In this document: one piece after another, positions 1 to 64,000 of the stretch
Position numbering within the stretch: position 1 is the stretch's first letter
Layout of the letters: each line of letters begins with the position of its first letter
Source of the DNA: an uncultured Desulfobacteraceae bacterium
Lineage (GTDB): Bacteria > Desulfobacterota > Desulfobacteria > Desulfobacterales > UBA5852
Length of the DNA: 64,000 nucleotides
Reading direction: 5' to 3'
Assembly: GCA_913060875.1 (NCBI GenBank)
Contig: CAJXSL010000007.1
Location: 1 to 64,000 of the forward strand
Notes under the pieces: generated by a model
Database searches by the model: none
What the model was told of the DNA's origin: nothing
The model's input: only the letters and a program-made list of their open reading frames with translations
Program-made: the position numbers and the translations under genes

Positions 1-77
1 CAAGCGACGAGGAGTGAGGCGTACACCAGGTACGCCGCAGCGACGAGAAGCGCCGGGCAACGCCGATATTGGGCCAA
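1..77. repeat. 77-bp direct repeat, copy 1
   Basis: Bases 1-77 recur exactly at 186-262. Inside each copy GGCGTAC-accag-GTACGCC forms a 7-bp hairpin. The copy may continue to the left of the window. Nature unknown; probably part of a dispersed intergenic element. Confidence 0.85.
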
Positions 78-151
78 GACTTACCCACCACGTGTAATCC
101 CTCTGCTCTCTGTGATAGTTTGCAAAATTCCCAAAGTTACATCCCCAATCC

Positions 152-275
152 GTCGGATGCGCCATTGGTCCAAGATCAAGGCGCCCAAGCGACGAGGAGT
201 GAGGCGTACACCAGGTACGCCGCAGCGACGAGAAGCGCCGGGCAACGCCGATATTGGGCCAATGGCGCATCCGAC
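152..275. repeat. Palindrome-flanked repeat unit (copy 2 of the 77-bp repeat)
   Basis: The second 77-bp copy (186-262) sits in a unit whose ends are a perfect 17-bp inverted repeat, GTCGGATGCGCCATTGG at 152-168 and its complement at 259-275. The unit abuts the stop of the downstream ABC ATPase gene at 275. It could fold as one long stem and act as a transcription stop or be a MITE-like insertion. Confidence 0.7.
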
Positions 276-1060
276 TAGTCTTCGCCGATATAGGCCTCGA
301 TGACCTTCGCATTCGCCGCCACCTCCTCGGGGCGGCCGGCGCCGATCAACTGGCCGAAATCGAGCACGTAGATTTGGTCGGAAATATCCATCACCACGCC
401 GAGGTCGTGCTCCACGAGAACAACGGTGATCTCACGCTCCTTCTGGATATCCATGATGAAGCGCACCATGTCTTCCTTTTCTTCGATGTTCATGCCCGCC
501 ATGGGTTCGTCCAGCAGCAGGATCTGGGGCCCCATGGTCAGCGCCCGGGCCACCTCGACCCGCTTCTGGACACCGTAACTCAAGCTGCCCACGGTGCTCT
601 TGCGGTAGGGTTCCAGTTCCATGAAATCGATGACGTCTTCGACATAGCCCCGGTTTTCCGCTTCCATCCGGGAGGCCCGGCCGAAATAGACCAGGGCGTG
701 GAAAAAGCTGTAGCGGAGCTTCTGGTGGCGGGCCAGCATCAGGTTGTCAAGTACGGTCATGCCGCTGAAAAGCTCGATGTTCTGGAAGGCGCGTGAGATA
801 CCCAGATTGGAAACCTGGTGGGGTGACGCGTGGGTCAGCCGGCGTTTGCCGAAATGGATCTCGCCCCGGGTGGGGTGGTAAAATCCGGAAATACAGTTCA
901 GCAAACTCGTCTTGCCGGCACCGTTGGGTCCGATGATCGACGTGATCAGGCCCGGTTCGATGGTGATGTCCACCTTGGAAAGGGCGCGCAGGCCACCGAA
1001 ATCCAGGGTGGCCGATTCAATTTTCAGGATATCCGGGGACAGATTTGCGTTATTTCCCAT
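275..1060 (-). CDS. livG: Branched-chain amino acid ABC transporter ATP-binding protein, LivG type
   Basis: Cytoplasmic ATPase subunit of a Liv-type (branched-chain amino acid or related substrate) importer. In 261 residues I see Walker A GPNGAGKT at 44-51, the signature SYGVQ at about 161-165, Walker B ILLLDEP at about 180-186 and the switch His in VEHD. The NISRAFQNIELF-like stretch and the GPQILLLDEPMAGMN stretch are typical of LivG rather than LivF. No permease, binding protein or livF lies in the visible part; its partners could lie beyond the left edge, but nothing Liv-like is upstream, so it may be the last kept gene of an operon or a separately placed one. The start is the only ATG that leaves the full N-domain; its ribosome site is weak. 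Substrate cannot be told. Confidence 0.85.
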   Translation of the reverse strand: MGNNANLSPDILKIESATLDFGGLRALSKVDITIEPGLITSIIGPNGAGKTSLLNCISGFYHPTRGEIHFGKRRLTHASPHQVSNLGISRAFQNIELFSGMTVLDNLMLARHQKLRYSFFHALVYFGRASRMEAENRGYVEDVIDFMELEPYRKSTVGSLSYGVQKRVEVARALTMGPQILLLDEPMAGMNIEEKEDMVRFIMDIQKEREITVVLVEHDLGVVMDISDQIYVLDFGQLIGAGRPEEVAANAKVIEAYIGED

Positions 1061-1596
1061 AGATAGCTCAGCTCACGGACCAGCCCATCCCGCCTAAAGT
1101 TGCCGGCTTAAACGGTCGGGCGATGCCTGGGTAACGTGAAAAACCCTGATGAAATTCCAGGCGTTTCAACTTCGCCAGGGTTGGGCAGGAAGAAAAAAAA
1201 CATGGTATCCGGGTCCTTTGAACACGTCCGCGTCAATGATGTCCCCTTGTTTTCGGGGGGTTTTGATGACCCGCAATCGTCATCTCAGCCAGTGTAATCG
1301 CCACCGTGTTCTTGGGCAAAATCTTGAATCACCACAGTAAATGAATAATATTCATTTGGTATATTTCTCCCTATATTTTATTTTTCATTTAGTCAAGCAA
1401 TTTTTCCATATTCGCCAATATGAATTATATGCTTGTAATTATTGTTTTTTTATTATAGTAGGTGGTTTTTGAAAAATTGTGGTGGCAAGATGGACTTGAC
1501 CGACCGGCCGTTAGTCCAGATAGGATTCCACATTCGCGGCCCGAAGGCCACGAATGCTTTTTGACGAAACCACAGTTCGCTGATTCAAACTGTGGG
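1061..1596. other. Intergenic, AT-rich, no gene seen
   Basis: About 535 bases without a convincing gene. Positions 1335-1460 are strongly AT-rich, unlike the flanking genes. No terminator or known regulatory motif was recognised. Confidence 0.5.
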
Positions 1597-2247
1597 CTAC
1601 AGAATGACCACTTTTTTGACCGCCTTCACCGCATCCTCCGGATCGTCAATCACCTGCAGAATGTCAATATCGTCAGGCGATATCAACGCCTCCTTCAGAA
1701 GCCGGGACCGGATCCAGTCGATCAGCCCGCCCCAGTAATCAGACCCCATCAGGATGACGGGCAGGGGGCGGATGCGATGCGTCTGGATGAGGGTTACCGC
1801 TTCGAACAGTTCATCCAGCGTGCCAAAACCGCCCGGCATGATAATGTAGGCCATGGCGTATTTGATGAACATGACTTTGCGGATGAAAAAGTAGTGAAAC
1901 TGAAGCTGAATATTGGCATAGGGGTTGGGCTTTTGCTCGAAAGGCAGGTTGATGTTGAGGCCCACGGAAACGCCATCCGCTTCAGCCGCCCCCTTGTTGG
2001 CGGCTTCCATGATGCCGCCGCCCCCGCCCGTGATGACGGCAAAGTTTTCCTTGGCGAAGAGGGCCGCCGTATCCACCGCCTTCTGATAGGCCGGGTCATC
2101 CGGCTCGGTGCGGGCCGATCCGAAAATGCTCACCGCCGGGCCCAGATCGTGGAGTTTCTCGACCCCCTCGACGAATTCGCCCATGATCCGAAACAACCGC
2201 CAGGATTCGCCCAGTTTCAAGTCATCGATAACGAACTGCTTTTCCAT
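1597..2247 (-). CDS. LOG family protein (TIGR00730-type nucleotide 5'-monophosphate phosphoribohydrolase)
   Basis: A 216-residue Rossmann-type cytosolic protein. It carries the LOG family signatures GGGGGIMEA at about 74-82 and PGGFGTLDE at about 138-146, which hold the catalytic Arg/Glu region of enzymes that release a base from a nucleoside monophosphate (cytokinin-activating in plants and actinobacteria). In anaerobic bacteria the physiological substrate is generally unknown. The start is supported by a GGATTA-type ribosome site. It stands alone, transcribed away from the ptsH-ptsI pair. Length is slightly above the usual 180-200 residues because of an N-terminal extension of about 35 residues. 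Confidence 0.88.
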   Translation of the reverse strand: MEKQFVIDDLKLGESWRLFRIMGEFVEGVEKLHDLGPAVSIFGSARTEPDDPAYQKAVDTAALFAKENFAVITGGGGGIMEAANKGAAEADGVSVGLNINLPFEQKPNPYANIQLQFHYFFIRKVMFIKYAMAYIIMPGGFGTLDELFEAVTLIQTHRIRPLPVILMGSDYWGGLIDWIRSRLLKEALISPDDIDILQVIDDPEDAVKAVKKVVIL

Positions 2248-2405
2248 ATTTAATCCTTTCCATCGGTGTCGAGAGCGGCTCTTCGGGAGGGAAGGAACTT
2301 TATCCGACCGGGTGAAGGCCTCCCGGGTTACGGCTTGATATTGCCAAACCGACCATTTTAGTATATATGAATTTGTTTTTTTACCCAGAGTGGAACAATG
2401 TGCCC

Positions 2406-2687
2406 ATGAACCTTTCCCAACCAGATTTGCATCGCCCCGTGGTGATCGTCAACGAGCTTGGCTTGCACGCTCGTTCCGCCGCCAAGATAGCGGAAGTGGC
2501 CCAGAATGCAAAGCACAAAGTCTGGATTGCCAGAGATACAGAAAAGGTGGATGCCGCCAGTATCATCGATCTGCTGACATTGGGCTGCATCAAGGGAACC
2601 GAAATCGTGGTCTGCATCGAAAGCCCGGCAGATCAGCCCATCCTGAATCAGATCATCGACCTGGTGGAAGCCGGGTTTGGAGAGTAA
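2406..2687 (+). CDS. ptsH: Phosphocarrier protein HPr
   Basis: A 93-residue cytoplasmic HPr. The phosphorylated His is His21 in NELGLHARSA, and the Ser region reads DAASIIDLL, close to the HPr regulatory-serine motif. A longer reading from 2367 is possible, but the ATG at 2406 gives the normal family length. It is followed after 6 bases by enzyme I. No EII permease is in the window, so the pair may serve a regulatory PTS or a distant permease. Confidence 0.92.
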   Translation: MNLSQPDLHRPVVIVNELGLHARSAAKIAEVAQNAKHKVWIARDTEKVDAASIIDLLTLGCIKGTEIVVCIESPADQPILNQIIDLVEAGFGE

Positions 2688-2693
2688 GCAGCC

Positions 2694-4469
2694 ATGCTGC
2701 CCACCGAAGCCCAGGAATTTAAACTAACCGGAATCGGCGCGTCCCCCGGCATTTGTATCGGCAAAGCCTATTTGGTGGACCGCGAGGGCGTCAAGGTCGT
2801 TCCCAAGTATTTCATCAATCCCGACCGCACGGCCAACGAAATCAACCGCTTCAAAAAAGCCGTCGTCAAGGCCAAGGAAGACCTGCGCCAGATCATCAGC
2901 CGAATGCCCGAGGATCTGCAGCATCAGACCAATATCCTCGAAACCCACCTGCTGCTGTTTGACGACAAGATGCTTTTCGGGCGCACCATCGATTTTATCG
3001 ACCAGGACAAGGTCAATGCGGAATGGGCCCTGAAAACCGTGGTCGGCCAGATCAAGAGCATGTTCCGCAGCATGGAGGACGCCTACCTCAAGGAGCGGGT
3101 CTCCGACATCATTCATGTTTCCGACCGCATCATGCACTACCTGACCGGTGCGGAGGCCGTGAAGATCTCCGAGATCGACAAGCGCGTCATCCTGGTGGCC
3201 CGCGACCTGTCGCCGGCCGACACCAGCCAGATCCAGCTGGAGCGCATCAAGGGATTTCTCACCGATGTCGGCGGGAAAACCTCCCACACCGGCATCATTG
3301 CCCGCACCCTCGATATTCCGGCCGTCCTGGGGCTGGTGAACGCCACCGCCCTCATTCGCAACGACGACATCCTGATCGTCGACGGCAACAACGGGGTGGT
3401 CATCATCAACCCCGAAGACCATACCCTTGTCGAATATGAGGAACGCCAGGAGCGCTACGAAGCCTACCGGGCCCGGATCACCCGCGAGAGCCACCTCCAG
3501 GCACTTACGGCCGACGGCGAAGTTATCAAAGTGCAGGGCAATATCGAACTGCCCGAAGAGGTGGTCTCCGTTATCGACAACGGCGGGGACGGCATCGGCC
3601 TGTACCGCACCGAGTTCCAGTACATGAACCGCAGCGAGTTCCCGGACGAGTTCGAGCTGTTCGACAAATATCGCGACGTGGTCGAGGTCATGGCCCCCAA
3701 TCCCGTCACCATCCGCACCCTGGATATCAATGGGGACAAGGCCCTGAGCTATACCAACAACGGCAACGAGGTCAATCCTGTGCTGGGGCTGCGGGCCATA
3801 CGCTACTGCCTGCAGAATCCGGAAGTCTTCCGCACCCAGCTGCGGGCTATCCTGCGGGCCGCCGCCTATGGCAACGTGCGGATCCTCTTCCCCATGATCA
3901 CGGGCTGCGCCGAACTGGAAAATGCCCGCCAAATGCTGAACGAAGCCGCCGAATCGTTGGCCGCCGAAGGGATCGAACACAACCCGGATATCGAAGTCGG
4001 CGTCATGATCGAAGTGCCTTCGGCCGTTATCATGGCCGACCAGCTGGCGGAAAAGTGCGACTTTTTCAGCATCGGCACCAACGACCTGATCCAGTATTCC
4101 CTGGCCATCGACCGCAGCAACCGCAACGTGGCCTACCTATACGACCCGCTGAACCCGGCCATTATCCGCATGGTGAAACATGTGGCGGATGTAGCCCGCA
4201 AAAAGAAAATCCGGGTGGCCATGTGCGGCGAGATGGCGGGGGAGCCGATTCACGTGCCCATTCTCTTGGGACTCGGCATTACCGAATGGAGCATGAACCC
4301 CCACGCCATTCCGGTGGTCAAACGGATGGTCCGCGGGTTGTCCAGTATCGACGCGCGCAAGTTCGTCAAGGAAATTGTCGACCTCACCAGCGCCGAAGAA
4401 ATCAACCGCCTGGCCCGGGAGCGGTTCCGCATCCATATCAACAGCGGCCTGGTCATCAACCAGGAATAA
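2694..4469 (+). CDS. ptsI: Phosphoenolpyruvate-protein phosphotransferase (PTS enzyme I)
   Basis: Transfers phosphate from PEP to HPr in the cytoplasm. 591 residues, close to the usual 570-580. The order is the N-terminal HPr-interacting helical region, the phosphohistidine domain with GGKTSHTG (His198) and the PEP-binding TIM barrel containing GIGLYRTEF, GTNDLIQYSLAIDRSNRN and the Cys in MCGEMAGEP. It starts 6 bases after ptsH, so the two are co-transcribed, and smpB follows at 4525, possibly in the same transcript. Nothing appears broken. Confidence 0.95.
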   Translation: MLPTEAQEFKLTGIGASPGICIGKAYLVDREGVKVVPKYFINPDRTANEINRFKKAVVKAKEDLRQIISRMPEDLQHQTNILETHLLLFDDKMLFGRTIDFIDQDKVNAEWALKTVVGQIKSMFRSMEDAYLKERVSDIIHVSDRIMHYLTGAEAVKISEIDKRVILVARDLSPADTSQIQLERIKGFLTDVGGKTSHTGIIARTLDIPAVLGLVNATALIRNDDILIVDGNNGVVIINPEDHTLVEYEERQERYEAYRARITRESHLQALTADGEVIKVQGNIELPEEVVSVIDNGGDGIGLYRTEFQYMNRSEFPDEFELFDKYRDVVEVMAPNPVTIRTLDINGDKALSYTNNGNEVNPVLGLRAIRYCLQNPEVFRTQLRAILRAAAYGNVRILFPMITGCAELENARQMLNEAAESLAAEGIEHNPDIEVGVMIEVPSAVIMADQLAEKCDFFSIGTNDLIQYSLAIDRSNRNVAYLYDPLNPAIIRMVKHVADVARKKKIRVAMCGEMAGEPIHVPILLGLGITEWSMNPHAIPVVKRMVRGLSSIDARKFVKEIVDLTSAEEINRLARERFRIHINSGLVINQE

Positions 4470-4524
4470 CGCCCGGCAGGGTTCCGGTTTTCCCGACCGG
4501 TCATGGCAACAGGTGGATATCAGC

Positions 4525-4983
4525 ATGAGCCCCGAAGGCATTAAAATCGTCGCCGAGAACCGCAAGGCCCGCTACGACTACCATATCGAAGACAAGTTCG
4601 AGGCCGGCATGGTGCTCATGGGCACCGAGGTCAAATCCCTCCGGCGGGGGCGCTGCAACCTCAAGGACAGCTACGCCCGCATCATCAACGGCGAGGTCTG
4701 GGTGCTCAACATGCACATCGGCCCCTACCCTTTTGCCTACTACAACAATCACGAACCCCGCCGGCAGCGCAAACTGCTGCTGCACAAGTCCGAGATCAAA
4801 AAGCTCTACGGCAAGGTCAACGAGATGGGGTTGAGTCTCATTCCGCTGCGGGTCTATTTCAAAAAGGGCAAGGCCAAGATCCTGATCGCCCTGGCCCGGG
4901 GCAAGAAAAAGCACGACAAGCGCGAGACCATCCGCCGCCGGGACGAACAGCGGGACCTGGATCGGGCCATGCGGCGGTATTAG
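4525..4983 (+). CDS. smpB: SsrA-binding protein SmpB
   Basis: Binds tmRNA and carries it to stalled ribosomes for trans-translation. 152 residues, normal for SmpB. Recognisable parts are the N-terminal IVAENRKARYDY, GTEVKSLR and the SYARI segment of the OB-fold core, then the Lys/Arg-rich C-terminal tail (KKKHDKRETIRRRDEQRDL). The ATG at 4525 has an AGGTGG ribosome site and the family-typical start; upstream in-frame codons would add an unrelated 50-residue extension inside ptsI. Its RNA partner ssrA lies 2.3 kb downstream on the same strand. Confidence 0.96.
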   Translation: MSPEGIKIVAENRKARYDYHIEDKFEAGMVLMGTEVKSLRRGRCNLKDSYARIINGEVWVLNMHIGPYPFAYYNNHEPRRQRKLLLHKSEIKKLYGKVNEMGLSLIPLRVYFKKGKAKILIALARGKKKHDKRETIRRRDEQRDLDRAMRRY

Positions 4984-5203
4984 CGGGGCCAGGGATTCGA
5001 GGTTTCAAGGGGTCGCGGGAAAAACTTGACGGCCTTCAGATGCCCGTTCGATGACGCATTGATCCTTGAGCCAATGCCCTTCCGCCGTGATTGCCTGCCC
5101 GAATTCCTGCCTTATTTTTAATTGTCTGGCAATTCAACGCCTCATCACCAAATGAAGGTTCAACGGCTTGCCAATCACGCCGCCTGAACAGGCAGGATTC
5201 ACC

Positions 5204-5668
5204 ATGAAATGCATTCGCCCCCTATACGAAGTCTTATGCTTCACGGCCTTGGCCGCCTTGCTGTCCATCGGTCTGGCCGGTTGTCAGGGCCTGGGCCTTC
5301 CGCCGCGCACCCACGCCCCTGCGGAGGGCGTCGCCCTGCAGCCCGATGGCCTTATCCAGGGCGTGGTCGACACCGGCGACCTTACGGTGGCCTATGCCTA
5401 TGCGGTCACCTTCGAACCCAAGCGCCAGCTCTACCTCAGCGGCAGGGTGCGCAAAACCCGCTTCCAGGTGGACAGCGTGACCGTCTATCTCCACCTTTTG
5501 GACAGCTCAGGCCACCTCATCGACCGATCGGTCCTCTATGCCTCGGGCAACCGGCGCGATGTCTACTTCCGCCGCCCCAGGACCTTCGACATCACCTTGA
5601 AGTTGCCGGACGGAGTGGCGGCCATTGCCTTCAGCTCGTATGTCAAACTGAGCTCCGGCCGCCGCTAA
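5204..5668 (+). CDS. Putative lipoprotein of unknown function
   Basis: A 154-residue protein whose N-terminus has a positively charged start, a hydrophobic stretch (VLCFTALAALLSIGLAG) and a Cys in the lipobox LAGC, so it is probably a lipid-anchored periplasmic or outer-membrane protein. The remainder looks like one small beta-rich domain and has no motif I recognise. Start chosen at the ATG preceded by GGCAGG and placed just before the signal peptide. It is monocistronic; its 3' end abuts a MITE-like repeat. Confidence 0.75.
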   Translation: MKCIRPLYEVLCFTALAALLSIGLAGCQGLGLPPRTHAPAEGVALQPDGLIQGVVDTGDLTVAYAYAVTFEPKRQLYLSGRVRKTRFQVDSVTVYLHLLDSSGHLIDRSVLYASGNRRDVYFRRPRTFDITLKLPDGVAAIAFSSYVKLSSGRR

Positions 5669-5828
5669 CCCGAACATTTCATGAAATTTTTCTACACAAA
5701 AAATTTCACCCTGCGGGCGCGCCCGAGATGCCCATTGGCGGCGTTATCAGGCGCTTGCGGTACAGGCGTACAGCGGCGCCCCTGATGCCTTGCAAATGAA
5801 CACCTCGAGCGCGTGAAATATCCGTGTT
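5667..5828. repeat. MITE-like repeat family 1, full copy
   Basis: Starts AACCCGAACATTTCATG and ends GCGTGAAATATCCG, imperfect inverted ends of each other. The core contains CACCCTGCGGGCGCG and a GGCGTTATCAGGCGC... GGCGCCCCTGATGCC stem. The same core is found at about 25120-25257 and, inverted, at 53097-53234. Confidence 0.8.
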
Positions 5829-5930
5829 TATCCCTCAACGGCGACTCGATTATCGCCAAATAAAAACCGCCCAAACGCAACAATCGGGTGGCCCCAGAAG
5901 TCCTTCAATGGTATCCATGGTCCGCCTGAC

Positions 5931-6101
5931 TATCCCGAACATTTCATGAAAATTTTTATGCTAATTTATTTTGATGAATATGCTCAGTGTCCTATATAAA
6001 AGTTGCGGCAAAGATATCTTGCAAAACTATGTAGCCGGCGCTTTTCAGAAAGGACCGCATAAATATTGTCACCCTGCGGGCGCGTGAAATATTCGGGTTA
6101 T
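5931..6101. repeat. MITE-like repeat family 1, divergent copy
   Basis: Left end CCCGAACATTTCATGAAAATTTTT and right end CACCCTGCGGGCGCG then TGAAATATTCGGGTTA match family 1, but the middle is different AT-rich sequence. It ends about 30 bases before the EamA gene and so overlaps its promoter region. Confidence 0.7.
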
Positions 6102-6129
6102 AATCGCTCACAGACAGGGAGTGAATGCC

Positions 6130-7095
6130 ATGAAATCCGCCGCCATCGGGAATACCGCCCGATCCGCAACCTTGCAACCGGCAGCCCGGCCTGCCCTAAA
6201 CGCCGCCATGGGGCTTTCCGATTGGCTGCGCATCGCCGTGCTCTCCGTCATCTGGGGCGGCTCCTTTTTCTTTATCGAAGTGGCCGTCACCGATGTCACC
6301 CCATTCACGCTGGTCCTCTGCCGGGTGGGTTTGGCGGCCATCGCCTTGCTGACCTATGGTTTCCTGAACGGGCACCGCCTGCCCAAAAGCCTGTCCCTCT
6401 GGGGCGCCTTCCTGGTCTTGGGACTCCTCAACAACCTGATTCCCTTCAGCCTGATCGTCTGGAGCCAGCAGCACATCCAGAGCAGCCTGGCGTCGATCCT
6501 GAACGCGACTACGCCCATCTTCAGCGTGTTGCTGGCCCACTTCCTGACCCGTGAAGAACGTCTCACCGTCAATCGGGGGGCAGGGGTTTTGCTGGGTTGG
6601 CTGGGGGTGGCCCTGCTGATCGGGGTCGAATCCCTGGAGGGCGTCCATCTGCAAATCATGGGATATGGGGCCGTACTCGTGGCAGCCCTCTCCTATGCCT
6701 GCGCCGCCATCTTCGGTCGCCGTTTCAAGGGCATCCCGCCCGTCACAGTGACAACCGGCATGCTCTGCAGCAGCACCGTCATGCTGATCCCCCTGGTGCT
6801 GATCTTCGAGGATCCCATGGCGCTCCACCCGGGCCTGACCCCCGTGGCCGCCATCCTGGGCCTGTCGCTCGTGAGCACCGCCCTGGCTTACATCATCTAT
6901 TTCCGGGTCCTGTCCACGGCCGGGGCCACCAACCTGCTCCTGGTGACCTTCCTCATCCCCATCAGCGCCAGCATGCTGGGGGTCTTCATCCTGGGGGAGC
7001 GACTGGGCTGGAATGCCCTGGGCGGCATGCTGATGATTTTCGCCGGCCTGGTCGTCATCGACGGCCGTTTGTTAAAAGGGTGGGCAAAACAGTAG
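6130..7095 (+). CDS. EamA/DMT-superfamily transporter
   Basis: Inner-membrane drug/metabolite-type exporter of 321 residues with a run of about ten hydrophobic segments arranged as two EamA repeats (the first around residues 30-155, the second around 180-315). Typical features are SVIWGGSFFFIEVAV in the first helix and the glutamate-bearing ILGERLGWNALGG near the end. Substrate unknown. I take the ATG at 6130 with a CAGGGA ribosome site; a GTG at 6121 is also possible. A divergent MITE-like repeat sits just upstream. Confidence 0.88.
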   Translation: MKSAAIGNTARSATLQPAARPALNAAMGLSDWLRIAVLSVIWGGSFFFIEVAVTDVTPFTLVLCRVGLAAIALLTYGFLNGHRLPKSLSLWGAFLVLGLLNNLIPFSLIVWSQQHIQSSLASILNATTPIFSVLLAHFLTREERLTVNRGAGVLLGWLGVALLIGVESLEGVHLQIMGYGAVLVAALSYACAAIFGRRFKGIPPVTVTTGMLCSSTVMLIPLVLIFEDPMALHPGLTPVAAILGLSLVSTALAYIIYFRVLSTAGATNLLLVTFLIPISASMLGVFILGERLGWNALGGMLMIFAGLVVIDGRLLKGWAKQ

Positions 7096-7201
7096 GCGCA
7101 TAGGCCAGGCAGCCGCATTGGATCGATGGTAAGTTCAGCCGTTTAAGAGTGGTTCCACCCGTCCGGCGACCTGACCATGGCAGGATAAAAAAAGAAATAC
7201 A

Positions 7202-7230
7202 TTGACATTTCAACAATATAGACTTAATTT
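7202..7230 (+). promoter_or_regulatory. Probable sigma-70 promoter of ssrA
   Basis: TTGACA at 7202-7207, a 17-base spacer and TAATTT at 7225-7230. Transcription would start near 7237, about 30 bases before the mature tmRNA 5' end, leaving a leader for RNase P. Confidence 0.65.
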
Positions 7231-7269
7231 ACGCAGGCTTCGGAAGAAGCATGTGTTCTTTGAGAAAAT

Positions 7270-7622
7270 GGGGGCGAAACGGGTTCGACGGGGGCAAAGA
7301 AGCATTGGCTGCATGTCGAGCTTTCCTGTCCGCTCGTAAAACGACGGGAAACTAAATATAATCGCAGACGATTATAACTACGCCGTAGCTGCTTAAGCTA
7401 CCGTCCTTCCAGGCTACTCCTGCGGGCCTGGAAAGGGCGTCGACTAGCGGGATAGCAACGGTTAATGCCTGATGTAACCGAAGCGAAACTCTAATCAGGA
7501 TAAGTCTGAGGGGACCTGGCCCGGAAGGGCCCCGATGGCTGACACTCAAAGTTCGGGATAAGCATGTAGATGCCCATGTGGAATGTTTTCGGACGCGGGT
7601 TCGACTCCCGCCGCCTCCACCA
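7270..7622 (+). ncRNA. ssrA: Transfer-messenger RNA (tmRNA)
   Basis: One-piece tmRNA of 353 nt. The 5' end GGGGGCG pairs with CGCCTCC before the encoded ACCA at 7619-7622, and the T-arm GGGTTCGACTCCC is at 7597-7609. The tag reading frame starts at the resume codon GCA (7364) and encodes ADDYNYAVAA, then TAA at 7394-7396, a normal protease tag. It works with SmpB, encoded at 4525, to release stalled ribosomes. The 3' end is a classic island insertion site and is repeated at 20110. Confidence 0.96.
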
Positions 7623-8015
7623 TTTTCTATTTTATTTCAATTGTTTAAGATACATCACGGCCCTACTCGGTAGAATTCTGGCAAAATTTCAAGCCTTTGC
7701 AAATTTGGTTTCACCCCCAAGGGCCGGCACATGCCTGTAACAATGGTCCACGATCATGCGGGTTGCGGTACGAGACCTCAAGAATAGAAAAGGCCTGCCC
7801 GTCGCAGTAATGGTTGTGTGATCAGGGCCCACAGGAGATACAAACATGCAGCCCGAAAGCATCAAAACACAGGTCCACCAGTTAGTGGACAACCTTCCCG
7901 ACCATGCCACATGGGAAGATGTGATGTACCGCATTTACGTCCGCCAAGCCATCGATGCCGGGATCAAGGACAGTGATGCCGGGCGAACCGTTGACGTTAA
8001 AGAAGTGCGCAAAAG
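7595..8015. repeat. Left 421-bp direct repeat (ssrA 3' end through antitoxin gene)
   Basis: Matches 20110-20530 with about five substitutions. It includes the T-arm and acceptor end of ssrA, the spacer and nearly all of the antitoxin gene. The tmRNA copy here is intact. Confidence 0.92.
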
Positions 8016-8034
8016 GTTTGGCCTTCCGGCGTGA
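7846..8034 (+). CDS. Antitoxin of a RelE/ParE-type toxin-antitoxin pair
   Basis: A 62-residue protein (MQPESIKTQVHQLVDNLP...) with the length and charge pattern of addiction-module antitoxins; residues 22-40 resemble a short DNA-binding or dimerisation helix pair, but no family name can be assigned with certainty. AGGAG sits 8 bases before the ATG. Its stop overlaps the toxin start (GTGA), so the two are translationally coupled. A second copy lacking the last four residues and lacking a toxin lies at 20361. Confidence 0.75.
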   Translation: MQPESIKTQVHQLVDNLPDHATWEDVMYRIYVRQAIDAGIKDSDAGRTVDVKEVRKRFGLPA

Positions 8035-8318
8035 GAGTTCATTGGACCAACAACGCGGTTGACCACCTGATCAATATCTACGAATACATCGCACTGAACT
8101 CACCCACCTATGCCAAACAAATGGTAGACAGGATAACCCGGCGTTCAGTTCAGATGGCCGAGCATCCGCTATCTGGCCGCAAAGTTCCGGAATACTCGGC
8201 CGAAGATGTCCGCGAGTTGATCGAAAAGCCCTACCGCATCATCTACCGCACAAAAGTCGACCAAATCGACGTCCTTGCCGTTCTTCACGGCGCCCAACTA
8301 TTGCCCGACAAAATTTAA
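8031..8318 (+). CDS. RelE/ParE-family toxin
   Basis: A 95-residue toxin-like protein with the ParE/RelE layout: N-terminal VHWTNNAVDHLINIYEYIA helix pair, then HPLSGRKVPEY, REL and the C-terminal YRIIYRTKVDQIDVLAVLHG strand segment. Members inhibit gyrase (ParE) or cut mRNA on ribosomes (RelE); the ...LAVLHGAQLLP end is more ParE-like. It starts with GTG inside the antitoxin stop. The pair sits immediately after ssrA and probably stabilises the island. Confidence 0.85.
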   Translation: MRVHWTNNAVDHLINIYEYIALNSPTYAKQMVDRITRRSVQMAEHPLSGRKVPEYSAEDVRELIEKPYRIIYRTKVDQIDVLAVLHGAQLLPDKI

Positions 8319-8403
8319 GCGTAAAAAAATGTTAGGTAGAGTAGAGGGCAGGCGTCTCGCAACCGGGCGGGTAAAGGCGGGTAAAGTAAAGGCGAATAAA
8401 GGC

Positions 8404-9560
8404 GGGACGTCTTTAATTATTTCAATATCCCCTCTTCCAATTGATCTTCCAACCGATACCCCCTATCCAAAGCGAGTTTTTCTCCGCGCCGAACGGCGTA
8501 GCCCACACCGGCAGGCGTCATGCCCAATGATTGCGCGATGTCGGATAAGGAAAGCCCCAGCTCACGCGAGCACCAGTAGCAAAAAAGGCTGCGCGCTTCC
8601 ATCCGCACCTGCTGACGCCCCTTTCGATAGATCTCTGCCGGGGATAGGTTATACAAAGAAGCCACCTGCCGGGCCACCTTACCCTGATCCCACCCTCGGC
8701 TGGCAAGCGCATATCGGCGCTCCAGTTCCTCGTTGGCCTGCTCAAGAATGTGTTTTACGAATTCAGAATCGCCCAGGATGCGCTCGTCGCCTTTGAGCCT
8801 TCCCATCTTCTTCCGGCGCTGCCGCTTGACCTCGGACCAGCCACCCAAACTGCGGATTAATCCGCCGCCGGTGAGGTCCTCCCTGCGGCCCTGTTCCACC
8901 CCGGAACGGACAAAGGCGAGATAACGCCTTCGGGCCGTGCGCAGACTCCCTCCGAACTGATCGAGCACATAATCGCTATCCTGCCATGGGCGTTTCTGTT
9001 TCCCCAGGATGACAGCGTGTCCGCTATAGCGGAAATCCTTCAATTGCTCGACATCTTCCACCATGCCGGCACGAAGCGGATTTAAATGAATATAGCGAAC
9101 CAACTCCTTGAGGTAGGCATCCTCCTGACAGAGAATGGACTTGTAGCGGTTCTGGAAGAGCTGTCCGTGGCGGCGGTGTCGGCGGTTGAATTTGACGGCA
9201 TAACCGGTCAAAAGCCGGCGCATGAACCCGCTCAGGCCTCCGGGGCCTGCACGCAACAGAAAATGGGCGTGATTGGTCATCAACACCCAGGCCAGACAGA
9301 TGGTCTGCGTTTCCGGAATCAGGCCGGCCAAACGATCCAAAATATCGTCATAGTCCGTTTCATCCCAAAAGATCTTCCGACGCTCAATCCCCCTGATGAT
9401 CACGTGATGCAATACACCCGGGGCGTCTAATCTGGCAGTACGTGGCATGAGGTTTTTTTGACATAAAGCATTGCCTATGGCAAGTTATTTTGTTATTTAA
9501 AGACGTCCCCAATCTTGCCTCGTCCCCAATCTTGCCTCAAAGACGTCCCCAATCTTGCCT
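8404..9560. mobile_element. REP-associated transposase unit with inverted and tandem ends
   Basis: The transposase gene is flanked by GGGACGTCTTTAA (8404-8416) and its exact complement (9497-9509). On the right the word CGTCCCCAATCTTGCCT is repeated three times between 9499 and 9560; on the left there are short GGCGGGTAAA repeats at about 8367-8404. This is the architecture of a REP-associated (RAYT-type) unit. Confidence 0.65.
8417..9448 (-). CDS. REP-associated tyrosine transposase (Y1/TnpA_REP) with C-terminal DnaA_C-like domain
   Basis: A 343-residue single-strand transposase-like protein. The N-terminal about 150 residues form the Y1 domain: start PRTARLDAPGVLHHVIIRG, the metal-binding HxH in MTNHAHFLL, and the region ending YIHLNPLRAGMV with the conserved Tyr before it. 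The C-terminal part (QVASLYNLSPAEIYRKG... LGLSLSDIAQSLGMTPAGVGYAVRRG) resembles a DnaA C-terminal helix-turn-helix, common in deltaproteobacterial members. No truncation is visible. Such proteins act on REP sequences, and matching inverted ends surround the gene. Confidence 0.88.
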   Translation of the reverse strand: MPRTARLDAPGVLHHVIIRGIERRKIFWDETDYDDILDRLAGLIPETQTICLAWVLMTNHAHFLLRAGPGGLSGFMRRLLTGYAVKFNRRHRRHGQLFQNRYKSILCQEDAYLKELVRYIHLNPLRAGMVEDVEQLKDFRYSGHAVILGKQKRPWQDSDYVLDQFGGSLRTARRRYLAFVRSGVEQGRREDLTGGGLIRSLGGWSEVKRQRRKKMGRLKGDERILGDSEFVKHILEQANEELERRYALASRGWDQGKVARQVASLYNLSPAEIYRKGRQQVRMEARSLFCYWCSRELGLSLSDIAQSLGMTPAGVGYAVRRGEKLALDRGYRLEDQLEEGILK

Positions 9561-9598
9561 CCGTGAACTCGGGATTCTCGATGGAGACAGGCTTTACG

Positions 9599-10819
9599 TG
9601 GAAAAGTTAAGATCTTCCCGGACAATTTGAGGTAAGCGTCATCCCCAGCCGATAGGGGCTGGGGGTGACGCACGGTCGTCCTCTCGGGTATAGATGTTTT
9701 GCCGAACATTCGTACCCAAACAAGGAGGACATCATGACCGCAACCGAGAAATTAGCACACAAACGCCTCACCCTGCTACAGCTGGCTGAAAAACTGGGCA
9801 ACATATCCAAGGCGTGCCGCATGCACAAGGTATCCCGCAGTCAGTTTTACGAGTATAAACGAGCCTTTCAGCAACACGGGTTGGAGGGCTTGGTGGATAA
9901 GCCCCCGGTGCCGGGTTCACATCCAAGCCAGCTTTCCAAGAAAACAACGAATCGCATCATCGCATTGAGCCTTGAGCATCCTGCCTTTGGCCAGCAACGC
10001 ATTGCCGATCAACTGGCCCTTGAAGGCGTGTCAGTTTGTCCGACCAGCGTTCGCAACGTCTGGCTCAAAGAGGACTTGGAAACCAAATACAAACGGCTCC
10101 TGCGCTTGGAGGAGAAAGCCATGGCCAAAGGCTTTAAGCTCACCGAGGCGCAGATTAAACTGCTTGAAAAGGCCAACCCGGAGTTTGCCGAGCGTCATGT
10201 TAAAAGCGAGTATCCGGGCTATCTGCTCTGCCAAGACACATTTTATGTGGGGCGCTTGAAAGGCGTCGGCCGCGTCTATCTGCAAGCCGTGGTCGATACC
10301 TATGGCAGCGTGGCCTTCGGGAAATTGTACACGAGCAAGCGCCAGGAAACCGCTGCTGACGTCCTATACGATCGGGTACTGCCCTTCTATGAGAGCCATA
10401 GCATACAAATCGAAGCGATCCTGACGGATAACGGCACCGAGTACAAAGGCCGTCCCACGATCCATCTGTACGAAATCTTTCTGGAACTCAATGACATCGA
10501 GCATCGCACCACCAAGGTGGCGAGCCCAAGGACCAATGGCTTCGTGGAGCGCTTTAATCGAACCGTTCTGGACGAGTTCTTCAGAACGGCGTTTAGAAAG
10601 AAACTTTATGAATCTGTGGACGCGCTGCAGAAGGACTTGGATGCCTGGCTCCATGAGTACAACCACGACCGGCCTCACCGTGGTTATCGCAACCAGGGCC
10701 GCCGTCCAATGGAAACGTTTGAGTTAGGCAAAGTCCGCCGAGAAGAACTGCTCAAGGAGGCCGCCTAACGATCACCTATCCGAGAGGACTGACTGTTCGG
10801 AAGGTTTTTGACTTTTACA
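9599..10819. mobile_element. Complete IS481-like insertion sequence
   Basis: 1221 bp with imperfect terminal inverted repeats of about 26 bp, both beginning TG and sharing AAAAGT and TTCC blocks. It is flanked by an exact 7-bp target duplication CTTTACG (9592-9598 and 10820-10826). It carries one transposase gene. Intact ends and a perfect duplication suggest a fairly recent insertion. Confidence 0.88.
9734..10768 (+). CDS. IS481-family-like DDE transposase
   Basis: A 344-residue transposase: N-terminal helix-turn-helix (residues about 5-60, LAEKLGNISKACRMHKVSRSQ), a second HTH, then an RNase H-fold core with the DDE residues in QDTFYVG, TDNGTEYKG and NGFVERFNRT. The C-terminus has the usual NHDRPHRGYRNQGRRP. 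The ATG at 9734 has the strong ribosome site AAGGAGG; an upstream in-frame start would lie in the terminal region. The frame is complete, so the element may be active. IS481 is chosen because it is a single-ORF, IS3-related layout; an IS3-type relative is the alternative. Confidence 0.88.
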   Translation: MTATEKLAHKRLTLLQLAEKLGNISKACRMHKVSRSQFYEYKRAFQQHGLEGLVDKPPVPGSHPSQLSKKTTNRIIALSLEHPAFGQQRIADQLALEGVSVCPTSVRNVWLKEDLETKYKRLLRLEEKAMAKGFKLTEAQIKLLEKANPEFAERHVKSEYPGYLLCQDTFYVGRLKGVGRVYLQAVVDTYGSVAFGKLYTSKRQETAADVLYDRVLPFYESHSIQIEAILTDNGTEYKGRPTIHLYEIFLELNDIEHRTTKVASPRTNGFVERFNRTVLDEFFRTAFRKKLYESVDALQKDLDAWLHEYNHDRPHRGYRNQGRRPMETFELGKVRREELLKEAA

Positions 10820-11007
10820 CTTTACGATGAAATAATATCGCGACATATTAAAGGATCTACAAAAGGGAAAAGATGGAGGGCACATCCTATTAATCAATCA
10901 CCTGATGAATATTAATACTGGTGCGATAGCACGGAGCACTTTATCAGGACGTGAAACAATCGAAATCTAAATAGAGGTGCCTATTCAGTCGCCAAGCACT
11001 ATATCCA

Positions 11008-12009
11008 TCATGGAATCAGCGATTCTGAATCAGGATTGTGTTTGCTCATTCTGTTTTTCACTGAATTCCATGACGCGTTTGCATAACAGTAGGTGCAAAG
11101 GTGGCAACAAGTATTGTATGTGCCGATATCCTTGCTGACAATGCAGCCACATTGTTTCCGCTGACCTTTATCCTTGAGGTCTGGTCGAAACGGTTTGCCG
11201 AAAAGGTCCGGTTCGTAGCCAAGGAAATTCATTAAAGCCGTATCATCATTAAAAAGGTCTACCATTAAGTGGTCGTCAATACAGCGGTTGTGAGATATAC
11301 CATAGCGATCAAGATCAATTTCCTCTGCACATGTTGCTATTTCAAGCCCCCATTCACGGTTGAGCACACTCAGCCGTTGTGCCAGCTCAGTCATTAAATC
11401 TGGTGTGAAGTCACGATAACGAACCTTCCGACGTGCCAGATTGTTCTGGACTTTTTTGTAGTTATTAATATCCGCAAAGCTGATAACCAGCTTTTTAGTA
11501 TACCCAAGCAACATATCTGCAACACGGGCAATTCGATCAATTAATACATCAATTGTGATGGAATCTGTTAGAATCAGCGGATCGAAACGCCAAATGACAC
11601 GTTCCTTGCCAATAAGTTCGGCCAGAGTCTTGAAAGTTTCGACACGTTGTTTGAGCGGAGGGACATTTGGCTCAAGACCATCGATCTCGTAATCATTCAA
11701 GGTGAAATGAAAGTAGTAGTTCAATCCCTTGGCATCAATTTCGGGTAGATAGCGAATGAGCGGCTTCGGATTCTTGCTCCAGAAAACGATGACTCGGGTT
11801 TTGCGGAAAGAAACGTACTGGACCTGTTTGGCGTTGAATGGATTCGTCCAACGCAGATAGCCGGCGTCCAATCGGTTACGAAACCAAGTAGAAAAAAATG
11901 CGGGGATATCCGTCGCGCGGCTGGTTGAGATGATAACGGGGCAAATCCCGTCCACTTTTTTGCCGTCGGTTAGTTTTATTTTTTCCTTCTGCCATCCACG
12001 AAAAGACAT
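11008..12009 (-). CDS. DUF1848 family protein (radical-SAM-like, Cys-rich C-terminus)
   Basis: A 333-residue protein that matches my memory of DUF1848: CPVIISTSRATDIPAFFSTWF near the N-terminus, FWSKNPKPLIRYLP, the barrel segments YYFHFTLNDYE and VIWRFDPLILTD, and a Cys-rich C-terminus (QCGCIVSKDIGTYNTCCHLCTYC). The family is related to spore photoproduct lyase-type radical SAM proteins, with the cluster cysteines at the end instead of the front. Biochemical role unknown. It is the last gene of the four-gene island operon, starting 9 bases after the methyltransferase-like gene with GAGAGTGA before the ATG. Confidence 0.8.
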   Translation of the reverse strand: MSFRGWQKEKIKLTDGKKVDGICPVIISTSRATDIPAFFSTWFRNRLDAGYLRWTNPFNAKQVQYVSFRKTRVIVFWSKNPKPLIRYLPEIDAKGLNYYFHFTLNDYEIDGLEPNVPPLKQRVETFKTLAELIGKERVIWRFDPLILTDSITIDVLIDRIARVADMLLGYTKKLVISFADINNYKKVQNNLARRKVRYRDFTPDLMTELAQRLSVLNREWGLEIATCAEEIDLDRYGISHNRCIDDHLMVDLFNDDTALMNFLGYEPDLFGKPFRPDLKDKGQRKQCGCIVSKDIGTYNTCCHLCTYCYANASWNSVKNRMSKHNPDSESLIP

Positions 12010-12018
12010 AGTTCACTC

Positions 12019-13806
12019 TCAATCCGCAAAAAAACCAGTATAACCACATGGGACATTACCAGCGAATTCTCGCTTTCGCCCCGCAAAGCAGGCTTCCGCT
12101 GGACGCGCGGCGTTAACCCGATAAGCTGCATGTTCTGTGTATGACACGGTGATCGAATGGGCAAATTCTGTACGGGCTAAAACACGGTAAGCGATTTTGC
12201 TTTCATCGTAATGCGCAAGAAGATGACTTAATTCAAATCGTCTCTGTGTATAGCAACTGTTCATTCTGCATGTAGTTGCGTTTCTGGCACAGGGCACAGG
12301 TAAAATGGTTTCTGTCACAGCATCTTCGGTCCGGCCATACTCATTAGCCTCTCTGTTAAGTGTCATTGCGAAATACTCATATCCGTTGTCGGTTGTAGTA
12401 ACGTCAGCGATTATACATATTCCGTATGGACCCAGCATGTGGGATACAATGCCAAGAGCATTTCGAATGATCCCCTGAGCCGTTGCATAGTTAGAGTTGT
12501 AGAACTCACAAAGGCATTTCCAGCACGTGATCAGATCATACTTGTAGTTTTCATTCTCAGCGAAGTCTGAGAACGCTGGAACAAAGCCCTCTAAATCAAA
12601 TGGAAGGTTGACCTGACGAAAATGGACATCCAGTTCAAATCTAAGGTGGTCCTTTAGTACGTTGAGGATCTGACCTTGCTTAGCCAACGCGTCTTCATTG
12701 GTATCGACCGAGAGGACCTCAACGGGAGCCTCACATCTGCCCGCCTCGGAAAGTGCCAGAAGTGTCCCGACTACAGCGGCACCTGTGCCTGAACCCACGT
12801 CAAGGAGACGGATTACATCCTTTTGGCAAAATGCACGTCGTATAACAGGCATGGCAAGGAGTTCTGCAACTATGTTCCAACTTTCGATGACCGATTTTGG
12901 AAAGTAGGTCCCGAGATAGACTCGATTCCTTTCATCATCTGCATCATGATTAAAACGCGCCCCTTGGCGTTGCGGATGGTAAACCGCACCCATTCCTGAA
13001 AGTTGATCACTAATGAAAGTTGGAAGCCTTGAATAAGTCTGCCGTTGCAAAACAGGTTCCCCAATGAACTCGTCTGCAACACGGGTGAGGGCCTCGGGGG
13101 CCAGTGCGCAAGCATGCGCGTGAAACGCCTCCACTATGCGGGATCTTGTCGCATTCCTGTTACGAATGAGACGATCTGTTTCAGTGTCAATCACCTCTTG
13201 AATGACTGGATTGCGTAGAATTCGGTAACGATCCTGCGCTAATTGATTTAGGAAAGCATCTCTTATGGCCGGCCGTAGATCAATGTCAGCTATTCGCGGC
13301 TCTATGATAGCATCAAGAATATATTCTTGTAGCAAGTCCTCACAAAGGTATCGACTTTGTTGGTCGCTACCGTTCCATGCGTCTTGCAACAACCCGAGGA
13401 TTCGGTCAAAACGTGCCAAGTAGTCGTTCGCCGCATCCTGGATGTCTTTATATTCGAACAGGGCTTGCCCCAATAACTGTAGCGGGCTAACTGGAATCAG
13501 TTGAGTAACAGCTTGTATGGCCGGATAAAGTTGCGCTCTTTCAAACAAAGAAAGGAAGAAAACTAAGAGCGCTACAATCGCCTCGGAAGGGTGCTCTCCA
13601 GCAAGAAGGGCATTTCCTGCAGGTGAATTTGTAAACCTGTAAAAGGTATTTTCGTACTCTATATGGCGACCTTGCTCTTGAAGCTCGCCTCGCGTTAACC
13701 CATAGAACAGCGGGCGAATTTCATGCAAATTGGAACTGAGAAACTCACTTAACTCATCCAATGAACGGCACTGATTGAGTTCGTCCTGTAAATCCTGAAG
13801 AGTCAT
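12019..13806 (-). CDS. Class I SAM-methyltransferase-like protein, 595 residues
   Basis: The N-terminal about 320 residues are helical and unrecognised. Residues about 335-344 read LDVGSGTGAA, the SAM-binding motif I, followed by VLSVDTNEDA at about 365-373 (acidic motif II) and further Rossmann strands (DLITCWKCLCEF; YGICIIADVTTTDNG). Near residues 510-522 is a Cys cluster CARNATTCRMNSC, recalling the iron-sulfur or zinc motifs of Rsm22-like methyltransferases, though no clear Rsm22 match can be claimed. Substrate unknown: RNA, DNA or protein are all possible. The ATG overlaps the stop of the upstream gene (ATGA), showing tight coupling. Confidence 0.7.
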   Translation of the reverse strand: MTLQDLQDELNQCRSLDELSEFLSSNLHEIRPLFYGLTRGELQEQGRHIEYENTFYRFTNSPAGNALLAGEHPSEAIVALLVFFLSLFERAQLYPAIQAVTQLIPVSPLQLLGQALFEYKDIQDAANDYLARFDRILGLLQDAWNGSDQQSRYLCEDLLQEYILDAIIEPRIADIDLRPAIRDAFLNQLAQDRYRILRNPVIQEVIDTETDRLIRNRNATRSRIVEAFHAHACALAPEALTRVADEFIGEPVLQRQTYSRLPTFISDQLSGMGAVYHPQRQGARFNHDADDERNRVYLGTYFPKSVIESWNIVAELLAMPVIRRAFCQKDVIRLLDVGSGTGAAVVGTLLALSEAGRCEAPVEVLSVDTNEDALAKQGQILNVLKDHLRFELDVHFRQVNLPFDLEGFVPAFSDFAENENYKYDLITCWKCLCEFYNSNYATAQGIIRNALGIVSHMLGPYGICIIADVTTTDNGYEYFAMTLNREANEYGRTEDAVTETILPVPCARNATTCRMNSCYTQRRFELSHLLAHYDESKIAYRVLARTEFAHSITVSYTEHAAYRVNAARPAEACFAGRKREFAGNVPCGYTGFFAD

Positions 13807-15680
13807 TTGGCATAGGCCTTAATATCTTCTTTAATGGCAAACTCTAATATACGTGGATTGAATTCTATCTTTCCATCAACGATAAGATCGATCACCTTAC
13901 TTTTCTCGATACGGTAGTGAAGTTTCTTTTTCCCGAATTTTTTGCTAAGCTCGTATTCGCCGGCCCAAAAAAAACATTGCGATATTAAATACTTTCCAAC
14001 TTCGCTTTCCTCATCAATAGTATCTCGCCGCCATGTTTTGAGAAGGTCTATGATTCTACCTGCTGGAGTAACTTCATACTGGCGGACCAATAAATCTTGA
14101 ACATAGTATGTTGTATCACTAACGAGTGGTCGAGGAAGGCTTGGCCGCTTGATCTTGAAGTTTGGAACGGATTCACCGAACAGCTCAATATTTTGGTATT
14201 CCTTTTCCTTAGACAAGAAAGCCCGCTGGTATAAAGTCTCAATTAATTGACGCTCGAAGTTGCTTGTGAGATGGAACTTGATGTCAACACGTTCGTCTTT
14301 GAGAAAGTTAAAGATGGAATGTACAGAATAGAGTGTTGTCTCAGCAGCATCCAATGCGGTGTATCCATAGTATGCTCCAAGCGCTGCAAGGACCAATTGG
14401 GCCTGAGTCTGGCTCGACCAGTCTTCATGAAGGCGCTGTTTCACCGTTCGATAGCCATTCGATTGTCGTCCTGAAAATTTATATAATGCTGCAAAAATAG
14501 CAGCTTCCGCAGAACACTCAAATCTTTGAAATACTTGAATGGCAGAACGGTAATCTCCATTTAAAAGTGTTTTAAACGCCTGTGCGAGGGTGGTCTTCTT
14601 ACCTGTTTCCGTGTAGATCACTCTCGCGAGTTCACGAACCTTCTCTTTTTCGATGTATGGTTCCTGAGATCTGACCAAGGTAAGAATCGCGTCAATAGTC
14701 GGAGTTGTCCGGACATCAAAATCTAATAATGCCAGGATCAAAGGGGCTGGTGTTGGAAGGTCTGAACGTGTAACACTGGACCTTCCTAAAATACATTGAC
14801 ATACAGAAAAAAATTCATCTGGATAGTCCGTGTAAAAACCTGTCTTGTCTGAGAAATAGCGTGACGCATTGCGCAAAAATGCCATAATCCCCATATACCG
14901 GTCAAATTTGGTGATGGAATTAGCAAGATAGGGATCGGCTTTGGCACTCGTTCGTGGAATACGCCTACCATCATCATTTTCGTTCGTCCATGAAGGATCT
15001 TTGGCTATGCTAAAAAGGTGTCTGGGGACAGGAACGTCTGGTTTCACCCAACCATCGACGTAACGATCGACGCTGGCATTTCCAATTGGGATTTCAATGC
15101 CTACCAGCCTGGAAATCGGAATAGGGACAGTGACATGAATTATGTCACCTTCTGAGCCCGCTTCAAGTATTTCATCAGGATTCAAGAGGACCTTAAGAAG
15201 AACCTGATTTTTTTTTAGCAACTGAGGGCTCTCGAACATAGTCAGATCAGCAGGCGACAGACTCAGAGCATCATCGAAGTTGGCGGATAAACCGGCCTTA
15301 TCATAAACTGCTGGGTAGATGAGCCCGTGAGCAAGAAACACTTGGGCACGGAGCTGATCAACAGGCATGAAATAAAGATTATTTTTCCTATAACCGATCT
15401 TTTCTGTCGTTGTGATACCCGGCCGTGATGGCGTTTCGACAACATATTTTTCCTTCCCATTTTCGAGGTCTTTTTTCGCTGGAGCATTAAAAAGATCGTA
15501 ATTTGGGCCGGGAACGTTTTTGCGAATCAGTCCATTCCGGAGAGCCTGCTTGATTGTAACGGCTTTGGTTTCGCCTTTAGGACGAATACAATAAAATTTA
15601 TTTTTAGCAACATGCTCAATGCCGTCCACAAGGGCTTGGTACTCAATTCCGTCTCTATAGAAAATCGATCCTTTTATCAT
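13803..15680 (-). CDS. Uncharacterised 625-residue protein of the island operon
   Basis: Not recognised. The first about 55 residues (SIFYRDGIEYQALVDGIEH...) could be a small beta domain. Residues 55-220 contain LYFMPVDQLRAQVFLAHGLIYPAVYDK and repeated aliphatic strands, which recall the start of some small enzyme or ADP-ribosyltransferase-like folds, but this is only an impression. The C-terminal half is mostly helical. It lies between the helicase-like gene (19-base gap) and the methyltransferase-like gene (4-base overlap), with a good GAGGAG ribosome site, so it is almost surely a working partner of both. No Walker, HNH, PD-(D/E)XK or membrane motif was seen. Confidence 0.75.
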   Translation of the reverse strand: MIKGSIFYRDGIEYQALVDGIEHVAKNKFYCIRPKGETKAVTIKQALRNGLIRKNVPGPNYDLFNAPAKKDLENGKEKYVVETPSRPGITTTEKIGYRKNNLYFMPVDQLRAQVFLAHGLIYPAVYDKAGLSANFDDALSLSPADLTMFESPQLLKKNQVLLKVLLNPDEILEAGSEGDIIHVTVPIPISRLVGIEIPIGNASVDRYVDGWVKPDVPVPRHLFSIAKDPSWTNENDDGRRIPRTSAKADPYLANSITKFDRYMGIMAFLRNASRYFSDKTGFYTDYPDEFFSVCQCILGRSSVTRSDLPTPAPLILALLDFDVRTTPTIDAILTLVRSQEPYIEKEKVRELARVIYTETGKKTTLAQAFKTLLNGDYRSAIQVFQRFECSAEAAIFAALYKFSGRQSNGYRTVKQRLHEDWSSQTQAQLVLAALGAYYGYTALDAAETTLYSVHSIFNFLKDERVDIKFHLTSNFERQLIETLYQRAFLSKEKEYQNIELFGESVPNFKIKRPSLPRPLVSDTTYYVQDLLVRQYEVTPAGRIIDLLKTWRRDTIDEESEVGKYLISQCFFWAGEYELSKKFGKKKLHYRIEKSKVIDLIVDGKIEFNPRILEFAIKEDIKAYAK

Positions 15681-15698
15681 GGATCGCTCCTCTCAATA

Positions 15699-16883
15699 CT
15701 AAAATGAGATATCATCTTCGGTAAGTGTAATATGTGTTTCCGCAGGCTGGGAATCGAATGTGTCGATCTCAAATTCCTCAATGGGATCACACTGAGGTAC
15801 AGATAAGTCACGATAAACAAAAAGCTGGTTACGTGCACGCGTACAAGCAACAAACCACTCCTTGGAGATTTCCTTGAAAAAGTTGATACGCGGTATGATT
15901 ACGGTATCGAACTCCATGCCTTTTGCCGATTTAAATGTTGTGACAACGTACCGGTGAAGTTCTCTGGGCACATCAGCCTGACTGTGATACTTGCTTACGC
16001 TAAAACCCATATTTTCGATTAGTCGATGCACTTCATCAACAGACTCACCCGAGTGATTGAAATTTCGGGGTAATGGCCCTAAAGGGCAAAGAATAGCGAC
16101 ATTTCCCTCTGCGTTCTGAAGCGTCACTTGAAGGTGTGCGTTTCTGCTTTCAACATTCTGGTAAGTAACGACTGTCGGTATTGGACCTCGCCGGTTTGCG
16201 TGGAGCAGACGTTCAAGAATTGCCTCATCCCAGGCAACACGATTGGTTTTAGGAATGAATTGCCTCGCGAATCGGTAAGTTTCATATGTATTGCGAAAGT
16301 TCCTTCCGAGTGTGAAACGTCGGTATTGATTGGAGCGGCTTCTTAAAGACTGCTCAATCTGCTCCATTTGAGCACCGTGGCATGGGTGAACTTGCTGACC
16401 ATTGTCGGCACCAACGAAGATCCTTTGAAAATATCTCGGCAGGACGTCATAGACGCATGGTGGAAGGTCTTGGCCTTCGTCAATAAGAAGTTCCACCATG
16501 TCTTGGTTGGCAAGGTCTTTGTCGTCAAGGGCGGTAACCATTTCTTGTGCCGTAGGGGGCGAATCCGTATCGAAACCTCCGTCAATTAGCCTGCAATACC
16601 ATCTATGAAACGTGCTTACGCGATGGGCCGGCACGCGCTGTACGTTAGCAAGATTCTGAATCGCAAGGACCAACATGTTCTGGTAGGTTACCAAACGAAC
16701 CTTGTGGGCTTGATTGTTCAGCCGGACGAGGCGGTAGATTGAGACAGTCGTCTTCCCACTCCCGGGGCATCCTGTCACAAGGGCGCCACGGAAGTTGTCG
16801 TCATCAATCATGCGCAGCATTTCGATCCCGTCTGGTGTCGCTCGCATCTCTTCCAAAGATGGCAAATGAAACTCAAACGGCAA
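15699..16883 (-). CDS. UvrD/Rep-like (superfamily 1) ATPase/helicase, compact
   Basis: 394 residues, much shorter than full UvrD. Walker A is GCPGSGKTT at about 38-46, the Walker B/motif II is LLIDEGQDLPP at about 132-142 (DEGQ in place of DExQ), and the C-terminal part keeps motif V/VI-like FKSAKGMEFDTVIIPR and FVACTRARNQLFVYRDL. Probably DNA or RNA translocase activity. The start codon is TTG, supported by AAAGGAG eight bases upstream. It is the first gene of the four-gene operon, with a roughly 490-base AT-rich divergent region upstream. Compact helicases of this type are frequent in defence systems. Confidence 0.85.
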   Translation of the reverse strand: MPFEFHLPSLEEMRATPDGIEMLRMIDDDNFRGALVTGCPGSGKTTVSIYRLVRLNNQAHKVRLVTYQNMLVLAIQNLANVQRVPAHRVSTFHRWYCRLIDGGFDTDSPPTAQEMVTALDDKDLANQDMVELLIDEGQDLPPCVYDVLPRYFQRIFVGADNGQQVHPCHGAQMEQIEQSLRSRSNQYRRFTLGRNFRNTYETYRFARQFIPKTNRVAWDEAILERLLHANRRGPIPTVVTYQNVESRNAHLQVTLQNAEGNVAILCPLGPLPRNFNHSGESVDEVHRLIENMGFSVSKYHSQADVPRELHRYVVTTFKSAKGMEFDTVIIPRINFFKEISKEWFVACTRARNQLFVYRDLSVPQCDPIEEFEIDTFDSQPAETHITLTEDDISF

Positions 16884-17370
16884 AACGTGCTCCTTTCTAT
16901 TTATGCCCAGCGTATTTATTCAGCAAGAATCTCCCTTTCCACATTTACAACTATTAACCCTATAAGGTGAAAAACAGTTCGGTGAAATCATATCCGAAAT
17001 CCTTTTATCATAACCCTTTGATAAGTCAAAATAATGGTATCATACGATATCGGCTTTAGCCGATCATAAACCATTCATTTTGGCAAAGTCATCCCAAAAA
17101 AGCATCGCGCGATATCTCTAAATGACTAATGGATTTATTGGCTTACCTATTTTCATGAATTCCGTATTCAACTGACGTGAGTTTTTCTCCATTGGCCATG
17201 GAAATTCTTAAAATTAAAACAGCGTAACATATTTAAATTAATGTCAATATTTTTTACAAAAAATTTTTCTGACATATATCGAGAAAATGGCAATATAATT
17301 CTTGACATAATTCAAACATTATGATTTATTTTATGGAAATTGTATTGATATATATGGCGAAATTATAGGC
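16884..17370. other. AT-rich divergent intergenic region
   Basis: About 490 bases, strongly AT-rich, between the leftward helicase operon and the rightward small gene and ATPase. It must hold the promoters of both transcripts. No repeat, RNA or clear operator was identified. Confidence 0.55.
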
Positions 17371-17601
17371 ATGAAAAAACAAAAAGAAACAAGCAGGGAA
17401 CGATTTAAAAGGATAGCTGAACGTCGGGTTAATATGGTTTTAGACGATTTGGATAGCCTTGGGAAATGCTCGAACCGAAAACATTATCAATATTCTGATG
17501 CTGATATTCGCAAAATATTTAGGGAGATAGAGAAAAAATCAAAAGAAATAAAATCATTATTTAAGGAGACTGGAAACGGCAAAAAGCGGTTTACGCTTTA
17601 A
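17371..17601 (+). CDS. Small conserved-looking helical protein
   Basis: 76 residues, highly charged and helical: ERFKRIAERRVNMVLDDLDSLGKCSN followed by YQYSDADIRKIFREIEKKSKEIK. This layout (RF-x-LAE-x-RVN, then a gap with CSN and Y-x-Y, then KIF-x-x-I/LE) resembles a family of short proteins I have seen beside restriction and other defence genes, but I cannot name it. The ribosome site is weak. It is 114 bases upstream of the GHKL ATPase on the same strand. Confidence 0.65.
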   Translation: MKKQKETSRERFKRIAERRVNMVLDDLDSLGKCSNRKHYQYSDADIRKIFREIEKKSKEIKSLFKETGNGKKRFTL

Positions 17602-17715
17602 CCGAAAATTTAAATCGACTTCTAACCGATCCTCCCCCTTTGTCCCTTCCCGAGCTAACCGCAAACAGCCGCCTATTTACCGTCTTATTTTAACAATCAA
17701 ATGAAGAGGGTAAAC

Positions 17716-19554
17716 ATGACTGAAAAGCAACGCCAATCCGACGACAATTTACTGAAAATGCAAGTCGATAACGTAGGATTTCTTCTTGATCGACTTGGAC
17801 GAGACTGCCATCCGTTGCAATTTCTACGGGAATTGACCCAAAATTCACTTGAGGCCATCCAAAGGAGTGGTGAGCCAGGCCAAATTATCTGGGATGTTGA
17901 GCCTGCCCAGATGATTCTAAATGATGTTCAAAAGCTGTGTATTATAGACTCGGGTTGCGGGATGACCGGTGACGAGATGGTAAAGTTTATAAACCAATTA
18001 TCAGCATCTATTGGTGAACAGTCTTTTTCAGAAAATTATGGCGTTGGTGCTAAGATCGCTGCGGCGACCAGAAATCATGAGGGTGTGGTCTATATGTCAT
18101 GGAAAAACGGACAAGGTTCGATGATCCACCTTCAGCGGGATTCTGATACTGGTCAATATGGGCTAATCAAGCACCAGAAAAAAGACGGTACGTACAGTTC
18201 CTACTTGCTTATTGATGATGACCTGAAACATGAAAATATAAAGGATCACGGGACTATAGTCGTTCTTTTGGGGAATTCTCCAGATGAAAGCACAATGACA
18301 GCCCCGGAAAGGGTACCGTCTCCATCTCGTTGGGTTTCCAAGTATCTCAACACTCGATACTTTAGATTCCCAGAAAACGTTACTGTTCGGGCACGCGAAG
18401 GGTGGGATTTTCCAAGTGCGGATAAAGACAGAAATGTATTAAGAAAATTGATGGGGCAGGAGGGATACTTAAAACGGCACTCTGAAAAATCAGGAACGAC
18501 CGAGCTTACGAATGCAACAGCCCATTGGTGGATATTGAAGGATGAACCTGCAATAAATAACAATTCCGGTTATATCGAATCCGCAGGCCATATAGCCGCT
18601 CTATACCAAAATGAACTTTATGAAATTGCCTCGGCCAGGCGGGGCATGCGAAAACTTCAGCAATTTGGGATAACCTTCGGCTACAGATTCGTTGTGATTT
18701 ACATTGAGCCTCATAAAGACAAGCTGAAGGACAAAATCACGACTAATACTGCCCGCACAATGTTGCTCCTTGAAAATGAAAATCTGCCGTGGGGTGATTG
18801 GGCTGAAGAATTCAGAGAAAAAATGCCAGAGGAATTGAAAGCCTTTGTACAGGAAAAGGCTGCAGGCTCGGCATCAACTGACCACTCAAAATCAATACGC
18901 GATCGGTTAAAAGATATTATAGATCTATATAAAATTAGTCGGTATCGCCCAGCGCCAGATGGCACCTTATTAATTGATAGCGATCAGTTAGTGCGTGGCG
19001 GACGGCCTTCGAAAGAACGAGAAAGCAGCCCGTCAAAAACTCCCCGCCGTAGCGGCAGAAAGGGAGGATCTGCCGGCTCCCTGTATTCTGCATTTGAGAA
19101 AGACAGTGGCATACCTGGGGAAAAAATCACTCCTGACCCTTTTCCAGAAACTACATGGGTAACAATTGAAAATGGAACGCGTGCACAGGGTTATCTTGAA
19201 GATAGAGCCGCAGGGTATATTGAAGAATCGAACCTTTTACAAATAAACGCCGATTTTCGAGTATTTAAAGACATGATTGAATTCTTTACTAAAGAGTTCG
19301 GGGACGGCCCTGGCGTTCGGGATGTAGTCCATGATGTTGTATGTGCATGGTTTGAGCAAGCATTGGTCGAAACGGTTATAGGTGTGCAGGCACTTCAGGG
19401 TACAAGCAAGGAATGGACACAAGACTACTATACAGTAGCAATTTCCGAAGAAGCCCTTACATCATCAGTGATGCAAAGGTACCACGTAATTACTTCGGTA
19501 CGTAGAGAATTGGCTAATAAACTCGGACCATCTAAAATTAAGCGGGCAGGATAA
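17716..19554 (+). CDS. GHKL (HSP90/MutL/MORC-like) ATPase
   Basis: 612 residues. The Bergerat ATP fold is clear: N box ELTQNSLEA at about 39-47, G1 box DSGCGM at 78-83 and G2 box YGVGAK at 108-113. The rest does not look like MutL, gyrase or HtpG; around residues 435-465 there is a Ser/Arg/Gly-rich linker (RPSKERESSPSKTPRRSGRK, split by position), then a C-terminal helical domain. The role may be a conformational ATP switch. The ATG at 17716 follows AAGAGGG and is preferred to the ATG at 17701. Lower GC than the host genes and its island setting suggest acquisition by transfer and a defence-type function. Confidence 0.8.
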   Translation: MTEKQRQSDDNLLKMQVDNVGFLLDRLGRDCHPLQFLRELTQNSLEAIQRSGEPGQIIWDVEPAQMILNDVQKLCIIDSGCGMTGDEMVKFINQLSASIGEQSFSENYGVGAKIAAATRNHEGVVYMSWKNGQGSMIHLQRDSDTGQYGLIKHQKKDGTYSSYLLIDDDLKHENIKDHGTIVVLLGNSPDESTMTAPERVPSPSRWVSKYLNTRYFRFPENVTVRAREGWDFPSADKDRNVLRKLMGQEGYLKRHSEKSGTTELTNATAHWWILKDEPAINNNSGYIESAGHIAALYQNELYEIASARRGMRKLQQFGITFGYRFVVIYIEPHKDKLKDKITTNTARTMLLLENENLPWGDWAEEFREKMPEELKAFVQEKAAGSASTDHSKSIRDRLKDIIDLYKISRYRPAPDGTLLIDSDQLVRGGRPSKERESSPSKTPRRSGRKGGSAGSLYSAFEKDSGIPGEKITPDPFPETTWVTIENGTRAQGYLEDRAAGYIEESNLLQINADFRVFKDMIEFFTKEFGDGPGVRDVVHDVVCAWFEQALVETVIGVQALQGTSKEWTQDYYTVAISEEALTSSVMQRYHVITSVRRELANKLGPSKIKRAG

Positions 19555-19642
19555 TTTCCTTGACTCTAATCGGACCTAATTACCTCCAAAATAAAAAATG
19601 GGAAGGCAGCCGGGTTATGACTCCCTTCCCAAAGCGTTCTAA

Positions 19643-19897
19643 TTACAAGTACCTTGCAACTCCCGGGTGCTTACAAAGCATCACCTCCTTCAATAATTTT
19701 TTGGGATTCAAATCCAAAATCTCACTGATGATCGGAATCTTATCTATGGGCAAGATTGAGCTTCCGTTTTCAATCATTCCGATAAAGTTCCCGTAATCGT
19801 AGCCCAGCATCTTGTCCAGTTCCCGCTGGGTCCATCCTTTGTCCATTCTTGCTTCGCGGATCATTTTTCCTGCAGATGTACGTATTCGTTCTTCCAT
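19643..19897 (-). CDS. XRE-family HTH regulator
   Basis: 84 residues with an N-terminal-to-middle helix-turn-helix (MIREARMDKGWTQRELDKML followed by YGNFIGMIENGSS). The strong ribosome site AGGAGG lies before the ATG. It is convergent with the GHKL ATPase gene and near the right end of the island. It may control island genes, in the manner of small Cro/C-protein regulators. Confidence 0.85.
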   Translation of the reverse strand: MEERIRTSAGKMIREARMDKGWTQRELDKMLGYDYGNFIGMIENGSSILPIDKIPIISEILDLNPKKLLKEVMLCKHPGVARYL

Positions 19898-20109
19898 ATT
19901 GAACCTCCTATGGGATAGAGATAAATAATGTTGGTATGTAGAATTCTGTCTAAATTTGGCAGAGAGCCATCAGGCTGGGGTAACTATGGGGTAATTTGAT
20001 TAGATGAACTGAGAAAAAAAGGTATTTTTGAACTTATTTTATGTCTGTAATGTGTTAATAAAACCAGAAAGTTGCAGGCGTATCGCTTATTTTCAAAATT
20101 ACAGGCTGA

Positions 20110-20530
20110 GCGGGTTCGACTCCCGCCGCCTTCACCATTTTCTATTTTATTTCAATTGCTTAAGATACATCACGGCCCTACGCGGTAGAATTCTGGCAAA
20201 ATTTCAAGCCTTTGCAAATTTGGTTTCACCCCCAAGGGCCGGCACATGCCTGTAATAATGGTCCACGATCATGCGGGTTGCGGTACGAGACCTCAAGAAT
20301 AGAAAAGGCCTGCCCGTCGCAGTAATGGTTGTGTGATCAGGGCCCACAGGAGATACAAACATGCAGCCCGAAAGCATCAAAACACAGGTCCACCAGTTAG
20401 TGGACAACCTTCCCGACCATGCCACATGGGAAGATGTGATGTACCGCATTTACGTCTGCCAAGCCATCGATGCCGGGATCAAGGACAGTGATGCCGGGCG
20501 AACCGTTGACGTTAAAGAAGTGCGCAAAAG
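20110..20530. repeat. Right 421-bp direct repeat (ssrA 3' fragment through antitoxin gene)
   Basis: Copy of 7595-8015. It begins at the T-arm of the tmRNA (CGGGTTCGACTCCCGCCGCC), then TTCACCA, where ssrA itself has TCCACCA, so only the last roughly 28 bases of ssrA are present. It marks the distal end of the island. Confidence 0.92.
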
Positions 20531-20537
20531 ATTCTGA
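20361..20537 (+). CDS. Orphan, slightly shortened antitoxin copy
   Basis: 58 residues, identical to the antitoxin at 7846 except Arg-to-Cys at residue 33 and loss of the last four residues (GLPA), because sequence identity stops at 20530 and an accidental TGA ends the frame. No toxin follows. It keeps the same AGGAG ribosome site and upstream region, so it may still be made and could neutralise the toxin of the left copy. Confidence 0.7.
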   Translation: MQPESIKTQVHQLVDNLPDHATWEDVMYRIYVCQAIDAGIKDSDAGRTVDVKEVRKRF

Positions 20538-20549
20538 TACACATTGTGA

Positions 20550-20903
20550 TTAAGCAGAGCATGCACAAGAATGAACTGACACACGGCCTCGTCTTGTTTT
20601 TTGAGCCGGCCGCCTAGTAAAACGATCTCGTATAGTAATGTCCACTTCCTGATTCAGGGCAGAATGCCAATGAAGGAGCTTTTCAACGGAAACGAGATCA
20701 AGTTGTCCGCGAAGGAGCTTGGACACGGTAGGTTGATCAGTGCCAACGCGTTCGGCCACTTCTTTTTGAGTAAGGCTGTGGAGTTTCATGAGGCGTTGGA
20801 GATTGACCACCAGTTTTGCCTTGACGGATAGTTCTTCGGCATCTTGGAGGCCGATGTCAGCAAAAACATTGCCAGAACTGGGGGTAGTTTTGATTTTGCT
20901 CAT
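20550..20903 (-). CDS. HigA-like XRE antitoxin
   Basis: 117 residues from the ATG at 20903, which follows AAGGAG. The HTH is LQRLMKLHSLTQKEVAERVG then QPTVSKLLRG, and the C-terminal segment (VSVEKLLHWHSALNQEVDITI) is typical of the HigA-type family that follows a Gp49-like toxin. The toxin gene ends 4 bases upstream, in the reverse-order arrangement (toxin first) usual for higBA. The last about 25 residues are Arg-rich and unusual, possibly from a change where the island end joined. Confidence 0.82.
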   Translation of the reverse strand: MSKIKTTPSSGNVFADIGLQDAEELSVKAKLVVNLQRLMKLHSLTQKEVAERVGTDQPTVSKLLRGQLDLVSVEKLLHWHSALNQEVDITIRDRFTRRPAQKTRRGRVSVHSCACSA

Positions 20904-20907
20904 CTCA

Positions 20908-21261
20908 TCACTCCTTCTCAACTTCTTTATCCCTTTGACGAGCCTCTTTAAGCCTTTGTTTTATGAGGTTCGTATCCCTCGGTGGAGTTTTTTTCCCGGA
21001 CTTTGATTTCTTCTGGAAGCAGTGCAAAACATAAACCGCGTTTTTCAACTTCGCTATGTACACTGCCCTGTAAGTTTCTTTGTCGAAAGGTTGGACTATC
21101 TCGAAAACGCCACTCGTTCCCTTTCCTTTCAAAGGTTTCGCATTAAGCGGAACCTCTCCGCACTGGACTGAATATAGAGCATAGCCTATAGGTCTAGCTG
21201 CTCCAGGCGGAAACCCCTTTAGATTGTCCAGAGAATCTCCCATCCACTCCAATGTTTTCAT
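20908..21261 (-). CDS. HigB/Gp49-like toxin (RelE superfamily)
   Basis: 117 residues with the layout of phage-derived Gp49-like toxins: LEWMGDSLDNLKGFPPGAARPIGYALY, then GVFEIVQPFDKETYRAVYIAKLKNAVYVLHCFQKKSKSGKKTP, which holds the catalytic basic patch of RelE-type mRNA interferases. It precedes the HTH antitoxin, the usual higBA order. A palindrome just upstream (21269-21288) fits an autoregulatory operator. Confidence 0.85.
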   Translation of the reverse strand: MKTLEWMGDSLDNLKGFPPGAARPIGYALYSVQCGEVPLNAKPLKGKGTSGVFEIVQPFDKETYRAVYIAKLKNAVYVLHCFQKKSKSGKKTPPRDTNLIKQRLKEARQRDKEVEKE

Positions 21262-21268
21262 GGCTATA

Positions 21269-21288
21269 ATATGGCAATATTACCATAT
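21269..21288. promoter_or_regulatory. Probable autoregulatory operator of the HigBA-like pair
   Basis: ATATGGCAATATTACCATAT is a near-perfect 20-bp palindrome 8 bases upstream of the toxin start. Such sites are bound by the HTH antitoxin. Confidence 0.6.
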
Positions 21289-21357
21289 CGTGTCAACCGG
21301 AATGTTGGGGGTTTATGGGCAGGCCGCAAGCTCGATTGCCACACACACACCGAGGGC

Positions 21358-21390
21358 ACAAAAAAGGCAGAGCCTCAAAGAGGCTCTGCC
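21358..21390 (-). terminator. Rho-independent terminator of small-peptide locus A
   Basis: Read on the minus strand: stem GGCAGAGCCT, loop CTTTG, stem AGGCTCTGCC (21366-21390), followed by a T run. The same terminator ends locus B at 44584. Confidence 0.9.
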
Positions 21391-21490
21391 AGTGTGGTCC
21401 ATTTCAGGTTCTGCTATGCGTAGGCTGTTCAGATCAGTGCGATATGGTCGGTATTCTGTTGCCTATGGTATTGAAGCTCTGCCTTACTGA

Positions 21491-21625
21491 TTAACCGGCG
21501 ACATCGATTCCCGGGTCACAACCCAGATTGGGATCGGGTTTCTCGCATTCTTTGTTGGCTTCTCGGGTGTCAACGTGGCCTTCGGTATCATCTTTGGTGT
21601 AGTCTTGAACTTTGTCATCACTCAT
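21491..21625 (-). CDS. Small acidic Cys peptide, locus A (44 residues)
   Basis: A 44-residue gene of a type I do not recognise, with a strong ribosome site (ACAAGGAG, 7 bases to ATG). It starts MSDDKVQDYTKDD and ends PDPNLGCDPGIDVAG. A paralogue of identical length is at 44826 and shares GHVDTR, N-x-EC, PDP-x-LGCD-x-GIDVAG. No signal peptide or membrane segment. Two conserved Cys residues and the conserved tail could mark a modified peptide precursor or a small metal- or protein-binding factor; neither is shown. It is followed by about 100 bases of conserved noncoding sequence and a terminator, so it forms its own transcript. Confidence 0.75.
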   Translation of the reverse strand: MSDDKVQDYTKDDTEGHVDTREANKECEKPDPNLGCDPGIDVAG

Positions 21626-22081
21626 TGTGTTTCTCCTTGTAATTTGTTTGGTTGTAGTTGCTGTCGTTCTTACCTAAAAAGTTAGCCACAGAACCGAATC
21701 TGGCAATAGGCGATAAATAGGGTATTAATGATAGGTTATAACTATTATATTGGGCGGGCGGGGTTAAAGGGAAAACGGGGGCAAGTCTACGCTTGACCTT
21801 GATGACAATAGCACCAGCGATCTATTGTGCACCTGTCTAGCTTTTGAGCTTTAATAAATTCAACGAAACAGGGTGTAAGGTCAGATGCAGGCTTGACCCG
21901 TTTCATGACGCGATAGTGTCATTTTCTAACATTTCCAATAGGTTCCAGTGTTGCATCGCGCCCCCTTTCGTTGGTCTTGGAGGCTGCGATATCATAGCCG
22001 TGTAGCAGAACCGGCCACGATTGCTATAGAATCCTCATTTACCGGATACTGAGAAACCTTTGATCAGATGGACCAAGAACC
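21626..22081. other. Upstream region of peptide locus A plus repeat family 3
   Basis: Nearest the peptide, the leader contains CCTATTGCCAGATTCGGTTC, which recurs upstream of locus B at about 45020-45050 (CCTATTGCCAGATCCGGTTC), marking a conserved promoter or leader. Farther out, 21777-21873 is a copy of repeat family 3. No other gene seen. Confidence 0.6.
21777..21873. repeat. Repeat family 3, copy 1
   Basis: GGGGGCAAGTCTACGCTTGACCTT... ACCAGCGATCTATTGTGCAC... TTTTGAGCTTTAATAAATTCAAC matches 24611-24706 with scattered changes. Nature unknown; perhaps a decayed element or shared gene flank. Confidence 0.6.
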
Positions 22082-22750
22082 ATGTGCGGACGCTTCGTCG
22101 GATATCGGCCCATTGAAACCCTTCAGGACCATTTCCCGATTGATCGGGTTGAGGCCACCATTGCGCCGAATTTCAACATTGCCCCCACCCAGAGGATAGC
22201 CGCCATCGTCCAGGAAGGTGATGAGAACGTCCTCAAATCGTTCCAGTGGGGGCTTGTCCCCTTCTGGGCCAAAGATCCCGCAATCGGTGTCCGGATGATC
22301 AATGCCCGGGCTGAAACCGTGGATTCGAAGCCTTCCTTCAGGAACGCATTCAAGAAACGCCGGTGCATAATCCCTGCCGATGGGTTTTATGAATGGACCG
22401 GGCCGAAAGGCAACAAGCAGCCGGTCTTTATCACACGGCCAAACGGTGAGCCTTTTGGATTCGCCGGACTGTGGGAGGTTTGGGACAACAAGGGCATGGC
22501 CGCCCAACCGCTTTATAGCGTTACGATCATCACAACCGAGGCCAGCCAGGCGATCAAGGATATTCATCACCGAATGCCGGTCATTTTGAAACCTGAAGCT
22601 TTCAGCGATTGGATGAATACCGGCACACCAACAGGCCCCCTCAAGGAAATCATCACGACCAGAATTTACAAAGACCTGGTTTTCAGGAGCGTGTCCAAGG
22701 CCGTAAACTCCACCAGGAACAATTCAGCGGATTTGATTGAAGGGGAATAG
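22082..22750 (+). CDS. SRAP/HMCES-family protein (YedK-like)
   Basis: Shields abasic sites in single-stranded DNA by forming a covalent link through its N-terminal Cys. 222 residues. Cys2 follows the initiator Met (MCGRF), the Asn lies in NFNIAPTQ, the Glu in DGFYEW and the His in IHHRMPVIL: all four active-site positions are present, so it should be functional. Start is fixed because Met removal must expose Cys2. Monocistronic; SOS-type control was not seen. It sits between two accessory regions rich in toxin-antitoxin genes. Confidence 0.93.
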   Translation: MCGRFVGYRPIETLQDHFPIDRVEATIAPNFNIAPTQRIAAIVQEGDENVLKSFQWGLVPFWAKDPAIGVRMINARAETVDSKPSFRNAFKKRRCIIPADGFYEWTGPKGNKQPVFITRPNGEPFGFAGLWEVWDNKGMAAQPLYSVTIITTEASQAIKDIHHRMPVILKPEAFSDWMNTGTPTGPLKEIITTRIYKDLVFRSVSKAVNSTRNNSADLIEGE

Positions 22751-22873
22751 ACTTTCCATCCCCCAGAGTTTGGTATGGGCAGACACCCTTCGGAAGGGTA
22801 CTCTCATAATGCAGGGGGGGGGGGATTTGCTCGGAGTCCTTGCGGGGGACGATAGTGCTCACAATTCACCCCC

Positions 22874-22921
22874 AACCCGAACATTTAATGAACATCGCGA
22901 ACACGTGAAATATCCGGGTTA
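22874..22921. repeat. MITE-like repeat family 1, minimal copy
   Basis: Only the two ends remain: AACCCGAACATTTAATGAAC and CACGTGAAATATCCGGGTTA, in 48 bases. Its last three bases provide the stop codon of the hipA-like gene on the minus strand. Confidence 0.75.
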
Positions 22922-24145
22922 GGTTTCAGTTATTTTCAATCTTCGACCGATATCCTTACCGATACTGACGGCATCCTTCTCCGGCACATTAAATTTACGG
23001 AAAACTTTGGGCCATTCTGATACCGCCCCGTGTATCTCCGTAATGACTTCCATTGCTTCTTGGCGCCTTTTTATCCCAAAATATTTCGCCTCGGCCAGAA
23101 GCGCTCCAGCATTCGGCGGCAGGGTCTCCATGCCGATTCGAAGAACGTGTTCCTTATTGAAGCCGATATTCGGTAACAAATCGAAAGCGGGACTCAGGCG
23201 CCAGCCAGTGTCATCATGCAGCATGATAAAGTTTTTCAGATGATCGTCGGTATTGCCGATCATAATGTTGAATACCATCTGCCTGTAAAGCTTATGCAGA
23301 TCATGTCCCGGTTGTGAAGAAATGTACTTGATAACCTCGGCCAGGTCCCTGTATCCCGCATTATAATAGCCATCGGCCTTGAGCAGCGACTGCATGCTGA
23401 CCAAGTGATTGCGTCCACCGGCTGCGTTGATGTCGAAACGCCGCACCAGCAGGCATTTTTCCGTAGTGCCCAACGCAAAGATCTTGGTATCGGCTGTTTC
23501 GATTCCTGCCCGCCGAGCCAACGCCATAACCGCTGCTTCAAGGCTTACGACGTCCAATCGATCCTTGGCGCTGGCAAACTTTGCCAAGTATGCCCCTTTA
23601 TCATCCGTCACAAGGGCCTTAGGCCGGGCCCCTCCCGGTGAACTGCCTGCCTGGAACAAAAGGGACAGTTCATCGTCATCCGCGGTTGCGGGTTCCTGTT
23701 CGAATTTTTGCGCAAGCAATGCCAGTTCCTGTAGATGCCGGCAGGAAATACCGGTTGTTTTTACTTCCGGCCTCCCTTCCTCCACGTAGCTCAAGGCCCC
23801 CAAGCCCTGGTTACCCAGCAACCGTAATAAATTTGGAACACGTTGCACATTGCGGCTCAATTTATGGCGGCGAATCATGAGCCGCCGGCCCCAATCATCC
23901 GGCAAGCTGTCTTCAAAAACGCCATGAACACCTTCACGCGGCCTGTCGGCATCAAAGGTTTTCATGGACAAAGACAAGTTCAGGGGATCAAGCGGGAAGG
24001 CTTGTGGATATTCCAGGTATTCGGGTGCGTAACGAAACTGCCCCTGCAATCCCCCTCTGACGGGATCCGGGTCACTGACAATCAGGGCGCCTGCCATAAG
24101 GCTTTCTCCCGATGGCAGGGTCAGCCAGACATCAAGCCGAATCAT
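22919..24145 (-). CDS. HipA-like serine/threonine kinase toxin
   Basis: 408 residues of the HipA family, whose classical member phosphorylates glutamyl-tRNA synthetase and causes growth arrest. Visible are the N-terminal subdomain (GQFRYAPEYLEYPQAFPLDP; VFEDSLPDDWGRRL), the ATP loop near GSSPGGARPKALV, the catalytic NTDDHLKNF and the magnesium-binding SPAFDLLPN. It overlaps the HTH partner gene by 4 bases (ATGA). The stop codon lies within the end of a MITE-like repeat, so the extreme C-terminus may have been changed by that insertion. Confidence 0.92.
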   Translation of the reverse strand: MIRLDVWLTLPSGESLMAGALIVSDPDPVRGGLQGQFRYAPEYLEYPQAFPLDPLNLSLSMKTFDADRPREGVHGVFEDSLPDDWGRRLMIRRHKLSRNVQRVPNLLRLLGNQGLGALSYVEEGRPEVKTTGISCRHLQELALLAQKFEQEPATADDDELSLLFQAGSSPGGARPKALVTDDKGAYLAKFASAKDRLDVVSLEAAVMALARRAGIETADTKIFALGTTEKCLLVRRFDINAAGGRNHLVSMQSLLKADGYYNAGYRDLAEVIKYISSQPGHDLHKLYRQMVFNIMIGNTDDHLKNFIMLHDDTGWRLSPAFDLLPNIGFNKEHVLRIGMETLPPNAGALLAEAKYFGIKRRQEAMEVITEIHGAVSEWPKVFRKFNVPEKDAVSIGKDIGRRLKITET

Positions 24146-24456
24146 GCCTTCCTCTTTCGTTTACCGCCGGCCCGTTGCCGTTTACCGCTTTTCTTCTCAA
24201 ATTCAGCAAATAGGTCTTCCTTCTCGGCCAATACATCTTTCCAATCTTCGAGTCGGCCGAGAATGTTGCTGGCTGCCAACCAGTTGCCGATAAGGGTCTG
24301 CGGTGAGCCTTTTTCCATCTTACTGTAAGACTGACGGGTTAGACCTAGCCGCTGAGCGAACAGTTCCTGGCTCTCGTTCCGATCCAGGCGGGCATTTTTT
24401 AATCGTTGTCCCAATTGTTCCAAAAGAGATTCAATATCAATGTTTTTGTTAATCAT
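24142..24456 (-). CDS. HipB-like XRE antitoxin
   Basis: 104 residues with a central HTH (LKNARLDRNESQELFAQRLGLTRQSYSKMEKGSPQT) and a Lys/Arg-rich tail. First gene of a hipBA pair; its stop overlaps the hipA start. Members bind the toxin and repress the operon. The upstream 60 bases are AT-rich and probably hold the promoter. Confidence 0.9.
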   Translation of the reverse strand: MINKNIDIESLLEQLGQRLKNARLDRNESQELFAQRLGLTRQSYSKMEKGSPQTLIGNWLAASNILGRLEDWKDVLAEKEDLFAEFEKKSGKRQRAGGKRKRKA

Positions 24457-24610
24457 ATTTTACTTTGTGGCAATTATTTAGTATTTATGTTAAGTTTTAA
24501 TTACATTGTAATGTCTATACTGTCAACTCCAACATCGAATCAATTGGGTCAATGCCACCGCCAGCCAAGCGGTGGACACGGCCCGGCAACTTGTGGATCT
24601 TGCCGAATGA

Positions 24611-24706
24611 GGGGGCAAGCCTACGTTTGACCTTTAATCATTACCACCAGCGGTCTATTGTGCACCTGTTTTTCTTTTGAGCCTTATAAATTTCAACAGA
24701 ACGAGG
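24611..24706. repeat. Repeat family 3, copy 2
   Basis: GGGGGCAAGCCTACGTTTGACCTTT and ACCAGCGGTCTATTGTGCAC match 21777-21873. Confidence 0.6.
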
Positions 24707-24995
24707 TATGCCTCCTATCATCATACCAGTTCACAAGACACCCTGCAGCCCTTATGTTTTCTTGACAATGCTGCGGTTTTCGGATTAACCGTAATCTATT
24801 GAAGTTTCATAACGTGGCCTTTGCACCACAGCCCAATGACGGCTGATTCATCATCGCCGTATCTCCCTGACCGGCATTCGTTCGTTTTTTATATCAAGCC
24901 TGCCTTCCTGTTCCCCCGGCACCGGCAATCATCCGCCGTCATAACCAAATAAATGCGATCTGGACCAGCCGGGGGTCGTTCAGGCCAATCCTAAT

Positions 24996-25257
24996 TTAGC
25001 CCGAATATTGCACGAAATTTTTTCGTACAATAAAATTTATGTAAATATATCGATGTTATAAGCGCTATTCGAGGCTTGATTTTTCGGTAACAGTTTGTAA
25101 CCTGCGCTGCTTTCCAAAAAGGCAGAAAAAATTTCACCCTACGGGCGCGCCCGAGATGCCCATCGGCTGCGTTATCAAGGGCTTGCGGTACAGGCGTACA
25201 GCAGCGCCCCTGATGCCTTGCCGATGACCATCTCGAACGCGTGAAATATCCGGGTTA
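24996..25257. repeat. MITE-like repeat family 1, long copy
   Basis: Left end TTAGCCCGAATATTGCACG, right end GCGTGAAATATCCGGGTTAG. The right half (from about 25125) is nearly the same as 5695-5828, while the left half has an extra AT-rich section also partly found at 25994-26090. Confidence 0.8.
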
Positions 25258-25402
25258 GTGACCATCCAGAAATGGTAGATTTTGGTTCCTGGCAAGGCCC
25301 GAGCGAGTTTGTAACCGGAGGAATAGTCAGCTATTTCGAGGATTAAAAACGAGCGAGAACGCCGCCAGGGGCCGAAAGATGCCATTTATGGAGGGACACT
25401 AT
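25256..25402. repeat. MITE-like repeat family 2, copy 1
   Basis: Begins AGTGACCATCCAGAAATGG and ends CCATTTATGGAGGGACACT, imperfect inverted ends. The interior (GGTTCCTGGCAAGGCCCGAG; CGCCAGGGGCCGAAAGATGC) matches 46622-46833. It directly abuts a family 1 copy. Confidence 0.75.
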
Positions 25403-25445
25403 TTAGGTGGCCAATGCTTTGACGATCTTAAAACGGGGAGGCAAC

Positions 25446-25997
25446 ATGAAAAATTTAGCGATAAACTATGAAACGCTCATCAAGATCACCCGCTCCCTTT
25501 CGAAATCCAAAGATCCGGAAACTATCATCCAAATGACGGTGGAGAGTATTCAATCGGCACTGGATTTGAAGGGGTGCACATTGTTCCTCATTAACCACAA
25601 GAGCCAGGAATTGGAAGTGGCCGCCTCGGCAGGTCTGAGCGAGGAATATCTGAACAAAGGCGCCGTGAGCGCGCTGCGCTCCATCGCGGATTCGCTTCAG
25701 GATGGCCCGGTCGCGGTGTATGACGTCAATGACGATCCCCGCATCCAATATCCCGGAGCCGCTAAGAAAGAGGGCATCGCCTCGATCCTTTCGGTACCCA
25801 TCATGGTGGGTGATGACGCCATCGGCGCCATCCGCGTATACTCCGCCGAACCTTGGGAATTTAATTTGGATGATGTGAATTTCGTCCAGGCACTGGCCCA
25901 AATCGCCGGGGTACTCATCGAGATGAGCCGCCTCCACAAAGGCCAGAATGAATACATCGATGTATTGGCCACGACCTGTGAGTCGCCGGCACTTTAG
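25446..25997 (+). CDS. GAF-domain protein
   Basis: 183 residues made of one GAF domain (about 20-170): LIKITRSLSKSKDPETIIQMTVESIQSAL, LKGCTLFLINHKSQELEV, then SILSVPIMVGDDAIGAIRVYS. No kinase, cyclase or output domain is attached, so it is a stand-alone ligand or signal sensor. The start at 25446 has GGGGAGG before it. It precedes the cyclase/ATPase gene on the same strand with a 455-base gap containing a partial MITE, so joint transcription is uncertain. Confidence 0.88.
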   Translation: MKNLAINYETLIKITRSLSKSKDPETIIQMTVESIQSALDLKGCTLFLINHKSQELEVAASAGLSEEYLNKGAVSALRSIADSLQDGPVAVYDVNDDPRIQYPGAAKKEGIASILSVPIMVGDDAIGAIRVYSAEPWEFNLDDVNFVQALAQIAGVLIEMSRLHKGQNEYIDVLATTCESPAL

Positions 25998-26090
25998 CTC
26001 TACCATTGCATGAAATTTTTTCTGCGCAATAAATTTTATGCATCTATTCAGGGGTATCAAAGCTATTCAGGGCATGCTTTGCCGGTGACC
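25994..26090. repeat. MITE-like repeat family 1, half copy
   Basis: TGCATGAAATTTTTTCTGCG and CAATAAATTTTATG match the left half of the copy at 24996; no right end is seen. Confidence 0.55.
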
Positions 26091-26452
26091 ACCAGACCAG
26101 CGCGTCAAGGTTGACAGCCATTGAAAATATGGTTTACAGAATCATATATTACGGCTGTTCAACCTTCTCTTGAGACTGATTCCCGCCTCGCCTGACACCT
26201 CTTTAAAGCGCTCCTGCACGCTTCCTGTCCGGCGCTATCCTCCTGACTGCGCAAAACCTCATATCCCACTGTTATTGTGATTATTTTTCAGGTTTCCGTC
26301 ATTGCTTAGTGCCCTGATCTGAATGGTTGAACCCGCCTCGGCCATCATCCTGGCAGGGGCGAAAGATCCTTGTTTGCAAAGGAGTCAGGGTTCACGACGC
26401 ACCCCATCTCCCCGTCGGCAATACGATCATATCCTTTTCGGAGACTGTTACG

Positions 26453-29400
26453 GTGAAATGTCCGCAATGCACATGTAAGAATCCGGAGACCTACAATTTC
26501 TGCAGCCAATGCGGCCACAGACTGGTGTTCGCTTCGACTGTCGGCAACCGGTCTGTTGACTTCAACAAAGATCTGGAAAAAGTGCAACGTTACTTCCCGC
26601 GAGGCGTTTTGCGGAAAATCTTAAGCCAGAAAGAAAGACTTGAAGGTGAGCGCAAGCAGGTAACGGTCATGTTCTGCGATATGGAGGGGTTTACCCGGCT
26701 AATTGCGAATCTCGATAGCGCCGAAGCCTATCAGACGATGGATAAAATCTACGAAATACTCATCCGCAGCGTTCACAAATTCGAGGGCACCGTAAATGAG
26801 ATGACCGGTGACGGCATTATGGCGCTGTTCGGCGCCCCTATCGCACTCGAGAATGCCCCCCAACGCGCGATCCGATCGGCCATGGCAATCCACCGCCTTA
26901 CGCATGATTTCAGCTCGCAACAGGAGGGAATCGGCCCGATTCGGATGAGAATTGGCATCAACACGGGCCCCGTGGTTGTCGGCACGCTTGGCAGCAACCT
27001 GCGATTAGAATTCAAGGCGGTTGGGGATACCGTCAATCTGGCGTCCAGAATGGAAGGTCTGGCCGATCCTGGAACCACCTATGTAACGGCGGAAACGTAT
27101 AAACAAACGCGTCAATTTTTCCACTTCGAACGTATTGGGAACAAGGTCGTAAAAGGGAAAACAGATCCGATCCCCGTCTATAAAGTCTTATCCGCCAAAC
27201 AAGACGTGGATCGACCGCGCCTGGGGTCGGAGCGGATGATCTATTCGCGGTTGATCGGCCGGAGCGAAGAATTGAACCGCTTAGAACGCCAGTTGATGGA
27301 ATTGGCCGATGGCAAAGGATCCGTCATCAGTATCATTGGAGAAGCAGGGGTTGGCAAATCACGATTGGTGGCCGAGCTGAAACTACGTGAGGTCACGCGT
27401 CGCATCGTCTTGATCGAGGGGCGCGCCGTCGCGATAGGAAGAAATTTGGGGCTGCATCCGATCATCGATCTTTTGAAGATGTGGGCCGGCATACGTCATG
27501 AAGACAGTGATACCATCGCATTTGGCAAACTTGAAACGGCTCTCCGGGGCCTCTTTCCAGAAAAGTACCAGGCACGAATGCCGGTTGTTGCATCGCTGAT
27601 GGGGATCAAAGGGGATGACAAAGGCGACAACTGGGTGGAGTCAATCGAAGGCGAATCTCTGGAAAAGCTGATTTTGGAAAACGTGCGTGCACTTCTGGCC
27701 GGCATGGCAAGACGTATGCCTCTGGTCGTCATTTTGGAAGATTTACATTGGGCCGATACAAGCTCGATTGAATTATTGGAGGTTCTCTTTAAATTAGTCC
27801 GAAATGAACGCATTGCCTTCATTAATGTATTTCGGCCCGGCTATCAAGAAACAGGAGAGCGCATTGTCGACAGCATCAACGCGCACTTACCCGTATATCA
27901 TCTCGAACTTTTCCTGCATCCTCTGGATGAACAACGATGCGAATCGCTGATCAGCAACATGCTTTGCTACAGCGCACTCGACCATACCGTTGTTACGCAA
28001 ATTGTAAACCGCGCCGGCGGCAATCCCTACTTCATCGAAGAAATTGTTCGATCCATGATCGATGAAGGCGCCCTGACCGCCAAAAACGGCACGTTTCAAA
28101 CCACGGCCAAAATAGCATCGATCAACATTCCGAATACCATTCACGACGTCCTCATGTCACGGATCGATGCGTTTGAAGATGCCACACGCGATATCATCAT
28201 GATCGCGGCAATTGTCGGCCGTACGTTTCAGGAACGCATCATCCGGGACGTGGCTGAAGGAATCGGCGATATCGACGCACGCCTGTCCCATCTAAAGGAG
28301 ATGCAGATTATCAGTGAATTCCGACGAACAAGAGAGGTCGAGTATCGTTTCAAGCATGGCCTGGCGCAAGAAGCCGTCTATTTATCAATGCTTCCACAGA
28401 AACGCCGAAAGCTTCACTTGATGGTAGCGAAATCGATAGAACAGAACTTCCCGGATAAACTCCACGAGTACTATGGCATCCTTTCCTACCATTTCAACCA
28501 GGGGGAAGACTTTGACAAGGCTGAAACCTACATGCTGATGGCCGGCAACGAGGCTATGAAAATTTCTGCTTCCAATGAGGCCTTGAAGTATTACAAAACA
28601 GCGATGGAGCTCTATATCAATAATTGTGGCGCGGCGGTCGATCAACACAGAATCGCAGCATTGGAGGAAAATATCGCCATCGCTTTCTTCAGCAAAAGCA
28701 ATTTTGTCGAGGCGGTTAAATATTTTGAAAGATCCTTGAAGGGCTATGGCGTCAGAAGGTTCAGGAATCCATTCCTGGTATGGGCTGGGACGATCGTCAA
28801 CCTCATCCGGATTATCCTGTCCCTGTATGGACCTGGATGGAAGAAGAAAAAAAAGATGCCGCCAAGCGGCGACGACATCCGGATCATGAACCTCAAATTC
28901 AAACTGGCCATGTCTTTAGCGTATGTTGATATCAACAGGGTTTTCGTAGACAACATTGGTAATTTGCCACAGGCTTTCAAGCTGGATATCACCAGGGCGC
29001 CTGTTTATGTCGAAGCCATGATCGGGTTGAGCGGTCTTTTTGCCGCCACCGGTATTTCCTTCGGTTTGAGCCGCAAAATCCTCACCTATGTAGATGACAA
29101 CATCTTTAATGGGCCCAACGAGACACGCTTACCCAAAAACCTCTACCGGTTTATTGAAAGCCTTTACAATTGCCTTTCCGGGAATTGGCATCAGGAGTTC
29201 AACCCCGACCATGTCCAACAGGCACTGCATGTCGGGGATGTGTCGTATGCATCGGGATACCTTTTCTGGATAGGATACGGCAAGCTGGAGCATGGCGATG
29301 TGGACACAACCCGGAAAATCATCGCGATCGAAAACGAAATCGCACGCCGCTACCATTTCGAGCATACCAAGATAGACGCCTGCCTGTTGGCTTCCAAGCT

Positions 29401-29977
29401 GGCGCTGGTCGAGAATGCGGTTTCGGAAGCCAGCGCCTATATCGATGATGGTATCCTGACTTTGCATAAATATGATCTCGACATGCGGAAAATCGAGTTC
29501 AATGGCCTCAAGCTCAAGATCGTTACCCTTCAGAATGATCTGGCATCGGCAAGCAAACTCGTCAGGGAAAGCGATGATTTGATCATCAAAGTCGGGAAAA
29601 AGGCGATATTGCCCAACTATTATGGAGAACACCTGATTGGCAAACTAAGATACTGCCTAAGCCAGCTTGAACTCAGTATCGAGCGCGACCACAAGACCGA
29701 TTTCAAACATCACAGTCGTCTGGCCCTGGTCGTCGCCAAACAAAACGCCGACCATTTCAAAAAAAGGACTGCGGTTGGGCGCACAGAGGCCTACAGACTC
29801 ATCGGGCGTTATTACTGGCTGGTAAGGTCTAAACCAAGAGCGCTGAAGTGGTACCATAAATCCATTCTGGAGGGCCAGCGATTAAAGGCCGAGCTTGAAT
29901 TGAAGAAGACGCTCGATGAGGTCGAACGTATCCGCAATGTGACCATCCAACCGAGAGTACCTCTGCGAAATGATTAA
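26453..29977 (+). CDS. Zinc ribbon - class III adenylate/guanylate cyclase - STAND ATPase - TPR-like protein
   Basis: 1174 residues. An N-terminal zinc ribbon (KCPQC... FCSQCG, four Cys within residues 3-20) is followed by a class III cyclase domain at about 65-250: VTVMFCDMEGFT with the metal Asp, then MTGDGIMALFGAP and the partner-site TVNLASRME. An AAA/STAND ATPase follows, with Walker A GEAGVGKSR at about 297-305 and Walker B VVILEDLHWAD at about 425-435, and then a long helical C-terminus that looks TPR-like. I choose the GTG at 26453 because it lies directly before the zinc ribbon with CGGAGA upstream. It probably makes a cyclic nucleotide in response to signals sensed by the C-terminal half. 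Its stop overlaps the next gene by 8 bases. Confidence 0.9.
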   Translation: MKCPQCTCKNPETYNFCSQCGHRLVFASTVGNRSVDFNKDLEKVQRYFPRGVLRKILSQKERLEGERKQVTVMFCDMEGFTRLIANLDSAEAYQTMDKIYEILIRSVHKFEGTVNEMTGDGIMALFGAPIALENAPQRAIRSAMAIHRLTHDFSSQQEGIGPIRMRIGINTGPVVVGTLGSNLRLEFKAVGDTVNLASRMEGLADPGTTYVTAETYKQTRQFFHFERIGNKVVKGKTDPIPVYKVLSAKQDVDRPRLGSERMIYSRLIGRSEELNRLERQLMELADGKGSVISIIGEAGVGKSRLVAELKLREVTRRIVLIEGRAVAIGRNLGLHPIIDLLKMWAGIRHEDSDTIAFGKLETALRGLFPEKYQARMPVVASLMGIKGDDKGDNWVESIEGESLEKLILENVRALLAGMARRMPLVVILEDLHWADTSSIELLEVLFKLVRNERIAFINVFRPGYQETGERIVDSINAHLPVYHLELFLHPLDEQRCESLISNMLCYSALDHTVVTQIVNRAGGNPYFIEEIVRSMIDEGALTAKNGTFQTTAKIASINIPNTIHDVLMSRIDAFEDATRDIIMIAAIVGRTFQERIIRDVAEGIGDIDARLSHLKEMQIISEFRRTREVEYRFKHGLAQEAVYLSMLPQKRRKLHLMVAKSIEQNFPDKLHEYYGILSYHFNQGEDFDKAETYMLMAGNEAMKISASNEALKYYKTAMELYINNCGAAVDQHRIAALEENIAIAFFSKSNFVEAVKYFERSLKGYGVRRFRNPFLVWAGTIVNLIRIILSLYGPGWKKKKKMPPSGDDIRIMNLKFKLAMSLAYVDINRVFVDNIGNLPQAFKLDITRAPVYVEAMIGLSGLFAATGISFGLSRKILTYVDDNIFNGPNETRLPKNLYRFIESLYNCLSGNWHQEFNPDHVQQALHVGDVSYASGYLFWIGYGKLEHGDVDTTRKIIAIENEIARRYHFEHTKIDACLLASKLALVENAVSEASAYIDDGILTLHKYDLDMRKIEFNGLKLKIVTLQNDLASASKLVRESDDLIIKVGKKAILPNYYGEHLIGKLRYCLSQLELSIERDHKTDFKHHSRLALVVAKQNADHFKKRTAVGRTEAYRLIGRYYWLVRSKPRALKWYHKSILEGQRLKAELELKKTLDEVERIRNVTIQPRVPLRND

Positions 29978-31523
29978 TCGCCTCCCCAAGAAAAGAATAC
30001 TGATTGTCAACTGCTATTTCGATCCGCTGCGCCTTCCCGTCCAGCGGAAATTGAAATTTCCGCCATCCATGACACCGGCCTACCTGGCCGGTATATTCTC
30101 ATCCCGGCGCTGTAACATCCGGCTTTATGATGAAGTTTACAGCGGCCCCCTGGAGGATGAAAGCCTGGCAGCTTTTCCCGACATGCTGGTCCTCACCGGA
30201 CTCAATGTCGCCCTGGACCGGATGCGCCATGTTACGGCCTATGTCAAGACCAAGAACCCCAAGGCCATCGTGGTCGCCGGAGGCCCTGCCATCCGCGCCC
30301 TCTACCATTATTCACGGCAGTTTTTCGATCACTGCTGCCTTGGGGATCTGGAACAGCTGGCCGAGGTTGTTGAATATGAATTCGGTCTTGACTATGTGTC
30401 AGCGCATTTTCTCGAACATGGGTGGATCATGCCCCGCTTCGAGCTGGCCTATTGGACGAAATTGATTTCGCATGTCGAGTCCAGCCGTTATTGCTATTTC
30501 CATTGCAGCTTCTGCGCCCTGACCGCTGAAAAACGAAATTATCGGCCCTATGACCTTGAATACGTCCGCAGGCAGATCACCGCACTGGGCCCCAACGCGC
30601 TGATCAATTTTATCGACAACAACTTTTGCTCCAACAACCACGCATTCATGCTCAAACGGTTTGACATGATGAAAGAGCTGCATGCTCAGGGTTATTTAAG
30701 GAAATGGAGCGCGGAGGTCACCTGCGATTTTTTTTATGACGAAAACAATTTGGCACTTGCGGTCGAGAGCGGTTGCGGTGGCCTTTTTTGCGGCATCGAG
30801 TCTTTCGATGATCAGACCCTCGCCAGCTACCGGAAGCAGCAAAATTATCACATGCCGCAGATTGAATTGATTCAGAGATGTTTAAAAGCGGATATCCCCT
30901 TTCATTATGGCCTTGTTTTCGATTTTACCCGACGGTCTATCGACCAATTGGCAGCGGAGTGGCGGTTTATTTTGTCCACCCCTGAAATTCCGCTGCCATC
31001 CTTCATAACCTTGCCGATCCCGCTTTTGAAAACCCCGCTGTTCTATGAGAGCCTAAAAAACAGGCGCTTCCTGCCCAACCTGCGGCTGCGTGACCTGGAT
31101 GGCAGTACCATCACCCTGAAGCCCCGGGACAATCTGGCGCATATCGTGGCCTTTATGGATAAGGTAAAAAACCTCTGGGGCTACAAGCTGAAAATATTAC
31201 AGCACATGAATCAATTTTATCGTCACTACAAAAAATACTTAAGCATGGGAAGTATGGCCATTTCGCAGTACAGCGCCTTACTGATCGGCGCCCCAGGATG
31301 GTCAACCCTTCAAATCCCGGCCGGCAAAGTATTACCGGCCCCACTCGGACAACGGCAGAGGACGTTCATTGGATCGCAAGCACGACTCGACAGCGTCTAC
31401 CAGCCGGCCTTCGCAATCAACGCCAACTACCGACACTATTTCCAGCCAACATTGCTTACCGACAGCGACGGTAACATCTGCGAGGCCCTGCAACCGGATT
31501 TGACGCCCGCAGAGAAACACTAG
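29970..31523 (+). CDS. B12-binding-type radical SAM protein
   Basis: 517 residues. The N-terminal 150 residues look like a cobalamin-binding Rossmann domain (PPSMTPAYLAGIF; LVLTGLNVAL; VVAGGPAIRALY) but no DxHxxG motif is seen, so the base-off His may be absent. The radical SAM cluster is C175-x3-C179-x2-C182 in RYCYFHCSFCAL, followed by the barrel segments INFIDNNFC and GCGGLFCGIESFDD. The reaction and substrate are unknown; related proteins modify lipids, peptides or antibiotics. It starts 8 bases inside the cyclase gene, so the two are translated together and probably work together. Confidence 0.88.
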   Translation: MINRLPKKRILIVNCYFDPLRLPVQRKLKFPPSMTPAYLAGIFSSRRCNIRLYDEVYSGPLEDESLAAFPDMLVLTGLNVALDRMRHVTAYVKTKNPKAIVVAGGPAIRALYHYSRQFFDHCCLGDLEQLAEVVEYEFGLDYVSAHFLEHGWIMPRFELAYWTKLISHVESSRYCYFHCSFCALTAEKRNYRPYDLEYVRRQITALGPNALINFIDNNFCSNNHAFMLKRFDMMKELHAQGYLRKWSAEVTCDFFYDENNLALAVESGCGGLFCGIESFDDQTLASYRKQQNYHMPQIELIQRCLKADIPFHYGLVFDFTRRSIDQLAAEWRFILSTPEIPLPSFITLPIPLLKTPLFYESLKNRRFLPNLRLRDLDGSTITLKPRDNLAHIVAFMDKVKNLWGYKLKILQHMNQFYRHYKKYLSMGSMAISQYSALLIGAPGWSTLQIPAGKVLPAPLGQRQRTFIGSQARLDSVYQPAFAINANYRHYFQPTLLTDSDGNICEALQPDLTPAEKH

Positions 31524-31628
31524 CCGCGCTGCAGCGCCGGCACGATTAGCGGCAATGGCCGACCCTTCACTGCCCGATCGGCAATCGCTCGGGTGTCGTG
31601 AGCAACATCGAAGCGGCCCCGGGCGGTA

Positions 31629-33794
31629 TCAGTTCAGGGGCAGGCGACTGAAGTATTCCGCGCTTACGTTGCCGCCCTTGTCGACAGCCACGAGACGGAA
31701 TTCGAGGTTGGCGGCATTCCCGCCGGTGTTGAGCACCTGGTTATCCTTCAACCAGTAGGCCAAATGATGCGTGCCTTCGTCGACCTCTTTAAATAACCAT
31801 TTGCCGGCGATGCCGGCATCCCCGATCGGCTGGGTGACAGCAAAGCCAAACGGACCGCCTTCGGGGCCCACCAGTATCCGTACGTAGACATTGTAATAGT
31901 CCGCCGAGGCGATGTTGAATTTGATGACAACCACGCGTCCTGTAGTTCGTGTTTCCTCATGGATGGCAAATTCCGTAATATCAGGCGCCGATGGCCGGGT
32001 GGGGACGAGCTCGGTGTCATGGCCCTCCGCTCCAGCCTGGATCTTGGGGCAAAGCTCGCCATCGTTCACATCCCAGGTGTGCAGATCGGCGTGGCTTTCA
32101 GGGTGTTGATTGCCTGGGGCGGCGATATTCCAATGGGCCGCTTGGGTACCGGTGCAAACCTTCTTGCCACAGGCTTCGTAAGTGTATTCGACCACGCCGT
32201 CGCAGCGCAGATTGTCGATATCGTCGATGGATCCGCTCCAGTGCGTACCGTGCCAATCGAGCATATCCGCGAAGGTATAGTAGATACTGCGGTGGGTCAG
32301 ATCCTCCGAGGTCTGCAGGAGGTTGAGGCGGTCGACTTTGCTCATCGCCTGTGTCTGGCGGGCGCCATGAAAAGGATGATCGTCATCCACCATGAACTTT
32401 TCCAAGAATTTTTGGTGCAGATTCCTCATTGCGGCGGCCAGGTCGCACCCCGGGCTGCCAAACGCGTCACTCCGGGCCGCGAATTGCTTAACATCCCCGG
32501 GGAAGCCGGTCATGTGAACACCCCGCATGATACCCGTGGCATCCGTCCCCGTTGGAAACAGTTCAAAGGCCTGGAAGATGCCGGCATGCCAGTGGTTATG
32601 GCAGAACGGATCAATGAGGTGGGTATCCCGGTAGAGCGCATCGCCCATGTTGAAACCTGTGTTGTAAGGGGAGAAAAGCGGCTGTTTGCTGGTGCCGTAC
32701 CGCAGCGTTTCGCCCGGCTGCGCCGACCGTTCCTCCCCTGATCGGCTTCTGCGCTCGCGAAGAACTCCGCCGGATAAGAAGGCATTGGATCGGGTCAGGG
32801 ATATTTCGTATTCGAGCTTTTTAGCCGCTTCCGAAGGGCCACCCTCGACCGTCTTGATCCGTTCCAAATAGCGGATCGCGGATTGGCCGAAATACGTCGG
32901 TTCTGTTTCAATGACGTCCACCAGATCCTGATAATGGTCGCCCTGGTAAAGTAAATCGAGCAGGGCCGGTTCCCGGCGGATCAAATGACGCATCGCCAAC
33001 CTGCCTTCCGGCCCACTCTTTTTGGCGATCCCGACGACATCCACAAGCTGCTTTTCGCTGCGGCCCGGTGCCAGACATGCGGCCAAACGGACAACATCTT
33101 CTTTGGACTTGGTCTGGGCAATGATCTTTTCAATGGCCGCATCGACGCGGGGGTGATCGATGCGCGCCACGGTCCGCATGAGCTGGGGGTGCTTCAAAGC
33201 CTCTCGGGGTGACTGCCGGACATAGGCGATAAGCCTCTCGATCATATCCTGATGCTCAGCATAGGCGGCCTTTGACCACCGCGCAATCGTATGGCAGGCG
33301 GCCTCGATCAATTGCGCGTCCCCGGACGTTATCAAAATTTCCAGTATATCCTGTCGGTCCTTTTCCGGCAGCCTGGTCAGCAACCTTGCCACCCGGGCAC
33401 GGACGGAGGGATGCACCTGCGGGTCGGCCGTAACGTCACGAATGAAGCTTACGAATTCAGGCGGTGGGAGGGCTCCCTGCGTTTTGCGATAATGGTTGGC
33501 CATTAGCATGATACAGTGCATGATAAACGTCTCGGGCAACTCGGATTGTTTGACCAACTGCGCGATCACATCAAGAACAGCGTTGTCTTTCTTGAGTAAT
33601 CGCAGCAATCCAGGAAAGACGTAATAGCCCAGCGTTCCATTGCCGATTGCTTCCGATGACGCCAGGTCAACCAATATCGCGCCCAGTTCATCAGCCGACT
33701 TGGTCGCCAGCAACTGATCGACATGCTGGGTTATCAATTCGCATGTTTTCGCCTTCTTTATGGTGGCGATAAATTCACTTTGCGAGGCATTCAT
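31629..33794 (-). CDS. HEAT-repeat protein with permuted NlpC/P60 (YiiX/LRAT-like) core
   Basis: 721 residues. The N-terminal about 330 residues form helical HEAT-like repeats (for example HPSVRARVARLLTRLPEKDR). The middle has a His in NHWHAGIFQAF at about 397 and a Cys in NLRCDGVVEYTYEACG at about 531; His-before-Cys order is that of permuted NlpC/P60 or LRAT-like papain-fold enzymes, which act as amidases or acyltransferases. The C-terminal about 130 residues (RVVVIKFNIASADYYNVYVRI...) look like a beta-sandwich. No signal peptide is seen, so location is unclear. It is monocistronic, convergent with the radical SAM gene. Confidence 0.65.
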   Translation of the reverse strand: MNASQSEFIATIKKAKTCELITQHVDQLLATKSADELGAILVDLASSEAIGNGTLGYYVFPGLLRLLKKDNAVLDVIAQLVKQSELPETFIMHCIMLMANHYRKTQGALPPPEFVSFIRDVTADPQVHPSVRARVARLLTRLPEKDRQDILEILITSGDAQLIEAACHTIARWSKAAYAEHQDMIERLIAYVRQSPREALKHPQLMRTVARIDHPRVDAAIEKIIAQTKSKEDVVRLAACLAPGRSEKQLVDVVGIAKKSGPEGRLAMRHLIRREPALLDLLYQGDHYQDLVDVIETEPTYFGQSAIRYLERIKTVEGGPSEAAKKLEYEISLTRSNAFLSGGVLRERRSRSGEERSAQPGETLRYGTSKQPLFSPYNTGFNMGDALYRDTHLIDPFCHNHWHAGIFQAFELFPTGTDATGIMRGVHMTGFPGDVKQFAARSDAFGSPGCDLAAAMRNLHQKFLEKFMVDDDHPFHGARQTQAMSKVDRLNLLQTSEDLTHRSIYYTFADMLDWHGTHWSGSIDDIDNLRCDGVVEYTYEACGKKVCTGTQAAHWNIAAPGNQHPESHADLHTWDVNDGELCPKIQAGAEGHDTELVPTRPSAPDITEFAIHEETRTTGRVVVIKFNIASADYYNVYVRILVGPEGGPFGFAVTQPIGDAGIAGKWLFKEVDEGTHHLAYWLKDNQVLNTGGNAANLEFRLVAVDKGGNVSAEYFSRLPLN

Positions 33795-34478
33795 TCTATT
33801 GGTCTCCTTTCGGGCAAACTTATGGCATGCCGGCGGCAGGAAATCCTATCCCGTGCCGATCCTTCGAAACAGCCCTCAAAAGAGTTGCCGCACTTGCAGC
33901 ATCGGTTGATGCCTGACTTTCGGCCCTTGGGCTTTTCATGGCCTGACAGAAATCCGTCGGCATTTTCAGTTGACTGCTCGCGGAAGCCTCCAGAGGGCAA
34001 GCGGCCCCTTGGAGGCTTGGACAGGGCAGTTTCAGGTGTCCTGGATTCATCGTCGGGTTGTCCATGGATCAGATGCGCTTTGGCAGCCGTGGCGCTGGAC
34101 TGGCCGGGTATAAATGGTGCGATGGGAACCAGGATGACAGGAATTCAGAGGCGGGCTTGAGGTTGTCGGATTAAGGTGCGGCTGCGGATAGGTGATGACT
34201 TGATTTATTTTCTTTAAAACGCCCCGGTGGCGGCTGTCAAATATAAAGATGGCCCCCACTGCCGTGATGGGGGGGAAGTGCCAAGCCCCTCAAAACAAAG
34301 GATCCGTTTCCACGGAAGATTTCAAGGGTCCCTGGTGATTTCAGCATCGGTACTGCTCAACCGATGCCCTTTGCCAGCTCCCGTATCAAGCTATTTAGGC
34401 GTTATATGTGAACATCATACTATAAAATATGGTTCTTCTCCCAATTAGTTGGGAGAAAGGGTCCAAGGGGTCTAGGAT
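33795..34478. other. Intergenic, nothing recognised
   Basis: Several short open frames on both strands, none with a plausible ribosome site and a protein-like composition. No repeat or RNA gene was recognised. Confidence 0.4.
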
Positions 34479-34649
34479 TCAAGTGGCCAAGGGTTTGTTC
34501 TCTGGAGATTTAATCAGAGCTTTCAGCATTCGCTCGATTGACCCCATTTCCACTGCTAATTTTGGAAAACGTTTCGATACACTATATAGATGCAAACAAA
34601 GCGCATATGCTTTTTGCCATACTTGCCATTCTTTGTAATTTTTTAGTAT
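34479..34649 (-). pseudogene. Four-helix-bundle (23S rRNA intervening-sequence type) protein, internally deleted
   Basis: On the minus strand a 57-codon frame joins the family's N-terminus (LKNYKEWQVWQKAYALCLHL) directly to its C-terminus (SIERMLKALIKSPENKPL), leaving out the about 60 middle residues including the SIPSNIAEG-type helix. The usual ATG is ATA here. So it is a start-less, internally deleted remnant. It is flanked by complementary CCAAGGGGTC... / ...GACCCCTTG-type words, as around intervening-sequence elements. Confidence 0.75.
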
Positions 34650-34799
34650 TTCACCTGGATCCTTGACCCCTTGACCCCTGGAACCCTTATGATCCCGAGA
34701 TGCCCAAGCGCTAATACCCTGTGACCCAATTGCTCATTTGCACCAACTATTCGGGAGAAGACCCTAAAATATACCGCACAGAGACGCTGGAAGAATATT

Positions 34800-34940
34800 C
34801 ATTCGGAAAATTTGTCCGGCAGCGCGATGTCCATCTGGCGCAGGGAGGTAAATTCACCGGCAAGATCCGGTTCACCGAGCCTGGCGAGGATCGTCTGCCG
34901 GACACGGTCGCGCAGTTCGATGGCGCCCTGCCAGCCTGAA
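34800..34940 (-). pseudogene. Duplicate of the 3' end of the ACP/AMP-ligase/acyltransferase gene
   Basis: 34815-34938 matches 37733-37855 with one or two changes. It encodes on the minus strand the last roughly 40 residues (GAIELRDRVRQTILARLGEP... SLRQMDIALP) with a different tail (DKFSE). There is no start and no upstream domain, so this is a non-functional copy of the gene end. Confidence 0.85.
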
Positions 34941-35678
34941 AGTATAACCCCTGGCAGCAGGTGACCTGAGTTGTTTTCTCGGATTCCGATCAAGGCCTTC
35001 GCGTTCGAAAACTAGTTGAATTCTGGATCACGCGTCATGGAAGATCTATGTTTTGGTTGGTTTTTGAGAGCCAAAAAAGGGAACGGTTAAGGGTGCCGCC
35101 CCCCATTTTTTGGGGAAAAATAGAACCAAAATTATTCACCTATAAGCAAAATATTTCCTAAATGCTGTGTAACCCATTACCGAATCCATTCCGCACCTGA
35201 AAATGACCGATGCGATCTCGCTGAAATCTAACACAAATTTTAGTCTCGCTAAAATTTAAACCAGTAGCATGTTTTTTGCATATGGAAGGACCGAGTGCCA
35301 ATGATAGAATGGTATATTTCACTGCGCTGCAAGAATAACTTCCTCTCATCAACTTTCTTAGTCCGCGGTACTCACCTCAAAGCAGGTCAGCCCTAAACAA
35401 TTCCGTAAAGTGTAGATGATTTTCGATGGACAGTTGCTTCATCGATCGGCTCCGTGTTTTTCAGTGATGCGTTCTTTCGGTTTTCATGCTCGCATTCATA
35501 GCGGCATTATTGCTCCTTTACGGCCGTGCCGAACGCGATAACACGAGGGCCGATCAAGACGCCCTTCAAAGTAATTGCCTGGACAGGCCTCCAGGATTTC
35601 CGCGATGGGCTGGACGGAAAGGGGGTGATGGGGTTCGAGACGTAACGCGATATAATTTTCGGATGAAAGGAGGAGAAC
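34941..35678. other. Intergenic, nothing recognised
   Basis: About 740 bases upstream of the PEP-CTERM gene. AT-rich stretches around 35030-35160. No gene, RNA or repeat was recognised. Confidence 0.4.
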
Positions 35679-36524
35679 ATGAAATTTAGGCAGCAAAAGC
35701 AATTCTTAAGGCCTTTGGCGCTTATTGGATTAACGCTTTTATTAGCCCTGGGATTTGCAGCTCAATCCCAGGCGGTCCAGGTCACCATCGCGGATGCGAC
35801 CGGCTACGGATACAACACGGCCGCTTACATGGATAATGGACGCTACGTCGGATGCGGTCCGACCTCAGGCGTCATGATTCTGGATACCTATGACAATCGC
35901 CTGGCCACACCAGGCGACCTCGTGCCCGACCCGCTGGGCACGGCCTGGGATCTCCACTACAATTACATGAATACCGGAGCGGACGGATTCGGGCCAACTG
36001 CCGACATGCACTTCGGCCTGGAGGACTACACCGCCGACATGGGCCACTATTTGGATGCCGTCGTGCACGTGGAACCGACCACGTACGATCCCAATGATTG
36101 GACAGCATATAGCATCGGCGATGACCTTGCCACGGATGCCACCTTCTGGAACACCACCACTTGGGACATCCTTGACCTGGCTTTTCTCAATTTCATCAAG
36201 CCTGAGATCGATGCCGGCGACCCCGTGATGCTGACGGTCGATTCGGACGGGAATGGTGGCACGGATCACTGGATGGTCGGCGTGGGCTACGATCTTGAAG
36301 CCATGATGTGGGCGGGCTACAACACCTATGATTCGACCCTGCACTGGTACGACGTCGAGTCGGCATTCATTGCCGGCAACACCATGGGTGTGGGTTTTGT
36401 GCGGACGTTTGATTTTGTGGCCGGTGAAGGCCCGATCACGACTCCCGAGCCGTCGACAATGATGCTGTTAGGCCTCGGCCTGCTCGGTCTTGCCGGGATG
36501 CGTAGGAAAATACTGCGCAGATAA
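35679..36524 (+). CDS. Secreted C39-like peptidase-fold protein with PEP-CTERM sorting signal
   Basis: 281 residues. A signal peptide (LALIGLTLLLALGFAAQSQA) ends near residue 32. Cys59 in GCGPTSGVMIL and His197 in DHWMVGVGYD are placed like the catalytic pair of C39/papain-fold peptidases. The C-terminus is a textbook PEP-CTERM signal: PEPS, a hydrophobic helix (MMLLGLGLLGLAGM) and RRK. Such proteins are cut by an exosortase and released or bound to the exopolysaccharide. The ATG has AAAGGAGG upstream. It is a single gene followed by a terminator; no exosortase is in the window. Confidence 0.85.
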   Translation: MKFRQQKQFLRPLALIGLTLLLALGFAAQSQAVQVTIADATGYGYNTAAYMDNGRYVGCGPTSGVMILDTYDNRLATPGDLVPDPLGTAWDLHYNYMNTGADGFGPTADMHFGLEDYTADMGHYLDAVVHVEPTTYDPNDWTAYSIGDDLATDATFWNTTTWDILDLAFLNFIKPEIDAGDPVMLTVDSDGNGGTDHWMVGVGYDLEAMMWAGYNTYDSTLHWYDVESAFIAGNTMGVGFVRTFDFVAGEGPITTPEPSTMMLLGLGLLGLAGMRRKILRR

Positions 36525-36550
36525 CCTCAGGCAAAGCATATCGTAGGGTT

Positions 36551-36576
36551 AAAGGCGGTCGCTGACCGCCTTTTTT
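36551..36576 (+). terminator. Rho-independent terminator after the PEP-CTERM gene
   Basis: AAGGCGGTC-GCT-GACCGCCTT stem-loop followed by TTTT, 27 bases after the stop codon. Confidence 0.92.
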
Positions 36577-36801
36577 CATGACTTCCGGCCAACGGTTCGC
36601 CCCCCCCGGCCCACTGCACCTGGCACCCTCCACGACCCTGCCGGTAATACGTTGCCCTGGTGTGTCTGCTATGGCCGGAAGGCTCCGGTGGACGGGCCGG
36701 TCAAAGAGGCCTGCCCTGGATGCGAAGGTTCAGTGCCGGAACGAAACGTCCACCTCTCCCCCCGATCTTACCGCACCTGCAAATGGCGCGGCCGCCGACC
36801 C

Positions 36802-37491
36802 TCATTCGATGGCAAAAATAACCGTAACCTGCCTTTCGATTGTCAGGTCGCCGATCTCGATGGGCGTCCCTTTGAGACCCGGGGCCATTTCCGCACGCAC
36901 GGGCCCGGGTGGGGATGGCGAACCATAGCGGATTTTAAGTACACGGGCGATTGTGACACCGGCGGCCCGGGCCAGATCTTCAGCGATACGGCGTGCATCT
37001 TCAGTGGCCTGTACGGCAGCCTTGCGGGCAAGGGTATCCATTTGGGAGTGGCTGAAACCAAGCCGGCCAATACGCCCGCTGCCCGCTTCTGCAGCCGCGT
37101 CGATAAACAGGCCCAGCTTATCCACCGCGGTCGTCTCCAGCCGAATGGTGTTGCTGACCCGGTAACTGGCAGGACTGTTTCGATTTTTTTGGTTGTAGAC
37201 CGGGTAGAGATGAAACTGCGTGGTGGCGATACGATCGACGGGATCCTTTTGCTGTTTGAGCGCCATCATCAGTTTCTCGGCCTGGGAAGCATTCTGTCGG
37301 ATGGCATCTTTGGCGTTGGCGGCACGCGTTTCGATCGTAAAGGTCAACACTGCCCGGTCCGGGCGTTCTATAACGGTTCCCCGTCCGGCAACTTCGATGG
37401 TGGCCGGGGCCATCGCCTCCGCCGCTGCTTGGTTAAGGGGCGACAAAAGAACCAGCACCATGAACGACAGGTTCAAAAGAAAAAAAGGCAT
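36802..37491 (-). CDS. SIMPL-domain (DUF541) exported protein
   Basis: 229 residues. A signal peptide (FFLLNLSFMVLVLLSPL, cut near AAAEA) leads into a SIMPL/DUF541 domain: TIEVAGRGTVIERPDRAVLTFTIETRA at the front and ARRIAEDLARAAGVTIARVLKI towards the end. Family members are periplasmic or envelope proteins linked with oxidative stress (YggE) or unknown roles. Start at 37491 because it follows GGAGGG and begins the signal peptide; an upstream ATG at 37530 would add 13 charged residues. Monocistronic. Confidence 0.88.
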   Translation of the reverse strand: MPFFLLNLSFMVLVLLSPLNQAAAEAMAPATIEVAGRGTVIERPDRAVLTFTIETRAANAKDAIRQNASQAEKLMMALKQQKDPVDRIATTQFHLYPVYNQKNRNSPASYRVSNTIRLETTAVDKLGLFIDAAAEAGSGRIGRLGFSHSQMDTLARKAAVQATEDARRIAEDLARAAGVTIARVLKIRYGSPSPPGPVRAEMAPGLKGTPIEIGDLTIERQVTVIFAIE

Positions 37492-37714
37492 GGTTGTTTC
37501 CCTCCAAGGTTGGAAAAGCATTCGGGACATTCGTCCATAAATACCCTTCGGTGACCGGATACACCTACTTGTGAGATCATTCCAACGTCTTTAATCCTTT
37601 CTGTATCCGTATTGCTCAACCAGTGGTGTTCGTCAATTCATATATCGAGTTATCCTAACCGGTATATTTTGGAATCTAAAATGGATATAGCTTCGCGCGC
37701 CGATAAAGGAAAAC

Positions 37715-40570
37715 TCATCCGGAAGGCTTGCCGGGCAGCGCGATGTCCATCTGGCGCAGGGAGGTAAATTCACCGGCAAGATCCGGTTCACCGAGCCTGG
37801 CGAGGATCGTTTGCCGGACACGGTCGCGCAGTTCGATGGCGCCCTGCCAGCCGGGCTCGCCCGGCCGGCAGACGCGGCCGATATCCACCCGCACCCGGCC
37901 TCTTCGCGGGAACCACGAGCCGCCGCGCAAAATGTTGCGGGTCCCCTGGATGGTGACCGGAACCACCGGCAGTTGCTCCTCGCTGGCCAACACGAAGGCC
38001 CCCATCTGAAACGGCAGCAAACCGGGCATGCGCTGCAGGGTTCCTTCGGCGAAGAAAAGCGGCCGGGCGCCCCTGCGGGTGCCGGCGCTGATTTTGCGGG
38101 CATCCGCCACCCCCTGCTCGGCATCAAACCGGTGCACCGGGAAGATCTCGATTTTCCTCAGCGCCGGGTACAATAGCGGGTTCCGCACCAGTTCCGCCTT
38201 GGCCACGAAATTACACGGCTCCGGCAGCACCGCCGTCAGCAGGATCGAATCGATATAGCTCATGTGGTTGGCCACCAGGATATAGGGTTCATGGGCCGGA
38301 AGATTCTCCGCGCCATGGGTCCTCACCCGAATGCCGGAAAGCCAACAGATCGTGCGCACGGCGGCCGCAACCAACCGCCAGCAACGCTCCCCGGCCGGCG
38401 ACACCATCACGGCGCACCAGACCGGGATGATGAAAAGGGCCACCACCAGCCAGACATATCCGGCGTAGAGCAGCGCGGCAACATTTCGTATGGTTCGACG
38501 CAGCGTGGGGCGAACGCCGGCCACGCCCATTTTGACCAGCTGCAGCCAGACAGCCGCCCTTTTGGCGCCTAGATGCCCGCTCTCATAGAGCTGCCGGCAG
38601 GCCGAACGGCGGATTTTGCCGCTGGAAGTCTTCAACACCGTTCCGGGCGCGCCGATGACGATGTCGTCCGGGGCCAGGCCGAGCAGATCGACCGTTACCG
38701 CCTTGATTTCTTTTTGCAGCCTGGCCAGGTCCTTATCCCCGGTCATCCGCGATTCCGTGAGCACCACCAGCCGCTCGGAAGGTCCATCCCGCTGGTGGGC
38801 GGCAAAGGCCGCCGTGCACCCTTTGCGAATGCCTTCGATATTTCCCACCACCTCCTCCAACTCGTGGGGATAAATGTTGCGGCCGCCCCGGATGATGACA
38901 TCCTTCTTACGCCCGGTGAGATAGACCTCGCCCGCTGCAATGTAGGCCAAATCCCCGGTGTTCAGCCATTTTCCGTCAAACAGCTTCCGGGTTTGCTCCG
39001 GGTTGCGATAATATCCGCTGGAGGAGGACGGCCCCGTAAACTGCAGCTGTCCCTCCTCGCGTTCGGGCAACTCCCGGCCGCGCGAATCGACGATGCGGAT
39101 CTGGTGGCCCGGCAGTGGCTTGCCGCATCCCACAAATTCAAGAGCTTCCGGGCCCTCCGCCCCTGCGGCGTCAGCCTTGCCGGTGGCGGTAAAGGTGTCC
39201 CGCCGGATGCGGTCGATGCGGATACCGCGGCCAAGCTCCGGAAAGCCCAGCCCGAGAGTGGTCTCTGCCAGCCCGTAGACCGGTGTCAGGGCCTTCGCGT
39301 CAAAGCCGTAGGGCTGAAAGCGGCGGATAAAACGCCGCAACGTGTCGGGAACCACCGTTTCGGCGCCGTTCAGGGCCAATCGCCAGGTATGCAGGTCCAG
39401 CCCTTCCAGATCGCTGTCACGCAGGCGGGTGGCACAGATTTCGTAACCGAAATTGGGGGAGGCCGAGATGGTGCCGGCATACTGATGGATCGCCTGCAGC
39501 CATCGTTGCGGCCGCGCCAGGAAGGACAGCGGCGACATGACCACCAGACGGCAGCCGTGGCAGAGGCTTCCGAACCAGGCGCCGATCAGGCCCATATCGT
39601 GATACAGCGGCAGCCAGCTGACAAAGACATCGGCCGGCGTCACCCGGCAAACCCGCCCCATGATGTCGATATTGGTCAACAGATTGCCGTGGGAGAGAAT
39701 GACCCCCTTGGGATCCCCGGTGCTTCCCGATGTGTACTGCAAAAAGGCCGTGTCATTCAGGGTCTGCCGGGGCGCGATGGGCTCCGGCCGCTCGGCATAG
39801 AGATCGTCCACCGTGACGATTTTGCGCAGCTCGGGCACCTGGCTTTTGAGCAGCCGGCCGACGGCCTTGACCGCGGGCACGGTGACCAGGATGGCGGCCT
39901 CGGCATTGGCCATGATCTTGCGGTGCCTGCGAATGTGCTCCTCGATCTGGGAGGGACGGGCCGGGGGATAAAGCGGCAGCGGGATCGCGCCGCAGTATAG
40001 AATGCCCATAAAACAGAAAAAATAATCCGCGCCGGTGGGCAGCATGATGGCCACTGTCTGCCCCGGCTCGAGTTGCATCGCGCGCAGGCGTGCGGCCGCC
40101 TTCAAGCTTTCCACATGCAGCCTGCCGTAGCTGATGCGCTGGGGTCCCTCTTCCGCCAGAAGGGTTATATGCACTTTCCCGGGATGAAGATCGACCTGAC
40201 GTTCCAGCACTTCCAGCAGACTGCGGACGCCGGACAGCCGGACACCGCGCCTCCCGGATGTATCCCGTTCGACCGGCATCTTGTCTTTAAACAGGATCGT
40301 CTCCGCCGGGGTCGGCAAACGGCGGCCGAGGTGGCGCAGCAGATCCCGCGGCGTTTCGGCGGTGGCCATCACCTTTTCCGGGAAATGGCCGCCGAACGCT
40401 TCCTCCAGACGGGACAGGAGCTCCATCCGCGCCAGGCTGTCCAGGCCGAGGTCACGATCCAGGGCACTGTCCAGCGTGATATCCTGATGCCTGACGGCAC
40501 GGGGGTGTAATTCAGCCATCAGGCTGACGATCATCTCCAGCAGCATGTCACCAGAGTTGTCAGCAGGCAT
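37715..40570 (-). CDS. Fusion: acyl carrier domain - AMP-dependent acyl ligase - PlsC-type acyltransferase
   Basis: 951 residues. An acyl carrier domain at 1-80 has the phosphopantetheine Ser45 in DLGLDSLARM. A fatty acyl-AMP ligase domain follows at about 110-640 with the ATP motif QYTSGSTGDPKG, the YGLAETTLG region and the GDLAY and GRKKDVIIRGGRNIYPHE adenylate motifs. Two hydrophobic segments (LLYAGYVWLVVALFIIPVWC) lead to a PlsC-type domain at about 740-940 with NHMSYIDSILL (HX4D) and FAEGTLQR. It probably activates a fatty acid, holds it on its own carrier and passes it to a lipid acceptor at the inner membrane. The ATG at 40570 with GGGGTGG is preferred to a TTG 30 bases upstream. Its 3' end is duplicated at 34.8 kb. 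Confidence 0.92.
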   Translation of the reverse strand: MPADNSGDMLLEMIVSLMAELHPRAVRHQDITLDSALDRDLGLDSLARMELLSRLEEAFGGHFPEKVMATAETPRDLLRHLGRRLPTPAETILFKDKMPVERDTSGRRGVRLSGVRSLLEVLERQVDLHPGKVHITLLAEEGPQRISYGRLHVESLKAAARLRAMQLEPGQTVAIMLPTGADYFFCFMGILYCGAIPLPLYPPARPSQIEEHIRRHRKIMANAEAAILVTVPAVKAVGRLLKSQVPELRKIVTVDDLYAERPEPIAPRQTLNDTAFLQYTSGSTGDPKGVILSHGNLLTNIDIMGRVCRVTPADVFVSWLPLYHDMGLIGAWFGSLCHGCRLVVMSPLSFLARPQRWLQAIHQYAGTISASPNFGYEICATRLRDSDLEGLDLHTWRLALNGAETVVPDTLRRFIRRFQPYGFDAKALTPVYGLAETTLGLGFPELGRGIRIDRIRRDTFTATGKADAAGAEGPEALEFVGCGKPLPGHQIRIVDSRGRELPEREEGQLQFTGPSSSSGYYRNPEQTRKLFDGKWLNTGDLAYIAAGEVYLTGRKKDVIIRGGRNIYPHELEEVVGNIEGIRKGCTAAFAAHQRDGPSERLVVLTESRMTGDKDLARLQKEIKAVTVDLLGLAPDDIVIGAPGTVLKTSSGKIRRSACRQLYESGHLGAKRAAVWLQLVKMGVAGVRPTLRRTIRNVAALLYAGYVWLVVALFIIPVWCAVMVSPAGERCWRLVAAAVRTICWLSGIRVRTHGAENLPAHEPYILVANHMSYIDSILLTAVLPEPCNFVAKAELVRNPLLYPALRKIEIFPVHRFDAEQGVADARKISAGTRRGARPLFFAEGTLQRMPGLLPFQMGAFVLASEEQLPVVPVTIQGTRNILRGGSWFPRRGRVRVDIGRVCRPGEPGWQGAIELRDRVRQTILARLGEPDLAGEFTSLRQMDIALPGKPSG

Positions 40571-40596
40571 AGCCACCCCTTTGCATTTATCCGGGG

Positions 40597-40716
40597 TCAA
40601 ACCAAAGGTGACGGAAGACCTTCACACGCTTCCAGAATGGTGCCAAGCATCTTGTGGCGCTCATCTCTTTCGGCACGTTTATAAACCTTGAGGAAATCGG
40701 AGGTAAGGTAACCCAT
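40597..40716 (-). CDS. Possible 39-residue peptide upstream of the acyl-ligase fusion
   Basis: Starts MGYLTSDFLKVYKRAERDER and ends CEGLPSPLV; GGGAGATG precedes the ATG. It ends 26 bases before the large fusion gene and on the same strand, so it could be a leader peptide or a small cotranscribed protein. No match is known to me; it may be a chance frame. Confidence 0.35.
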   Translation of the reverse strand: MGYLTSDFLKVYKRAERDERHKMLGTILEACEGLPSPLV

Positions 40717-40807
40717 GGCACATCTCCCGTTTTCGTAGGTAAAAGTAAGCACGATTCACCGCCTTGGCTCGAAAATGCCCCGCCCAAAACATCGAGGGCA
40801 CAAAAAA

Positions 40808-41221
40808 ATGGCAATGGGTAATTATTATGAACTCCTCAACAACGTGCGTTTGACCGGCGACTGGGAGGCCTGGATCGATTTCTTCGCCGAGGCGGTCATC
40901 GTTACCGCCACCCAGGCGGTCGAGACGGCACAGCAACGCCTTGATCTGTCGCGCCAGGATCGCGACAAAATCAGCGGCTTGGGCCGGGCGGCGACATCCA
41001 GCCTGCAAGTCCACCGGGCGCTGATGGCGCATCCCATCGCGACCTCGGGTTCACTGGTTGGGAAAACCGGTATGACCCCGGCGACCGTTAACAAGGCGCT
41101 TGGCCATCTGGAGCAGCTCGGCATCGTCAGGGAGCTGACGGCCCAAAAGCGCAACCGTCTGTTCAGCTAGGCGGGCTATATCAAAATCATGCGGCGCGGC
41201 GCGGAGCTGCCGGACAGATAG
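40808..41221 (+). pseudogene. Fic-family protein, C-terminal remnant with in-frame stop
   Basis: The frame contains NYYELLNNVRLTGDWEAWI, QAVETAQQRLDLS and the winged-helix end LGIVRELTAQKRNRLFS, which is the C-terminal part of Fic proteins (AMP-transferases). The catalytic HPFxxGNGR domain is gone, and a TAG at 41168-41170 interrupts the last motif: the frame goes on as AGYIKIMRRGAELPDR to a second TAG at 41219. So it is a 5'-truncated, nonsense-mutated gene. Confidence 0.8.
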
Positions 41222-41222
41222 G

Positions 41223-44200
41223 TCAATTCGATACCGGTTTCAGTAGAATCCCCAGGCGCTGCCGGCCGTCGATTTTCATGGTCAGCGGGGCCGGTGCGAC
41301 GGCATGGACGATATGGGTATCCCGCTGGACGGCATCCAGAGACCGGATCCAGTCCCAATCCAGGCGGTCGGCGTCGGACACGCCGACATGCAGGTAAGGG
41401 ATACCCAGGGTCGTAATATTATGAAAAAAGTGGGACCCTTGGGAGGGTTCGGCATTGATCGACGGGTGGGTGGCCTCGATGATGGTCCCCACGCCGCAGA
41501 TGTCTCCCCAGGCCACCGGAATCCCCAGCCAGCGGTCGGCCGATCCCCAACGCCCGGGACCGATCAGGATGTATTTCTTCCCGGAGGCGGCCAGGCCGGC
41601 ATTGATGCGCGCAATCTCGCCGGCCACCGCAACCGTCTCGGCCGGGTCAAATTTTTCCGGAACCACATAGACGATATCACACATCGTGCGGTTTACCGTA
41701 TTGCCCAGGGCCTGGTGGGAAACGCAAAAAGCGCGGTCGCGTTCATCATCCGCGATTTCCACCGCCAGCATATCCTCACGGGCGCTCATGGGCCGTATCT
41801 GCAAAACCGCCAGCCGGGCCGTCGGGTGCGGGCCGGGTCCGAAATCCACGGCGAATTCCATCTCCACCGGACATCCGAGTCTCTCCTGTCCCAAGGCCAG
41901 CAGGGTCGTCAGGATCTCCGCCAGCGGAAAGATTTTGTGCTTCAGGAGGGCGGCAAAGGTCACCACAGGATACCCCGCGCGGGCGGGCGCGTCCCTGAGG
42001 CGCCCTTCCTCGGGATCGTAACTGCTGGTCAGCAGTTGCACCGGGTATTCCCCCATACAATCGGCAACCTCCCGCCAGGCCAAGGTAACGGCATCGTCGA
42101 CGCCCAGGCGACAGGCTTCCTCGCCCATTTTGAGAGCGTAGAAATGCTGTTGGGCGTTTTTCAGGATAGCATCCACGGTGGCGCGCTCGGGCTGAACGTC
42201 CGGCATCCGCGGCGAAAAACGCAAATTCTGCTTGCCCTCCATGACGTAGCGGCCAAGCCCCAGGGCAATGTTGGCGATACCGTCCTGCGGCTGCATGCGC
42301 GCGAAGGGGTAGTAGTTCAAGGATTGGGCGATGCCTGCCAGCGATGGGTAAAAGTGATTCCCGTAACGGCTCCCGATGACTTTCTGGATCACGACCGCCA
42401 TTTTCTCGCTTTCGATGCGATTGCCGACACGTCTGGAAAAAGCCCGGGGCTGGCTGAAGTAGGTGGAGGCATAAACCATCTTGATGGCATCGAGAAGCTG
42501 CGCCAGCCGACAGCCCAAATCGGGGTGATCGTTGGCCAGCATGTAAGTTTTGTACAGCCCGGCATAGGCCTTGAAACGGGCATCTTCCAAAACACTCGAT
42601 GAACGCACCGCCAGGGGTTCGCGAACGTTTTCGAGGAAGGCCTCGAGCTGCGATTTCAGTTCGTCCGGAAAATCGCCTTGCCGGAAGCGCCGGGCGATGA
42701 CCTCGTCGGGCAGTTCCTCTGCGATGACAGACCCGAGCTGGTTCAGGCGCACAAAGTCATCGAAGTGATCGGTGGTGACCACCACCGTCTGGGGTACGAT
42801 AATGTCCACATCGCCGAAGGTCTCGCGCAGGGACCTCTCCCGGTGGAGCATCGCTGCCATGTAGGCCAGCCCGCGGGCCTTGCCGCCAAGGGAGCCCTTG
42901 CCGATCTTCAGGAACTCCGTATCCGGATCGAAACGGTCCCGATCGAAATTGACGATGACCCCCTTTTGGCGCCGCATCCGCTGATCCTTGATCATCCGGA
43001 TGAGATGGCGGCGATGCTGGGAGACGCTGTGGAAATCACTGTCGCGCACCGGTCTGACCCTGGCGGCCAGTTCGACTTCGGCCATGGAGAAAAACCAGCG
43101 CGAAAAATCGTTGCGGTTGCAGTGAAACACAAAAGTGTCATCCGGGATGACGCGCAGCTTCTGTTCCAGAGTGTAGATATCGGTGGCTTTGTCGATCGGC
43201 CGCCCGTCGGGGGACCGGAAGACAAAATCGCCGAACCCCAGATAGTCCATCAGGAAGGATCGGATCTGGTCGTGCAGACCGGCGGCATTCTTGTCGATGA
43301 ACACCGCCGGAATCGTCGCGGCCAGCTCGGCGTTGTGGGGCTCCGAACTGGCCAGCAGCAGGGGGATGTCGAAGCGGTCGTGCCGGATGTATTGCAGCAA
43401 CGCGATGCCCGCCCCGGCGTCAGGCCGCCCCGCGCGTGGGAACCGAACATCTGAAATCACCCCGAGGACGTATGGTTTGAAGCGCTCGTAAAGGGCCAGG
43501 GCGTTCTCGAAGCAATCCGCCAGAAGAATTTTGGGGCGCGCCCGCATGCACAGCAGACGATGCTCTTCGTTCAGGCCGTCATCGATGACGAACTGGGTCT
43601 CCGTCACCAGTTCCTTGTAAAGAATCGGCAGGAGAGACGATCGATAGTAGGGCGAATCCTCCACAAACAGGATCACACGGATGCCGGCGCAGCGGGTATC
43701 GTTATCGGCGTTGAACCGATCCTCTACGCTTTTGATGATCGCCAGCAGGATATCGGCCTGGCCGGCCCAAAAAAAGGTATCGTCGATGGCCTCGGCCAGC
43801 CCCTCGGGCACGGGATCCGTATCCGGCAATGTCTCCTGGTGGGTCAGCAGCACCACCGGCATACCGGGGTCTTTTTGTTTGATGCGTCCCCCGATGCGGT
43901 AGGCATCCCGGCCCACCCGGTCGGTGATAATGATGACCAGGTCGAAATTTTTATGCCCGAGGTGTTCGAGGGCTTCCGCTGTTGACGAGGCCCACTCCAG
44001 ACGGGGGGGGCGGCTCAGGTACAACCCGCGATATTCATGGATGATATGCTCGGAAAGCCGGCACTCTTCCTCCATGATCCAGGCTTCGTAGGCGGTGGAG
44101 ACCAGGAGGACACGATGCACCTTTTTTTTCATCAACTCATGAAACAGCTTGAAGCGGGATTCGGTCTGCGGTGTTTCCATGAGTTCCTGCACGAATGAAT

Positions 44201-44273
44201 TTCCTCCTGCCAGTGACCTCATCATCGTTTCGGAGGCCATGATACGATTTCCGTCGAATTGGTTTCGGGACAT
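41223..44273 (-). CDS. Receiver-like / PEP-pyruvate-binding (PPDK_N) protein
   Basis: About 1016 residues from the first ATG. The first about 350 residues hold two response-regulator-like Rossmann segments (VHRVLLVSTAYEAWIMEEE... DLVIIITDR; IRVILFVEDSPYYRSSLLPIL... VLGVISDVRFPRAG). From about 465 a PEP/pyruvate-binding domain begins (GSLGGKARGLAYMAAML; EPLAVRSSSVLEDA; AVVIQKVIGSRYG). No phosphohistidine swivel or PEP TIM barrel follows, so it is not a normal PEP synthase. A GTG at 44192 with AGGAGG before it is an alternative start that removes 27 residues. Family role unknown; probably a signalling or metabolic sensor. Confidence 0.8.
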   Translation of the reverse strand: MSRNQFDGNRIMASETMMRSLAGGNSFVQELMETPQTESRFKLFHELMKKKVHRVLLVSTAYEAWIMEEECRLSEHIIHEYRGLYLSRPPRLEWASSTAEALEHLGHKNFDLVIIITDRVGRDAYRIGGRIKQKDPGMPVVLLTHQETLPDTDPVPEGLAEAIDDTFFWAGQADILLAIIKSVEDRFNADNDTRCAGIRVILFVEDSPYYRSSLLPILYKELVTETQFVIDDGLNEEHRLLCMRARPKILLADCFENALALYERFKPYVLGVISDVRFPRAGRPDAGAGIALLQYIRHDRFDIPLLLASSEPHNAELAATIPAVFIDKNAAGLHDQIRSFLMDYLGFGDFVFRSPDGRPIDKATDIYTLEQKLRVIPDDTFVFHCNRNDFSRWFFSMAEVELAARVRPVRDSDFHSVSQHRRHLIRMIKDQRMRRQKGVIVNFDRDRFDPDTEFLKIGKGSLGGKARGLAYMAAMLHRERSLRETFGDVDIIVPQTVVVTTDHFDDFVRLNQLGSVIAEELPDEVIARRFRQGDFPDELKSQLEAFLENVREPLAVRSSSVLEDARFKAYAGLYKTYMLANDHPDLGCRLAQLLDAIKMVYASTYFSQPRAFSRRVGNRIESEKMAVVIQKVIGSRYGNHFYPSLAGIAQSLNYYPFARMQPQDGIANIALGLGRYVMEGKQNLRFSPRMPDVQPERATVDAILKNAQQHFYALKMGEEACRLGVDDAVTLAWREVADCMGEYPVQLLTSSYDPEEGRLRDAPARAGYPVVTFAALLKHKIFPLAEILTTLLALGQERLGCPVEMEFAVDFGPGPHPTARLAVLQIRPMSAREDMLAVEIADDERDRAFCVSHQALGNTVNRTMCDIVYVVPEKFDPAETVAVAGEIARINAGLAASGKKYILIGPGRWGSADRWLGIPVAWGDICGVGTIIEATHPSINAEPSQGSHFFHNITTLGIPYLHVGVSDADRLDWDWIRSLDAVQRDTHIVHAVAPAPLTMKIDGRQRLGILLKPVSN

Positions 44274-44583
44274 GTATCATCAATAGTGGTCCGTCTCAAC
44301 ATTTTTAGTATGTAATAAGTCTTCTGGTCAGGTTAACAGTTCATTCCCCCGCCGTGATGACCAAAGACGTGTTCAGGTTGTTCAAAATCGTCGGCACGCT
44401 TTCGTAGAAGCCATCTCAAAATTAGAATTTTCGTTCGAGATACGGCGTGACCAAGAATTCCCGTAAAGCGGGACTTCCCATCTGATTGAACCTTCAACGG
44501 TGGGTGCAACCCGCATAGGCGCCCCGAAGGAAGTGCCCTTGGGGTACATACTCAAGTATGTCGAGGATCTGAAACGAGGGCAC
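44274..44583. other. Intergenic with a degraded repeat
   Basis: 44447-44515 (CGTGACCAAGAATTCCCG; GACTTCCCATCTGATTGAAC; CGGTGGGTGCAACC) resembles the inner part of MITE family 2 at 46700-46750. Nothing else recognised. Confidence 0.45.
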
Positions 44584-44614
44584 AAAAAAGGCAGAGCCTC
44601 AAAGAGGCTCTGCC
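44584..44614 (-). terminator. Rho-independent terminator of small-peptide locus B
   Basis: Minus-strand stem GGCAGAGCCT, loop CTTTG, stem AGGCTCTGCC and a T run, identical to the one at locus A. Confidence 0.9.
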
Positions 44615-44710
44615 GGTGGGGTCCATTTCAGGTTCTGCTATGTTCAGGCTGTTCAGCTCAGTTCGGTAGGGTCATAATTGTGGTGCCTTTGGGATTGAAG
44701 CTCTGCCGTT
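44615..44710 (-). ncRNA. Conserved 3' untranslated segment of small-peptide loci (copy B)
   Basis: About 95 bases between the peptide genes and the terminator, with long blocks identical to 21391-21486 (for example TCCATTTCAGGTTCTGCTATG and GATTGAAGCTCTGCC on the plus strand). Both copies contain stops in all frames, so the conservation is not explained by coding. It may be a structured RNA or stability element. Confidence 0.45.
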
Positions 44711-44714
44711 TGTC

Positions 44715-44807
44715 TCAGACCTTGCAGGTCGCGTATTTGTTGATGTTCGCTGCACAGCTGTTGATGTAGTATCCAAGGATCGCTATCGTCAGGATCGTTC
44801 CTATCAT
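44715..44807 (-). CDS. 30-residue hydrophobic Cys peptide
   Basis: Begins MIGTILTIAILGYYINSCAA and ends NKYATCKV. A strong GGGAGGTGA ribosome site precedes the ATG, 18 bases after the stop of peptide B, so both are on one transcript. The first about 15 residues could span or enter the membrane; two Cys residues follow. No counterpart is visible in locus A. Function unknown: a toxin-like membrane peptide, a secreted peptide or a small membrane regulator are all possible. Confidence 0.6.
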   Translation of the reverse strand: MIGTILTIAILGYYINSCAANINKYATCKV

Positions 44808-44825
44808 GGGTCACCTCCCAGGGGC

Positions 44826-44960
44826 TTATCCCGCCACATCGATGCCCATATCACAGCCCAGATGAGGATCGGGATTTTCACATTCGTGGTTGAAATGACG
44901 CGTATCCACGTGGCCTTCGTTATCGTCTTTGAAGTAGTCTTCGCTGCGTGTATTTTCCAT
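44826..44960 (-). CDS. Small acidic Cys peptide, locus B (44 residues)
   Basis: Paralogue of the peptide at 21491, same length. It begins MENTRSEDYFKDDNEGHVDTR and ends PDPHLGCDMGIDVAG; over the last 33 positions most residues agree, including both Cys. The ribosome site ACAAGGAG and the upstream word CCTATTGCCAGATCCGGTTC are also shared. Conservation concentrated in the coding region with similar leader and terminator shows that it is a real gene. Family not recognised. Confidence 0.75.
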   Translation of the reverse strand: MENTRSEDYFKDDNEGHVDTRHFNHECENPDPHLGCDMGIDVAG

Positions 44961-45149
44961 GGTGTGTCTCCTTGTGGTTGAGTATTTCTGATTGCTCACT
45001 TTCCTGACTGATAAGCTATGAATGGAACCGGATCTGGCAATAGGGGACTAATCGCAGATAAATAATAGGTCAAAACTATCAATAAAGAAGTGGCTATAGG
45101 GGGAAGGGATGTTCGGCGTTGTGACGGGCCGGCGCGGGCCGCTTTGCAT

Positions 45150-46439
45150 TCAGCGGCCCTGCATCACTTCAATAATTTTCCGGTCGACGTTCTCCATGCC
45201 CTGGACGCACAGCTTGCCCAAATTCCGAATGGTGGTCTCGGCGCCGTTGCCGACGATGCCTTCCCCGTCGGAGATGAAGATATCGTTTTTGGCCAGCCGT
45301 GCCGAAAGGATCGCCTCGGATGAGGCCGTGGCCAGCTTAAACGCACAGCCGCCTTTAGCGCCGTCGCACACCATACCGGCCAAGTCGCCGCCCATATTGT
45401 TGATGGCCCCGGCGATCTGGTCGTCGTTGCAGCCGATCAGCCAGGCCACGGATACGCATGCACCGATCCCCGCCGCGATGGCACAGCCGCACACCGGGGA
45501 AAGGCTTCCGGTGAACTCCTTGATGAAAATCGTCACCAGGTGGCTGAAGGCGAGAGCGCGAACCAGCTTTTCCCGGTCCAGGTCCATCTCCCGGCAGACC
45601 ATCAGCGGAGGGATGATGGCGGTGATGCCGTGGTTGCCGCTGCCGGCACTGCTCATGACCGGCATCTTGACGCCGGCCATCCTAGCGTCGGTGGCGGCGG
45701 CGGTAAACATCCGCACCCTGTTGATGAGGCTATCCTCGAGGTCACCGCTTTCGATGAGCTTGCCCAGCCCGGCCCCCAGCCCGAGACCGGAGGACTCCTT
45801 CAGACCGATATGGGCCATCTGCATGTTCATCTGCGCACCCTCTTCGAGGAAAGCGATCATTTCATACGGAATTGTTTCGATAATCTCCCGCAGCTGCCGA
45901 ATGGTGAGGCCACCGAGTTTTTCCACGGTCACGGTGTCGTTGTCCGACGATTCGTCTTCCTCCGGTTCCTTCCGGAAAAGAACATCGCCGTTTTTCTCCA
46001 CCAGAACAATGTTGGTATGATTGTTCAGGATGACACAGCGGGCCGAACCCTGGTCGCTCTTCACGACGGCCTGGATGTAGAAGTTGGCCTTGTTTTCTTC
46101 CAGCTCGACGGTGATAACCTGGCGTTCCATGATCTTTTTCGCCGCAACGATACAGGCCGCGTCCACATCCTGCAGCAACTCCAACCCCAGGGCCGGCCGG
46201 CCGCACACGACCGCCAGGGCCACGGCGATGGGAATTCCGGCTTCGCGGGTACCGGGAATGCCCACACGCATGCCGTTTTTGAAAATATTGGGGCTGACCC
46301 GGATGTCGATGGCCCGAAGTTCGCCGCTAAGCTCTTCCAGGGCACACGCCGCAGCAAGGGCGACGGCAACGGGCTCGGTGCATCCCAGGGCCGGCTTTAC
46401 TTTGTCTTTGAGGATGGAAACAATGCGGTCGTAGTCCAT
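45150..46439 (-). CDS. cyuA: L-cysteine desulfidase-like protein (UPF0597/CyuA family)
   Basis: 429 residues. Family signatures: PALGCTEPVAVALAAA near the start (the GCTEP motif carries a cluster-ligand Cys), IPGTREAGIPIAVALA, SAGSGNHGITAIIPP and a Cys-rich C-terminal part with VCGCAIAAGIGA and CDGAKGGCAFKLATA. These enzymes use an iron-sulfur cluster to split L-cysteine into sulfide, ammonia and pyruvate; relatives act on serine. The ATG at 46439 with GGAG nine bases upstream is preferred to 46454. Single gene; a partial MITE end (TTAGCCCAAACATTTGATGAA) lies just upstream at 46469. Confidence 0.9.
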   Translation of the reverse strand: MDYDRIVSILKDKVKPALGCTEPVAVALAAACALEELSGELRAIDIRVSPNIFKNGMRVGIPGTREAGIPIAVALAVVCGRPALGLELLQDVDAACIVAAKKIMERQVITVELEENKANFYIQAVVKSDQGSARCVILNNHTNIVLVEKNGDVLFRKEPEEDESSDNDTVTVEKLGGLTIRQLREIIETIPYEMIAFLEEGAQMNMQMAHIGLKESSGLGLGAGLGKLIESGDLEDSLINRVRMFTAAATDARMAGVKMPVMSSAGSGNHGITAIIPPLMVCREMDLDREKLVRALAFSHLVTIFIKEFTGSLSPVCGCAIAAGIGACVSVAWLIGCNDDQIAGAINNMGGDLAGMVCDGAKGGCAFKLATASSEAILSARLAKNDIFISDGEGIVGNGAETTIRNLGKLCVQGMENVDRKIIEVMQGR

Positions 46440-46621
46440 TTTCGAAGGCTCCATTGTGCCGATCGGTTGTTAGCCCAAACATTTGATGAAATTATGATGG
46501 TCACCTATAGGTATGGATGCAACAAACCATTCAATTTTTCAATCGCAAAACCGCAAACGGACCCTTTGTCCCCGTCCGGCCCTATTTTAGCCCCTTCAAA
46601 TAAAAAAAGGGCGCGCTATCT

Positions 46622-46833
46622 TGTGTCCGTCCATAAATGGTAGATTTTGGTTCCTGGCAAGGCCCGAGCGCGTTTTCCCGCTCCGCGGGATATTATCCCG
46701 CTATGCGTGACTTCCCATCTGATCGATTCCGATCGGTGGGTGTCAACCGGAGGAATAGTCCGCTATTTCGAGGATTGAAAACGAGCGAGAACGCCGCCAG
46801 GGGCCGAAAGATGCCTTTTATGGATGGGCACTA
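46622..46833. repeat. MITE-like repeat family 2, copy 2
   Basis: TGTCCGTCCATAAATGG at the left and CCTTTTATGGATGGGCAC at the right are inverted ends. It matches 25256-25402, but has about 65 extra bases in the middle (46671-46740), which contain CCCGCTCCGCGGGATATTATC hairpins. Confidence 0.75.
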
Positions 46834-46888
46834 TCTAAAACGATAGCCCGCCCCGACCCTCATCATTACAGACGCTTGCGCGATAGAA

Positions 46889-47362
46889 TCAAGCCGCCTT
46901 TTCCAGCTCGGAGATCTCCTCGGCGGTCATCACGCGATCGATGTCCAACAGGATTTTGACCGCCCCGTCCATATTGGCCATACCCAGGATGTAATGGGTA
47001 TCGACCTTGGCCCCGAATTCCGGCGGCGCCTCGATCTCCTCGGCCTTGATCGGCAGGACTTCGGTCACGGCATCCACCACGATGCCCATCTGGAGTTTGG
47101 CGTCCTGGCCTTCCACCTCGACCACGATGATGCAGGTGCGATCCGTATAGTCGATCTCGGCCATGTCAAACCGCATGCGCAGGTCCGTCACGGGAATCAC
47201 CTTGCCGCGCAGATTGATGACCCCCTTGACGAAGGCGGGGGTTCGCGGAACGCTCGTGATAGGCATCATGCCGATGATCTCCCGGACCTTCAACAGGGAA
47301 ACGCCGTAATCCTCATCGGCCAGTTTAAAGGTCAGGTATTTGCCTGCTTTGGTTTCATCCAT
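46889..47362 (-). CDS. cheW: CheW-like chemotaxis coupling protein
   Basis: 157 residues covering one CheW domain: KYLTFKLADEDYGVSLLKVREIIG, the TSVPRTPAFVKGVINLRGKVIPVTDLR core and LGIVVDAVTEVL. It links chemoreceptors with CheA in the cytoplasm. No cheA or receptor is nearby, so it serves a cluster encoded elsewhere. GGAATCG before the ATG is a weak ribosome site. A C-terminal extension of about 20 residues (VMTAEEISELEKAA) is common in deltaproteobacterial members. Confidence 0.93.
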   Translation of the reverse strand: MDETKAGKYLTFKLADEDYGVSLLKVREIIGMMPITSVPRTPAFVKGVINLRGKVIPVTDLRMRFDMAEIDYTDRTCIIVVEVEGQDAKLQMGIVVDAVTEVLPIKAEEIEAPPEFGAKVDTHYILGMANMDGAVKILLDIDRVMTAEEISELEKAA

Positions 47363-47739
47363 TTCTCGATTCCTTTTTGATTTTAGGGCAACCCGTGGAT
47401 CACAGGATACGGCCCATCGTCAATCCACCGGTCACGGTAAAGTGATATACAAACCATTCTTATGGAAAAAGCACCCAGCTTATAGGGGCGGCCTCACGGA
47501 CTTCAATGCGACCAGGGCCATATTCCCCTGAAGAAGGGTTATCGGCCTGTGGGGCCATACACTTTAGCCCGAAAATTTCACCCTGCGGGCACGTGAAATA
47601 ACCGGGTTGGCCCTATTCCACCGACCTGTTTGTCAACTTTTAGGGGGCCTGCTCGTCTGATCTCCTAAAGCCCGCCGCTACAGACATTGTCACGGGGGCG
47701 CAGGATGGTTAGTCTCTTGATGTCAGAAGGGAGGTTGCC
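47363..47739. other. Intergenic with minimal family 1 repeat
   Basis: Contains the short MITE copy at 47564-47609. The rest shows no gene. Confidence 0.5.
47564..47609. repeat. MITE-like repeat family 1, minimal copy
   Basis: TTAGCCCGAAAATTTCACCCTGCGGGC followed by ACGTGAAATAACCGGGTT: only the ends and the CACCCTGCGGGC core remain. Confidence 0.7.
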
Positions 47740-48408
47740 GTGCGATATATCGCCAGTTATGCCCTTTTCCTCATTGTCGGCCTTTGGTATGCGCCGGCGT
47801 GGGCCGATATCTACATCTGGGTCGATGACGAAGGTGTCCGGCACATCTCCAACGTGCACGCCCCGCCCCGGGCCAAGCTTCTTTTACGGACGGATGAAAC
47901 ACCACCCCGAGCGGATGACCGCCAGACCCGCCAGGCAACTGAACGACAGCGGGAACTGGAGCGAGAACAGGCGGAAATCCAGGAACGCGAGGAGCAGCTG
48001 GCCCGCAGGGAAGCCGAACTGGAGCGCCGGATTGAAGCGGCCGAAAAAGACGTCGAAGCGGCCCGGGACCGCATCGAAGCGGCTGAAGCCCGTTACGAGC
48101 GCGAACGGAAGCAGGCCATCGCGTTTTCCTATGTCACCCGTCCCTATAAGTTCGGACATTACCGTTATAAAAAACGCTCTTACGGCTATCGGCATTACCG
48201 GCCCAAGCGGCACCATTATCGACCGGCACATCGATACGGCCTGTCCATAACCGGGCGCCCCCTGCGCCTGGGCTCCACCGTCATCACCATCCAAAGCGGG
48301 CGACACGCATATCGGAAGCATTCCCGCCACGGCAAGGGATTGGCAGGCCCCCGGCGCCATGCCGGCCGCCAGGCAGGTTTTCGCGGCCACCCCCGCCGCA
48401 ATCATTGA
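47740..48408 (+). CDS. DUF4124-type exported coiled-coil protein
   Basis: 222 residues. A signal peptide (ASYALFLIVGLWYAPAWA) ends near residue 22; the following DIYIWVDDEGVRHISNVHAPP is the start of a DUF4124 domain. Residues about 60-130 are a long charged coiled coil (RELEREQAEIQEREEQLARR), and the C-terminus is rich in Tyr, Arg and His (YRYKKRSYGYRHYRPKRHH), which suggests binding to polyanions or the wall. Start codon GTG with GGGAGG upstream. Envelope role unknown. Confidence 0.8.
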   Translation: MRYIASYALFLIVGLWYAPAWADIYIWVDDEGVRHISNVHAPPRAKLLLRTDETPPRADDRQTRQATERQRELEREQAEIQEREEQLARREAELERRIEAAEKDVEAARDRIEAAEARYERERKQAIAFSYVTRPYKFGHYRYKKRSYGYRHYRPKRHHYRPAHRYGLSITGRPLRLGSTVITIQSGRHAYRKHSRHGKGLAGPRRHAGRQAGFRGHPRRNH

Positions 48409-48749
48409 AAGACGCTATCCCGTCGCCATCCGTGCCGCAGTCGCCTCCAAGCCCCCGATCTGTCCGAAAGCTCCGCTAACAATCACAGTCTGCTGTTGGT
48501 ATCAGCCCCAATATGGCCTGAAATCTTCGGAATAGACCGCCAGGCCCGCCGCAAAGGGGTTGTTATTGAGGCCGGAATTGGGATATGTCTTAACGGATAT
48601 TGTGCATCGGTTTGATCCGAAGCGCCTGTCACGGGGATAGCGACGGGGGCAGCGCCGGCAGGATTGAACACCATCATAACATAGCGCCTGCACTACGATA
48701 GACGGGCAAAAATTATCACCATCAAATGAAGTCGAACATGGAGGATTAA

Positions 48750-49100
48750 ATGACAAATTTTCTGTTCGTATTGAGCAAAGATGACAACGAAGCGGCCACC
48801 AGGTGTTTTCAGTTTGCCAAAATCGCCTATGACAAGGGGCACAAGGTCAATATGTTCTTTATCGATGAGGGGGTCATGTGGGCCGACAAATCCCGCGATT
48901 TATCCATCAAGACCACGACGGGGGACTGCCCCCAGGATTACCTGCCCTACCTGGTTGAAAAAGAAGTCGAGACCGGCATCTGCACGCCCTGTGCGAAAAA
49001 TCGCCAGCTCGACGAAGCCGGCTTTTTCACGAACATGCAGTTGGACGGCGGCCCGCATCTCATCGACATGGCCGCGGAAGCCAAAGTGTTCAATTTCTGA
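48750..49100 (+). CDS. DsrE/F-like protein
   Basis: 116 residues with the DsrE-like fold: NFLFVLSKDDNEAATRCFQFAKIAYDKGHKVNMFFIDEGV, then TGICTPCAKNR, where the Cys pair may be redox-active or carry sulfur, and a closing EAKVFNF strand. Relatives handle sulfane sulfur or are soluble partners of sulfur-relay proteins. GGAGG lies before the ATG. The neighbouring lipoprotein gene follows after 35 bases, so they may be co-transcribed. Confidence 0.8.
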   Translation: MTNFLFVLSKDDNEAATRCFQFAKIAYDKGHKVNMFFIDEGVMWADKSRDLSIKTTTGDCPQDYLPYLVEKEVETGICTPCAKNRQLDEAGFFTNMQLDGGPHLIDMAAEAKVFNF

Positions 49101-49135
49101 AAAATCTGCGGCTATTGGTATGGCGGAGGTTACCG

Positions 49136-49624
49136 ATGAAAAATAATGCGATGGTTTTAAGATTGGTTGTTCTATTCATGGTATCCTCCGCACTCTTTTT
49201 ATTGTCAGGCTGTGCTTCCACACCCAAAGTTCAAGGTACTGAAGGTGAGCTTTGGATTGGAAAATTGTCCGGGATGATCGATGCCGATCTCGATATGTAC
49301 TTTTCTCTTGTTGAAGAAGAGGAGGATACCTACCAGGTAAAAGGCAACTTCCAAGGGGAAATAGGAAGCGTCGCGGGAGGGCATGGCAGCGGGACAATGC
49401 AAGGGGTCATTAAAGGCAAGATTGTAAAAGGTGCTGTTGATATCCGCATGCGGGGCAATGCAACCGTAAGCGAGGGTTCCGCTGCGATCACCGGTAAAAT
49501 GGCCGGGTCGTTATCGAATACCCAGGCGTTCGGCAGCTGGAATATTGATGCCCGCAGCAGCGAGGGATCACACCGGTTTTCAGGTGAATGGCGCGCGGCA
49601 AAGACGGATGCGGCCGATCCGTGA
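49136..49624 (+). CDS. Putative lipoprotein
   Basis: 162 residues. The N-terminus (LVVLFMVSSALFLLSGCAST) is a signal peptide with a lipobox SGC. The rest is polar, with Gly/Ser-rich strands (GEIGSVAGGHGSGTMQGVIKG; GSAAITGKMAGSLSN) and looks beta-structured. The start at 49136 has GGCGGAGG upstream, better than the TTG at 49115. Probably an outer-membrane or periplasmic lipoprotein of unknown function. Confidence 0.75.
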   Translation: MKNNAMVLRLVVLFMVSSALFLLSGCASTPKVQGTEGELWIGKLSGMIDADLDMYFSLVEEEEDTYQVKGNFQGEIGSVAGGHGSGTMQGVIKGKIVKGAVDIRMRGNATVSEGSAAITGKMAGSLSNTQAFGSWNIDARSSEGSHRFSGEWRAAKTDAADP

Positions 49625-49849
49625 TCGGCGACCTTTTCCAATTGATGATCAACGCCCGTTTCTCCCAACAGGAAAAGGGCGAGGCAAAAGATATCCCCGC
49701 ATAGCGCTCCCTTTTTACCCGCCTTCTTTCAACCCACGCGCAATCCCCAAAGCATTGAGTTGGTGACCGCCTTGGTGTACCGTGACAGTGCATGCCACCT
49801 CTAAGGCTTTTTTTGGATCTACCGGCAACAGCCGATCCGTCTAAACTTG

Positions 49850-51289
49850 ATGAGGACCGCAAACGACATGGGGATCCATTTCCCGCACAAATGGCTGGTA
49901 TTCTTCCTGGTGGCCGCCGGTGTATTCATGTCCACCCTGGACTCGAGCATCGTCAATATCGCCCTGCCATCCATCATGGCCGACTTCCAGGTAACGCTGG
50001 CGGTGATCGAATGGGTGCCCATGATCTATCTCCTGACGGTTTCCTCGCTCCTGCTGACCTTCGGCCGGCTCAGCGATATCCGGGGGCGGCGGCTGGTGTA
50101 CTGCGGAGGGTTCGTGATTTTTTCCGCGGGCTCGCTGCTTTGCGGCATGGCAGGCAGCGCGCCGGGGCTTATCGCCTCCCGAGCCTTGCAGGGGGCCGGC
50201 GCAGCCATGCTCATGGCCTGCTCCCAGGCTCTGGTGGTGGATGCCTTTCCCCTGGCTGAACGGGGGCGCGCCCTGGGCATGATCGGCATGGTGGTGGCCG
50301 CCGGCCTGACCACCGGCCCGGCGCTGGGCGGCCTGATTCTGCAGCATTTTTCCTGGCGGGTTATTTTCTATATCAACGTCCCCATCGGCATGGTGGTCAC
50401 GGTGGCCGCCCTGCGGATCCTCCCGCGCATGCCGCCGGTCAAGCGCCATGAACCTTTGGACTGGATGGGCGCCCTGCTGCTGGCGGTTTGTTTCAGCGCC
50501 CTGATCACGGGTCTGAGCCACTTCAACGAATGGGGGGCGACCTCCACGAAGATGGGCCTGGCCGTGTTTTTTTTCATTGCCAGTGCCGCCGGGCTCATGC
50601 AGATTGAAAAGCGGAACGCCCACCCCGTTTTCGACCCCGCCCTTCTAAAAATCAGGCTTTTCATCCTGCCGGTGGCGGCGGCGGTGATCCTGTTTGTCAG
50701 TCTCTTCTTCATCACGTTTCTCATGCCCTTCTACATGGTCCATCCCCTGGGCCTTTCCATGCACCGGGTCGGCGCCACCATGATGATCCCCTTTGTCTTC
50801 CTGTTTTTTTTCGCCCCGCTGGCCGGCGCGCTCTGGGACCGGATGGGATCGCGCCTGCTATGCACCCTGGGCATGGCCATGATGGCCGTGGCCCTGTTCC
50901 TGCTTGCGCGCCTTTCCGCCCAGGCCACCACAATGGACATGGCCTGGCGCCTTGCCCTGGTCGGGATCGGCATCGCGGTTTTCGTCTCCCCCAACAGTGC
51001 GGCCGCCATGAGCGCCGTGCCGTCCCGGCACCGGGGGATTGCTTCCGGCAGCGTGGCAACGGCACGCAACCTGGGAATGGTGATCGGCGTGGCCACGGCC
51101 GGCCTGATTTTCAACAGCACCTTCCGGAGCCTCAACAACGGGCAGGATCTGAAAATTTACACGCCGGCGTTGGAACCGGCTTTCCTGGCCGCATTTCAAA
51201 AAGCCATGCTGGCCGGCGCTGCCGTGGCAGCCTTTGGCGTCGTGGTGGCTTTCCTCAGGGGTCAGGACAGCGGCCGCCCCAAAGCGTAG
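49850..51289 (+). CDS. MFS drug/proton antiporter, DHA2 (EmrB/QacA) type
   Basis: 479 residues with 14 hydrophobic segments, the DHA2 number. Characteristic words are FMSTLDSSIVNIALPSIM in the first segments, the motif A-like GRLSDIRGRRLVY, and motif C-like GLTTGPALGGLILQHFSWRVIFYINVPIG. It would export lipophilic drugs or similar compounds across the inner membrane with protons. No membrane-fusion partner or regulator is adjacent. Start at the ATG at 49850; ribosome site weak. Confidence 0.92.
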   Translation: MRTANDMGIHFPHKWLVFFLVAAGVFMSTLDSSIVNIALPSIMADFQVTLAVIEWVPMIYLLTVSSLLLTFGRLSDIRGRRLVYCGGFVIFSAGSLLCGMAGSAPGLIASRALQGAGAAMLMACSQALVVDAFPLAERGRALGMIGMVVAAGLTTGPALGGLILQHFSWRVIFYINVPIGMVVTVAALRILPRMPPVKRHEPLDWMGALLLAVCFSALITGLSHFNEWGATSTKMGLAVFFFIASAAGLMQIEKRNAHPVFDPALLKIRLFILPVAAAVILFVSLFFITFLMPFYMVHPLGLSMHRVGATMMIPFVFLFFFAPLAGALWDRMGSRLLCTLGMAMMAVALFLLARLSAQATTMDMAWRLALVGIGIAVFVSPNSAAAMSAVPSRHRGIASGSVATARNLGMVIGVATAGLIFNSTFRSLNNGQDLKIYTPALEPAFLAAFQKAMLAGAAVAAFGVVVAFLRGQDSGRPKA

Positions 51290-51327
51290 CCTGTTCAGAG
51301 GCAGACCTTTTGCTGAAAAAGGACATT

Positions 51328-52851
51328 TCAAGAAATGTCCGGGATAGAAGCCTCTGGAAGGGACCGATTGACACGGTCGGGGTGGTTTCTTCGGGGGGCC
51401 TCTGGCGCTTGGCGGGGTCTGACCGGGAAAAAAACGGTAAACCGCGTCCCCTGCTTCTCAACGCTATGGACATCGATGGCGCCATGATGGTCCTGTACCG
51501 CACTCAACACCACTGTCATTCCCAATCCGGTGCCGCTGCGGCCCATTGTCTTGGTGCTGAAAAACGGCTCGAAAATTTTGCCGACTTCTTTATCTGTCAT
51601 ACCGACCCCATTGTCGGCCACCTCCAATACGACCCCCTGCCCTTTCATACAGCCGATAGCCGGTTTGCAGTCCTCAGCGCCAATGCATCGCGCGGTCGAA
51701 ATGTCAATCCGCCCGCCTTTCGGCATCGCCTCGGCGGCATTCGAAACCAGGTTCATGATCACTTTCCCCAGATGGATAGGGGATCCTTGGATGGCAGGCA
51801 AATCATGGGCAAGACAGATCTCGACGCGAACCTCCGGATGGAAAGAAACCAACCGGCGATATTCCAGGCTGTCGAGATAATCAACGACCAGCGCATTCAA
51901 GTCGCAATCCTTCTCCACCTTGACCCCCCGCCGGGCCAGCATCAACAGGTCCTGAGCCATCGCGGCCGCCTTCTGCCCCGATTGCTTGATCTCCATAAGC
52001 GGCTTGCGTAATTCACTGTCCCTGTCTATCGACGCCAGCAGATATTCCGGGTACCCGGTAATGGCACTCAAAACATTGTTAAGGTCATGGGCCACCCCGC
52101 CGGCCATCGTTCCAATAATCTCCATCTTGCGGGCCTGTTCAAGATCCTTTGCAAGACTGATTATTTCCTTTTCGGCCCGGCGGCGGTCACGGATCTCATT
52201 TTGCAGCCTCTGGTTTGAAAAGCTGAGTTCGGAAGACTTTCGATCCAACGTAACAATAACGCCGGTCATATACCCAAAAAACCGTTCGATCCCCAGCCAC
52301 ATCAGCATCATGATGGCAGCGACGGTGACCAGGGAGGTAACCCAGGCGGCAACCGAGGTGTTGTACTGGTTGAAGTCAACCGCAAAATGCAGCCACTGCT
52401 GGTTGACGGTAACGCCAATCGAAATCAAAAATGCCAGGCTGACGATTAGGACGATCAGCCCGGCCCGTGTCCCGCACCCCAAAGTGGCAAGCAGTTGGGC
52501 GCAAATCAGAAAAAAAATCCCCATTCCGCTGATGCCCAGAAACAAGAGGCCTGCCATCCCAAATCCGATAAAAATAACGGCCAACAGGCATCCGCAAAAC
52601 CAGGCGGACAGCCGCCGTCGCTGCCACGCGGCCAAAACGAGCACTAAGCAGCCGACGGATTGACCGGTCAGCAGCAAAGGATGCCCCCCAATGATAGCAC
52701 TTCGAAATGAAGAGATGATTAAAACACATGGTGCCAGGCTCCCGATGATCAATAAGAGGTTTCGCATCAGCGTGTCACGAAATTGGTCGATTTCGGTCAG
52801 GGCATTACGCGATTCTGAGGTCTCGGCCAACCCTTCCGCAGCCTGATTCAT
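51328..52851 (-). CDS. Membrane sensor histidine kinase, orphan
   Basis: 507 residues. The first about 205 residues contain about six hydrophobic segments (LLLIIGSLAPCVLIISSF; LAVIFIGFGMAGLLFLG; LIVLIVSLAFLISIGV; VTSLVTVAAIMMLMWLG), an unusual multi-span sensor. A short coiled coil leads to the H-box GTMAGGVAHDLNNVLSAI, followed by the N box (MNLVSNAAEAM), G1 (DNGVGM) and GTGLGM of HATPase_c. There is no receiver domain and no response-regulator gene beside it. Ligand and partner unknown. Confidence 0.92.
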   Translation of the reverse strand: MNQAAEGLAETSESRNALTEIDQFRDTLMRNLLLIIGSLAPCVLIISSFRSAIIGGHPLLLTGQSVGCLVLVLAAWQRRRLSAWFCGCLLAVIFIGFGMAGLLFLGISGMGIFFLICAQLLATLGCGTRAGLIVLIVSLAFLISIGVTVNQQWLHFAVDFNQYNTSVAAWVTSLVTVAAIMMLMWLGIERFFGYMTGVIVTLDRKSSELSFSNQRLQNEIRDRRRAEKEIISLAKDLEQARKMEIIGTMAGGVAHDLNNVLSAITGYPEYLLASIDRDSELRKPLMEIKQSGQKAAAMAQDLLMLARRGVKVEKDCDLNALVVDYLDSLEYRRLVSFHPEVRVEICLAHDLPAIQGSPIHLGKVIMNLVSNAAEAMPKGGRIDISTARCIGAEDCKPAIGCMKGQGVVLEVADNGVGMTDKEVGKIFEPFFSTKTMGRSGTGLGMTVVLSAVQDHHGAIDVHSVEKQGTRFTVFFPVRPRQAPEAPRRNHPDRVNRSLPEASIPDIS

Positions 52852-53356
52852 TCTGGAGCTCCGTGCATAGCAAGGTGGTTGTTCTAGGAAAATTCACCGC
52901 TTAACGACATTCTAGCCCAACAGCTTCCGTCAAAAAATAATTAAGCCAGAAAAGGCAATAATAATAGAGCGATATGCATCAAACCATATTACTGCTAATT
53001 TGACAAGGCCCGACAGAAGTAATTTATTGGCGGGCCATGAAATTTATCTTATCGACCGGTAAGTATAGGCAACCATGGGAGGTAAACGCGCCGCCATAGC
53101 CCGGATATTTCCCGTGTTCGCGATGTCCATTGGAGAGGCATCAGGGGCGCCGCTGTACGCCTGCTACCGCAAGCCCCTGATAACGCGGTCAATGAGCATC
53201 TCGGACGCGCCCGCAGGGTGAAATATTCGGGATAGAGTGGGCAACGTCAGGCAGGCCCCTGGATGGGGGATTGGAAACACGTGAAGAAAAATTGGGACTG
53301 ATAGCGCATGCACCGGGCCCATTCGCAGGTGGCCGGATTGCTCGCCGGCCTGCGCC
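52852..53356. other. Intergenic with an inverted MITE
   Basis: Apart from the repeat at 53097-53234, no gene or RNA was recognised. AT-rich near 52920-53040. Confidence 0.5.
53097..53234. repeat. MITE-like repeat family 1, inverted copy
   Basis: Reverse orientation of the copies at 5667 and 24996: TAGCCCGGATATTTCCCG at one end and CGCCCGCAGGGTGAAATATTCGGG at the other, with GGCATCAGGGGCGCCGCTG in the middle. Confidence 0.8.
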
Positions 53357-54322
53357 TTATGCAGGCGCGGCCGCTTGCCGGCAGCAACCGTCACCGGTGA
53401 AGTGTTCGCATACCGCACAGGCCTGGGATTCGCGATCCGGCAACGTGCGGCGCTCGGCCCGCAGGAATTCCTCCATGAGATTCCGGGCAAGGCCGAGTTT
53501 TCCGATATCGACCGCCAGCTCGGCCCCCTTATTCATCAAAGCGGTCACGACAGCTTCGGTGGCCACATTGCCTGTGGCGCCCGGGGCAAAGGGGCAACCG
53601 CCAATCCCCCCGACGCTGGCATCGAACGTCCGGATCCCGAACTCCCAGGATCGCAGGGTGTTCACCACGCCATGACCATAGGTATCGTGAAAATGCACGG
53701 CAATGCGGTCGGCCGGAATCTTTGGTAACAGCCTATCGAGCAGGCGCGCGACGTCGTCCGGCGTCGCCTTGCCGATGGTGTCGGAAATCGACACTTCATC
53801 GACGCCCATGTCCACAAGTCTTTGTGCCAGGGCCACGGCGGCTTCCGGGGCGATTTGGCCTTCGAAGGCGCACCAGAAAGCCGTGGAAAGGTATCCCCTT
53901 ACCGGAAGTCCCGCATGCTTGGCCCGTTTTACCACCGGCTGAAAACGCCCGAGGGAGCCTGCCACCGAAGTGTTGATGTTCCGGCGGTTGAAGGTTTCAC
54001 TGACCGCAGTGAAAACGGCGATCTTGTCGACCCGGGCGGCAAGAGCGCTGTCGAGTCCTTGCCGATTGGGGACGAGGGCGGAATAGATGACATCGTCGTT
54101 TCGGTGAATTCGGCGGAAGACATCCGCGGCATCGCCGAGTTGCGGTACCTTGCGGGGCGAGACAAAAGCACTGACCTCGATTTCGCTCACCCCTGTTGTT
54201 GAAAGGGCATTCACGAATGCCACCTTGGCGTCCGTGGGGACAGCGGCAGTTTCGTTTTGCAGCCCGTCCCGGGGACCGACTTCGACAATTTTCACCATAG
54301 TCATATCCATCGTTCCTGGCAT
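53357..54322 (-). CDS. Hydroxymethylglutaryl-CoA lyase-like enzyme
   Basis: 321 residues, a DRE-TIM barrel of the HMG-CoA lyase type, which splits HMG-CoA to acetoacetate and acetyl-CoA in leucine or ketone-body metabolism. Signature parts: EVGPRDGLQNE with catalytic Arg/Asp/Glu, the FVSPRKVPQLGDA segment, the HFHDTYGHG metal-binding motif and the Cys loop GGCPFAPGATGNVATE. The exact start is uncertain (54322 or 54310). The C-terminal tail ends in a Cys/His-rich stretch (CAVCEHFTGDGCC) that is not usual. The upstream DHODH-like gene is transcribed in the same direction with a 55-base gap. Confidence 0.88.
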   Translation of the reverse strand: MPGTMDMTMVKIVEVGPRDGLQNETAAVPTDAKVAFVNALSTTGVSEIEVSAFVSPRKVPQLGDAADVFRRIHRNDDVIYSALVPNRQGLDSALAARVDKIAVFTAVSETFNRRNINTSVAGSLGRFQPVVKRAKHAGLPVRGYLSTAFWCAFEGQIAPEAAVALAQRLVDMGVDEVSISDTIGKATPDDVARLLDRLLPKIPADRIAVHFHDTYGHGVVNTLRSWEFGIRTFDASVGGIGGCPFAPGATGNVATEAVVTALMNKGAELAVDIGKLGLARNLMEEFLRAERRTLPDRESQACAVCEHFTGDGCCRQAAAPA

Positions 54323-54377
54323 TAACGCAGCCGTCCGATATCCTCAGGCCTCAGATACTCAACCGGCACTCCGGAGA

Positions 54378-55370
54378 TCAGGTCACATCCTTATCGCCCC
54401 CGAAATAACGCATGAACTGGGCCCGCTCGTAGGCGGCCGGGTTGCTCGCTTTCTCCTGGCTCATGCGGCCGCGGAAATCGTCCAGGGCGTTGAACCCGTG
54501 TTTCTGCATCCAGTCCTTCAGGCTGTCCAGCATGGTTGCGATATGCGCCGGCCCTTTCTGGTAGAGGCTCGAGGCCGTCTGGACCGCCCTGGCGCCGGCC
54601 AGGAGTTGTTTGATGAGGGCCGGCCCGTCGTGCACACCGGTGGAGGCCGCCAGATCGCAGTCGGCCTTCTGGGCCATGATGGCGATCCAGCGCAGGGACA
54701 GGGCCAGTTCGCCCGGCGTGCTGAAGACAAAGGACGGTTTGACCTTGAAGGTCTCGATATCGATGTCCGGGCTGAAAAAACGATTGAAGAGCACCAGCCC
54801 GGCCACCCCCGTGCGGGACAGGCGCTGGATCATGGGGCCCAGGTTGGAGAAGTAATAGCTGATCTTCAGCGCTACCGGGACGGAGGCGGTCTCCAGGATT
54901 TTATCGACGATCTCGAAATAGGCCGCTTCCTGGTCGCGGTCCGTGCGTTTGAAATCCGAGGGCAGGAAGAACATGTTCAGCTCCAGCGCGTCGGCGCCGG
55001 CGGATTCGAGCTGTTGGGCGAACGCGGTCCACTCATGGGAGTAGAGACAGTTGATACTGGCGATGACCGGGATATCGACCGCTTTTTTGGCCCCCTCGAT
55101 CAGGCTCATGTAACGATCGACCTTTTCGCCCTTGAGATGAAAATCGTAATAGTCGAACTGGTCCAGATTCACCCCGTCGGCTTCCGCTTCCTTGAGGATG
55201 TCTTCCTGTTCGAAATAGATCTCTTCCTCGAAAAGGGATTTGAGCACCACCGCACCCGCACCGTGGCGCGCCATGTCCTTAATCCTGTCGACCGACCCGG
55301 TCAGGCCGGAACTGCCGGCGATCAGGGGACTGTTGAGCTTCAGGCCTAAATACGTCGTGGAAATGTCCAT
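54378..55370 (-). CDS. Dihydroorotate-dehydrogenase-like flavoprotein
   Basis: 330 residues. An FMN-binding TIM barrel: DISTTYLGLKLNSPLIAGSSGLTGS at the front is typical of DHODH-like proteins of this stand-alone group, and ASTGVHDGPALIKQLLAGARAVQTASSLYQKG binds FMN phosphate near the end. It lacks a clear catalytic Cys/Ser loop signature that would confirm pyrimidine synthesis, so the substrate is open. Neighbour and likely cotranscript of the HMG-CoA lyase-like gene. Start ATG with AGGAG. Confidence 0.88.
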   Translation of the reverse strand: MDISTTYLGLKLNSPLIAGSSGLTGSVDRIKDMARHGAGAVVLKSLFEEEIYFEQEDILKEAEADGVNLDQFDYYDFHLKGEKVDRYMSLIEGAKKAVDIPVIASINCLYSHEWTAFAQQLESAGADALELNMFFLPSDFKRTDRDQEAAYFEIVDKILETASVPVALKISYYFSNLGPMIQRLSRTGVAGLVLFNRFFSPDIDIETFKVKPSFVFSTPGELALSLRWIAIMAQKADCDLAASTGVHDGPALIKQLLAGARAVQTASSLYQKGPAHIATMLDSLKDWMQKHGFNALDDFRGRMSQEKASNPAAYERAQFMRYFGGDKDVT

Positions 55371-55806
55371 ACGGTTCTCCTCGTCCGGTTAAACCGGCTT
55401 TTGCATGTGAACGTTGTCGGTTTTTAAAATAAGGATAGGGGCACTTGGGCACCCGGGCGATCGGCGGTGAAGTTGCCCTGGAGCCGCCGACCAGGACGGT
55501 ACCCGCAGGGCAAGTTAGGTTAAAGGATAATAACCGGATTCGCAGGGTTCAAGTCACGGTCTGTAAATGTCCCCTCTATTTTTTCCGGAAGCCGTCTTTT
55601 CAAATGCATGTTTGGCCATGGTTTGTCTGTATTTTCGTAACGCCTGCGGCCACAATCCTATTGCAACGCGTGGTCAGGCGTTGTAAAGCGAGCTCCCGTG
55701 GTTTATCGATTGGCGCACAAGAGCCGCCGGTGTTCGACCGGCCAAAACCCAATGCTAATTTAGACACCCATAAGGGCGTCCAAGAGATACAGGTCTCGGG
55801 CAGGTT

Positions 55807-57165
55807 ATGAATTTCCGCACCACCAGCTATAGAGCCTTGTTTTCGGTCAGCCTGCCCCTGGTGCTGTCCATGGCGGCCACCACGGTCATGGAGTTTACCG
55901 ACCGGGTTTTCCTGGCCAACTATGCCATCGATGCCATTGCCGCCGCGTTGCCGGCCGGGATTGCGGCCTTTCTGATTCTGACCTTTTTCACCGGCGTTAC
56001 CACCTATTTGAATGTTTTCGTGGCCCAGTACACCGGAGCCGGCTCCCACCGGCGGATCGGCCCCTGCATGTGGCAGGGGATCTACTTTTCGCTAGCGGCC
56101 ACGGTGGTTTTGATGGGGTTGTCCTTCACGGCCTATCCCATTTTTCGCCTGGGCGGGCATCCGCCGGAAGTACAGGAACTGGAACGCATCTATTTCCGGA
56201 TCCTCTGCCTGGGGGGCGGGTTTAACGTGCTGGGCACCTGCCTGGCCAGCTTCTTTACGGGTCGGGGCAAAACCCGTCCGGTGATGCTGATCAACATGGT
56301 GGGTATGGCCTTCAATATCCCGCTGGACTATGCCCTGATCAACGGTGTGTGGCTCTTCCCGGAAATGGGCATTCGCGGCGCCGGGATCGCCACGGTGTGC
56401 AGCTGGGCCCTGATCGCCTTTCTCTATGCCTGGCTGATTTTCGACCGCAACAACGAACGCCTTTACGGCATGTGGTCCGGGCGCGGGTTGGACAGGGAAT
56501 TGTTGGGGCGTATTATCCGCAAAGGCATGCCGGCCGCCCTGCAGTTCGCCATGGACGTGCTGGCCTTCACCTTTTTTGTCTTCTGGGTGGGCCGGCTGGG
56601 CAAGGTGGAACTGGCCGTGAGCAATATCGCCCTTTCGATCGAGTCCGTTGCCTTCATGCCGGCCTTCGGGTTTTCCATGGGCTTGTCCACCCTGGTGGGG
56701 CAAGCCCTGGGCCGCAATGACGTAAACGATGCCCTGCGCTTCACCCGGCAAACCATCGCCGTGCTGCTGACTTACACCATCGCCCTCGGATTGTTCTTAG
56801 GCCTGGCGCCACAGTGGATACTCACGATTTTCATCATGGCCGAAAAGGGCAGTGCCGCCTATTGGGAGCTGCTGGATAGGGGGGTTGTGGTGATGCGGAT
56901 CATGGCCCTGTTTATCGCTTTCGACGCCATGTACTTCACCTTCATCGGGGTGCTGAAAGGGGCCGGCGACACCCGCTTCATCATGTGGAGCATCGGCCTG
57001 GCCTCCCTCTTTGTCATGGTCCTGCCGCTGACCTTTATCACGGTGTACGCAGACGGAGGGCTCTATGCCAGCTGGGCGGTGCTGACCCTGTATGTGCTGT
57101 CGCTTTTCGCGGTATCCTTCTGGCGCTTCCGGCAGGGTAAATGGAAAGTGATTCGTGTCATCTAA
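55807..57165 (+). CDS. MATE-family efflux transporter
   Basis: 452 residues, about 12 hydrophobic segments in two similar halves. Typical MATE parts: SLPLVLSMAATTVMEFTDRVFLANYA in the first helix pair, ASFFTGRGKTRPVMLINMVG in the middle, and the second-half repeat around GMPAALQFAMDVLAFTFF and AFDAMYFTFIGVLKGAGDTRFIM. Exports cationic compounds with sodium or protons. Monocistronic and convergent with the nitroreductase gene (10-base gap). Confidence 0.93.
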   Translation: MNFRTTSYRALFSVSLPLVLSMAATTVMEFTDRVFLANYAIDAIAAALPAGIAAFLILTFFTGVTTYLNVFVAQYTGAGSHRRIGPCMWQGIYFSLAATVVLMGLSFTAYPIFRLGGHPPEVQELERIYFRILCLGGGFNVLGTCLASFFTGRGKTRPVMLINMVGMAFNIPLDYALINGVWLFPEMGIRGAGIATVCSWALIAFLYAWLIFDRNNERLYGMWSGRGLDRELLGRIIRKGMPAALQFAMDVLAFTFFVFWVGRLGKVELAVSNIALSIESVAFMPAFGFSMGLSTLVGQALGRNDVNDALRFTRQTIAVLLTYTIALGLFLGLAPQWILTIFIMAEKGSAAYWELLDRGVVVMRIMALFIAFDAMYFTFIGVLKGAGDTRFIMWSIGLASLFVMVLPLTFITVYADGGLYASWAVLTLYVLSLFAVSFWRFRQGKWKVIRVI

Positions 57166-57175
57166 CCCATGCCAC

Positions 57176-58306
57176 TTATCCGGCTTTAACGAACCAGCTC
57201 ACGGGCCGCCGCAGACTTACCGGTTCCGGATAGCGGGATAGATAGCCCACCCGCAGGACGAACTGGGGAAAGATATTACTGCCGTGGTTTTGGGCAAATT
57301 GCTGCCGCCCTTCTTCTTCCTCGAGGATCTGGGTCATGGGGTGGATGGCGATGCGGCGTTCGCGGGCTATCAGCGCCAGGCGCTGGAATCTTCGGCCCGT
57401 GTCGATCCAGTCGGCCACGGTATTGCCGTGGCTCGTTATGATGAACCAGCCCCCGCCCTGCTGCGCTAGTTCTGCCGTCAGATCGGCCCCCTGGCGCCGA
57501 TAGCCGGCCTTCAAAAAATCCGCCTTGTTGACGAAATTGCGCACGAACCAGCCCTTGAGCCCGCGGATCTCCATACTTTCCGTCGTCAAACCGTCGCGAT
57601 ACTGTTCCGCCTCGGCATTGCTCAGCCGCAGCCACCGGACCAATTCTTCCTGGGCCGCGTCCCGATTGGACTGGATCCGGAAATTTTCCACAACGCCCTC
57701 CTCGATGCAGCGGGCGTGCGTCGTCCCCCGGGCAAAGTAAAAGAGGCGATCTTTCAAAGGAGCGGACAGCACCGCAACATCTTCGGGTTTGATTTCATCA
57801 GAGCGGTAGCCGTGCTTGGCCGTCATTCGGCTTTGCATGCGTACCAACGGATAATCCACTACCTTGGATTCCTCCAACCGCACCACTATGACATCCCGGT
57901 CCGCACTGGTTGTCGCCATGACGTCCATGTGGGCCCTGAAACCGAAGGTTCCCGCCGCCAGGGACAGATTCTCCGCGAAAGCCCCCAGGGACAGCATGAG
58001 TTCCCGGCTGGCGGGATCCACCGCCGGCAGGCGGCGGGCCGGATCCGCCGCGATGATCCACTGATCCGGGCGCACCACCCTGACGACCCAGGGCTGACTG
58101 TTGTGCCCGCTCGGGGCTAAAGAGGCGTATGATAGAATGGCAATGTGACGCTTCGACAACCCCGCAAGGGTCCTGTCCGCCACCGGCGCCGTGTGCAAAT
58201 CGTCCCGCCGAATGCCGCTGCAGGAAGTCCAAAGTGCACCGGCACTGCTGAGCAGCGCTCCCGCGGCTAATCCCCTTTTCAAAAAATCTCTGCGATGAAT
58301 TTGCAT
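57176..58306 (-). CDS. Tat-exported nitroreductase-family protein
   Basis: 376 residues. The N-terminus has a twin-arginine signal (HRRDFLKRGLAAGALLSSAG) followed by a possible lipobox region (WTSCSG). The mature part is nitroreductase-like: RHIAILSYASLAPSGHNSQPW, the FMN-binding Ser/Asn motif, and the C-terminal QFVLRVGYLSRYPEPVSLRRP. It probably works as an FMN enzyme in the periplasm or on the membrane. It lies 52 bases downstream of the TetR gene on the same strand, with an operator-like palindrome between, so the TetR protein probably controls it. Confidence 0.86.
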   Translation of the reverse strand: MQIHRRDFLKRGLAAGALLSSAGALWTSCSGIRRDDLHTAPVADRTLAGLSKRHIAILSYASLAPSGHNSQPWVVRVVRPDQWIIAADPARRLPAVDPASRELMLSLGAFAENLSLAAGTFGFRAHMDVMATTSADRDVIVVRLEESKVVDYPLVRMQSRMTAKHGYRSDEIKPEDVAVLSAPLKDRLFYFARGTTHARCIEEGVVENFRIQSNRDAAQEELVRWLRLSNAEAEQYRDGLTTESMEIRGLKGWFVRNFVNKADFLKAGYRRQGADLTAELAQQGGGWFIITSHGNTVADWIDTGRRFQRLALIARERRIAIHPMTQILEEEEGRQQFAQNHGSNIFPQFVLRVGYLSRYPEPVSLRRPVSWFVKAG

Positions 58307-58321
58307 ACCAATCTCCCCATA

Positions 58322-58335
58322 TCACCGATCGGTGA
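58322..58335. promoter_or_regulatory. Operator-like palindrome between TetR and nitroreductase genes
   Basis: TCACCGATCGGTGA, a perfect 14-bp palindrome. It shares TCAC-N6-GTGA with the palindrome upstream of the tetR gene at 59010. Confidence 0.6.
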
Positions 58336-58358
58336 CATTTCGATTAAAAATTTTTGCT

Positions 58359-58991
58359 TCAGTTCAGTTGCGCCATGATCCCCCGGACAATGAGCTCCAT
58401 GGCCTTCTTCAAGCGCTCCCAGCCGGCGTCGGATTGCAGATCCACACCGCTGTAATAACGAATGTGCCGCGAGCGGCACACCAGGTAGCTGATGGCCGCC
58501 CCGAAAATCGCGCTCAGGGCCTGCATGTCGATCCGCGGCTGCATTTCAGGGAAAAACATTTCGATGAATCGCAACATCATGGTTTCGCGAATCGTTTCCA
58601 GTTCCACGGTCAGGTCGTTGCGCTCCACCATCTCCCAGGCCATGATTTCCTGGGTCAGCGGACGCCGCTGGATGGCGTCGACAAAATGATAAGCAAATTG
58701 CGCAACTTTTTCTTCCAGGGGCAATTGCGCGAAAGCCTCGATGTCGCCCCCGGCCAGTTCGTCCATCGATGGCCAAAAGTCACCTTCGCGACCGAAGGCC
58801 GCCATCAGCCCTGAAAGCCCTCCGAAGTACCGGTAAATCAAAACCTTGTCGACACCGGCCTGGCGGGCCACGGCATTGACCCCCAGTGCGGTGAAGCCGT
58901 GTTCGGACAAAAGCGCGCCGACAGCCTGAATAAGGCGACGGCGGGTTTCTTCTCTATTCCGGACAGTTTGAGGCGATTTTTGAGAATTCAT
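58359..58991 (-). CDS. TetR/AcrR-family regulator
   Basis: 210 residues with the N-terminal TetR HTH (TRRRLIQAVGALLSEHGFTALGVNAVARQAGVDKVLIYRYFGG) and a helical ligand domain. First gene of a two-gene unit with the nitroreductase. Two TCAC-N6-GTGA palindromes, one upstream of this gene and one before the nitroreductase gene, are good candidates for its binding sites, so autoregulation is likely. Confidence 0.92.
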   Translation of the reverse strand: MNSQKSPQTVRNREETRRRLIQAVGALLSEHGFTALGVNAVARQAGVDKVLIYRYFGGLSGLMAAFGREGDFWPSMDELAGGDIEAFAQLPLEEKVAQFAYHFVDAIQRRPLTQEIMAWEMVERNDLTVELETIRETMMLRFIEMFFPEMQPRIDMQALSAIFGAAISYLVCRSRHIRYYSGVDLQSDAGWERLKKAMELIVRGIMAQLN

Positions 58992-59009
58992 ACGTCTCGG
59001 CCTTTATTG

Positions 59010-59029
59010 TTGTCACTCGATAGTGACAA
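59010..59029. promoter_or_regulatory. Operator-like palindrome upstream of tetR
   Basis: TTGTCACT-CGAT-AGTGACAA, 8-bp arms and a 4-base centre, 19 bases upstream of the tetR start. It contains TCAC-N6-GTGA as at 58322. Confidence 0.65.
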
Positions 59030-59245
59030 TAGATATCGGAAGCCGGCCCGCTTGTCAAATCATTTGATCACACGCGCCGTCCAGTCTCTGCTTGAATTTT
59101 TTGCGAAGCGGTGTTCCAATTATGAATGCAACCTCGCCGCCGGCAAAACGTCATCCTGTCCATGGTGTTTTGGGCTGTACCATTGGCTTTGGTATCCGTG
59201 GGGGATCTCGCGGGTCCATCAACGATGCGGAAGGGAGCGCCCCGT

Positions 59246-60142
59246 ATGGACAAGCAGATGATCACCGACCGTCTACACGACCATTTGACCACGCTGACCC
59301 GCACCATCGGTGAACGCAGCGTACGCGTACCCGAGCATATCGAATTGGCCGCCGCCTATATCCAATCACAACTGGAGGCATTCCACCTCGAAGTGCAGCG
59401 GCAGACTTACCAATACAGGGGGGCTCCGGTCAGCAACATTGTTGCCAGGTATCGGCCGTCGGGCCGCCCTTCGGGGCATTACGTGCTGGGCGCCCATTAT
59501 GATTCCGTGAGCGGCACGGTGGGGGCCGACGACAATGCCAGCGCCGTGGCCGTTTTGCTGGAGACCGCCCGGGCGGTGACGCATGCAGACGGCCAACCCA
59601 AAAGCGGCCCGGCCATCACGTTCGTGGCTTTTACATTGGAAGAACCGCCGGCATACGGCACCCGATACATGGGCAGCCGGGTGTTTGCCGCCCGGGCCCG
59701 ACAGGCGGGCCTGGCCATCGACGGTATGATCTGTCTGGAAATGGTGGGGTATACCTGCCATGAACCGGGCTGCCAGCGTTATCCCTTTCCCCTGCAGTTT
59801 TTCGGATACCCGGAGACAGGCAACTTCATCGGCATCGTGGGGAATCGGAAGTCATCGCGTTTTACCCGCAGGCTGCACACCAGTTTCCAGCGCAACCCCC
59901 ATCTGCAGGTGGTGACGCTGACCGTGCCGTTCAACGGCTGGATTCTGCCGTCGGTCCGCCTAAGCGACCACGCCTCTTTCTGGAGCGAAGGCTACCGGGC
60001 CGTCATGGTGACGGATTCGGCCTATTTCCGGAACCCCCATTATCACCTGCCCTCCGACACAATAGAGACGCTGGATTTCGGTTTCATGGCCGAACTGGTG
60101 GTCAGTTTGGCCGGATTCTTCTCGTCGCATACGGCTGAGTAG
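59246..60142 (+). CDS. M28-family metallopeptidase
   Basis: 298 residues. Zinc-binding and catalytic words of M28 aminopeptidases are visible: VLGAHYDSVSGTVGADDNASA (first His/Asp and bridging Asp), TLEEPPAYGTRYMGS (catalytic Glu region), then LEMVGY and SDHASFWSEGYRAVMVTDSAYFRNPHYH with the last His ligands. The ATG at 59246 follows AAGGGAG; a longer frame from 59126 would add a hydrophobic stretch (VILSMVFWAVPLALV) that could be a signal anchor, so an exported form is possible. Monocistronic. Confidence 0.88.
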   Translation: MDKQMITDRLHDHLTTLTRTIGERSVRVPEHIELAAAYIQSQLEAFHLEVQRQTYQYRGAPVSNIVARYRPSGRPSGHYVLGAHYDSVSGTVGADDNASAVAVLLETARAVTHADGQPKSGPAITFVAFTLEEPPAYGTRYMGSRVFAARARQAGLAIDGMICLEMVGYTCHEPGCQRYPFPLQFFGYPETGNFIGIVGNRKSSRFTRRLHTSFQRNPHLQVVTLTVPFNGWILPSVRLSDHASFWSEGYRAVMVTDSAYFRNPHYHLPSDTIETLDFGFMAELVVSLAGFFSSHTAE

Positions 60143-60144
60143 CA

Positions 60145-61236
60145 TCAGGATATGTCCATGAGGGTCACATCCACCTCGCGCACCTGGTCCCCCCGCTGCA
60201 CCTTGAGGCGCACCGTCCGGCCGATTTCCAGGGTCTGCAGCGTGCGCACGAAATCTTCCATGCTGGCGGTCGACACACCGTTTACCGCGATGATCACGTC
60301 GCCCAGGACACGCCGGCGGTAGTCGATACCTTCCAGTCCGGCCCGTTCGGCTTCGGACCCCGGCGCCACGCGCTCGATGACGATCCCGACCACACCGAGG
60401 CTGGCGGTGGTTTCTTCATCCAGCACCATGATGCCGATGCCCGGCCGGGGGAATTTGCCCTTGGCAATGAGCTGCGGCACCACCTTGTTGACCACGTCCA
60501 CGGGGACGGCAAAGCCGATGCCGGCCGAACTGCCGGACCCGGAAATGATGGCGGTGTTGACCCCGATGAGCCGCCCGCTCGAGTCGATCAGCGGGCCGCC
60601 GGAATTGCCCGGATTGATGGCCGCGTCCGTCTGAATAGCGCCGATCACCTCCCTGCCGGTGGCCGTGGGCAGCCGTCGGTCAAGGGCGCTGATCACACCG
60701 GTGGTCAACGTCCGAGAAAGGCCGAAGGGGTTGCCGATGGCCAGGACCGTCTGCCCCACCTGGAGATTGACCGAAGAGCCCACCGGAATCGGCTGGATGC
60801 TGGCGGGAATGCGCCGCAGGCGAACGACCGCCAGGTCGTAATCCGGCGCACCGCCCACAAAGGTAGCATCGATAGCCTCACCGCTGTCCAGGCGCACCTG
60901 GATCCTCCGGGCGCCCTCGATAACATGATAATTCGTCACCACATGCCCCTCGCGATCCCAAAGGAAGCCGGAGCCGGCCCCCTGGCGGACCTCCCGTGCC
61001 CCGAAGAACCCCGAGACGGCATTTTCGGTAAAAATGTAGACCACCGATGGCGCGGCCGCGTTGAAGATGGTGATGGTGGTTTGTTCAAAATCCGCCAGGT
61101 TGCCGCGTGGGGTAATTTCGCGAGTATAGCTTTCGACGCGTCGGCTTTCGCCGGCGTAACGCGTCCAGGACCAATATACCGCTGCCACGGCCAAAATGAG
61201 AACGATGAAAAATAAAGGACGATTGAATAACCGCAT
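60145..61236 (-). CDS. HtrA/Deg-type serine protease with PDZ domain
   Basis: 363 residues. An N-terminal membrane anchor (PLFFIVLILAVAAVYWSW) is followed by a trypsin-like domain with the His in GHVVTNYHVIEGA, the Asp in DYDLAVVRL and the Ser in NPGNSGGPLIDSSG, and one PDZ domain at about 265-360 (GIVIERVAPGSEAERAGL; DVIIAVNGVSTASMEDF). Acts in the periplasm in protein quality control or stress sensing, DegS-like in layout. The ATG at 61236 with AAAGGAG fits better than the upstream start at 61356. It faces the M28 peptidase gene with a 2-base gap. Confidence 0.93.
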   Translation of the reverse strand: MRLFNRPLFFIVLILAVAAVYWSWTRYAGESRRVESYTREITPRGNLADFEQTTITIFNAAAPSVVYIFTENAVSGFFGAREVRQGAGSGFLWDREGHVVTNYHVIEGARRIQVRLDSGEAIDATFVGGAPDYDLAVVRLRRIPASIQPIPVGSSVNLQVGQTVLAIGNPFGLSRTLTTGVISALDRRLPTATGREVIGAIQTDAAINPGNSGGPLIDSSGRLIGVNTAIISGSGSSAGIGFAVPVDVVNKVVPQLIAKGKFPRPGIGIMVLDEETTASLGVVGIVIERVAPGSEAERAGLEGIDYRRRVLGDVIIAVNGVSTASMEDFVRTLQTLEIGRTVRLKVQRGDQVREVDVTLMDIS

Positions 61237-61301
61237 GAGGGCCACTCCTTTTTCCTGGTTGCCGCCCGGATTTGGCGTCTTCATGTCAAACGCAGACAAA
61301 C

Positions 61302-61856
61302 CTATGCGAGATAACTGATCTGCATCATCGCGGCGGCCATCTTCTTTCCAAGGCATTGATATTCGTGGGGGCAGTTGGCCTGAAACTGCAGGAATTCGTT
61401 TTCCTTGATGGGGTATATCTCTCCCGCCACCGCGACCTGCATCGCCCCCCGGAGGACAAAAACGTATTCATAAACATTGCCCGCGTGGGGTTCGCCCCGG
61501 AACACCGTTCCCGGATCGATTTCGACGTAATAGGTTTCGAAGGACTGCTGGGGGTCAAAGGGAATCAGGGGATAAAGCCGGTAGTGCGCGGAGGCCCCTG
61601 TCAACGGCTGGTCACTGCGGAAGGGCCGCACTTCGGCCCGGGTGATGGGCTTTCGCAGCAAGGCGGTAAACGAAAGCCGCAAACCATTGGCGATTTTCCA
61701 GATGGTGGCAATGGTGGGGCTGGATTTGCCCATCTCGATCTGCCGCAGCATGCTCTTGCTGACGCCGGTCAGTTCGGAAAGCTGGTCCAGGCTGAGTCCG
61801 CGTTTTTCCCTTATACGCCTGAGATTGCCGGAAATAGCATCGACGGATTGTTCCAT
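61302..61856 (-). CDS. XRE-cupin transcription regulator
   Basis: 184 residues: HTH at about 10-65 (LRRIREKRGLSLDQLSELTGVSKSMLRQIEMGKSSPT) and a cupin domain at about 105-180 (VEIDPGTVFRGEPHAGNVYEYVFVLRGAMQVAV). This group often controls amine or amino-acid export and use. The ATG at 61856 follows GGTGG; the longer frame would start inside the divergent promoter region. It is divergent from the LysE-type exporter (101-base gap), which is its probable target. Confidence 0.9.
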   Translation of the reverse strand: MEQSVDAISGNLRRIREKRGLSLDQLSELTGVSKSMLRQIEMGKSSPTIATIWKIANGLRLSFTALLRKPITRAEVRPFRSDQPLTGASAHYRLYPLIPFDPQQSFETYYVEIDPGTVFRGEPHAGNVYEYVFVLRGAMQVAVAGEIYPIKENEFLQFQANCPHEYQCLGKKMAAAMMQISYLA

Positions 61857-61957
61857 ATAACAACCACCTTGACAACATATTGCACAAAAGTTAATATAAC
61901 GCACAAATGGTTGCTAAACATAACATCATTGCCATTCCCATTGCAAGAGGTGCCTAT
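61857..61957. promoter_or_regulatory. Divergent promoter region of the XRE-cupin and LysE-type genes
   Basis: Contains two direct GCACAAA words about 22 bases apart (TTGCACAAAAG and ACGCACAAATGG), a possible binding site of the XRE-cupin protein. Confidence 0.4.
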
Positions 61958-62557
61958 ATGCCGTTCGATATTATTCCCCTGGCGACCTTCGTCATGGTAA
62001 CGACGTTCACCCCCGGCCCCAACAATATATCCAGCGCCTCCATGGGTGTCATGGTCGGTTACCGGAAAACCTTGAATTATCTGGCAGGGATCACGGCCGG
62101 ATTCTTTGCGGTCATGATGGCGTGCGCGTATCTTTCCAGCACCCTCCTGACCGCCATGCCGGCTGCGGAGCGCTACCTGCGCTGGCTGGGGGCGGCCTAT
62201 ATCCTGTGGCTGGCGGTGGGAATGCTGCGCTATCGTCCGGAGGCGTCGTCATCTCAGGATACGCCCAAAGCCTTCGCCAAAGGATTCATGCTGCAGCTCT
62301 GCAACCCCAAGGTGGCCGTATACGGCCTGACCCTCTATTCGACCTTTCTGGCGCCGATTTCCAATAGCGTTGGCGGCCTATTGATCTCTGCCGCGGCATT
62401 CGCCCTGACAGCCTTTGCAGCCACATCCACCTGGGCCATGTTCGGCGCTGCCATCAAACTGAAGCTGCACAATGACCTGTTCCGGAAATGGATCAATAGC
62501 ACGCTTTCCATCCTTCTGGTATATACTGCCGTCGAGATGACCGGCATTCTGTCTTGA
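61958..62557 (+). CDS. LysE/RhtB-family amino acid exporter
   Basis: 199 residues, six hydrophobic segments, and the LysE family start FVMVTTFTPGPNNISSASMG. The middle has KGFMLQLCNPKVAVYGLTLYSTF, another family signature. Exports amino acids or related metabolites across the inner membrane. Start ATG at 61958 with AAGAGGTG. Divergent from an XRE-cupin regulator that probably senses the substrate. Confidence 0.92.
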   Translation: MPFDIIPLATFVMVTTFTPGPNNISSASMGVMVGYRKTLNYLAGITAGFFAVMMACAYLSSTLLTAMPAAERYLRWLGAAYILWLAVGMLRYRPEASSSQDTPKAFAKGFMLQLCNPKVAVYGLTLYSTFLAPISNSVGGLLISAAAFALTAFAATSTWAMFGAAIKLKLHNDLFRKWINSTLSILLVYTAVEMTGILS

Positions 62558-62954
62558 AAAAGTTTCCTCCCGCAAAAAGGGGGGCTATCGATAGCCCCAT
62601 CGTTAGGGGCTTGAAACGACTTTTAACATTATGGTTTTGGCTTTCCCATTGTCCCGCGCCGAGCATCGGCGGGGCGGACGGAAAAAAGCGCGCGGACTGT
62701 CTGAGCCCCGCTGAAAGCGGGGCGAGTTTCCGCGTGCTCCGGCCGCACCGACGACGCGCATGGTTAAGCGGGGCACGGGCGGTTGAAGCCTGTCACGCCG
62801 TTTTCATGAAAGGCGTGATTGATTCCTTTTCTTTTCCGGAAAAGAAAAGGAATAATTCAATTAAACCGGATCGGTCAAATCTCTCCAAATCCTCCGCCAG
62901 TGGTGGCAGGTTTAGATCAAAATTAATAGTTGGATATGCAAAGGAAGGCTAAAA
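62558..62954. other. Intergenic block with several strong hairpins
   Basis: GGGGCTATCGATAGCCCC (62581-62598), GCCCCGCT-GAA-AGCGGGGC (62705-62723), TCACGCC-N12-GGCGTGA (62793-62818) and a perfect 32-bp palindrome at 62822-62853. No gene is supported. Confidence 0.65.
62822..62853. repeat. Perfect 32-bp palindrome
   Basis: ATTCCTTTTCTTTTCC directly followed by its complement. No loop and no T run, so it may be a recombination or binding site or part of a bidirectional stop. Confidence 0.7.
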
Positions 62955-63314
62955 ATGGCCAGAGAGACAAAACCCGTCGTCGCTTTCGAGGACTCCTTCG
63001 ACAAACTGGACATCCGCGTGGGAAGAATAACCGCCGTCCAGCCTGAAAACCGCACCCACAAACCCACCTACAAAATGACCATCGATTTCGGCAAGTTCGG
63101 CCAGCGGGTGAGCTACGGCCGCTTTACGCAACATCCCCCGGAAGAGGTCAAGGGCCGACTGGTGCTGGGGGTCCTGAACTTCGGCCCCCGGCAGATGGGG
63201 CCCGTAACATCGGAGGTGCTCGTTCTCGGCGTCCAGTATCCCAGGGCCGAGAGCGGTGAGGCCACCTTTGTCTCCCCCGCGGTCGATGCCAAAGTGGGCA
63301 GCAAGCTTTTTTAA
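62955..63314 (+). CDS. csaA: CsaA-like tRNA-binding-domain protein
   Basis: 119 residues, a single OB-fold tRNA-binding domain: FEDSFDKLDIRVGRITAVQP, then YKMTIDFGKFG, and LVLGVLNFGPRQMGPVTSEVLVLGV. CsaA was described as an export-related chaperone and binds tRNA in structure studies; its cellular role is not settled. GGAAGG precedes the ATG. Single gene, convergent with the dehydrogenase gene. Confidence 0.88.
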   Translation: MARETKPVVAFEDSFDKLDIRVGRITAVQPENRTHKPTYKMTIDFGKFGQRVSYGRFTQHPPEEVKGRLVLGVLNFGPRQMGPVTSEVLVLGVQYPRAESGEATFVSPAVDAKVGSKLF

Positions 63315-63347
63315 ACCTTGAGGGGATATCATTAATCCCGTCAAAGT

Positions 63348-64000
63348 TTATTCGGTACGGGACAGAAAATCAGGCGCCAGGAACAGCGGGGATGGATAGG
63401 AATAGAAGCCCTCGCCGGATTTGACCCCCAGTTTGCCCCTGTCGATATAGTTTTTCAGAAAAGCCGCCTTCCCGCTTCCCTCCGGGATGCCCTGGTCGCG
63501 TTCCAGATTGGCGGTGACTTTCCAGGCCGTCTCCAGACCGATGCTGTCGATGAGGCCAAAGGGCCCCACCTTGGTGCGCATCACTGCCATGAAGGCCCGG
63601 TCGATATCGGCAACCGCGGCAACCTCCCTGACCGCAAGATCGAGGGCGGCCTGGAGCAGGGGAATGAGCATACTGTTGAAGACATAGCCGCCATGTTCTT
63701 TCTGCATCACAATGGGGGACTGGCCGATCCGCCTGGCAAAGGCGGCCACCGTGTCAACCGTTTGGCGGGCCGCACCCGGATGGGGCATCACATCCACCGT
63801 GCGGGTGTGGAAGACGTCGTGAAAATGCAGGCAGCAAAAACGGTCCGGCCGTCCGGTGGCCTCGGCGATCTGGGACGGCAGCAGCGATGACGTATTGGTG
63901 GTGAAAAGCGTTCGTTCGGGGCAGACCGCATGGAACTGCCCGAAAACCCGGGCCTTGAGGCGGGGGTCCTCCGGCACCGATTCGGTGATCAGGTCCACGT
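63348..64000 (-). CDS. 3-hydroxyacyl-CoA dehydrogenase (5' end outside window)
   Basis: The visible 217 residues are the C-terminal two thirds. DLITESVPED and the TNTSSLLPSQIAEATGRPDRFCCLHF segment close the NAD-binding domain, with the catalytic His in HFH (usual HFF/HFM-N), then the C-terminal domain with YVFNSMLIPLLQAA, TKVGPFGLIDSIGLE and a closing GKLGVKSGEGFYSYPSP. Oxidises 3-hydroxyacyl-CoA in fatty acid or butyrate-type metabolism. The GxGxxG part lies beyond the right edge. Confidence 0.93.
   Translation of the reverse strand, partial: VDLITESVPEDPRLKARVFGQFHAVCPERTLFTTNTSSLLPSQIAEATGRPDRFCCLHFHDVFHTRTVDVMPHPGAARQTVDTVAAFARRIGQSPIVMQKEHGGYVFNSMLIPLLQAALDLAVREVAAVADIDRAFMAVMRTKVGPFGLIDSIGLETAWKVTANLERDQGIPEGSGKAAFLKNYIDRGKLGVKSGEGFYSYPSPLFLAPDFLSRTE

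Follow-up and report, generated by a model that had tools for sequence, protein, structure and literature searches.

A helicase and a methyltransferase are found together on mobile DNA in DISARM/DrmAB-type systems and in ARMADA, and in ARMADA II the UvrD helicase is GajB-like and comes with an RNase toxin domain (PMC12458937). SF1 motifs are shared by GajB of Gabija and by HelD, while DRT UG35 and RTasDUF1848 of PADLOC offer a DUF1848 partner and a methyltransferase-like N-terminal region. Rsm22/METTL17 methyltransferases (PF09243) are rRNA/tRNA-associated (PMC8171064, PMC11046306), and the Cys cluster of Rsm22 is placed after the methyltransferase fold (PMC8171064).

Here we describe a four-gene operon in a 64,000-nucleotide stretch of DNA from an uncultured Desulfobacteraceae bacterium, hereinafter the window. 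The operon resembles DISARM and ARMADA in its helicase and methyltransferase, and relatives of its compact SF1 ATPase adjoin DrmA/DrmB-type genes, but Pfam, PADLOC and NCBIfam scans detected in it neither a DrmA/DrmB/YprA helicase nor a DNA methyltransferase of the PglX or DrmM type. In contrast to GajB and HelD, the SF1 ATPase has only 394 residues and is without 1B/2B inserts, and Pfam and PADLOC gave no GajA-type (OLD-family nuclease) match in the operon. No reverse transcriptase domain was matched in the four operon proteins. No system could be named for the operon from PADLOC, NCBIfam or PHROGs; consistent with the original prediction that no known system has this exact set, no named PADLOC system (2023) covers it.

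The operon and its mobile element

The features of the element are as follows (coordinates in the window).

7270..7622, + strand: tmRNA gene (ssrA), integration site of the island
7595..8018, no strand: left direct repeat, attL-like, starting within the tmRNA 3' end
11008..12009, − strand: DUF1848 protein, 333 aa
12019..13806, − strand: Rsm22/METTL17-like methyltransferase, 595 aa
13803..15680, − strand: probable 2CompART ADP-ribosyltransferase-domain protein, putative effector, 625 aa
15699..16883, − strand: compact SF1 (UvrD/HelD-like) ATPase, 394 aa, TTG start
20110..20533, no strand: right direct repeat, attR-like, sharing 98.6% identity with 7595-8018

The operon was predicted to lie in an ssrA island, and the surrounding sequence bears this out. 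Specifically, the element at ssrA is 12.5 kb long and is flanked by a direct repeat of 424 bp, which starts in the T-arm of the tmRNA, and the 12.5-kb segment is absent from the ssrA locus in the congeners checked. ssrA is a variable site within the genus. HigBA- and HipBA-type genes are located immediately outside the mobile element.

All four predicted leftward open reading frames are present on the − strand, and the operon spans 16883-11008. The intergenic gaps are 18, −4 and 9 bases, with tightly coupled stop and start codons; the first gap had been given as 19 bases, while the other two were correct. The G+C content of the operon is 44-48% versus 55-65% across much of the window, in agreement with the predicted AT-richness of the central genes. 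No Rfam match to a non-coding RNA was found in the 5' region of the operon, and promoter and terminator patterns showed no excess. An adjacent GHKL ATPase gene (17701-19554) was considered as a fifth part and was dropped, because it does not adjoin the operon in the distant genome described below.

Recurrence of the gene set

A distant Thermodesulfobacteriota MAG (G227) contains all four genes with their order unchanged. Identity between the window and G227 is 60% for DUF1848, 37% for the helicase, and 26-27% for the ADP-ribosyltransferase (ART) protein and the methyltransferase. A second fixed order, in which the methyltransferase and the compact SF1 ATPase are followed by another large protein and then by DUF1848, is seen at three further loci (L028, L049 and G157); one belongs to another desulfo-lineage genus, the other two to mobile-element contigs. 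DUF1848, methyltransferase, compact SF1 ATPase and a large fourth protein are therefore contiguous in five loci, from three desulfo-lineage genera and two mobile-element contigs. Genes of these four kinds make up a conserved operon, or module, on mobile DNA. The original prediction looked for the set to be kept across unrelated islands, and it is, with the fourth protein swapped in three of the five loci.

A chance build-up of unrelated cargo at an integration hotspot would fit the variability of ssrA within the genus and the commonness of DUF1848. However, recurrence argues that the set is more than chance: contiguity in five independent loci and two fixed orders refutes such an origin for the whole set and makes it extremely improbable.

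Reduced and fused arrangements were also found. Methyltransferase and DUF1848 form two-gene operons in L087 and L076, DUF1848 adjoins the SF1 ATPase in L015, and it adjoins a methyltransferase-NERD-SF1 fusion in L019/L020 and L027. The SF1 ATPase occurs with the second large protein and without methyltransferase or DUF1848 in L053. L028 is flanked by tyrosine recombinases and lies beside an AbiJ-domain gene, and L019 adjoins a GmrSD gene and an HsdR-like gene.

Two of the five loci have the ART protein as the fourth component; the other three have a member of another family, of 653-807 aa. Homology between the two, suggested by a similar start (LYIPTTTLN..NI.STE.I.P), was rejected, since hhalign, run against shuffled and reversed controls, detected none.

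The ATPase, the ADP-ribosyltransferase protein and their partners

The protein predicted as a compact UvrD-like ATPase contains the complete series of SF1 motifs, Walker A through motif VI, in an alignment of eight relatives (GCPGSGKT, DEGQD, NFRNT, TTFKSAKGMEFD and VACTRAR), in a length that leaves no room for 1B/2B insert domains. Its best PADLOC matches are the GajB and NERD+UvrD models. The predicted TTG start is supported as well, because the ATG start of the orthologue aligns with it (MPFEFHLP / MGFKFHLP).

The 625-aa protein, described as unrecognised in the original prediction, is by profile comparison a probable ADP-ribosyltransferase-domain protein and a putative effector. The G227 orthologue matches the full 120-position Pfam 2CompART profile (PF22546) at 7.7e-15 and 55.6 bits, above the gathering cut-off of 27 bits. 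The window protein, 26% identical to it over the full length, scores E 0.0056 and 17.3 bits, below that cut-off; the protein is thus recognisable in part. The putative domain spans approximately residues 97-200 and, as a further difference from 2CompART, is followed by a long helical C-terminus. The AlphaFold model (pLDDT 34) is unusable.

The ART-type version was detected in only 2 of 395 phylum genomes and 1 of 291 order genomes. The ART protein had no match in PADLOC (2023) or in plasmid, phage or viral-contig searches, and a genome-contig scan with the ART alignment, which used only two short peptide patterns, returned just the MAG already known. A literature search for 2CompART gave unrelated words only.

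In conflict systems, ART proteins frequently act as toxins (PMC9503650). The operon might therefore be a toxin-antitoxin-like or self-protecting unit that mainly stabilises the island, with the ART toxin checked or rendered harmless by the other three proteins and its target modified by the methyltransferase and DUF1848, making the host immune; the closely linked stop and start codons and the HigBA- and HipBA-type genes just beyond the element are consistent with this. We regard it as unlikely, however, because four large enzymes would be unusually costly for addiction, because an unrelated family replaces the effector while SF1 ATPase, methyltransferase and DUF1848 remain, and because L053 keeps the SF1 ATPase and second effector without methyltransferase or DUF1848.

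The methyltransferase has a helical N-terminus, a YLGTYFPKS segment, motif I (LDVGSGTG) and a C-terminal, putatively metal-binding Cys cluster (C506/C513/C518). Class I motif I and the three invariant cysteines are present in four of the five operon methyltransferases, the Cys cluster being incomplete in G157. A two-sequence profile matches bacterial Rsm22 at 3e-8; PF09243 itself matched neither the window protein nor that of G227, with E values up to 1 allowed. The features in common are a class I core (Y...Y.P, LD.G.GTG and a K..E region) and, after it, a Cys cluster, while the operon methyltransferases differ from Rsm22/METTL17 in a helical or NERD N-terminus, in cysteine spacing and in belonging to a mobile operon. 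The motif IV region reads DLITCWKCLCEF / DIIMSSKFISEF and does not contain the pattern [DNS]PP[YFW]. A DNA amino-methyltransferase of the R-M, BREX or DISARM type was rejected for want of a DPPY/NPPY motif IV. By sequence, then, the enzyme resembles the rRNA/tRNA-type Rsm22/METTL17 and not a DNA amino-methyltransferase, and the predicted base modification would for these reasons more likely concern RNA than DNA. The structural model gave weak matches to class I methyltransferase folds with poor TM (top FAM86A, E 4.5e-3), owing to low confidence in the C-terminal half, and was not used as evidence. Plasmid searches with the methyltransferase gave no match.

DUF1848 carries a C-terminal, radical-SAM-like CX3CX2C motif (C301/C305/C308) in addition to C287/C289. 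An aromatic residue precedes the last Cys, as YC, in both the window protein and its G227 counterpart and in the majority of the DUF1848 C-termini compared, and L028 DUF1848 aligns weakly with the start of PF04055 exactly at CX3CX2C (E 0.21). Unlike in radical SAM enzymes, the motif is C-terminal, behind the main domain, so that the domain order would be permuted; SAM binding is putative. A sequence search among solved structures found no relative. DUF1848 was matched in 97 of 390 genomes of the phylum sample and is usually solitary; common and mostly on its own, it may serve some general housekeeping function. No paper in the library searched names DUF1848. The prediction that a radical enzyme and a methyltransferase act together gains support, as regards their pairing, from the two-gene operons; joint action is a proposed reading of that pairing.

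The Rsm22-like methyltransferase also fits a stress module for RNA repair or for ribosome or tRNA modification, carried as beneficial cargo and serving no phage defence, in which helicase and ART would act on damaged RNA. KptA is an ART known from RNA repair (PMC9503650), and solitary DUF1848 genes and DUF1848-methyltransferase pairs are found on ordinary chromosomes. Nevertheless, the set is mobile and patchy, its central proteins diverge fast (26% identity versus 60% for DUF1848), Pfam assigns 2CompART and not KptA, and L028 and L019 have defence-type neighbours; such a module thus seems rather improbable.

Kinship with the defence-associated reverse transcriptase (DRT/UG35) systems, with the reverse transcriptase replaced by an SF1 ATPase, is highly doubtful. 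The PADLOC model RTasDUF1848 does match DUF1848 at 1.5e-40, and RT_UG35 matches the window methyltransferase at 2.5e-6 (profile positions 80-159) and that of G227 at 6.9e-9 (52-192). However, no reverse transcriptase gene lies in or beside the operon, the DUF1848 match is generic to the family, and no UG35 locus with DUF1848 was found. A genome search with RT_UG35 gave mostly generic reverse transcriptase domains.

A candidate anti-phage system

The set is probably an undescribed nucleic-acid-targeting system, most likely anti-phage. Its mobility and gene neighbourhood point to defence, and we see about an even chance that the operon is a horizontally moving conflict system, most likely anti-phage, with a DUF1848-methyltransferase core and a swappable arm of SF1 ATPase and effector. 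The original prediction of an undescribed defence or base-modification system is upheld in that the set recurs and matches no named PADLOC system, and is altered in that the methyltransferase type points to RNA rather than DNA.

In such a system, the radical-SAM-like, Fe-S DUF1848 protein and the Rsm22-like methyltransferase would jointly modify or sense nucleic acid, with structured RNA (rRNA/tRNA) the likeliest kind. An invader-induced nucleic-acid state would be read, through ATP hydrolysis, by the compact SF1 ATPase, which would license its large partner. The ART partner would then modify nucleic acid or a translation or transcription component, or consume NAD+, and infection would be stopped. 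The effector slot would be interchangeable, a second protein family occupying it elsewhere. Tentatively, the operon may represent a modular anti-phage family in which permuted radical-SAM-like DUF1848 and an Fe-S Rsm22-like methyltransferase install or read an RNA (or DNA) hypermodification, and compact SF1 sets off exchangeable effectors, in this case an ADP-ribosyltransferase.

The DUF1848 family is widespread and of no known function, and its recurrent coupling to a methyltransferase, alone or in mobile operons with helicase and effector, gives it a partner and a class of substrate that can be tested. Should the operon prove to protect against phage, the known defence designs would gain a modification module that is RNA-centred and Fe-S/SAM-dependent, together with an ADP-ribosyltransferase as effector.

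Four co-directional genes and their products

All four leftward ORFs lie where the original prediction had placed them:

15699-16883, - strand, SF1 ATPase, 394 aa, TTG start
13803-15680, - strand, 2CompART-domain protein, 625 aa
12019-13806, - strand, methyltransferase (MTase), 595 aa
11008-12009, - strand, DUF1848 protein, 333 aa

The second and third intergenic gaps are -4 and 9 bases as predicted; the first is 18 bases rather than 19. The operon is richer in AT than most of the window. Alignment with an orthologue, whose ATG start falls at the same place, supports the TTG start. The 394-aa protein bears SF1 motifs, has UvrD/HelD/GajB-type proteins as its nearest kin, and is of a length that leaves no space for 1B/2B inserts.

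The 625-aa protein, previously called unrecognised, probably contains an ADP-ribosyltransferase (2CompART) domain, found via its orthologue in a distant Thermodesulfobacteriota MAG, G227. Specifically, the orthologue matches the whole Pfam 2CompART profile at 7.7e-15, over the gathering cut-off, and the window protein matches it at 0.0056, below that cut-off, in the same region. Judged by these matches, it is probably an ADP-ribosyltransferase-domain (ART) protein, whose C-terminal part is long.

The N-terminus of the 595-aa protein is helical in the predicted model, which is confident in that part. The sequence also contains YLGTYFP, a motif I that reads LDVGSGTG, and a cluster of Cys residues towards the C-terminal end. 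Among the hits of a profile from the two MTase orthologues are bacterial members of the Rsm22 family (3e-8 to 1.7e-4), and PF09243 was confirmed in one of them. A Cys cluster placed after the MTase fold is described as unique to Rsm22 (PMC8171064), and that of the 595-aa protein also sits there. One report describes METTL17 as an Fe-S cluster checkpoint (PMC11046306). A standard DNA amino-methyltransferase was ruled out because the 595-aa protein has no [DNS]PP[YFW] motif.

The C-terminal end of the DUF1848 protein reads C-X-C...DIG.YNTC-X3-C-X-Y-C, in which CX3CX2C appears radical-SAM-like; the DUF1848 protein of contig L028 aligns weakly with PF04055, exactly at CX3CX2C. DUF1848 alone is common (97/390 genomes) and mostly solitary, so it is the recurrence of the combination that is informative, and not the presence of DUF1848. 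A second, very divergent copy in the window's own genome (L013, C1:662427-663263) adjoins a gene that by eye resembles a dihydrouridine synthase, a hint that it may have a housekeeping role related to RNA. Stand-alone DUF1848 genes of the operon's subfamily occur on five large viral contigs (L016, L017, L021, L022 and L023), possibly for counter-defence or phage nucleic-acid modification.

Recurrence, exchange and reduction of the gene set

With the ART protein as query, a search of 395 genomes of the phylum retrieved one further genome, G227. Its contig L003 (JANQGV010000206.1) carries all four genes in the order and tight spacing of the window, with otherwise unrelated flanking genes. Identities are 37% (SF1), 26% (ART), 27% (MTase) and 60% (DUF1848). 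This makes two ART-type loci; beyond the phylum, the searches covered collections of viruses, plasmids and phages plus a single genome scan that used patterns.

The second arrangement has the order MTase - SF1 - large protein - DUF1848. Its large protein (653-807 aa) is of another family than the ART protein, and no homology between the two was detected.

Loci with the second arrangement or reduced forms
L028: second arrangement; human-gut 'Bacteriophage sp.' contig MT835661; MTase start position uncertain
L049: second arrangement; IMG/VR contig; MTase additionally with NERD nuclease domain
L084: second arrangement; desulfo-lineage genome G157
L015: DUF1848 + compact SF1; contig end cuts SF1 gene
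L019/L020, L027: DUF1848 + fused MTase-NERD-SF1 protein; MTase part a weak match
L087 1990-3856: two-gene operon MTase + DUF1848; MTase a distant member of the operon MTase family
L076 132-1772: two-gene operon MTase + DUF1848; MTase of a different kind
L053 1608-4612: SF1 + protein of the 653-807 aa family (putative second effector), adjacent, no DUF1848 or MTase; prophage-like contig

Together the loci show a gene set that is conserved, mobile and co-directional, and in which either of two large proteins can stand. In the DUF1848 tree the window protein is paired with that of G227 (support 90/94), and those of L028 and L049 cluster with a solitary Parabacteroides copy (99/100). The L028 operon lies between tyrosine recombinases whose DNA is similar to Prevotella/Parabacteroides integrases; for L028 as for L049, the phylum of the host is inferred. 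Both loci also encode Schlafen AlbA_2-domain proteins (L028 11059-12621, L049 1814-3367), which may be accessory parts. The two-gene operons of L087 and L076 sit on ordinary contigs, and the MTase+DUF1848 pair could represent the basal function of DUF1848. At L053, the MTase position is held by an unrelated 397-aa gene, upstream.

The ssrA island

The operon lies beside the tmRNA gene (ssrA, 7270-7622). A 424-bp direct repeat (7595-8018 and 20110-20533, 98.6% identity) begins inside the tmRNA T-arm (GCGGGTTCGACTCCCGCCGCCT.CACCA). Besides the operon, the 12,515-bp segment that the repeat bounds holds a GHKL ATPase gene and two transposase genes (8417-9448 and 9665-10768); none of its scanned ORFs was recognised as an integrase. 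The GHKL (HSP90/MutL-type) ATPase (617 aa, 17701-19554, +) is divergent from the operon, does not adjoin it in G227, and is possibly a separate defence gene.

The operon looks like a recent, mobile acquisition, because congener ssrA loci differ, the MTase profile matches its own genome just once, and the ART protein was not found in the four congeners. Specifically, in congener G003 the HipA/HipB region (22.9-24.5 kb in the window) comes after ssrA, at a distance of ~3.5 kb filled with other cargo; in G001 (short contig) the sequence after ssrA lacks similarity to the island. The G003 cargo (L050 4741-6260) resembles, by eye, an AbiEi/AbiEii-like pair. Just right of the element lie HigBA-like genes (20550-21261) and HipBA toxin-antitoxin genes (22919-24456, 89% conserved near ssrA in G003); an SRAP (YedK/HMCES-like) gene, recognised by eye only, is nearby (22082-22750).

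Putative mechanism and relation to known systems

We infer a mechanism in which DUF1848 and the MTase would form a chemical core, because such pairs also occur alone, acting on structured RNA, because the MTase is Rsm22-like. The SF1 ATPase and large protein would form an effector arm, because L053 has the two together and lacks the core, and because the large protein is swappable. In the window version, the effector reaction would be ADP-ribosylation or NAD+ consumption.

A putative defence role is favoured because the operon is on an island, L028 has an AbiJ-domain neighbour, L019 has GmrSD and HsdR-like neighbours, and similar SF1 ATPases adjoin DrmA/DrmB-type genes. On plasmids of Deinococcus and Streptomyces, those compact ATPase genes (L010 7995-9116, L011 7926-9011) directly follow the DrmA/DrmB-type genes, an order that suggests a three-gene DrmAB+SF1 unit.

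No system with this four-gene set was found in PADLOC (2023 version), NCBIfam, PHROGs or Pfam. DISARM, ARMADA, Gabija and DRT each have one kind of part in common with the operon, but in each comparison a defining feature is missing. Similarity to UG35/RTasDUF1848 was detected, the DUF1848 model match being generic, and it may be that UG35 reverse transcriptases include a region akin to this MTase and have DUF1848 as a partner. If so, DUF1848 and the MTase would be a core common to RT-based and SF1-based systems.

Follow-up and report, generated by a model that had tools for sequence, protein, structure and literature searches.

The closest described systems to the gene set considered here are photo-oxidative regulons, namely those of ChrR-SigmaE in Rhodobacter and Vibrio and of LitR/PplR in Pseudomonas, and genes of this set are light- or singlet-oxygen-responsive in these other bacteria (PMC7380195, PMC9758184, PMC5241685). 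In furan fatty acid synthesis, DUF1365 corresponds to UfaO and CMAS-like proteins to UfaM (PMC7380195). In Pseudomonas, light induces a region that comprises phrB, ufaM and the genes for an SDR and a FAD oxidoreductase (PMC9758184), and a CFA synthase and photolyases (phr) are upregulated in blue light in Vibrio (PMC5241685). Photolyase, CMAS/UfaM-like, DUF1365/UfaO-like, FAD oxidoreductase, SDR and lipocalin genes are common to these regulons and to the system described below. In contrast, the candidate regulator here is a PAS-LuxR protein, the commonest target is a microprotein, and the organisms are sulfate reducers and thus anaerobes.

Two further systems are comparable in part. The operator of OxyR resembles the palindromic box found here in its core sequence and its distance upstream of the promoter, whereas the regulator genes adjoining our loci are of the PAS-LuxR type and none of the non-family targets seen is a peroxide-defence gene. 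Small hydrophilic stress proteins such as CsbD and the hydrophilins are likewise short, acidic, hydrophilic, multi-copy and apparently stress-regulated, but show no sequence similarity to the microprotein (Pfam) and are not characterised by its invariant Cys pair, its GHxDTR motif or its C-terminal Gly.

Little is known about how anaerobic sulfate reducers in sediments perceive light, oxygen and reactive oxygen and withstand them. In the present analysis, a multi-copy protein with no match in the family libraries searched appears to be the commonest target of a promoter type, which is also found upstream of defence genes of the light-damage type. This provides a candidate regulator, a precisely defined DNA site and a set of genes for study; it also adds a conserved family of microproteins whose invariant residues offer a starting point. 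With moderate confidence, we favour the explanation that the protein belongs to a photo-oxidative-type stress regulon, the regulator of which would be a PAS-LuxR protein.

A conserved microprotein family of Desulfobacterales

We analysed a stretch of 64,000 nucleotides (the window) from an uncultured Desulfobacteraceae bacterium. Locus A encodes a protein of 44 aa, MSDDKVQDYTKDDTEGHVDTREANKECEKPDPNLGCDPGIDVAG, and locus B a paralogue of equal length with the same motifs, MENTRSEDYFKDDNEGHVDTRHFNHECENPDPHLGCDMGIDVAG (Table 1). The pattern GHVDT occurs twice in the window, compared to 0.01 occurrences expected by chance. The original prediction of a 44-codon gene with a strong ribosome-binding site, its own terminator and a paralogue of identical length sharing its motifs was borne out in each of these parts, and the conserved leader it had noted is real and corresponds to a palindromic operator with a sigma70-like promoter. 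Together with two more copies, loci A and B make up the four family genes of the genome, which is nearly complete (5.88 Mb in 30 contigs).

Table 1 Features of the two microprotein loci of the window. Coordinates refer to the window.
Feature	Locus	Position	Strand	Basis
Microprotein gene, 44 aa	A	21491..21625	-	ORF list, homologues, substitution pattern
Ribosome-binding site AGGAG	A	21633..21637	-	sequence
Palindromic operator-like box ATAGTTATAACCTAT	A	21731..21745	-	core pattern search
-35 element TTGCCA	A	21701..21706	-	sequence and fixed offset
-10 element TAACTT, 16-bp spacer	A	21679..21684	-	sequence; architecture alike across loci
3' RNA element GGCAGAGCTTC...AGGCAA	A	21459..21483	-	pattern searches
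Intrinsic terminator GGCAGAGCCTC-TTT-GAGGCTCTGCC-T6	A	21360..21390	-	perfect 11-bp hairpin
Microprotein gene, 44 aa	B	44826..44960	-	sequence, homologues, substitution pattern
Palindromic box ATAGTTTTGACCTAT	B	45065..45079	-	core pattern search
-35 element TTGCCA	B	45035..45040	-	sequence
-10 element TAGCTT	B	45013..45018	-	sequence
Second micro-gene, 30 aa, MIGTILTIAILGYYINSCAANINKYATCKV, RBS GGGAGGTG	B	44715..44807	-	sequence
3' RNA element GGCAGAGCTTC	B	44697..44707	-	sequence
Intrinsic terminator	B	44584..44614	-	sequence

Homologues are widespread outside this genome. They were found in 25 of 96 relatives and, within the order, in 65 of the 291 genomes sampled, with up to seven copies per genome. 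Nearly all of the 79 named or MAG loci with homologues belong to Desulfobacterales or unclassified deltaproteobacteria, the named hosts being Desulfosarcina, Desulfatitalea, Desulfobacula, Desulfospira, Desulfotignum, Desulfamplus, Desulfocicer and Olavius symbionts; one homologue-bearing contig labelled Bacteroidales may be a contamination. A phylum sample outside the order yielded no convincing homologue (two matches at E 0.005-0.008), and no family relatives were detected in the viral contigs and plasmids searched. The family had no match in profile searches of Pfam, NCBIfam and PHROGs and no meaningful match in the PDB profile search, where a likeness to a PET hydrolase was rejected as it comprised 19 residues at E~1. 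A literature search did not retrieve a description of the family, in line with the original statement that no such family was known. Judged from these searches, locus A is the founding sequence of an undescribed microprotein family of Desulfobacterales.

Comparison of locus A with its closest homologue, the counterpart in genome G003 (which carries seven family copies), revealed changes at 17 of 26 synonymous but only 7 of 106 nonsynonymous sites (dN 0.07, dS 1.5), and synonymous change was far above nonsynonymous change in all pairs tested. Substitutions strongly favour the amino-acid sequence, a pattern that places the family under strong purifying selection. By its homologues and substitution pattern, the microprotein gene of locus A is a real, conserved protein-coding gene for a Cys-containing product.

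Family members comprise 43-51 aa with two cysteines and are acidic, with a mean net charge of about -8. The motif GHxDTR..N..C...D..LGC..GIDVxG is almost invariant and runs to the C-terminus, and 15 columns are invariant in the alignment of 83 sequences (G16, H17, D19, T20, R21, N24, C27, D31, L34, G35, C36, G39, D41, V42 and G44). The ending DVxG is present in 91 of 92 sequences, x being mostly A or Q, and the C-terminal Gly is conserved. AlphaFold2 did not return a confident fold from the 83 sequences (mean pLDDT 68, pTM 0.27). The family was also compared with ubiquitin-like modifiers; its members end in DVxG and not in Gly-Gly, and a beta-grasp lacks confident fold support.

One promoter architecture shared with defence-type genes

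Lead copies of the family have one promoter architecture in common, in which the palindrome GRTAGNTTNNNMCTAYC is located exactly 40 nt 5' of the TTG-type -35 hexamer of a sigma70-like promoter. The box was scanned for by pattern searches of the window's own genome and of 1.3 Mb of fetched loci. The strict core ATAGNTNNNANCTAT occurs at four sites in the whole genome, each upstream of a family gene, while the reversed control pattern occurs at two. The box is present in 62 of 77 lead copies, and all 62 have the TTG at a distance of exactly 40 nt from the start of the box. None of 12 downstream tandem copies has a box, which is expected if the tandems are operons. Within the 1.3 Mb, the combination of box and TTG at +40 was detected 66 times at family genes and seven times elsewhere, compared to zero times in shuffled DNA. 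In Desulfosarcina widdelii and D. alkanivorans this combination precedes family genes, including one decayed copy, and a further box precedes the gene of a 395-aa methyltransferase.

Sites outside the family are located 5' of genes for the methyltransferase, a UfaD-like FAD oxidoreductase, a lipocalin-like protein and a diverged family member, and the FAD amine-oxidoreductase gene under the box adjoins DUF1365-CMAS genes. Light- or singlet-oxygen-type defence genes with the same box and offset thus occur in relatives. As this dedicated switch also precedes genes of the light- and oxygen-damage defence type, the microprotein is probably a stress-response protein rather than a precursor peptide. 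Neighbours of family loci include photolyase, CMAS with DUF1365, DUF1722/thiouracil desulfurase, SRPBCC-SDR, UvdE and Usp genes, of which those for photolyase, UvdE and Usp are close to several loci. This link is drawn from relatives, as in the window's own genome no family copy lies beside a PAS-LuxR gene or a photolyase cluster.

The SAM methyltransferase of about 395 aa was noted in relatives at L088, L198, L206-L209 and L213 and lies under the box in several genomes, some of them without the microprotein; the copy of the window's own genome is located at G000:C1:126848-128041. Its N-terminal region appears FKBP-like by eye, while Pfam reported methyltransferase domains only. Box scores of at least 12 were reached in 4 of 20 methyltransferase genes compared to 2 of 400 shuffles, and several weaker-scoring boxes keep the 40-nt offset, also in family-negative genomes. 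We rejected the enzyme as a dedicated partner of the microprotein: 19 of the 25 family-positive genomes encode it, but so do 19 of the 71 without the family.

A PAS-LuxR protein as candidate regulator

Nine family loci have a gene with PAS_4 and GerE (LuxR) domains nearby, and in five of them it lies immediately upstream. Orthologues of this gene and the family occur together in 17 genomes, the regulator alone in 7, the family alone in 8 and neither in 64 (Fisher p=6e-8, uncorrected for shared ancestry), so that 8 of 25 family-positive genomes are devoid of a clear PAS-LuxR orthologue. The regulator and methyltransferase genes are conserved as a pair, and in some genomes the box separates them. 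The window's own genome encodes PAS-LuxR proteins at G000:C16:106506-107363 and, as a second homologue, on C8, neither next to a family copy. Locus proximity, co-occurrence and this pair make the PAS-LuxR protein the best candidate, and it would most likely be the transcription factor that acts on the palindrome.

The main rival regulator is OxyR, since the box fits the OxyR motif. According to this explanation, OxyR or an OxyR-like activator of the LysR type would control the microprotein as part of a peroxide regulon and the palindrome would be an OxyR site. The core ATAGNTNNNANCTAT matches the published OxyR-type motif, and the distance of the box from the downstream start site, about 65-70 nt, is as for LysR-type activators. 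Yet the best matches to E. coli OxyR in the window's own genome are just 27-29% identical, one candidate has no redox cysteines, and an orthologue with the redox Cys pair was not found there. Another LysR-type candidate, which contains an in-frame TGA, is absent from G003 despite the seven family copies of that genome. Moreover, in the DNA examined the box did not precede any gene for catalase, peroxidase or OxyR. OxyR was therefore set aside for want of a good orthologue and because the TGA-containing gene has the wrong distribution, and we regard a peroxide regulon as unlikely.

The TGA-containing LysR-type gene, G000:C4:82690-83589 (L124 1501-2400), deserves mention in its own right. The codon is located near the position of OxyR Cys199 and is kept in four orthologues (58-76% identity), while none of the homologues at 39-46% identity has an in-frame TGA. 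The gene probably encodes a selenocysteine-containing LysR regulator.

A conserved element at the 3' end

Downstream of the coding unit lies the element GGCAGAGCUUC-N-AGGCAA, which in the window's own genome is confined to family loci; at some loci it separates tandem copies or belongs to the 5' leader. The 11-mer of the element is complementary to the 3' arm of the terminator, reaching into the loop, and the predicted optimum favours long-range pairing of the two in about half of the cases. Contiguous pairs between element and terminator numbered 349 within loci versus 326 +/- 4.5 between loci (0/5000 swaps); as the swap control leaves relatedness in, this fit is suggestive. Concerted differences of element and terminator were observed, for example, in L053, L060, L087/L102 and L099. 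The conserved element may thus act as a bistable 3' RNA. An Rfam search of positions 21340-21800 gave chance-level matches only.

These observations could also mean that the main conserved entity is a dual-function transcript, a regulatory RNA whose 3' end is bistable, and that the protein is secondary. The restriction of the element to family loci and its better pairing within than between loci would be in line with such a role, but amino-acid conservation is far above DNA conservation, the element is missing from several copies and the swap test carries no correction for relatedness. We consider this explanation improbable.

The precursor-peptide proposal, the second micro-gene and tandem copies

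The original prediction took the conserved tail and variable N-terminus as signs of a precursor peptide or a small binding protein. A binding function is conceivable. The alignment agrees with the description but not with the precursor interpretation, because the would-be core is the C-terminal half, which is nearly invariant order-wide, and the N-terminus is the variable part. A RiPP precursor or signalling peptide would fit a small, Cys-containing product with a conserved C-terminal tail that is encoded in multiple and tandem copies, and the SAM methyltransferase with the same promoter type could be seen as its enzyme. This enzyme, as described above, is also present in family-negative genomes, and modification enzymes, for which the original prediction had suggested a check near other copies, were not recurrent: a Pfam scan of 116 neighbour proteins (148 families) revealed no recurrent RiPP enzyme, with Radical_SAM in 3 of 116 and LuxR/GerE as the commonest with 5. 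Genes for maturation, protease or export functions did not recur beside the copies either. As the regulation furthermore points toward a stress regulon, we think a precursor or signalling peptide very improbable.

Tandem family copies about 200 nt apart are common, and decayed copies were found in L065 (near 7100) and L201. Locus B and roughly 25 further loci contain an ORF of 26-31 codons with its own ribosome-binding site 3' of the family gene, which is absent at locus A. These ORFs start with MIG, end in C(K/R)h and contain a stretch of hydrophobic residues as well as an IN(R/S)C motif. Tandem copies and a few ORFs arising by chance are among the 33 matches listed automatically, and about three quarters of the analysed family copies are without a membrane-type peptide. 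The second peptide of locus B is of membrane type with two cysteines and the conserved pattern MIG..LT....GY(F/Y)IN.C...C(K/R)h; it had no Pfam match.

A toxin-antitoxin or other mobile selfish module, made up of the hydrophilic protein and the tiny membrane peptide, would be consistent with the predicted co-transcription of the 26-31-aa peptide in many loci, the multiple and decayed copies and a HigBA-like pair adjoining locus A, but is highly improbable given that most copies lack the peptide, that viral contigs and plasmids had no match and that the activator-type promoter is common to chromosomal stress genes.

Proposed role of the microprotein

In the favoured stress regulon, a transcription factor, most likely PAS-LuxR, would bind the palindrome about 65-70 nt 5' of the start site and turn on all family copies together. 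The lipocalin gene, the FKBP-like/SAM methyltransferase gene and the operon of the furan-fatty-acid-type FAD oxidoreductase would be activated along with them. In the least certain step, the microprotein would act stoichiometrically in the cytosol, with the invariant tail C..LGC(D/N)xGIDVxG-COOH either serving as a Cys/His site responsive to redox state or metals or docking with its free C-terminus on a partner. As AlphaFold2 gave no confident fold, this biochemical step is based on residue conservation. In many genomes the co-transcribed, Cys-containing membrane-type peptide of 26-31 aa may assist the microprotein, and the bistable 3' RNA element may also tune output.

The regulon, the second micro-gene at locus B and the 3' RNA element go beyond the original prediction. 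A tentative and rather doubtful extension would combine them into a new class of stress microprotein, whose production would be the dominant, amplified response of a photo-oxidative regulon under PAS-LuxR control in sulfate-reducing anaerobes; it would act together with the Cys-containing membrane peptide and a conserved, functional bistable 3' RNA.

Other genes of the window

An SRAP gene (22082-22750), recognised by eye, adjoins locus A, and an SRAP gene was likewise found by Pfam at the counterpart L033. Downstream of locus A lies a toxin-antitoxin pair of HigB-like and HigA-like genes (20550-21261, minus strand; by eye). A tmRNA gene (Rfam RF00023) is located at positions 7270-7622 of the plus strand.
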